DNA from: a virus
Direction: 5' to 3' (one strand)
Virus record (IMG/VR): IMGVR_UViG_3300021478_000113
Coordinates: 1-23,514 of that record
DNA: 23,514 nt
The notes under the pieces were generated by a model. It saw only the letters and a list, made by a program, of their open reading frames with translations, was not told where the DNA came from and did not search any database. Positions 1 through 23,514 of this stretch are shown here, one piece after another; positions within the stretch are counted from its first letter, which is position 1, and each line of letters begins with the position of its first letter. The position numbers and the translations under genes were made by a program.

Positions 1-127
1 CTTTTTCTACGTGGAACCTTTTCGTGAAACATTGTCTGTCAAGGTAGAGAAGGGGTGGGGTCTTTGTTACATGTTTCCCGTGCTGTAGGTGGACGGGGCC
101 ATTGGGGTGTCATATAATCGCCGGTAT
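1..127. repeat. Left arm of 127-bp perfect terminal inverted repeat
   Basis: Bases 1-127 are the exact reverse complement of 23388-23514; identity stops at base 128 (G here, T in the complement of the other end). In the right arm the same DNA encodes the last 20 codons of the large terminase plus 66 bp downstream, so this arm holds an antisense fragment of the terminase 3' end (67-127). The outer part has three imperfect palindromes at 5-16, 20-29 and 32-42. The inner part has a good sigma70-like promoter pointing into the contig. A length of exactly 127 bp equals a widely used maximum assembly k-mer, so this may be a graph overlap into a longer repeat, or an assembly or amplification artefact, rather than the true repeat length. 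Confidence 0.97.
90..118 (+). promoter_or_regulatory. Candidate sigma70-type promoter inside the left terminal repeat
   Basis: A perfect -10 hexamer TATAAT (113-118) sits 17 bp downstream of TGGACG (90-95), which matches 4 of 6 positions of the -35 consensus. It would drive the accessory genes from base 126 or 261 onward. Because it lies in the inverted repeat, an identical copy exists at the right end, antisense within the terminase 3' end. The match is by eye only; in protein-coding-derived DNA it could be chance. Confidence 0.4.
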
Positions 128-239
128 GAAAAATTGGAATCAATACCTCGCGTTATTAAATCAGCATGTGACCACTCACCGAGAGTATTATGGTCATGGT
201 CATTCCTGTATGAGAATTATACAACTACCAATTCGGTAG
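126..239 (+). CDS. Possible 37-residue ORF straddling the repeat boundary
   Basis: An ORF starts at ATG 126 and ends with TAG 237-239, giving 37 residues that begin MKNWNQYLAL. No Shine-Dalgarno sequence precedes it, and its first two bases lie in the terminal repeat, so its true 5' end is uncertain if that repeat is an artefact. An overlapping frame is also open from GTG 89 to TAA 254-256 (about 55 codons). I recognise neither product. One may be the truncated 3' end of a gene that lies left of the contig. Confidence 0.2.
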   Translation: MKNWNQYLALLNQHVTTHREYYGHGHSCMRIIQLPIR

Positions 240-240
240 A

Positions 241-260
241 AATTAGTAGGTAATTAGTAG
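241..260 (+). repeat. 9-bp direct repeat AATTAGTAG, 11-bp period, before the first gene
   Basis: AATTAGTAG occurs at 241-249 and again at 252-260, directly before the ATG at 261. The 11-bp period is about one helical turn, as for tandem operator half-sites, and the AGTAGG at 245-250 may double as a weak ribosome binding site. Whether it binds a protein is unknown. Confidence 0.45.
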
Positions 261-515
261 ATGAATTTCACAGAAGCTTTAGAAGCGATTAACGTCGGTG
301 AGACCGTCATGCGCGGAAAGTGGAGCGGCAAAGCAAAGGTTTATCTAGTAGAAAATAAACTCAACAATATTAATCACGTTGAGGTTAGGACGCTAGGAAG
401 CTGTATCATGTACGCTGCTAGCTCTGAAGATTTACTTGCAAATGACTGGGAGTTAGTTAATAAAGAAGTGGCTCCTCAACAACCACAATTAAACCCAGAT
501 GAGATTGTACTATGA
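261..515 (+). CDS. DUF2829 / Tad2-like protein (candidate anti-Thoeris)
   Basis: An 84-residue protein with the layout of the DUF2829 family. It opens MNFTEALEAI, followed by a small-residue turn and a conserved-type W21-x-G23-K24. It closes with a D-L-L-A-x-D-W-E-x-V signature (about residues 57-66). Phage Tad2 proteins of this family sequester the cyclic ADP-ribose-type signal of Thoeris immunity and so block abortive infection; family members vary in ligand, and many are uncharacterised. Residues 67-84 are a Gln/Pro-rich tail outside the domain. The stop overlaps the next start (ATGA at 512-515), indicating translational coupling. A position at the end of the contig among small accessory genes fits an anti-defence gene. 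The family call is from recalled sequence pattern; the anti-Thoeris role is inference. Confidence 0.7.
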   Translation: MNFTEALEAINVGETVMRGKWSGKAKVYLVENKLNNINHVEVRTLGSCIMYAASSEDLLANDWELVNKEVAPQQPQLNPDEIVL

Positions 516-772
516 GTTTGCACCCTGCTAGAGATGAAGCTGAAGCCCGTAAGGTTAGAGAGACGATTGAGTTATGCGGAAAGAATCGTGGGCCTCATGA
601 CTATATCCCGATTGAATGGTTCTATATCAAGAATGACAAAGGAATCGAATACAAGCGTGTTTCTCGCTTCCTATGCCGTGTTTGTTTCGTCAATGTGAAC
701 ACGACTACCCTTATCAAGATGTACGCAGACGTTAGCACTGATGTCGCTGAAAATCACGATAGCGCTGGATAG
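512..772 (+). CDS. Small Cys/His protein of unknown function
   Basis: An 86-residue protein coupled to the preceding gene through an ATGA overlap. Cys22 and His29, followed later by a CxxC pair (Cys55 and Cys58), could form a single zinc site, although the spacing does not match a finger I can name. The N-terminus is charged and probably helical; the middle is rich in Tyr, Trp and basic residues. The last 41 bp run into the 3' end of the convergent minus-strand gene. I do not recognise a family. Confidence 0.65.
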   Translation: MSLHPARDEAEARKVRETIELCGKNRGPHDYIPIEWFYIKNDKGIEYKRVSRFLCRVCFVNVNTTTLIKMYADVSTDVAENHDSAG

Positions 773-1208
773 AATCATCTTTAACAGCCGCCCCCTTGGG
801 GGTGTTGTAGTATTTTTTGTAGTAATCCCAGATGGCATCCACATCGGTAGCGGATGGTAAAGGCTCCTGGATTCTCAGGTAAAAAATCCTCGTCATGGCT
901 GTCGCAAACCGTAGGTCATAGATAAGACGAGCCTCAGATGGCATCCTATTCACGTCAAAATTATTAAAGAGGCGTAAGCCTAGCTTGTTATCTGGTATGA
1001 TGAAATTATGCCAGATGTCATTATAGGTGACGGGTTCCATTTGATAGATGCCAAGTGCAGGGCCATTTACTTGCTGTAGGTATGTACCGCCTAGTGATTC
1101 AACGGCGCAGGTAAAGACCAAAAGCTCCTCTGCATCTTGAGAGTTAAGCAATAAGTCACTTAGACTTGACTTTACTATCAATTCCCTGAACTGATTAATG
1201 TTTAACAT
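732..1208 (-). CDS. Lysozyme/transglycosylase-like protein, the only minus-strand gene
   Basis: A 158-residue protein. The recognisable core has an E-S-x-G-G segment with Glu37 as the candidate catalytic acid, followed at about residues 50-59 by P-A-L-G-x-Y-Q-M-E-P, a pattern seen in phage proteins of lysozyme-like fold. The rest is helical, with a C-terminal W-D-Y-Y-K-K-Y-Y-N-T-P-K-G-A segment of that type. There is no signal peptide or transmembrane segment, so as an endolysin it would need a holin (not found here); it could instead be a virion-associated lysin. Start ATG is at 1206-1208 with AAAGGA upstream on the minus strand. It is oriented against every other gene and overlaps its convergent neighbour by 41 bp. 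The enzymatic role is inference. Confidence 0.6.
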   Translation of the reverse strand: MLNINQFRELIVKSSLSDLLLNSQDAEELLVFTCAVESLGGTYLQQVNGPALGIYQMEPVTYNDIWHNFIIPDNKLGLRLFNNFDVNRMPSEARLIYDLRFATAMTRIFYLRIQEPLPSATDVDAIWDYYKKYYNTPKGAAVKDDSIQRYRDFQRHQC

Positions 1209-1270
1209 TAATTCTAAAATCCTTTAAAATGAATCTATATTAAAGCATCGATTTAAGGAATGAAACCACG
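1209..1270. promoter_or_regulatory. Divergent intergenic region between lysin-like and small terminase genes
   Basis: This 62-bp AT-rich gap is the only divergent junction in the window. It must carry the start signals of the minus-strand gene and may carry a promoter for the rightward morphogenesis genes. It contains TATATT-like AT-rich hexamers but no convincing -35/-10 pair. A Shine-Dalgarno-like AAGGA lies about 11 bp before ATG 1271, and AAAGGA serves the minus-strand gene. Confidence 0.35.
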
Positions 1271-1885
1271 ATGTCAGTTACTAAAGGCTTAGAAGTAGAC
1301 TCAGTCTATAAACATTTTAAAAATAAGAACTCTCAAAAATATAAAGAGGAAGAACACTGTAAGCTTCTCATTAAGGTCATGATGGACGCAGATAATGGCT
1401 GCTATAGCGCCTTTTGTGTTCAAGCCATGATTGCTGAGACGACATTCTTTGCGTGGGTTAGAACCCATCAACTCTTCTGCAATCTCTATTACTTTAGCCG
1501 GATGGTCGCCAAGCAACTCTGGTATGAGGAAGGGAGACAGATACGGGATAGAGAATACCAAATCGGAACGATGAACTATGAGTTTGAACACTGGAAGCTC
1601 ATGGGCTGGACGAAGTTCGGCATCGGAAAGAACGCCCGTATAAGAATCAACGTTAATCCTGAAGCATCCCCCGCCAAGCACTACGCTGATATTTTAAGGC
1701 AAGCATCCGAGGGAGACTTCACCGCTTCCGAGTTTAAACAATTGATGGAAGCTGTTAATGTAGGTTTAAACGTACATCAAGTCTTTGAGTTACAAAAACA
1801 AATAGATGAGTTAAAATCGGACTTATCTGTTGTGAGGGAGAACACTGGTGTCCAAAATCCTTTCACAAATAAAGGAATTGCGTAA
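1271..1885 (+). CDS. Putative small terminase subunit / DNA-packaging protein
   Basis: A 204-residue protein at the head of the morphogenesis block, the usual site of the small terminase, which recognises phage DNA and hands it to the large subunit. A helical segment (about residues 50-70, with AETTFFAW) resembles the helix-turn-helix-like portion of podoviral packaging proteins. The C-terminus has a heptad-rich coiled coil (about residues 168-190), suitable for oligomerisation. Its large partner lies at the far right end of the window. The assignment rests on position, size and general pattern. Its last 38 bp overlap a GTG-started small gene. Confidence 0.6.
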   Translation: MSVTKGLEVDSVYKHFKNKNSQKYKEEEHCKLLIKVMMDADNGCYSAFCVQAMIAETTFFAWVRTHQLFCNLYYFSRMVAKQLWYEEGRQIRDREYQIGTMNYEFEHWKLMGWTKFGIGKNARIRINVNPEASPAKHYADILRQASEGDFTASEFKQLMEAVNVGLNVHQVFELQKQIDELKSDLSVVRENTGVQNPFTNKGIA

Positions 1886-1982
1886 ATTAATTAAGGTTCC
1901 TTGGAAAATTGTTTACGTGGACAGAGAAATTTGTCCTGAAGAATTTAAGCCAAAGACCATATACGTTCATATTTGGATATAA
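1848..1982 (+). CDS. 44-residue GTG-started small protein
   Basis: GTG at 1848 is preceded by GAGGGAG (1834-1840) with a 7-nt spacer, a near-ideal ribosome binding site that lies inside the upstream gene. The frame stays open for 44 codons to TAA 1980-1982, covering the otherwise empty gap before 1995. The product is basic at the N-terminus (lysine-rich, residues 3-20), then has an IVYVDRE segment and a hydrophobic C-terminus ending YVHIWI. No family recognised. The strong binding site and gap-filling position are the evidence that it is real. Confidence 0.6.
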   Translation: MSKILSQIKELRKLIKVPWKIVYVDREICPEEFKPKTIYVHIWI

Positions 1983-1994
1983 AGGGAGAGCCTT

Positions 1995-2309
1995 ATGAGT
2001 TGGTGGACAGACTTGAGAGACACGGTTGAGTACGTTGGTACCGCCGGAATGTACGACCCCAAGAAAAGCAGACAGAATGACCGTGACCAAAGAGACATGG
2101 TTAATTCCCAGATTAAAGCCTACCAAGACCAAACTAATCTAGCGAAGCAGCAACTCGATGAAGCACGCAAATCGACTGAGGCTGAGAAGCGCCGAGTAGA
2201 AGAGAAGCAGATTCGTTCACTAAGACGGAATTACCGCTCGCAAGGGGCAGGATTGCTCGGCGTTGGTAATCCAGCATCACAGGATATGAATTCTCAATTA
2301 GGCGGCTAA
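1995..2309 (+). CDS. Small coiled-coil phage protein upstream of the portal
   Basis: A 104-residue protein with a good AAAGGGAG ribosome binding site. It starts MSWWTDLRDTVEYVGTAGMYD, continues with a charged helical stretch (about residues 28-80, rich in Lys, Arg, Glu and Gln; likely coiled coil), and ends in a basic L-R-R-N-Y-R segment followed by a glycine-rich, leucine-containing tail. Small proteins with this pattern occur just before the portal in many podoviruses and are mostly annotated as hypothetical. It is probably virion-related or an assembly factor; this is inference from position. Confidence 0.65.
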   Translation: MSWWTDLRDTVEYVGTAGMYDPKKSRQNDRDQRDMVNSQIKAYQDQTNLAKQQLDEARKSTEAEKRRVEEKQIRSLRRNYRSQGAGLLGVGNPASQDMNSQLGG

Positions 2310-2312
2310 GAC

Positions 2313-3965
2313 ATGGATACTACCCAAGGAATGCCGCCAGTAGCGATGCCAGCGAATTCGTTACTCGAAACGCTACGCAAACGCTACAACGCAGCTAAGT
2401 ACGTTGCTGACCTATGGATACCCATACAGCAAGCTTCATATTTCTATTGCATCCCATTTAGAAATCGCTACTACCTGCCAGGCAAAGAATTCCAGGGTAC
2501 CATTCAGAACTCCCGTGTCTATGACACTACCGCTGTAGAATCCGTCTCAAACTTCGTCTCCAAGATTCATGACACTATGACACCCCCACAGACGCAATGG
2601 GGCTTCCTAGAAATCGATGATGCGATGGTTGATGACCCAGGTGCTGAAGATAATTTAAAGCTCCTAGAAGAAGCCCAGATGGTTCTTGACGCATACATGC
2701 GTAGGCTCTTTACTTACATCCATGCTTCAAACTTCGATGTCACGATTAACGAATGCTATTACGATTTAGCTGTTGGTACATCAGCGCTTATCATCAACCA
2801 GATTAGCGATGAGATGCCATTCATGTGTACCAGTATTCCAGCCGATAAGCTGGCAATCGAAGAGGCGGTGAATGGCAATATCGAGTCATGGTTCCGTACA
2901 TGGCAGAACCTAAAGATTTCAGAACTGAATACTCGATGGCCGCAAATAGTCATCAGCGATAACCTTCGCGCTTTGATGGCGAGTGACCCAGATGCAGTCG
3001 TCAGAAACATTTACGAAGGCGTGGCTTACTTCCCCAATTTCCCTCAGAAGTACCTATACGCTGTCTGGGCTGATAATGATTTGCTTTACTTCCAGTGGCT
3101 AGATTCAAGCCCTGGAATCGTGTGGCGTTGGAAGAAAGTCAATAATGAAACGTGGGGTCGCGGCCCAGTAATGGAAGCGCTACCGTCTATCATTAGCTTG
3201 AATGAAATGGCGAGGGTCGAACTTGCTTCTGCTAACCTTAATACTTTTAGACCTTATATGGGATTTAGTGACGCTGTATTTAATCCTCATACATTTAAGC
3301 TCGAACCGTTCACCATTATTCCGATTTCTCCGATTGGTAGCAATGGGCAGGTTCCTCTTATTCCCCTTCCTAACAGCGCATCTCCTGAGTTCGCACAGAT
3401 GACGATGGCTGATTTGAGAATGCAGATTAAGCAGCTTCTCTTCGCAGAACAGCCCCAAGATTCACGCAGCGTCCAGCCTCAGACAGCCTATGAGCTTGCT
3501 ATGAAGCAATCCACCTTGGCTGAAAAGATTGGCCCGATATTCTCACGTATGCAGCAAGAGTTCCTATGGCCTGTGGTTAAGCGCTTCGCTTACATCCTCA
3601 ATACAATGGGTCTCTTGCCCTACCCAAAAGTCGGTGGGCTTCCAGTGAAGTTCAAGTACAAGTCGCCTCTAGCGCTGGCTCATGGTCGCGCAGAGGTCGA
3701 GAAGTTCGTCCAGTTCGTCCAGGTCATGCAGGGCATTATGGGGCCAGAAGCTTCACAGCTTTACATCAATCCTAAGACCACGCCTTACATGCTGGCAAAT
3801 CTGATGCAAATTGATGAAAGGTTCTTGAATACTCCTGAACAAGTTGCGACTATTGCGCAGCAAATACAGAATAAGCAAAGCTTGATGGAACTGGCTAATT
3901 CGACAGGCAGTATGCCTGAACAGCCCCAGAACCCTAGCTCACAACCAATAGCTATGTCGCAATGA
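2313..3965 (+). CDS. Portal (head-to-tail connector) protein
   Basis: A 550-residue protein, close in size to T7 gp8 (536), of the podoviral head-to-tail connector family. It forms the dodecameric ring at the unique capsid vertex through which DNA is packed and ejected. The N-terminal helix (about residues 18-45) with an L-R-K-R-Y-N-A-A start, and the T-P-P-Q-T-Q-W segment (90-96), are typical. The C-terminus is Gln/Pro-rich and low-complexity. It follows the preceding stop by 3 bp, with AGGCGG as a weak binding site, and precedes a Bbp19-like gene and the scaffold gene, the standard order. Confidence 0.93.
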   Translation: MDTTQGMPPVAMPANSLLETLRKRYNAAKYVADLWIPIQQASYFYCIPFRNRYYLPGKEFQGTIQNSRVYDTTAVESVSNFVSKIHDTMTPPQTQWGFLEIDDAMVDDPGAEDNLKLLEEAQMVLDAYMRRLFTYIHASNFDVTINECYYDLAVGTSALIINQISDEMPFMCTSIPADKLAIEEAVNGNIESWFRTWQNLKISELNTRWPQIVISDNLRALMASDPDAVVRNIYEGVAYFPNFPQKYLYAVWADNDLLYFQWLDSSPGIVWRWKKVNNETWGRGPVMEALPSIISLNEMARVELASANLNTFRPYMGFSDAVFNPHTFKLEPFTIIPISPIGSNGQVPLIPLPNSASPEFAQMTMADLRMQIKQLLFAEQPQDSRSVQPQTAYELAMKQSTLAEKIGPIFSRMQQEFLWPVVKRFAYILNTMGLLPYPKVGGLPVKFKYKSPLALAHGRAEVEKFVQFVQVMQGIMGPEASQLYINPKTTPYMLANLMQIDERFLNTPEQVATIAQQIQNKQSLMELANSTGSMPEQPQNPSSQPIAMSQ

Positions 3966-3972
3966 GGAATTA

Positions 3973-4305
3973 ATGGAAAACGACTTTCAACATAATCCGA
4001 TTTTAGAACCCGAAGATTATTTTAAACAGTACAAAGAAAACATCGAGAAGATGAAGTCAGACCCTTCAGTCATTGAATTTGACAAGCTGGTCTATGAGCT
4101 TTTCAAGATGAATGAACAGGGTAGACGTTTCATGGAAATCGTCACTCAGCGCTACCTGATTCCAGCCTTGGCAAAGCCTGGCACTGCGACCTATCAGCTA
4201 GATGTGATGTGGGCTGAAGGCTTCAAAGACTTCGCACGAATGATTCTTATGGCAATAACTGCCCATGACCAGAAAATTTTAGCAGAGACCAACAATGTCA
4301 AATGA
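3973..4305 (+). CDS. Bbp19-like small head-region protein
   Basis: A 110-residue protein between portal and scaffold. The pattern F-D-x-L-V-Y-E-L-F-x-M-N-E-Q-G-R-R-F (about residues 36-53), a central PALAKPGTATY segment and a following helix with E-G-F-K-D-F-A-R resemble the Bbp19 family of podoviruses, whose function is not well defined. Its stop lies 11 bp inside the scaffold gene. The family call is moderate. Confidence 0.6.
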   Translation: MENDFQHNPILEPEDYFKQYKENIEKMKSDPSVIEFDKLVYELFKMNEQGRRFMEIVTQRYLIPALAKPGTATYQLDVMWAEGFKDFARMILMAITAHDQKILAETNNVK

Positions 4306-4966
4306 AGAAAATGAACAACCAAAGTGGTTTATAGACGAAGGGATGCCTGGTGCTGGTGATAGACCTGGTTGGCTTCCTGAGAAGTTTAAGAGTGTAGCTG
4401 ACATGGCACGCAGCAATGCCGAACTTGAGAAAAGGTTGGGTACTGTTCCGGACGAATACGACTTTGCTAAATCTCGATTCCTCGACCCTGACTACGTGCC
4501 ATTTCAAGAACTTCAGGTTGCCGCTAAAGAAAAGCGGGTGCCTCAAGAATTCATCGATAAGATGATAGAATCAGTCGATAAGTATGTGGACGAGTTCAGG
4601 ACTGACACGGCTGAAGAATTGAAGAAGCTAGGTGAGAATGCTAGGGAACGAGTCGTTACCCTGGATAACTGGGCAAAGGCTAATCTTTCAAAAGAAGCCT
4701 ATGAAGGTCTCACTAATAGCTTAAGCAATGCGGAATCCATTAAGGCACTCGAAGAATTAAGAGGTAAGATGATGTCAAGCACTCCCCAAGTACCGAACAA
4801 CCAGGGCAATGTCGGTGGCGGCCAATCCCTTGAAGACGTTAAAATGGAACTCCAAAATAACCTTCAAAAGTACAAAACGGACGAGAACTACCGTAAAGAC
4901 ATCCAAAAAAGACTGGAAGTCGCTGCTAAAAATACACCTGGCTTTGTTGACAAAGTAGGCGCGTAA
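4295..4966 (+). CDS. Scaffolding (capsid assembly) protein
   Basis: A 223-residue acidic, helical protein directly upstream of the capsid gene. The N-terminal pattern G-D-R-P-G-W-L-P-E-K-F-K-S-V-A-D-M-A (about residues 21-38), followed by A-E-L-E-K-R-L-G and a PDEYDF element, is characteristic of podoviral scaffold proteins. It would template procapsid assembly and leave before or during packaging. Middle and C-terminal helices (about residues 75-120 and 178-210) fit coiled-coil multimerisation, with a Gly/Asn/Gln linker between. The start overlaps the preceding gene by 11 bp. Confidence 0.85.
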   Translation: MSNEENEQPKWFIDEGMPGAGDRPGWLPEKFKSVADMARSNAELEKRLGTVPDEYDFAKSRFLDPDYVPFQELQVAAKEKRVPQEFIDKMIESVDKYVDEFRTDTAEELKKLGENARERVVTLDNWAKANLSKEAYEGLTNSLSNAESIKALEELRGKMMSSTPQVPNNQGNVGGGQSLEDVKMELQNNLQKYKTDENYRKDIQKRLEVAAKNTPGFVDKVGA

Positions 4967-5123
4967 GGCTGATAATATGTATCAGTCCATGAACCATTCT
5001 GACAAATGGCTTATGAAAGGACAACTTACTACCTAGACCTCGGCAACGAGACAATCTAAAAAGTGGCAAGCCCTGAGATGATTTAGTCAAAAACTTGATT
5101 AATAATTTTAGGGGTTAAAAGCC
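4967..5123 (+). other. Structured 157-nt intergenic segment before the capsid gene
   Basis: The longest gap in the structural block, holding no convincing gene. Three hairpins can be drawn: CTGATA/TATCAG with a 5-nt loop (4969-4985, extendable to 4988 with one bulge); CTCG-GCAA-CGAG, a GNRA-type tetraloop hairpin (5039-5050) flanked by complementary TAGA/TCTA (5034-5058); and an 8-bp stem with one G-T pair and AAAC loop (5083-5102) followed by TAATTTT. The capsid ribosome binding site (AGGGG, 5109-5113) follows the third. Likely roles are mRNA processing, 5' stabilisation or translational control of the capsid message. Tiny ORFs of 17-19 codons exist here but lack support. Confidence 0.5.
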
Positions 5124-5951
5124 ATGTCTACTTCATTAACAGCCGTCCAACAGATAGAGTTTGATGCGCTTGTAAAAGCTGAATATCAATCTCTTGGTTT
5201 CTTGTTAAGAGATACTGTTCGCGTCCGCCGAGACGTGATTGGTGCATCCGTATCATTCCGTAAAGTAAACCAGATTCAGGCCGTGCCTACTGGCTACTTA
5301 CAAACCGTGGTCATTCAAGACCCTGGTTACACCCAGTCTTCTGCCATCCTGCAAAAGTACACCGCACCTACAGCGGTTGACTCTGTTCAGGAATTGACCG
5401 TTAACTTCGATGCTAAGATGGAAAATGCCATGTTAGTAGCGAATGCTCTCGGCAGACGTTCTGACCAAATCATCATTAACTCGCTCGCTGTCAGCCCAGG
5501 TCAAACTGTGGTGAATGGCGGAACGAATATGACCTATTCCAAGTTTACTCAGGCTATTCAGTTCTTCGACAATAACGCTGTACCATTGCCGGAAAGATTC
5601 GCTGCCATGTCTGCTAGCAACTTCCAAAGCTTGCTACAGGCTGACCAGTTCGTTTCTACCTTCTACACACAAAACCGTGTGTTAGATAAGGGCTTTGTCC
5701 GCGATTACTTGGGCGTGAATATCATTATCATCCCTAACATGGTTGAAGGTGGCTTGCCAATTTCTGCCAATGTTAGAAAGACTTTCTTCTGGCACAAGCA
5801 GTCAACTGGTATGGGAATCGGTCACGACTTCCGCACCGAAATTAACTACTTGCCACGCGAAACGTCCTGGTTGGTAAACGGTATTTTCAGTGCAGGCGCT
5901 ATCACAATCGATAATCTCGGTATCATCGAAATCGATTGTTTAGAGTCCTAA
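5124..5951 (+). CDS. Major capsid protein (HK97-fold, Phage_capsid_2-like)
   Basis: A 275-residue protein following the scaffold gene. It matches the pattern of the Phage_capsid_2 type: an F-D-A-L-V-K-A-E-Y-Q start helix (about residues 13-22), a D-P-G-Y segment (66-69), an N-F-D-A-K-M-E strand-helix element (94-100), then A-L-G-R-R-S-D-Q-I-I (108-117). The C-terminal half has the beta-rich P-domain-like segment and ends in a hydrophobic strand. It builds the icosahedral shell. The ribosome binding site AGGGG has a 9-nt spacer. Shorter than T7 gp10 (about 345), but normal for this family. Confidence 0.88.
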   Translation: MSTSLTAVQQIEFDALVKAEYQSLGFLLRDTVRVRRDVIGASVSFRKVNQIQAVPTGYLQTVVIQDPGYTQSSAILQKYTAPTAVDSVQELTVNFDAKMENAMLVANALGRRSDQIIINSLAVSPGQTVVNGGTNMTYSKFTQAIQFFDNNAVPLPERFAAMSASNFQSLLQADQFVSTFYTQNRVLDKGFVRDYLGVNIIIIPNMVEGGLPISANVRKTFFWHKQSTGMGIGHDFRTEINYLPRETSWLVNGIFSAGAITIDNLGIIEIDCLES

Positions 5952-5977
5952 GCCATTAACGAACAGGAGTATTAGCC

Positions 5978-6865
5978 ATGAGTTTTACTTTAGCGAACTG
6001 GACATGTGTATCACCGTCCTTAAACCAAGGTCAGGAAACCATAGTGCCTTTTGGTGGTTCCTCGACTGTTGAAAACGCGCCTAACATTTTTATGTATGGC
6101 AGCCCAAATGACACCGTTGCTACGATTTCAGCATCCAACTACTTCTTGGCGCAGTATGCGTCACTCTGCGTTGGCGACTGGATTCTCGGTAATGGTACTG
6201 ATGCAAGCTTCTCGCTCGTTGTAACGGCTGTAAGTTCTACCTCAGTCACTACAGCAAGTACAGGGTTAACGACTTCTATTGGTACTGCCAATATCGTCAA
6301 TAACGCTGTTACCTACGCGAAGATTCAACAAGCATCGGCAGCCAATGTGTTACTTGGAAACCCAACTGGCGGCGCAGCAAACTATTCCGAAGTTACTCTC
6401 GGTAATGGTTTAGACTTCGCAAGCACCGCCTTAGAGTTGAAACCTTCCTACCTAAACGTTGTAGAAGTCAGCTTAACCGCTGCTCAGTTTAATGGAATGT
6501 ATGCAACCCCAGTCCAAGTTATTGCTGCACCTGGCGCGAACAAAATCAATGTCGTTGACAAAGTTGTCATGAACATGACGTTCGTATCAGCGCAGTATGC
6601 TTCTGGTGGTGTTGTCGGTCTTCAATACGGTAACACGGCTCACTTAGCTGGCCCTGCTGCATCAGCTACTGAAGCTGCTTCCGACTATACCGGCGCTGCT
6701 GCTAGCACCGTGTTTAGATTCGGTGGTGGTTTATCGACTGGCGCTCCTATATCAACCTGTGCAAATACCGCCATTTACATCTCGAATGCGACTGGCGCAT
6801 TTACAACGGGTGATTCAACCTTTAAGTGTTGGGTGTACTACGTTACTCTTCCAACAAATTCTTAA
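5978..6865 (+). CDS. Head fibre / capsid decoration-like protein
   Basis: A 295-residue Ser/Thr/Ala/Gly-rich, beta-type protein directly after the capsid gene. Residues 1-100 look like a head-binding domain. Residues 112-132 carry a Y-A-K-I-Q-x-x-S-A-A-N-V-L-L-G-x-P-T-G-G element, a module widely shared among phage fibre proteins. A C-terminal beta domain follows (about residues 155-295). The position between capsid and tail adaptor genes suggests a fibre or decoration protein on the shell rather than the tail; this is inference. AGGAG precedes the start. Confidence 0.6.
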   Translation: MSFTLANWTCVSPSLNQGQETIVPFGGSSTVENAPNIFMYGSPNDTVATISASNYFLAQYASLCVGDWILGNGTDASFSLVVTAVSSTSVTTASTGLTTSIGTANIVNNAVTYAKIQQASAANVLLGNPTGGAANYSEVTLGNGLDFASTALELKPSYLNVVEVSLTAAQFNGMYATPVQVIAAPGANKINVVDKVVMNMTFVSAQYASGGVVGLQYGNTAHLAGPAASATEAASDYTGAAASTVFRFGGGLSTGAPISTCANTAIYISNATGAFTTGDSTFKCWVYYVTLPTNS

Positions 6866-6888
6866 TCGGTTGAAGAGAGGATTTTGGA

Positions 6889-7494
6889 ATGGCTTATACC
6901 AAGACGAGTATTATTTCTTTAGCGGTAATGCTGCTTGGTCATAAGCCTATCCAAACCCTTGACGATGCGGATGATATGGTCATATCCGCAGAGCAAGCAT
7001 TCGATATTCTATTGCCAGCCGTCTTAAGTACGGGCAACTGGCGATTTGCCATGAAGATTCAGCAATTAGTCCTTACAACTGAAATACCACCACCTCAGAC
7101 CAACTGGACGCAGATTTACCTATTGCCTGCCGGTTATCTGAAGAACATACGCATCATTCCCGAAAACTATGTGTATGAGATTTATTCTAATAATCAGATT
7201 TGGTGTAATTGGGGAACACAATCACCCGTTTACATGGAATATGCTTACATGCCGGAAATTGCTACATTTCCAGCCAACTTCATAAATTACTTTATCTATG
7301 AAATTGCTTGCTTCCTTTGCCTGGCAACGGCTCAGAAGCCTGACTACTTCCAAGCGCTGACCGCGCAAAAGAATATACAATGGGCGATTGCGGCTGCGGC
7401 TGACGCTCAAAATAGACCTCAGTTTAATGAATGGGAAATCCCAATGCTTACCAAGAGAAACATCAGTGGTATTATTGGGCCGCAAATAGGTTAG
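6889..7494 (+). CDS. Tail tubular protein A (gp11-like adaptor)
   Basis: A 201-residue protein, the size of T7 gp11 (196). It attaches below the portal as a dodecameric adaptor. Typical features are the start M-A-Y-T-K-T-S-I-I-S-L-A with L-L-G-H, an E-Q-A-F-D-x-L-L-P-A-V-L segment followed by G-N-W-R-F-A (about residues 36-58), L-P-A-G-Y-L (79-84), and a helical C-terminus with A-x-A-A-A-D-A-Q-N (about residues 166-174). It is followed at once by the nozzle gene, as expected. Confidence 0.88.
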   Translation: MAYTKTSIISLAVMLLGHKPIQTLDDADDMVISAEQAFDILLPAVLSTGNWRFAMKIQQLVLTTEIPPPQTNWTQIYLLPAGYLKNIRIIPENYVYEIYSNNQIWCNWGTQSPVYMEYAYMPEIATFPANFINYFIYEIACFLCLATAQKPDYFQALTAQKNIQWAIAAAADAQNRPQFNEWEIPMLTKRNISGIIGPQIG

Positions 7495-7504
7495 GGATTA
7501 TGAA

Positions 7505-10063
7505 ATGCCATACACTTTATGGTCTCAGGATATATTCTCGAAGGGAGAACTCTCGCCCCTAATGTATGCGCGTGCCACTGTTAATGAATATAACAATGGC
7601 TTAAAGACAGCGCAGAACGTCCTGACCTTCCCGACAGGCGCAGCGGGTAAAAGATTCGGTACACTTTATGAATCGACCCTAACTGGGTTTACAGCCTTCG
7701 ACCAGATTTATTTCAACACCTTCCAATACAAGAATGAATGCGTTTACCAGTTACTATTTGCCCCTGGCAATATCTACATTTACCTTGAAGGTTTACTGGT
7801 AGCAACCGTATCAATGTCGCTAACTGCATTGAACGTCTACAATATGTCGACAACTGTCTTAGGGCAATTGTTTAGGACATCAGGTCAAAGCTTTAAGCCA
7901 ATGGATTTAAGCCGTTCAGCTAATTCGCCTGGCACCATTAATGCCTTTACCTCGACAACCTTTTCAACCAGTGCGCCGACCTTTATTGCGAATAGGGTAA
8001 TGCCAGTGATTTTTGCAGTCACCGGCGGTACGATTATGGTTACAGTGCCACCGCTAACGGCAGGTGTCACTTACTTCATAGCGGCAATTTCCACGACTCA
8101 AGCCGCATTATTTGACACACCAGAGGCTGCCAAAGCTTATTTAATTAATCCGGCTGATACCTCAAGTGCCTTTGTGATTACCGGATTAGGCACAGGAACT
8201 ACGACTGTAGCGCCTCAGAACACATGGACATTTGCCGCTGCGACCTTTAAGAACCTGCCAGTCTATGATTTTAACGGCCCTGTAACGTCCTATGACGGTA
8301 TTGTTTTCACCCCTACTGGCACTACAGGTAATGGGGTAGTAATCAATTTAAGCTCGCCCTATGCCCCATTAACGACAGCTTACATTGGGGGTGCGTTCAT
8401 TGGTGGGGGTGGAACATCCCGAATCATCAATGTGAATAGCACTAGCCAGTTTGTTGTCGCTACCCAAACCCCGTTTGATAGCACGGCTGGTATCCAAGGC
8501 AGCCTTGCATTCCTGGCAGAACCTGCGTGGAGTGATGTCAGAGGCTGGCCGCAGGTCTGTTCCAGCTACCAGAACCGAGCGCTTTTTGCGAATACCGCCA
8601 GTCTTCCTAATGGGTTCTGGGCGAGTGTGATTAATGATTATACAGATTATGGCGATTTGACCACAGATGATGACGATGCAATTGCATGGTATCCAACCTC
8701 GGATAACATGAACTTCATTCGATTTATCGTGCCTTATCGAAGCATTACCGTTCACACCAACACGGGTATCTATTCAAGCCCATTGTCGGATATTGCGGCT
8801 ATCACCCCCAATAATTTCACCTTGCAGTTGCAAGATTCAACCCCTGCGGATGTCTTACAACCTCAAGCCATTGACAATCAAATCCTGGTATTATCAGGAA
8901 ATGATGCTCACCAAATGTTATGGGATGGGATAAACAATGCTTATACCAGCAATATTGTCTCGATTATCAATGAGCAAACAATACGTGAACCTCAAGATGA
9001 AACGCCTTTTGCTGCACTGCATCGCGCTGGCAGTCGCTTTGTATTTATCATCAATCTTAATGGCACGATGGCTGTATTCCAAACTCTTCTGACGCAGGGC
9101 GTATCAGGGTTTACCCCACAGGTTATGGAACAGTCCTATGGCTCGGCGTACTTCTTGCAAGCTGGAAGCAGTTCTAATGGCCGTTGCTGGTTCGTAGTTC
9201 AACGACAGATTGCCGCCGCCTTATCCCCAGTGGGTCTTAATGCAGTCGTCTCTCCATTCGTTTTACAGGCTCTGGGTGTCAATCTATCGACTACCTCACC
9301 CACAGCGGTTAAATTCGCAACGACTGGTACTTTGGCTGCTAGTAGCCCTCAAGTCACTACGACCAATTACTACTGGGCGGTAGGGTTAACGGTAGATAAC
9401 TTTCAGGTTTACCTTACCCAAGAAGACGCGATTGCAGGGGTTAACCCTATCGAATGGATAAACATTGGCAACCTTACAACGGTTACACCGTGGCCTTTGT
9501 CAACCATCTTCACCCTTGAAGAACTAACCACTGAGGTTTTCCTGGATTGTGCTGTGCAATATGCTGGCGCTCCTGCTTCTAGCATTACAACAGGAGTTCT
9601 ATTCAATGCCCAGGACGTGAAGATGGTAGGGGATGGCTTTGGCTTTGATTCACCAGCCGAAGATAATGTTGGGAATGTCGTGGTCTTTGATGCTCATGGG
9701 GTGGTGACTCAGGTATCTGAAGCCTTCATAGGCTTCCCAATTAACACCGTTATGGAACCGATGCCCCTGAATATCTCTAGCGGCCCTTCGGCTAAAGAGA
9801 CAACGATTACGAAGCCTAAACGCATAGAATGGGTTAGGTTCATGTTTAATAACACCATCGGTGGTACAATTAATGGTGTGCCAATAGCATTAGCACCCTT
9901 TGACCAAGCGAATATTGGCGAACCGCCATTTCCTGAAAGGGGCATATTTGAAATGAGTATTATGAAAGCGTGGGATGATTTTAATAACCCAGTCTTCACG
10001 ATTGAACATAATGACCCATTTGATATTCAGTTACTTGGCCTTTTCTATTCAGTAGAGATTTAA
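7505..10063 (+). CDS. Tail tubular protein B (gp12-like nozzle)
   Basis: An 852-residue protein, comparable to T7 gp12 (794), forming the hexameric nozzle at the end of the short tail. The N-terminus is diagnostic: F-S-K-G-E-L-S-P-L-M-Y-A-R (about residues 11-23), then G-L-K-T-A-Q-N-V-L-T-F-P-T-G-A-A-G-K-R-F-G-T (about residues 32-53). The remainder is beta-rich, with aromatic and Thr/Gly repeats of a propeller-type body. Ribosome binding site AGGG lies about 9 nt before ATG 7505. Orientation and spacing fit a continuous tail operon. Confidence 0.9.
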   Translation: MPYTLWSQDIFSKGELSPLMYARATVNEYNNGLKTAQNVLTFPTGAAGKRFGTLYESTLTGFTAFDQIYFNTFQYKNECVYQLLFAPGNIYIYLEGLLVATVSMSLTALNVYNMSTTVLGQLFRTSGQSFKPMDLSRSANSPGTINAFTSTTFSTSAPTFIANRVMPVIFAVTGGTIMVTVPPLTAGVTYFIAAISTTQAALFDTPEAAKAYLINPADTSSAFVITGLGTGTTTVAPQNTWTFAAATFKNLPVYDFNGPVTSYDGIVFTPTGTTGNGVVINLSSPYAPLTTAYIGGAFIGGGGTSRIINVNSTSQFVVATQTPFDSTAGIQGSLAFLAEPAWSDVRGWPQVCSSYQNRALFANTASLPNGFWASVINDYTDYGDLTTDDDDAIAWYPTSDNMNFIRFIVPYRSITVHTNTGIYSSPLSDIAAITPNNFTLQLQDSTPADVLQPQAIDNQILVLSGNDAHQMLWDGINNAYTSNIVSIINEQTIREPQDETPFAALHRAGSRFVFIINLNGTMAVFQTLLTQGVSGFTPQVMEQSYGSAYFLQAGSSSNGRCWFVVQRQIAAALSPVGLNAVVSPFVLQALGVNLSTTSPTAVKFATTGTLAASSPQVTTTNYYWAVGLTVDNFQVYLTQEDAIAGVNPIEWINIGNLTTVTPWPLSTIFTLEELTTEVFLDCAVQYAGAPASSITTGVLFNAQDVKMVGDGFGFDSPAEDNVGNVVVFDAHGVVTQVSEAFIGFPINTVMEPMPLNISSGPSAKETTITKPKRIEWVRFMFNNTIGGTINGVPIALAPFDQANIGEPPFPERGIFEMSIMKAWDDFNNPVFTIEHNDPFDIQLLGLFYSVEI

Positions 10064-10075
10064 GAAGGGAAGACT

Positions 10076-10582
10076 ATGTTTTATTTATTGCTAGCTATGC
10101 AAGCTGCCGGAATGATAACCGACTACTTCGGCACGAAGAATCAGGACGAGATGATGAAGATGGGTATGAAAGTCCAGCAAGCTGGAATTGAAGCCAATCT
10201 CTATCAAACCAAACTTGAATCTCAGGATGCCAGCCTGCAAGCCATGAAACAACTACGCCAAACGATTGGCAGCCAGATAGCCGTCAATGCCGCCCGTGGC
10301 ACATCAACCGCTGGCGGAAGCGCTGTGAGCCTTTTAAACGAATCTGTCGCTAACTTCAATTCTGATGAAAGAATCCGAAAGTTAAACCTGCTCGGCAAAG
10401 AGAACCAATTGCGTGCGAATGCTGCCATGTCAAGATTGCAATATAGCGGCGACAGTTCAAAGTTATGGCAAAGTTTTGCACAAAGAACATTCAACAAATT
10501 CCCATCAAGCTTTTCAGGATGGCAAGGTGGAGCGTCAGCGGCTAGCCAAGGCTTTGGCATGACTTCAGCGGCAGGAGCGTAA
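10076..10582 (+). CDS. Internal virion protein, gp14-like
   Basis: A 168-residue protein just before the gp15/gp16-like genes. It begins with a short hydrophobic stretch (about residues 1-15), then a long helix rich in Met, Gln and Lys. The A-R-G-T-S-T-A-G-G-S-A-V-S-L-L-N-E-S segment (73-90) is typical of podoviral small internal virion proteins. In T7 the gp14 protein inserts in the outer membrane when DNA is ejected. The C-terminus is Gly/Ser/Ala-rich. GAAGGGAAG supplies a strong ribosome binding site. Confidence 0.75.
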   Translation: MFYLLLAMQAAGMITDYFGTKNQDEMMKMGMKVQQAGIEANLYQTKLESQDASLQAMKQLRQTIGSQIAVNAARGTSTAGGSAVSLLNESVANFNSDERIRKLNLLGKENQLRANAAMSRLQYSGDSSKLWQSFAQRTFNKFPSSFSGWQGGASAASQGFGMTSAAGA

Positions 10583-10584
10583 TA

Positions 10585-12783
10585 ATGGCTGATTTAGAGT
10601 TTTCTAAGAGCGTTCCAGGTGTAGGTGGTGGCCAGCAAATGCCAGCGCCTTATCATCGCCAAGCACAGGTTGAAGTGACCCCATTTCCTGACTTTCAGTC
10701 TGCAATGAGTAACTATGCAGCCAATACCAATTGGATGTCTTTCATAGGTTCAAATGTCGCCGCTGCCGCGTCTACTGCAATCGCCACAAAGATTGGCGGT
10801 GAGATGGGTAAAAACCCTCAAGGCAATATCGGAATCCCTTTAACTGATTTCGATAAGACGATGCAGAATAGTTATAATACTCAAGCTCAAGCTACATTGA
10901 GTCTTCAAGCTAATAAACTGATTACTGATTCAAATATTGAAACAGCTAAAGCTAATCGTATTACTCCTGAATTGATTGATAAGACAAACCAAAACATTAC
11001 TTCTGGTTTAAAGAATATTTTAAAGAATGCGCCTGATGCTGTAAAACCCAGTATGGAATTGCAATTTGGTAATGCGATGCTTGACCAGAACGCATCATTA
11101 TCAAGTCGTATGCTAAGAGAGCAGAAAGAAGACCAGAAGAACACAACGGCTTATGCCAGTGATATGAATGCACAACACTCTTATTCATTCGGTGTTAATG
11201 GTAATGAAAAAGCTGGACTTGCTGCAATCGAAAATACAAGAAAATTAAATGAAGCGGCTGTAGCATCCCGTTTAATTACACCTGAAGATGCAAAATCAAG
11301 AATTGATTCAGCACGTCAAAGTTATCTCAGTGGTAAAAAGATTAATGAATATGAGAAAGCTCGCGCTCAAGGCAAAGGCGAAGAATTTTTAAAGTCAGTT
11401 GCTGAGAAGTCAGATAAAAGTAATCCTGATTACATGGCAGTGACAAACAACTTGATGCAGTACGTTAATCATCAAGATGCAATGCGCTCTCAAGACCAAT
11501 CACTTCGTTTAGCGAAATTCCAAACTAGCGTTGCCATGAATCCAATGGCACCTGATATGGCATCTCAGCTTCAGGATTTAAAAAATAATGTTTCAGCCGA
11601 TGCTTATGAGAAAGCCCAACTTCATTACATCAATGCAGTAAAGAATTACAACACTGAACAAGGTAATGTGAATAACGCATTGTCATCGTGGAATGACCCA
11701 AGTTCATTTGCACGCTTAAGTGAGAAAGGCATTAACAAAGCTTTTTATATGCAAGTTGGTCGTTACGTTCAGCAAAGAGAACAACAAGGTTCACCAATCA
11801 GTAATGATGAAGCTGAAGTTCAAGTTGCAGCTTCCGCTGGTGGTCGAGTTCCCGTGTTTGAGAAATCACTTGAGAATAAATTGCTGAGTGGAAACCCAGT
11901 CGCAATCTCTTCCGCTGCAAGTCAGATTGATATGTTGAATGACATGGAACAAGGTCGCGTTTACGCAGGTGTTTCAACGAAAGCTAAAGCGATTGCAACT
12001 TTGTTTCAGCAACAACGTGGCTCAATGCCTGATACTGATTTGGCAAGACAGATTACTGATAACTTATCCAATGTCGATGAGAAGATGCAAAAGACATTAG
12101 ACAATTCCTGGAATCTTATTTTGTCATCCAAAGGTGCTGGTGGATTAGGTTCAAATAAATCACTTGCTGATTTTGCACTTCAAGAAGTCGGATTGAATTC
12201 ACGTCACAATGCTGCATTAGGTGGCGCATACTTTGGTGTGATTTACGGTAATGATATTTACAATCAGTTGAACTCAAACTTCATAGCAACACGTGGTGAT
12301 TATCAAGCCGCCCTGAAAATGACACAGGACTATGTTGATACGCATTATGGCGACACATACGTCAATGGCTTTAAGCAAAAGACTGATAGTCCAATCGAGA
12401 AGTATCTCGGTTACAAAGGTAATGACATCACACCGTATGTTCAGCGAGATATGTTAAATCAACTTTCAGTTTCATTTGAACAAGCTAAGAAATCTAGCCC
12501 CAATGATTATTGGGAATCAGTACCACAGAAGAGTGGAATCTTAAGCACAACAGCGCCAGAAGTTTCACGCCATGTCATGACGAAAGATGGCATGAAAGAA
12601 TTCCGTTATCCTGTTGAATTGGTAGGTCGTGCAGGCAACCAATGGGATGTCGTGGTTAAAACCCCTAATGGTCAGCGCAATCTATTCCTCGTAGCTCCTC
12701 ATGTTGGTGTGACGACTTATCATCCAAACAAAGAAGCTATTGAAAAAGACTTTAAAGCCAACAAGAAAAAAGGATGGTTTTAA
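10585..12783 (+). CDS. Internal virion protein, gp15-like
   Basis: A 732-residue, mostly helical protein, close to T7 gp15 (747), in the canonical place between gp14-like and gp16-like genes. The gp15 family builds a tube in the periplasm that carries DNA. Ribosome binding site AGGAG lies 7 nt before ATG 10585. Long Gln/Asn/Lys-rich helices occupy most of the protein; a Val-rich segment near the end (about residues 675-720) is more beta-like. Base composition changes inside the gene: 34 of 60 bases are G or C at 10621-10680 but only 17 of 60 at 10921-10980, suggesting a mosaic origin. Confidence 0.75.
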   Translation: MADLEFSKSVPGVGGGQQMPAPYHRQAQVEVTPFPDFQSAMSNYAANTNWMSFIGSNVAAAASTAIATKIGGEMGKNPQGNIGIPLTDFDKTMQNSYNTQAQATLSLQANKLITDSNIETAKANRITPELIDKTNQNITSGLKNILKNAPDAVKPSMELQFGNAMLDQNASLSSRMLREQKEDQKNTTAYASDMNAQHSYSFGVNGNEKAGLAAIENTRKLNEAAVASRLITPEDAKSRIDSARQSYLSGKKINEYEKARAQGKGEEFLKSVAEKSDKSNPDYMAVTNNLMQYVNHQDAMRSQDQSLRLAKFQTSVAMNPMAPDMASQLQDLKNNVSADAYEKAQLHYINAVKNYNTEQGNVNNALSSWNDPSSFARLSEKGINKAFYMQVGRYVQQREQQGSPISNDEAEVQVAASAGGRVPVFEKSLENKLLSGNPVAISSAASQIDMLNDMEQGRVYAGVSTKAKAIATLFQQQRGSMPDTDLARQITDNLSNVDEKMQKTLDNSWNLILSSKGAGGLGSNKSLADFALQEVGLNSRHNAALGGAYFGVIYGNDIYNQLNSNFIATRGDYQAALKMTQDYVDTHYGDTYVNGFKQKTDSPIEKYLGYKGNDITPYVQRDMLNQLSVSFEQAKKSSPNDYWESVPQKSGILSTTAPEVSRHVMTKDGMKEFRYPVELVGRAGNQWDVVVKTPNGQRNLFLVAPHVGVTTYHPNKEAIEKDFKANKKKGWF

Positions 12784-15700
12784 TGGAAGACAATGTCATT
12801 GAATCAGCGGTAGGTGATATTCACGTTCCTAACAAGGGAACGAAGAATGCGCCCATTGACGCTTCCATTGAGTTCACGCCGCAAAATCCTTTCACGATGG
12901 ATATTCCAGCGAAAGAAGGTCAAGACCAAGGTGTTGCCTATCCTGGCTTTCCAGTAGAACCAGAGAAGACAGGATTCATCAAAACTGCGATTGATGAATT
13001 TAAAGAGATGTCTTCTGAATCACATCTTCTACATGCTGCGAATAGACCACTGACAAAACCTGCCGGAATGCAGGTGCAATACTTTCTCCCTGATGTGAAT
13101 GACAAGTTCTATCATCCTGCTCCTGATGGATGGTCGCCTAAACAGGAAATCGATAAGTTAAGCGATACTGTAGACCCACGATTTATTCCTAAGTTAATGG
13201 ATGCTAAGAATCCTGATGATTTTAAATATCAGTTAGACAGTATTAATGATGAAGCAATGCGTTCAAGAGAGCTTCAGAATGGTTCCACATTAGGTAAGAT
13301 TGTAGGCGGTGGTTTAGGACTTACTCTAGGCAGCATTGAAAACTTCATTCCATTAGCTTCCATTGCTACTAAAGCAAAAGTCGCGTCTGGCTTTATATCT
13401 GCATTCATGAGGTCATCCCCTGGAATCTTGGCAGCGGCAGCTATCCATGAAGGTGCTAATCAAATTGATAAAGTCGATGGTAACTTACCAGACTTTCTGA
13501 AAGACACATTTATTGATGCTGCTTTCGGCATGACATTCTTCGGCGCAATCGGTGCTGGTAAATCATTAATTAACATTGCTGAGTTCAGCAAGTTAAAACA
13601 ATTCGGCAGAGATTGGCTGGATGGTATTGGCTTCAAATACAAAGTTAATGAGAAAGGTGACTTAGAAGGCTTTCAAGCTGTCGATACAACCGGCGGTTCA
13701 TTAAGTGCTGCTAAAGTCACACGCGCACAGGAACATGCAGATGCTGCTTTCTACAAGGGTGGTATCTTCAAGATTCCTTATGTGGGTAATGCAGCGCTCG
13801 CTGCAATATCAGGTAACATTCCTGGAATCAAATATATTTTCGGTTCACCGTTAGTTCAATTGAAGATGTCAGATTATAAAGCCGCTAATGCTTTTGCTGA
13901 TGCTGGCTTTGACCACTTCATTACAACGGCTGGTGAAGCGGCTGGTGGAGTTAGACCTAAGAGTTTTGAATTGAAGGTCAAACAAACTCGCGCCATGCTA
14001 ACAGCACTTAAAGTACAAACAGATGCTCTTCATGCAGAACGCAATGGTTATAAAATAACAGCACGTCCTACTTTGAACATTCAGAATGCTTGGAGTGCAA
14101 TAAAGCAAAAGTCTATCGAAACCTTATCCAAAGAATCTCAGTCAACTGATTACGTTGGACGTGAAGAGTTTATGGATGAGATTCAGAAAGTTTTATACTC
14201 TGGTGAAAATAGCAAACATGCAGCCGTTAATGATGCAGCTTCAATGTATCGAAACGTGATTGATAATACCTGGAAGGATTATCGTAAAGCACATAACCTT
14301 CCTGATAACTGGATGCCGCCAAAAACTGCCGAACAATATTTGATGCGCGTTTATGACACTCAGTTTTTAAATGGCAATGAAGTTGCATGGACTAATGTCG
14401 TTTCTAAATGGCTTTCAGATTCGGATGACTTCATTACGCAGACCATGAAACCCATTCATGATTTGGAAACTCAAATCAAAGATTTTGAAGCAGCCCATAC
14501 CGAAGCAGTGGAAGCATTAGGGAAAAGAGAAGCTGCGCAGAACCCTGGTACTGGCATCGTGCCATATACCACTGAAGTTGGCCCAGGGATTAGAACCTAT
14601 CAAGTTCCTGAACAAAAAAGATTAACCTCTGGGGTTAAAGAAATTCCTGACAAGAGAACAGGGATTGAGAATGACCATGTCATGACATTGGCGAAGATGC
14701 GCCAACAATTAACTGACATGAAAGAAAAACTTCAAAATGATTTACGCAACAATCCTGAATACAACATTCATGTTGATAATGTTCATGCACTTTCTGCGGA
14801 TGAAGCTAAAGAACTCAAAGGCTTGTTAAAGCCGATGAAAGACTTGCAGAAAAAAATAGATGAGCAGCAACTTGTCGTTTCTGATTTAAAGAAAAAGAAG
14901 TCACGCAAATTATCCACGACAAAGAAACAAGAAACAGTTGAAAAGGCTAAACCTCATGCCGAAGAATTTGTCGCGCAAAAAGAACAAGTCGAAGCCGAAG
15001 AAGCAAAGTTGCACGAACTTAAAAGTCAACACTCGGATGAAGAATATCGTCTTTACGACCAAGCACGAAGTGGTAACATTAATCCACGGCTTTACTATCC
15101 TGAAAACTTTAAATTCAAAGACGTGAATGACAGATTAAAATTCCGTGATGTTCATACTAATGATTTCGTAAGGCAAAACGCTGCTAAAGCATATTACAAT
15201 TCAATTATGAATATGCACCCTGAAGATATTGTTTCAGATGTCTTTGGTAAAGTGATGGGTAATGGCGAATCAAATCCATTGAAAAAACGCACGCTAATGA
15301 TTCCTGATGAAATACTTTATAACAATAATTTCTTAACCAAAGATGTTTTTGCTAAGACTGCAAATTACGTTAACTATCTTTCAAAACGAACTCATTTAAA
15401 AACTTCATTTGATAATGTAACTGTTAACGGAAACTTTGAAGAACTAGCAGAAAATCTTTTAACAGAATACAAAACAAGGCGTGCTTACATAAATCAGCGC
15501 ATTGAGAAATTAACCGATGAAAAAGAGATTACAAAACAAAAGAAGTTATTGAAGAAAGAAGCAGAGAAATTCAATGACATCAAAACAACAATGAAACGTC
15601 TCTTTGAAAATAGAATGATGGGCATTAACAAGCGTGATGATTTTGACATTATGGCACGTAGAACGTGGATGTCATTAACGGCAGCCGCAAACCTACATAA

Positions 15701-16889
15701 CCTACCAGCAACTCAATTGACAGATTTGGCATGGGGTGGATACCAGCATGGTATCTGGCCTTACATTCGTGATGGTATTTATCCAATCATGGAAAGTCTA
15801 GGCGGCATCTTAAAAACTAAGGATGCAGAAGCACTTCGTGAAATGGCACCTCACGTTAACCTTGGCTATCAGGATGTCCTGAATAACTATGCTGATAGGA
15901 ACTGGCACTCAGAATTACAGCCCTATATCAACATGGGCAAGATTGTGAATGGCATTGAGAAGTTCTCTCACTTCTCTGCGCTTACAGATTTAAGCCCCTA
16001 TATCGATAATGGTATCCAACGTGCGCATGGTAGTGTCATTCAGTCTCGTTTTATGGAGCTGCTTCACAAACAGGTTGCTGGCAACTTATCCGATAAAGAA
16101 TCGCTTTACCTCAGAAAGTATGGGATAGACCCAAAAGAATGGGGTGAGCGCATGGTAAACGCCTATAAGGAAGCGCAGGGCTTTAAGACTAAGCTAGGTG
16201 GCTACATGTCAAAGTCTTGGCAGTGGCAAGATTTAGAGGCTTCTAACGTGTTTAATGATGCCGTTTTTCGCGGCATTCAAAATACCTTGGTTTGGAAGGG
16301 CATGGCTGATAGTCCATTCCTGGCTGATAATCTTCTGGGTATGTTCTTCCATACCTTCACAGGCTGGACTTACGCTGCCACGAATAGATACCTCATTCCT
16401 TCATTACAGCACCCTGATGGCGCGTTATTAATTAAAGCCATGTGGATGCTAGGGGCTGGTTCCTTGGTCAGTCCTATGAGGCGTATATCGCGTGGAGAGG
16501 ACGCATGGCCGGATAACATGACTCCTGAACAACATGCTTATGAAGCTTGGCAAGATAGTGGAGTTACCAGTTCTTTAGGGAATCTACTAGCTATTGCCAA
16601 CTTAATGACCAGTGACAAGCTATTAGGTGATTTAAAAAACGATAAATACAAAAACCGAATGAAGACTGGTATTTTCGGTACAAGTGATGTTATCAGTTCA
16701 ACGGCAACACGAATATCTGATGTGTTAGGAATGATTTCTAGCCGTGACTGGAATGAGAAAGACTTGAAAACAGCGGCACACATGCTGCCTATATCGGGTG
16801 CTATGTACGGTCATTACTTAGGTGATAAACTTATCGAAGGTTTTGACTTGCCGAGGAACAAGAGGGCAGCCGAGCTACAGAATCGTTAA
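12783..16889 (+). CDS. Large internal virion protein, gp16-like
   Basis: ATG 12783 overlaps the previous stop (TAATG) and has AAGGA 8 nt upstream. An in-frame ATG at 12774 lies on top of that AAGGA and is unlikely to be used. The product has 1368 residues, similar to T7 gp16 (1318), which forms the inner-membrane part of the ejection channel. Gly/Ala-rich hydrophobic stretches (about residues 170-225 and 245-265) could insert in membrane. A charged coiled-coil region covers about residues 560-760. The C-terminal half has N-L-P-A-T-Q-L-T-D-L-A-W-G-G of the family type. I see no lytic-transglycosylase signature at the N-terminus, unlike T7 gp16. The middle (to about 15600) is AT-rich; the 3' end returns to the composition of the left genes. 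Confidence 0.78.
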   Translation: MEDNVIESAVGDIHVPNKGTKNAPIDASIEFTPQNPFTMDIPAKEGQDQGVAYPGFPVEPEKTGFIKTAIDEFKEMSSESHLLHAANRPLTKPAGMQVQYFLPDVNDKFYHPAPDGWSPKQEIDKLSDTVDPRFIPKLMDAKNPDDFKYQLDSINDEAMRSRELQNGSTLGKIVGGGLGLTLGSIENFIPLASIATKAKVASGFISAFMRSSPGILAAAAIHEGANQIDKVDGNLPDFLKDTFIDAAFGMTFFGAIGAGKSLINIAEFSKLKQFGRDWLDGIGFKYKVNEKGDLEGFQAVDTTGGSLSAAKVTRAQEHADAAFYKGGIFKIPYVGNAALAAISGNIPGIKYIFGSPLVQLKMSDYKAANAFADAGFDHFITTAGEAAGGVRPKSFELKVKQTRAMLTALKVQTDALHAERNGYKITARPTLNIQNAWSAIKQKSIETLSKESQSTDYVGREEFMDEIQKVLYSGENSKHAAVNDAASMYRNVIDNTWKDYRKAHNLPDNWMPPKTAEQYLMRVYDTQFLNGNEVAWTNVVSKWLSDSDDFITQTMKPIHDLETQIKDFEAAHTEAVEALGKREAAQNPGTGIVPYTTEVGPGIRTYQVPEQKRLTSGVKEIPDKRTGIENDHVMTLAKMRQQLTDMKEKLQNDLRNNPEYNIHVDNVHALSADEAKELKGLLKPMKDLQKKIDEQQLVVSDLKKKKSRKLSTTKKQETVEKAKPHAEEFVAQKEQVEAEEAKLHELKSQHSDEEYRLYDQARSGNINPRLYYPENFKFKDVNDRLKFRDVHTNDFVRQNAAKAYYNSIMNMHPEDIVSDVFGKVMGNGESNPLKKRTLMIPDEILYNNNFLTKDVFAKTANYVNYLSKRTHLKTSFDNVTVNGNFEELAENLLTEYKTRRAYINQRIEKLTDEKEITKQKKLLKKEAEKFNDIKTTMKRLFENRMMGINKRDDFDIMARRTWMSLTAAANLHNLPATQLTDLAWGGYQHGIWPYIRDGIYPIMESLGGILKTKDAEALREMAPHVNLGYQDVLNNYADRNWHSELQPYINMGKIVNGIEKFSHFSALTDLSPYIDNGIQRAHGSVIQSRFMELLHKQVAGNLSDKESLYLRKYGIDPKEWGERMVNAYKEAQGFKTKLGGYMSKSWQWQDLEASNVFNDAVFRGIQNTLVWKGMADSPFLADNLLGMFFHTFTGWTYAATNRYLIPSLQHPDGALLIKAMWMLGAGSLVSPMRRISRGEDAWPDNMTPEQHAYEAWQDSGVTSSLGNLLAIANLMTSDKLLGDLKNDKYKNRMKTGIFGTSDVISSTATRISDVLGMISSRDWNEKDLKTAAHMLPISGAMYGHYLGDKLIEGFDLPRNKRAAELQNR

Positions 16890-16907
16890 TTTAAGGATGA
16901 TTAAATT

Positions 16908-18296
16908 ATGTCTCAAGTCGTCATAGGTGATATACTTCCGTACACTCAAGCTATCGCCATAGCGAGTCAGACCGTCTTTGGTACGAACTGGACAGCTAAT
17001 GCTGCTTCTGATGTTGTCGTCTATCAAACCCCTTCGGGAAGTTCGCCGAATGATGTTACTCAGAAACTGGCATATCCTGCCGGTTATTCAGTCGCCTTTA
17101 TAGGCGCTCTTCAAGAAGTTCAGGTCACATTGGTAACAGGTGCAGGTGCAGGTGACATTATCACTGTAACCCGTCAAACACCGGCTGACCGAGAGAACCT
17201 CTATACCAACACGAATTTCGTTCCTAGTATGCTGAATAATGATTTTGGCATTCTCACGCTTGTAGACCAGCAAGCTCAATTAGTAGACCAGAAGATTGGC
17301 CCTCGATACAACTATTCAGCCGTCATTGTGGATGTAATAGATACGATACTTCCTATCCTTGGCGCTAATCAGTTCTGGGTTAAGAATGCTTCTAACACAG
17401 CGATTATTGCTGCCACAATCAGTGGTTCGGCTGGAACGGGAACTGTAAATTTAGGAACTCAAAATCAATTAGCTTGGTATGCTACTTCAGGAACTGCGGT
17501 AAGTGGTTTGGGAGTTGGCGCAACTAATTCAATGCTTACAACGAATAGTTCAGGTGTTCCGACCTGGGCTACGTCTATCGCACCAACAAGTATTCTTGAT
17601 GCTAATGGAAATGTGATGGTTGGATTTACAGCGACACCAAGTGCTGTGAATTATATTCAAATTACAAACAATGCTACAGGTCATGCACCGGCTGTCGGTT
17701 CAGCAGGAGCAGATAGTGCTATTCCATTGCTTTTAAGCAATAAGAATTCCTACACATATTTTATTGATAGCACAGCAACAGCAGGCGGACAGATTAGATT
17801 ATACAATGCTGCCATAACACAATACACCGGATTTAAAGTAGCCACTGCTCAAGCAACCTCAATACTTTTTACAGTTCCAGCCGCAGATGGTACAGCAAAT
17901 GCACCTCTCATTACTGATGGTGCTGGAAACTTATCTTTTCTTCCTGGTGCTTGGTCTACATGGACACCGACATACACAGGTTTCAGTGGAACACCTACTA
18001 CAAACATTGCGCGTTACAAACAAATTGGTAAAACAGTATTTGTCGATTTAGATATGTCCGGCACAAGTAATGCAACAGGTTTTGCTTTCACTTTGCCAGT
18101 GACAGGTGGTGCATTAGGAATAACATTCGCAGTTGGCAGAGCAGTCGATAACAGTGCTTACTCAGCGCAAGTTTATGGTGCAGTTGGAAGTGGTGGCGCT
18201 ACATCTGGCGCATTTGTAATAGGTGACAATGGTTCAGGATGGACAAACTCAGGAACGAAAGGTGTACGCTGCTCGTTCTTCTACGAATCTGCTTAA
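16908..18296 (+). CDS. Tail fibre protein with T7-type N-terminal anchor
   Basis: A 462-residue protein. The first ~130 residues have the tail-attachment pattern of T7-like fibres: a Y-P-A-G-Y-S-V-A-F segment, V-x-V-T-L, G-D-I-I-T-V-T-R-Q-T-P-A-D-R (about residues 82-95), then F-V-P-S-M-L-N-N-D-F. The middle is a Gly/Ser/Thr-rich shaft. The C-terminal domain begins W-S-T-W-T-P-T-Y-T-G (about residues 350-359) with R-Y-K-Q-I-G-K-T-V-F-V, a tip module common in phage fibres. It should bind the bacterial surface. Ribosome binding site AAGGA lies about 11 nt upstream. Together with the next genes it forms an adhesin cassette. Confidence 0.85.
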   Translation: MSQVVIGDILPYTQAIAIASQTVFGTNWTANAASDVVVYQTPSGSSPNDVTQKLAYPAGYSVAFIGALQEVQVTLVTGAGAGDIITVTRQTPADRENLYTNTNFVPSMLNNDFGILTLVDQQAQLVDQKIGPRYNYSAVIVDVIDTILPILGANQFWVKNASNTAIIAATISGSAGTGTVNLGTQNQLAWYATSGTAVSGLGVGATNSMLTTNSSGVPTWATSIAPTSILDANGNVMVGFTATPSAVNYIQITNNATGHAPAVGSAGADSAIPLLLSNKNSYTYFIDSTATAGGQIRLYNAAITQYTGFKVATAQATSILFTVPAADGTANAPLITDGAGNLSFLPGAWSTWTPTYTGFSGTPTTNIARYKQIGKTVFVDLDMSGTSNATGFAFTLPVTGGALGITFAVGRAVDNSAYSAQVYGAVGSGGATSGAFVIGDNGSGWTNSGTKGVRCSFFYESA

Positions 18297-18306
18297 GGAG
18301 AAATGA

Positions 18307-18669
18307 ATGACTACGAATAATTTGAATTTTGGTACCGATGGACAAGGCAGAAATGCTTATGCACCAAATGTTTCTAACTTAATTTACCGTGCGTTGATTG
18401 GACAGAATGTTGCTCAATCCATTACGCTGCCATCAGATACTGGTGTACTAGATTATGAAGTTTGTTTTTCTTACTCAGCCGGTTCAAATATTTGGGTTGA
18501 TTATTCAGGAAGTCCAGCAACAGTTCCAAACAATGCAGCATTTGCAACAAGCAATTCAGAATATTGTCCAGGACAAAGAGTTCTTCCTGCCGGTTCTTCA
18601 TTAAGCATAATCACTCCTGATAGTGGTGGTGCTTATGTTGGAGTAGCAATCTATGCAAAGGCGAATTAA
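18307..18669 (+). CDS. Small beta-rich tail/fibre-associated protein
   Basis: A 120-residue protein between two fibre genes, with GGAG 6 nt before the start. It lacks long helices and is rich in Ser, Gly, Ala, Tyr and Val in alternation, suggesting a beta-sandwich. The pattern of a small domain near the fibre genes suggests a capping or accessory virion protein. No family recognised. Its end overlaps the next gene by 17 bp. Confidence 0.6.
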   Translation: MTTNNLNFGTDGQGRNAYAPNVSNLIYRALIGQNVAQSITLPSDTGVLDYEVCFSYSAGSNIWVDYSGSPATVPNNAAFATSNSEYCPGQRVLPAGSSLSIITPDSGGAYVGVAIYAKAN

Positions 18670-18835
18670 TGAATTTACGCTTGAGCCTATCAATAACATT
18701 ATGATGGGTTCTACATTTGGTGTATCGAATGTTATTCCACAACCATTCGCGCCAATGTTTGCATTTTTGTTAATGACAGGCGCTAATTTTATGTTAATGA
18801 ATGGGCAGGATTTATTACTGGTTAAAACTACTTAA
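18653..18835 (+). CDS. Small 60-residue protein in the fibre cassette
   Basis: ATG 18653 is preceded by GGAG with a 9-nt spacer; the start lies 17 bp inside the upstream gene and the stop is 13 bp before the next gene's start. The C-terminal half has hydrophobic elements of the type F-L-L-M-T-G-A-N-F-M-L-M-N-G-Q-D-L-L-L, a short repeated MTG/MNG turn pattern seen in small phage proteins encoded near fibres. It could be mistaken for a transmembrane segment, but Asn, Gly, Gln and Asp interrupt it. Function unknown. Confidence 0.55.
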   Translation: MQRRINEFTLEPINNIMMGSTFGVSNVIPQPFAPMFAFLLMTGANFMLMNGQDLLLVKTT

Positions 18836-18848
18836 GGATGGTGGCATT

Positions 18849-20180
18849 ATGGCTGGCGAAAATTTAGTTCAGGTATTTGCGGCAAACCCAATAACGACAA
18901 ATAATGCCACAGATTTAATGTATTTTGTGCGCGGCGGAACGACTGACGCTGCAATGCACTATTCAGATTTCGCTGCGCAATTTCCAGGAAAAACTGGTTC
19001 AGGTGCTTCAGGAACATGGGGCATAAACATCAGCGGTAATGCTGCAACTGCGACATCTTCTTCTAGCGCAAGCTCAGTTCCTGTTGGGGGAATAACAGGT
19101 CTTGGAACTGGTGTTGCCACAGCACTTGCAATCAATGTAGGTTCAGCGGGTGCTTTCGTAACTTTTAACGGTGCTGGTGGAACACCATCATCTATGACGG
19201 CGACAAATCTGACAGGTACTGCCGCAGGTTTGACCGCCGGTAATGCCACGACTGCTAGCGCAGTTGCCGTGGGTGGTATCACAGGTCTAGGTACTGGCGT
19301 TGCTACTGCCTTGGCAATCAATGTTGGCTCGGCTGGCGCATTCGTCACATTCAATGGCGCGGGTGGTACGCCGTCTTCAATGACAGCAACTAATCTGACT
19401 GGCACAGCGGCTGGTTTAACGGCAGGCAATGCAACTACGGCAGCGGCTGTCGCAGTAGGTGGTATCACTGGATTGGGTACAGGCGTTGCAACAGCATTAG
19501 CTATTAATGCCGGTTCGGCAGGAGCATTTGTTCGATACACAGCACCAACAGTTCAGAAGTTTACATCAGGAAGTGGAACCTATACGACACCTGCAAATTG
19601 CGCATATATCCGCGTTCTTGCTGTCGCAGGTGGTGGCGGCGGTGCAGGTTCAGGAACGACAGACAGTGGTACTCAAACCGCCGGTGGTGCAACCACTTTC
19701 GGTTCAATCATTAGCTTGGCTGGTGGTAATGCTGGCACAGCGGGCGTTAACGGTGGGGCTGGTGGTACTGGTGGTGTCGTAACAACAAACACGGCTTCCC
19801 CTGGCGGTATGGCTGTTGCTGGTGGTGGTGGTTCTGGTGGTATCTATGGAACAGCCGGAACAGGATTGCTTAATTCTAAAGGCGGTCATGGTGCAGCATC
19901 GTTCCTTGGCGGTTCTAGTAACTCAACATATACGGCTGGTGGTACTGGCGGCGCAACAAACACAGGCGGTGGTGGTGGCGGTGGTGCTTGTACTGGTGCT
20001 GGCCCTGGCGGTGGTGGTGGTGGTTCTGGTGCCGGTTGCGATGTTTTAATTACAGCACCTTCAGCTACATATAGTTATGGTGTTGGCGCTGGCGGAACAC
20101 ACGGAAACGCTGGTACTAATGGTACCGCTGGTACAGATGGTGGTTCAGGCTTAATCGTGGTTTATGAATTTTATAATTAA
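18849..20180 (+). CDS. Second tail fibre/adhesin: tandem repeats and glycine-rich tip
   Basis: The start is set at ATG 18849 (product begins MAGENLVQVF) because AAGGA and GGTGG lie just upstream; an in-frame ATG at 18801 has no such support and would overlap the previous gene. The 443-residue protein has an N-terminal segment (about residues 1-45) with F-A-A-N-P-I-T-T-N-N-A-T-D-L, a Gly/Ser linker, 62-residue tandem repeats (residues 79-228) and a glycine-rich C-terminal domain (about residues 235-443) introduced by F-T-S-G-S-G-T-Y-T-T-P. Glycine-rich tips of this kind occur in fibres and adhesins of several phages and would bind a surface receptor. The repeats are described separately. Confidence 0.8.
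   Translation: MAGENLVQVFAANPITTNNATDLMYFVRGGTTDAAMHYSDFAAQFPGKTGSGASGTWGINISGNAATATSSSSASSVPVGGITGLGTGVATALAINVGSAGAFVTFNGAGGTPSSMTATNLTGTAAGLTAGNATTASAVAVGGITGLGTGVATALAINVGSAGAFVTFNGAGGTPSSMTATNLTGTAAGLTAGNATTAAAVAVGGITGLGTGVATALAINAGSAGAFVRYTAPTVQKFTSGSGTYTTPANCAYIRVLAVAGGGGGAGSGTTDSGTQTAGGATTFGSIISLAGGNAGTAGVNGGAGGTGGVVTTNTASPGGMAVAGGGGSGGIYGTAGTGLLNSKGGHGAASFLGGSSNSTYTAGGTGGATNTGGGGGGGACTGAGPGGGGGGSGAGCDVLITAPSATYSYGVGAGGTHGNAGTNGTAGTDGGSGLIVVYEFYN
19083..19532 (+). repeat. Tandem 186-bp coding repeats, same protein but scrambled codons
   Basis: Units start at 19083, 19269 and 19455 (period 186 bp, 62 codons); the third is cut short after 26 codons. Units 1 and 2 share 58 identical consecutive residues (19083-19256 and 19269-19442), beginning VGGITGLGTG, but 44 of those 58 codons differ synonymously and none non-synonymously. 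The third unit has one change (Val to Ala) in 26 residues and again mostly different codons. The repeats would extend the fibre shaft. Confidence 0.95.
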
Positions 20181-20248
20181 GCAAACTAATGTATGATATA
20201 GAGATTAAATTGTGCGTATATTTTTTGCACTATATAGGAGTTGTCATC
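20181..20248 (+). promoter_or_regulatory. AT-rich gap after the fibre gene
   Basis: This 68-bp segment separates the fibre cassette from the small genes. It has a run of six T residues flanked by GTGC/GCAC, and TATATA just before the AGGAG of the next gene. It could hold a weak promoter or terminator, but no strong hairpin or hexamer pair is visible. The sequence CACTATA (20229-20235) resembles the core of T7-type polymerase promoters by chance or descent. Confidence 0.25.
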
Positions 20249-20449
20249 ATGTCGAAGTTGTCAACGAAAGAGCGAAATTCGTTACCGAAGTCTGATTTCG
20301 CAGGGCCAGATAGAAGCTATCCAGTTCAAGACCGTTCTCATGCAGCCAATGCAAAAGCACGTGCGTCTGAAGCTTATAACAAGGGTCACATTTCGTTAGA
20401 GATGGAACATCGCATTGATGCCAAAGCTAACAAAGAACTGTCGAAATAA
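20249..20449 (+). CDS. DUF6582-like small phage protein
   Basis: The start is ATG 20249 (product begins MSKLSTKERN) because AGGAG lies 8 nt upstream; an in-frame ATG at 20189 has no binding site. The 66-residue product has the widespread pattern L-P-K-S-D-F-A-G-P-D-R-S-Y-P-V-x-D-x-x-H-A-x-N-A-K-A-R and K-G-x-I-S, found in small proteins of many phages. In some phages the domain is fused to prohead or head proteins. Role unknown. Confidence 0.7.
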   Translation: MSKLSTKERNSLPKSDFAGPDRSYPVQDRSHAANAKARASEAYNKGHISLEMEHRIDAKANKELSK

Positions 20450-20466
20450 TTAAGGATAATTTTACC

Positions 20467-20775
20467 ATGTCTGAAGAATTGCAAAAGAAAGTGAATGAAT
20501 TAACTGAAGCTAATAAAAACCTGACGCAACAAGTTATTAATCACAGCCAAGGTGCTGAAGCGTTAATGGCGCAGTTGGATGCTCACAAAGGCATGTTGAA
20601 TGAAAGCTTAACTGCAAGCCTTCAATTAAAGGCTCATGCGCTTTTGTTAGAGAAGCAAAGCAAAAGACTTCAAGACGTTGTTGATGAATTGAATAAGCAA
20701 GTTCAAGGTGTTAATAAACAGCTTGAAGATGCAACTGCTCGCATTGCTGACTTAGAGAAAGGTCAAGCTGCATAG
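20467..20775 (+). CDS. Coiled-coil protein of unknown function
   Basis: A 102-residue protein that is almost entirely heptad-like helix (Leu/Val/Ala with Gln, Glu, Lys and Asn), without Cys, Trp, proline or a membrane segment. It would form a long coiled-coil oligomer. AAGGA precedes the start. It lacks the transmembrane anchor of an Rz spanin. The position among small genes after the fibres suggests a virion accessory or assembly chaperone; this is a guess. Confidence 0.6.
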   Translation: MSEELQKKVNELTEANKNLTQQVINHSQGAEALMAQLDAHKGMLNESLTASLQLKAHALLLEKQSKRLQDVVDELNKQVQGVNKQLEDATARIADLEKGQAA

Positions 20776-20783
20776 GAGTTCTT

Positions 20784-20957
20784 ATGCCGTTAATTAAATC
20801 TGGTTCAGATGAAGCTCGTCAAGAGAACATCAAAACTGAAATTGATGCGGGTAAGCCAATCAAGCAAGCCGTAGCGATTGGCTACTCGAATCAGCGTGAG
20901 CATGAAGCCCGACATAATGAGAGGGTCGAACATGAGAGACGCAAGTACGGGAAATAG
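20784..20957 (+). CDS. DUF6496-like small protein (57 residues)
   Basis: ATG 20784 has TAGGAG with a 5-nt spacer. The 57-residue product starts MPLIKSGSDE, then has a helix and D-A-G-K-P-I-K-Q-A-V-A-I-G (about residues 21-33), which is the signature of the abundant small phage family usually annotated DUF6496. The C-terminus is very rich in His, Arg and Glu. Function is unknown; it sits in the same run of small genes as the DUF6582-like protein. Confidence 0.7.
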   Translation: MPLIKSGSDEARQENIKTEIDAGKPIKQAVAIGYSNQREHEARHNERVEHERRKYGK

Positions 20958-21123
20958 TCTTTACCCTGACAACTTCGTTGAAGAGCGCCGTCAGCGTGAA
21001 GTTGAGAAATATGGTCATCGCCCACCTTTGGCGGAAATGGCTGCTCACCCATACCGTGACGAACGTCATTCGATTGAACCCGCTTACGGCAATTATGATA
21101 GACCCATTAATGAGTCTGTGTGA
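20932..21123 (+). CDS. Small charged protein of unknown function
   Basis: I chose ATG 20932 because AGAGGG (20920-20925) lies 6 nt upstream; the frame is open from a TTG at 20878 and also has ATGs at 20902 and 20917. The 63-residue product begins MRDASTGNSL, contains E-E-R-R-Q-R-E-V-E-K-Y-G-H-R-P-P, and is Pro/His/Tyr-rich later. It overlaps the previous gene by 26 bp. No family recognised. Confidence 0.55.
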   Translation: MRDASTGNSLYPDNFVEERRQREVEKYGHRPPLAEMAAHPYRDERHSIEPAYGNYDRPINESV

Positions 21124-21161
21124 TACTCTAGCTCATATAAGTCCCATTCTAGGATGTAATT

Positions 21162-22121
21162 ATGAGCGAGAAAGAAATATGTACTATTGAACACAAAGTG
21201 AACGAACTTGTTACTGCTAGCACTGAATCAAGATTTTTCGCAAGTCAAGTTCTTTCTGAAAGCACAAAGAAGTTTTATCGAATTGATTTCAGAATATTTT
21301 CTGATTACTGCAAATCTCTGGGAATTGAACCTATACCGTCTTCACCAGAAAATATTGCTAACTTTTTATCTATGGAAGCTAGTTACGGAATTAAACCAGC
21401 TACACTTGTTCGAAGACTTGCTGCTATCAAGATGGCACACGAAGTTCTTTCATTGCCAAATCCAACACAACATAAAATAGTTAGGTCAGTCCTAAAGGGC
21501 ATAAAACGTACTATGGGGACAGCTCCAAACAAAAAAGCCCCTATTACTGCCGACCGCTTAGAATCCATAATTTCTCATTGTGATAAAACACTCATAGGTT
21601 TGCGCGACAAAGTATTATTACTTTTAGGTTTTGCTGGAGCATTCCGGCGTTCAGAGTTAGTTGCTCTTACGATTAATGACATAGAAAGAACACCTGAAGG
21701 TATCAAAGTCATAATCCGTAAATCCAAAGGCGACCAGGAAGGAAAAGGACAGACCATTGCTATCTTAAATGGTACCCGATTTCGTGTTGTTGAATGGTTA
21801 AACAAATGGTGTTATGAAGCTGATATAAACCAAGGTGTAATATTCCGTTCAATTAGAAAGGGCAACAAAGTACAGGAAAAGGCTTTAAGCTCTCGCTCAG
21901 TAAGTAATATAATCAAACGATATACTGGAATGTGTGGATTGAACATTGATAATTTCTCAGGTCATAGTCTTCGTTCTGGTTTTATAACCTCTGGCGCTCA
22001 AGCTGGCGCAGACATTTTCAAATTGATGGAAGTTTCAAGGCATAAAAAACCAGAGACGGTATTAGAATATGTAAGAGACTCAAAACTCTTTGAAAATCAT
22101 GCGGGTGAGAAGTTCTTATAA
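21162..22121 (+). CDS. int: Tyrosine recombinase / phage integrase
   Basis: A 319-residue tyrosine recombinase that would integrate phage DNA at an att site or resolve recombination substrates. Residues 28-120 form the SAM-like core-binding domain (S-T-x-x-x-Y-x-x-D-F-x-x-F-x-x-Y-C). The catalytic domain has Arg163 in F-R-R-S-E-L, Lys189 (or Lys187) in R-K-S-K-G-D, His268 and Arg271 in G-H-S-L-R, His294 in S-R-H-K-K-P-E-T, and nucleophile Tyr303. All are present, so it looks active. No excisionase or repressor is seen. AGGATG lies upstream of ATG 21162. The stop TAA (22119-22121) overlaps the ATG at 22121. Its place directly before the large terminase, in the late gene string, is unusual. Confidence 0.92.
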   Translation: MSEKEICTIEHKVNELVTASTESRFFASQVLSESTKKFYRIDFRIFSDYCKSLGIEPIPSSPENIANFLSMEASYGIKPATLVRRLAAIKMAHEVLSLPNPTQHKIVRSVLKGIKRTMGTAPNKKAPITADRLESIISHCDKTLIGLRDKVLLLLGFAGAFRRSELVALTINDIERTPEGIKVIIRKSKGDQEGKGQTIAILNGTRFRVVEWLNKWCYEADINQGVIFRSIRKGNKVQEKALSSRSVSNIIKRYTGMCGLNIDNFSGHSLRSGFITSGAQAGADIFKLMEVSRHKKPETVLEYVRDSKLFENHAGEKFL

Positions 22122-22137
22122 TGAAAAGGATTAAGTC

Positions 22138-23448
22138 ATTTATATACGGATTCCGAACATCAATCCCTACCCTCATCAAGCACGCATGTTCCGCGCTATG
22201 GTCGAGGACAAGAACGTCTGCGCGGTCATCCATCGCCGAGCAGGAAAGGACATATTTTCTATCCAGGCATGGCTTCTGCGCGGATTGCGTAGAATCGGGA
22301 CGCATGTGTACCTGTTCCCACTTCACAAACAAGCCCGTTCGGTTATCTGGGATGGACTCGATTTCGATGGCAGACCGTTCATGGATGCGATACCGAAGTC
22401 GCTTGTTGCTAAACGCAATGAAGCAAGAATGGAAATCACTCTCTTTAATGGTTCTAAACTTATTCTGGCAGGCAGCAATAATTACAACGGACTCATGGGG
22501 TCTAATCCTGTTACCATTATTTATAGCGAGTTCAGCCTTCACAATCCTTTGGCTCGTCAATACCTCAATCCAATTATCGTCCAAAACAAAGGGCGAGAGA
22601 TTCTACAATACACCCCCAGGGGAATGAATCACGGGTTTGAAGTCTATAACCAAGTCAAAGACCTTCCTGATTACCACGTAGAGCATTTAAGCGTAGAACA
22701 GACCTTTAAATGCGATGGCTCGCCTATCATAACGATGGCAGACATCAAGCGTGCCAAAGACCTTGGCATGTCTGAAGAGCTTATACGGCAGGAATTCTAC
22801 GTTGATTTTGAAGTCGGAAACCTGGGTGCCTATTATACCAGAGAAATGAGCGATATGGTGCGCGAAGGTCGCATCATGCAATTGAAACCAGACCCAAGGC
22901 TAAAGCTGCATAGCGTATGGGATTTAGGGGGAACAGATGCTACAGCAGGACTTCTCTTTCAAGTTACTGGCCGTTATGTACACATCCTTTATCTTATTCA
23001 CGATACTGGCCGTGGTTTTAAATCCTATCTCGATGAAGCCGAAAGAGTACGCCAGAATTTCGGATGCGAATGGGGCTACCACTTTGGGCCGCATGACATC
23101 GACCAAAAGCACCAAGGATGGGAACACACTGAGTCTCGCTTAATGTCAGCCCGAAAGTACGGCTGGCATTTTCAGATGGTTCCTAAAGTATCACTCGAAG
23201 ACGGCATAGAATCTGTACGCTACATGTTCCCGCGAATGAGAATCGATAAAATCAACTGCGACATAGCCATCAGAGCCATACGCGAATTTCAACGTGAGTT
23301 CGATGAGAAAAGAGGAGTCTATAAGAAGGCACCCTTAGAGAACTGGGCAATACATATCGCCGATGCGTTCCGCTATCTCGCAGTACAATACCGGCGATTA
23401 TATGACACCCCAATGGCCCCGTCCACCTACAGCACGGGAAACATGTAA
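22138..23448 (+). CDS. Large terminase subunit (packaging ATPase/nuclease)
   Basis: Numbered from ATG 22186, motifs are: Walker A-like H-R-R-A-G-K-D (16-22), Walker B-like I-I-Y-S-E-F (111-116), and nuclease acids in W-D-L-G-G-T-D (Asp246), G-P-H-D-I-D (Asp304) and I-A-D-A-F-R-Y (Asp393). The product translocates and cuts DNA at the portal. I place the start upstream because the conserved adenine-binding Q motif (I-P-N-I-N-P-Y-P-H-Q) is encoded at 22150-22179 and lies in-frame before ATG 22186. The only in-frame initiators there are rare ATT/ATA/ATC codons; ATT 22138 has AAGGA 7 nt upstream (436 residues). The alternative is a frameshift from ATG 22121. The last 20 codons plus the stop lie in the right terminal repeat. 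Confidence 0.9.
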   Translation: MYIRIPNINPYPHQARMFRAMVEDKNVCAVIHRRAGKDIFSIQAWLLRGLRRIGTHVYLFPLHKQARSVIWDGLDFDGRPFMDAIPKSLVAKRNEARMEITLFNGSKLILAGSNNYNGLMGSNPVTIIYSEFSLHNPLARQYLNPIIVQNKGREILQYTPRGMNHGFEVYNQVKDLPDYHVEHLSVEQTFKCDGSPIITMADIKRAKDLGMSEELIRQEFYVDFEVGNLGAYYTREMSDMVREGRIMQLKPDPRLKLHSVWDLGGTDATAGLLFQVTGRYVHILYLIHDTGRGFKSYLDEAERVRQNFGCEWGYHFGPHDIDQKHQGWEHTESRLMSARKYGWHFQMVPKVSLEDGIESVRYMFPRMRIDKINCDIAIRAIREFQREFDEKRGVYKKAPLENWAIHIADAFRYLAVQYRRLYDTPMAPSTYSTGNM

Positions 23449-23514
23449 CAAAGACCCCACCCCTTCTCTACCTTGACAGACAATGTTTCACGAAAAGGTT
23501 CCACGTAGAAAAAG
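23388..23514. repeat. Right arm of 127-bp perfect terminal inverted repeat
   Basis: The exact reverse complement of bases 1-127. It starts at the last base of a terminase codon, covers the final codons (encoding RRLYDTPMAPSTYSTGNM) and TAA 23446-23448, then 66 bp of non-coding DNA in which I see no hairpin terminator. The natural context of this DNA is therefore probably here, with the left arm as the copy. Confidence 0.97.

Follow-up and report, generated by a model that had tools for sequence, protein, structure and literature searches.

The window, by which we mean the whole 23,514-nucleotide stretch analysed (a 23.5-kb virus record), carries genes for a portal/head-tail adaptor, a major head protein, a tail protein, an integrase and a terminase. 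After the virion genes, and directly downstream of an apparently mosaic fibre-like ORF at 16908-18296, lies a fibre-like gene whose central part is built from tandem repeats. Its features are as follows.

18849..20180, plus strand: gene for a 443-residue fibre/adhesin-like protein, as called from the ORF; an in-frame ATG lies upstream at 18801
18849..19067, plus strand: N-terminal segment (LVQVFAANPITTNNATDLMYF...) and GTWGINISGNAATAT linker; possible virion anchor
19068..19253, plus strand: repeat unit 1, 62 codons
19254..19439, plus strand: repeat unit 2, 62 codons
19440..19532, plus strand: truncated third unit, 31 codons, after which the C-terminal domain starts
19533..20177, plus strand: C-terminal glycine-rich domain, as judged from the sequence

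The fibre-like gene and its history among relatives

Residues 49-96 of the ORF give a weak match to PHROG 356, 'minor tail protein' (E 1.9e-5, over 48 residues only), and the proteins of unit-bearing relatives match the tail fibre PHROGs 11518, 11393 and 6202. From its composition and position, the domain at 19533..20177 is probably the distal, adhesin-like part of the protein. In Pfam the window protein has no match at E 0.1 to Gly_rich_2 (PF21722), a family that is matched by the C-terminus of another unit-bearing protein, L216. A PDB sequence search found nothing, and the structure model (pLDDT 52, pTM 0.21) was of too low a quality to be compared with known folds.

Mosaic phage tail fibre and adhesin genes encode modular proteins and are accessory to the phage backbone. 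The window gene resembles them in being modular and accessory, and in adjoining a fibre-like gene with a conserved N-terminus and a variable remainder. Unlike theirs, however, its repeat unit belongs to no recognised Pfam family. The gene is missing from nearly all close relatives: the unit is present in only one of 38 portal-bearing relatives, G036 (the same as L001), whose portal is 90% identical. The N-terminal segment is likewise missing from 19 of the 20 larger near relatives, and over its first 56 residues it is 54% identical to the L001/G036 homologue.

Base composition sets the region apart as well. GC3 is 0.45-0.51 in the portal, head, tail and terminase genes (2313-10063 and 22186-23448) and 0.23-0.40 in the fibre region (16908-20180), a drop that is in line with mosaic exchange. 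The neighbouring ORF at 16908-18296 keeps a conserved N-terminal part of ~170-250 residues in each of the 20 relatives compared, and its remainder is variable; it looks like a mosaic fibre whose anchor is fixed.

Repeat units within the window

Units 1 and 2 follow each other with a period of 62 codons and share 60 of 62 residues but only 16 of 62 codons, their 48 base differences being distributed 3/0/45 over codon positions 1, 2 and 3. An earlier note on this DNA had reported 58 consecutive identical residues, beginning at 19083, in which 44 of 58 codons differ, all of them silently; our recount agrees exactly, and the third, partial copy behaves in the same way, as the note had also said, with 29 of 31 residues and 9 of 31 codons identical to unit 2. 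The dN/dS comparison proposed there gave, by the Nei-Gojobori method, pN 0.023 and pS 0.81 for units 1 and 2, with synonymous sites so saturated that dS is not computable.

The protein identity of the two units is far beyond chance; in DNA they differ to the extent expected from random synonymous choice. When codons were drawn from the usage of the window, the simulated nucleotide identity was 0.735, compared with 0.742 observed (P=0.67), and the longest exact run was expected to be 11.6 nt, compared with 11 nt. The note had named, as an argument against its own interpretation, that constraint alone might generate the same synonymous divergence, and this is largely what we find, since random choice reproduces the DNA identity. 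A stricter null, in which codons were permuted within each unit, gave 21.1 identical codons where 16 are seen (P=0.035); nucleotide identity and the longest run again agreed with expectation. For the whole window array, the three pairs summed share 31 codons compared with 41.4 expected, an uncorrected joint P of 0.0037 and, at z -2.76, the lowest value of 42 arrays; over 42 arrays this P becomes about 0.16, and the window had been picked for looking extreme.

These figures bear on the note's main proposal, that natural codon scrambling stabilises the fibre. Slippage or recombination would delete identical repeats, and selection would push neighbouring units below random codon identity; we regard this as improbable. 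In its general form, in which protein-identical neighbours in fibre arrays are kept dissimilar in DNA, the more weakly the farther apart they lie in the gene, the window array being the clearest case, it seems to us no less doubtful. The low z of the window array does favour it, as does the scarcity of adjacent pairs with similar codons described below, but it predicts an excess of dissimilar pairs that is absent from the calibrated data. The permutation null is well calibrated, unrelated pairs having a mean z of 0.14 (sd 1.01), and 441 of the 8317 such pairs fall below z=-1.5. Within genes the corresponding count is 5 of 76 (P=0.60), so that the survey of fibre repeats called for in the note reveals no excess synonymous divergence.

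In an enlarged set, z is under -1.5 in 13 of 227 adjacent pairs compared with 2 of 238 non-adjacent ones (P=0.003), a difference that scrambling would lead one to expect. However, the adjacent low tail of 5.7% matches the 5.3% of the unrelated null, and adjacent pairs have on average a z above zero. Neighbours are therefore more often fully saturated than distant units, with no overshoot beyond saturation. With adjacent and distant labels permuted within proteins, P is 0.024 at a threshold of -1.5, 0.066 at -1 and 0.40 at -0.5, the thresholds having been chosen post hoc on data already seen, and we take the adjacent-versus-distant difference as a weak hint. Together with the array-specific signal, it hints at a small place for selection or recombination loss. 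Random choice accounts for the observed DNA identity and within-gene pairs lack a low excess, so selected scrambling is possible but not needed to explain the pattern; active diversification, which the note had also listed, finds no support.

A minus-strand ORF of 193 codons (18959-19540) covers the repeats, and its third positions face the sense third positions. Double coding of this kind would constrain codon positions 1 and 2 and leave position 3 free, but we give it hardly any credence. In this phase, antisense stops are possible only opposite sense Tyr, His and Gln, and residues 61-245 include none of these; the frame is open because the sense strand has no such codons there, and would be so whatever sense codons were used. 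We therefore rejected it.

Silent-site saturation across a phage module

Viral contigs searched with a single unit gave 309 confirmed matches, and further queries added many multi-unit arrays. The module spans ~43-62 residues around a core, ITGLGTGVATALAxNVGSAGAFVTFNGAxGTPSSxTxTNxTG, and the remaining parts of the proteins that carry it differ widely. The unit is a module of phage fibre-like proteins that is widespread and apparently undescribed. No Pfam model scores above its cut-off for the repeat unit; in the nearest, DUF7454 (PF24253), the window fragment reaches 20.9 bits, under the gathering cut-off of 27, and 8 of 38 members gave weak matches, with E up to 0.1. Among the papers searched for the unit peptides, none prints them. 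Searches of the phage collection returned zero and one relative, with low-complexity masking probably hiding most.

How far apart are these copies at silent sites? Clustering by context linked almost all the proteins that carry the unit into one chain through shared modules, and direct pairwise similarity was used instead. In 10,591 pairs of units from proteins otherwise without detectable similarity, mean protein identity is 0.77, and codon identity at identical residues is 0.295, compared with 0.274 for random draws from the codon usages of both proteins. The 13 such pairs in which protein identity reaches 96% or more give 0.274 compared with 0.279 random, and in the enlarged set the unit module gives 0.304 compared with 0.275. 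Individual cases make the same point. Units on unrelated contigs have up to 42-43 of 43 residues identical with 7-16 codons matching, the extreme being L071 and L270 (43/43 residues, only 7/43 codons), and one peptide of 28 residues recurs unchanged in the two window units, in L027/L030 and in L202, each comparison finding 5-11 of its 28 codons in common.

Since codon identity between unrelated proteins is at the random level, synonymous sites are saturated family-wide, and the two units of the window gene thus resemble a pair taken from unrelated phages. The same protein constraint recurs in independent lineages, and the strong constraint on the repeat protein suspected in the earlier note is borne out by the same peptide occurring in unrelated phage proteins with saturated codons. 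Within the clade of the window phage, the nearest relative that carries the unit has a portal at 90% protein identity, and its portal gene shares 0.49 of the codons compared with 0.40 at random; silent sites in this clade are therefore near saturation. The unit arrays found in bacterial chromosomes on long contigs, few in number, are likewise divergent in DNA.

A sibling fibre module (ATFLATPSSANL...VTDETGTGALVFATSPTL..., ATFLATPSSANLAAAVTDETGTGALVFATSPTLVTPALGTPASGTLTNATGLP) has at least 591 confirmed matches in viral contigs (L474-L552), nearly all best hits, among the matches listed, showing 74-93% identity over about 106 residues. Its codons too are at the random level between contigs, with an identity in the enlarged set of 0.305 compared with 0.286 random.

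Origin of the repeats

We consider it likely that the repeats reflect long divergence of a widespread fibre module under strong protein constraint, with saturation of silent sites, and this is the best explanation of the data. The units would be copies of a widespread structural module that serves as shaft or linker in fibre-like phage proteins; few amino-acid changes would pass selection on the protein, and synonymous sites would be free. Both the shaft or linker role and the structural nature of the constraint are our reading of the sequence pattern. The copies would have separated long ago, through an old duplication or through arrival from different donors. Because of that separation, with synonymous sites free, silent positions would now be at the equilibrium of random codon choice, and neighbours would be as different in DNA as the units of unrelated phages. 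Saturation erases the dating signal, and any age for the units is therefore a lower bound. Mainly, then, the repeats look as they do through old age and strong protein constraint. Besides the lost dating signal and the low confidence of the structure model, two observations count against this explanation. The codon identity of the window array is lower than composition predicts, and the window units exceed most saturated pairs in protein identity, 96% or more being reached by 2 of 25 saturated pairs of adjacent units compared with 12 of 9161 unrelated ones, which implies a constraint within a fibre tighter than that across the family.

Assembly from divergent relatives, also raised in the earlier note, would bring the same peptide with different codons from different donor phages, with no duplication in place. 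Other phages do carry identical peptides with unrelated codons, and the restriction of the unit gene to one of 38 portal-bearing relatives implies that fibres are exchanged. GC3, which separates the fibre region from the core genes, differs between the units too (0.27, 0.40 and 0.23), but these differences are small over 62 codons. No DNA-level donor match was found for either unit, the best codon match being 0.49, and no other retrieved unit fully matches the 58-residue stretch of units 1 and 2. We think such an assembly rather unlikely. The two units of G036, identical at 48 of 58 residues, have a codon identity of 0.32 compared with 0.35 random. Window unit 1 has codon identities of 0.45 to the second of these and 0.34 to the first, and window unit 2 of 0.42 and 0.33. 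This slight closeness of both window units to the second G036 unit may reflect either an old duplication or separate acquisition.

Young copies, still alike in DNA, are scarce. Codon identity exceeds 0.8 in only 3 of 268 adjacent pairs, so the near-identical repeats in related phages that the earlier note had named as grounds for dropping its reading are not what is seen; no tandem array of period at least 60 with more than 91% matches occurs in 1.66 Mb of viral loci. Deletion of DNA-identical repeats may be one reading of this, and loss in assembly another. In the latter, DNA-identical arrays exist but are collapsed or broken by short-read assembly, leaving only divergent arrays visible. In 4 of 80 contigs an end falls no more than 25 nt from a unit, compared with 0.37 expected (P=0.0006), which suggests that assembly breaks there, and the L202 contig ends within its second unit. 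Assembly bias against DNA-identical repeats is thus a real caveat, although as the explanation of the pattern we hold survivorship of this kind to be less than even in probability: it accounts for the missing young arrays but not for the protein identity kept in the survivors, and divergence is also seen in the arrays of the long bacterial contigs. The contigs that end at repeat units, oftener than chance, are L026, L068, L069 and L072.

Polyubiquitin genes are eukaryotic, and their product is cleaved into monomers. As outlined in PMC10457151, they resemble the window gene in consisting of head-to-tail coding repeats with a near-fixed protein and many synonymous differences, a divergence addressed by Nei et al. 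2000 (cited there). The window units show this combination of near-identical protein units and saturated synonymous sites. For polyubiquitin, however, concerted evolution is argued in the same source on the grounds that the units of one locus are more alike in DNA than those of different species, whereas the window units have random codon identity, 0.23 compared with about 0.30 between unrelated genes. In the L248 and L252 arrays, unlike the window, units of one gene are more alike in DNA. Engineered codon scrambling of repetitive genes likewise encodes the same protein with different codons and prevents recombination between repeats (PMC12365220), but such genes are designed to be maximally diverse, whereas the DNA identity of the window units is at the level of random codons.

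A striking pattern of the same protein with different codons can simply be where a highly conserved repeat ordinarily ends up, and a calibrated null is now available for claims of natural codon scrambling. The unit data set offers a place to test recombination avoidance with long reads. The phage fibre module itself is large and apparently uncurated, and that its sequence stays almost fixed in unrelated phages asks to be explained in terms of structure.

Finally, the unit-bearing proteins L203, L204 and L380, from Bradyrhizobium and related genomes, start with an apparent secretion signal (e.g. MRSFLSALVAAAALCSPAAAQYP), which is unusual for a tail fibre.
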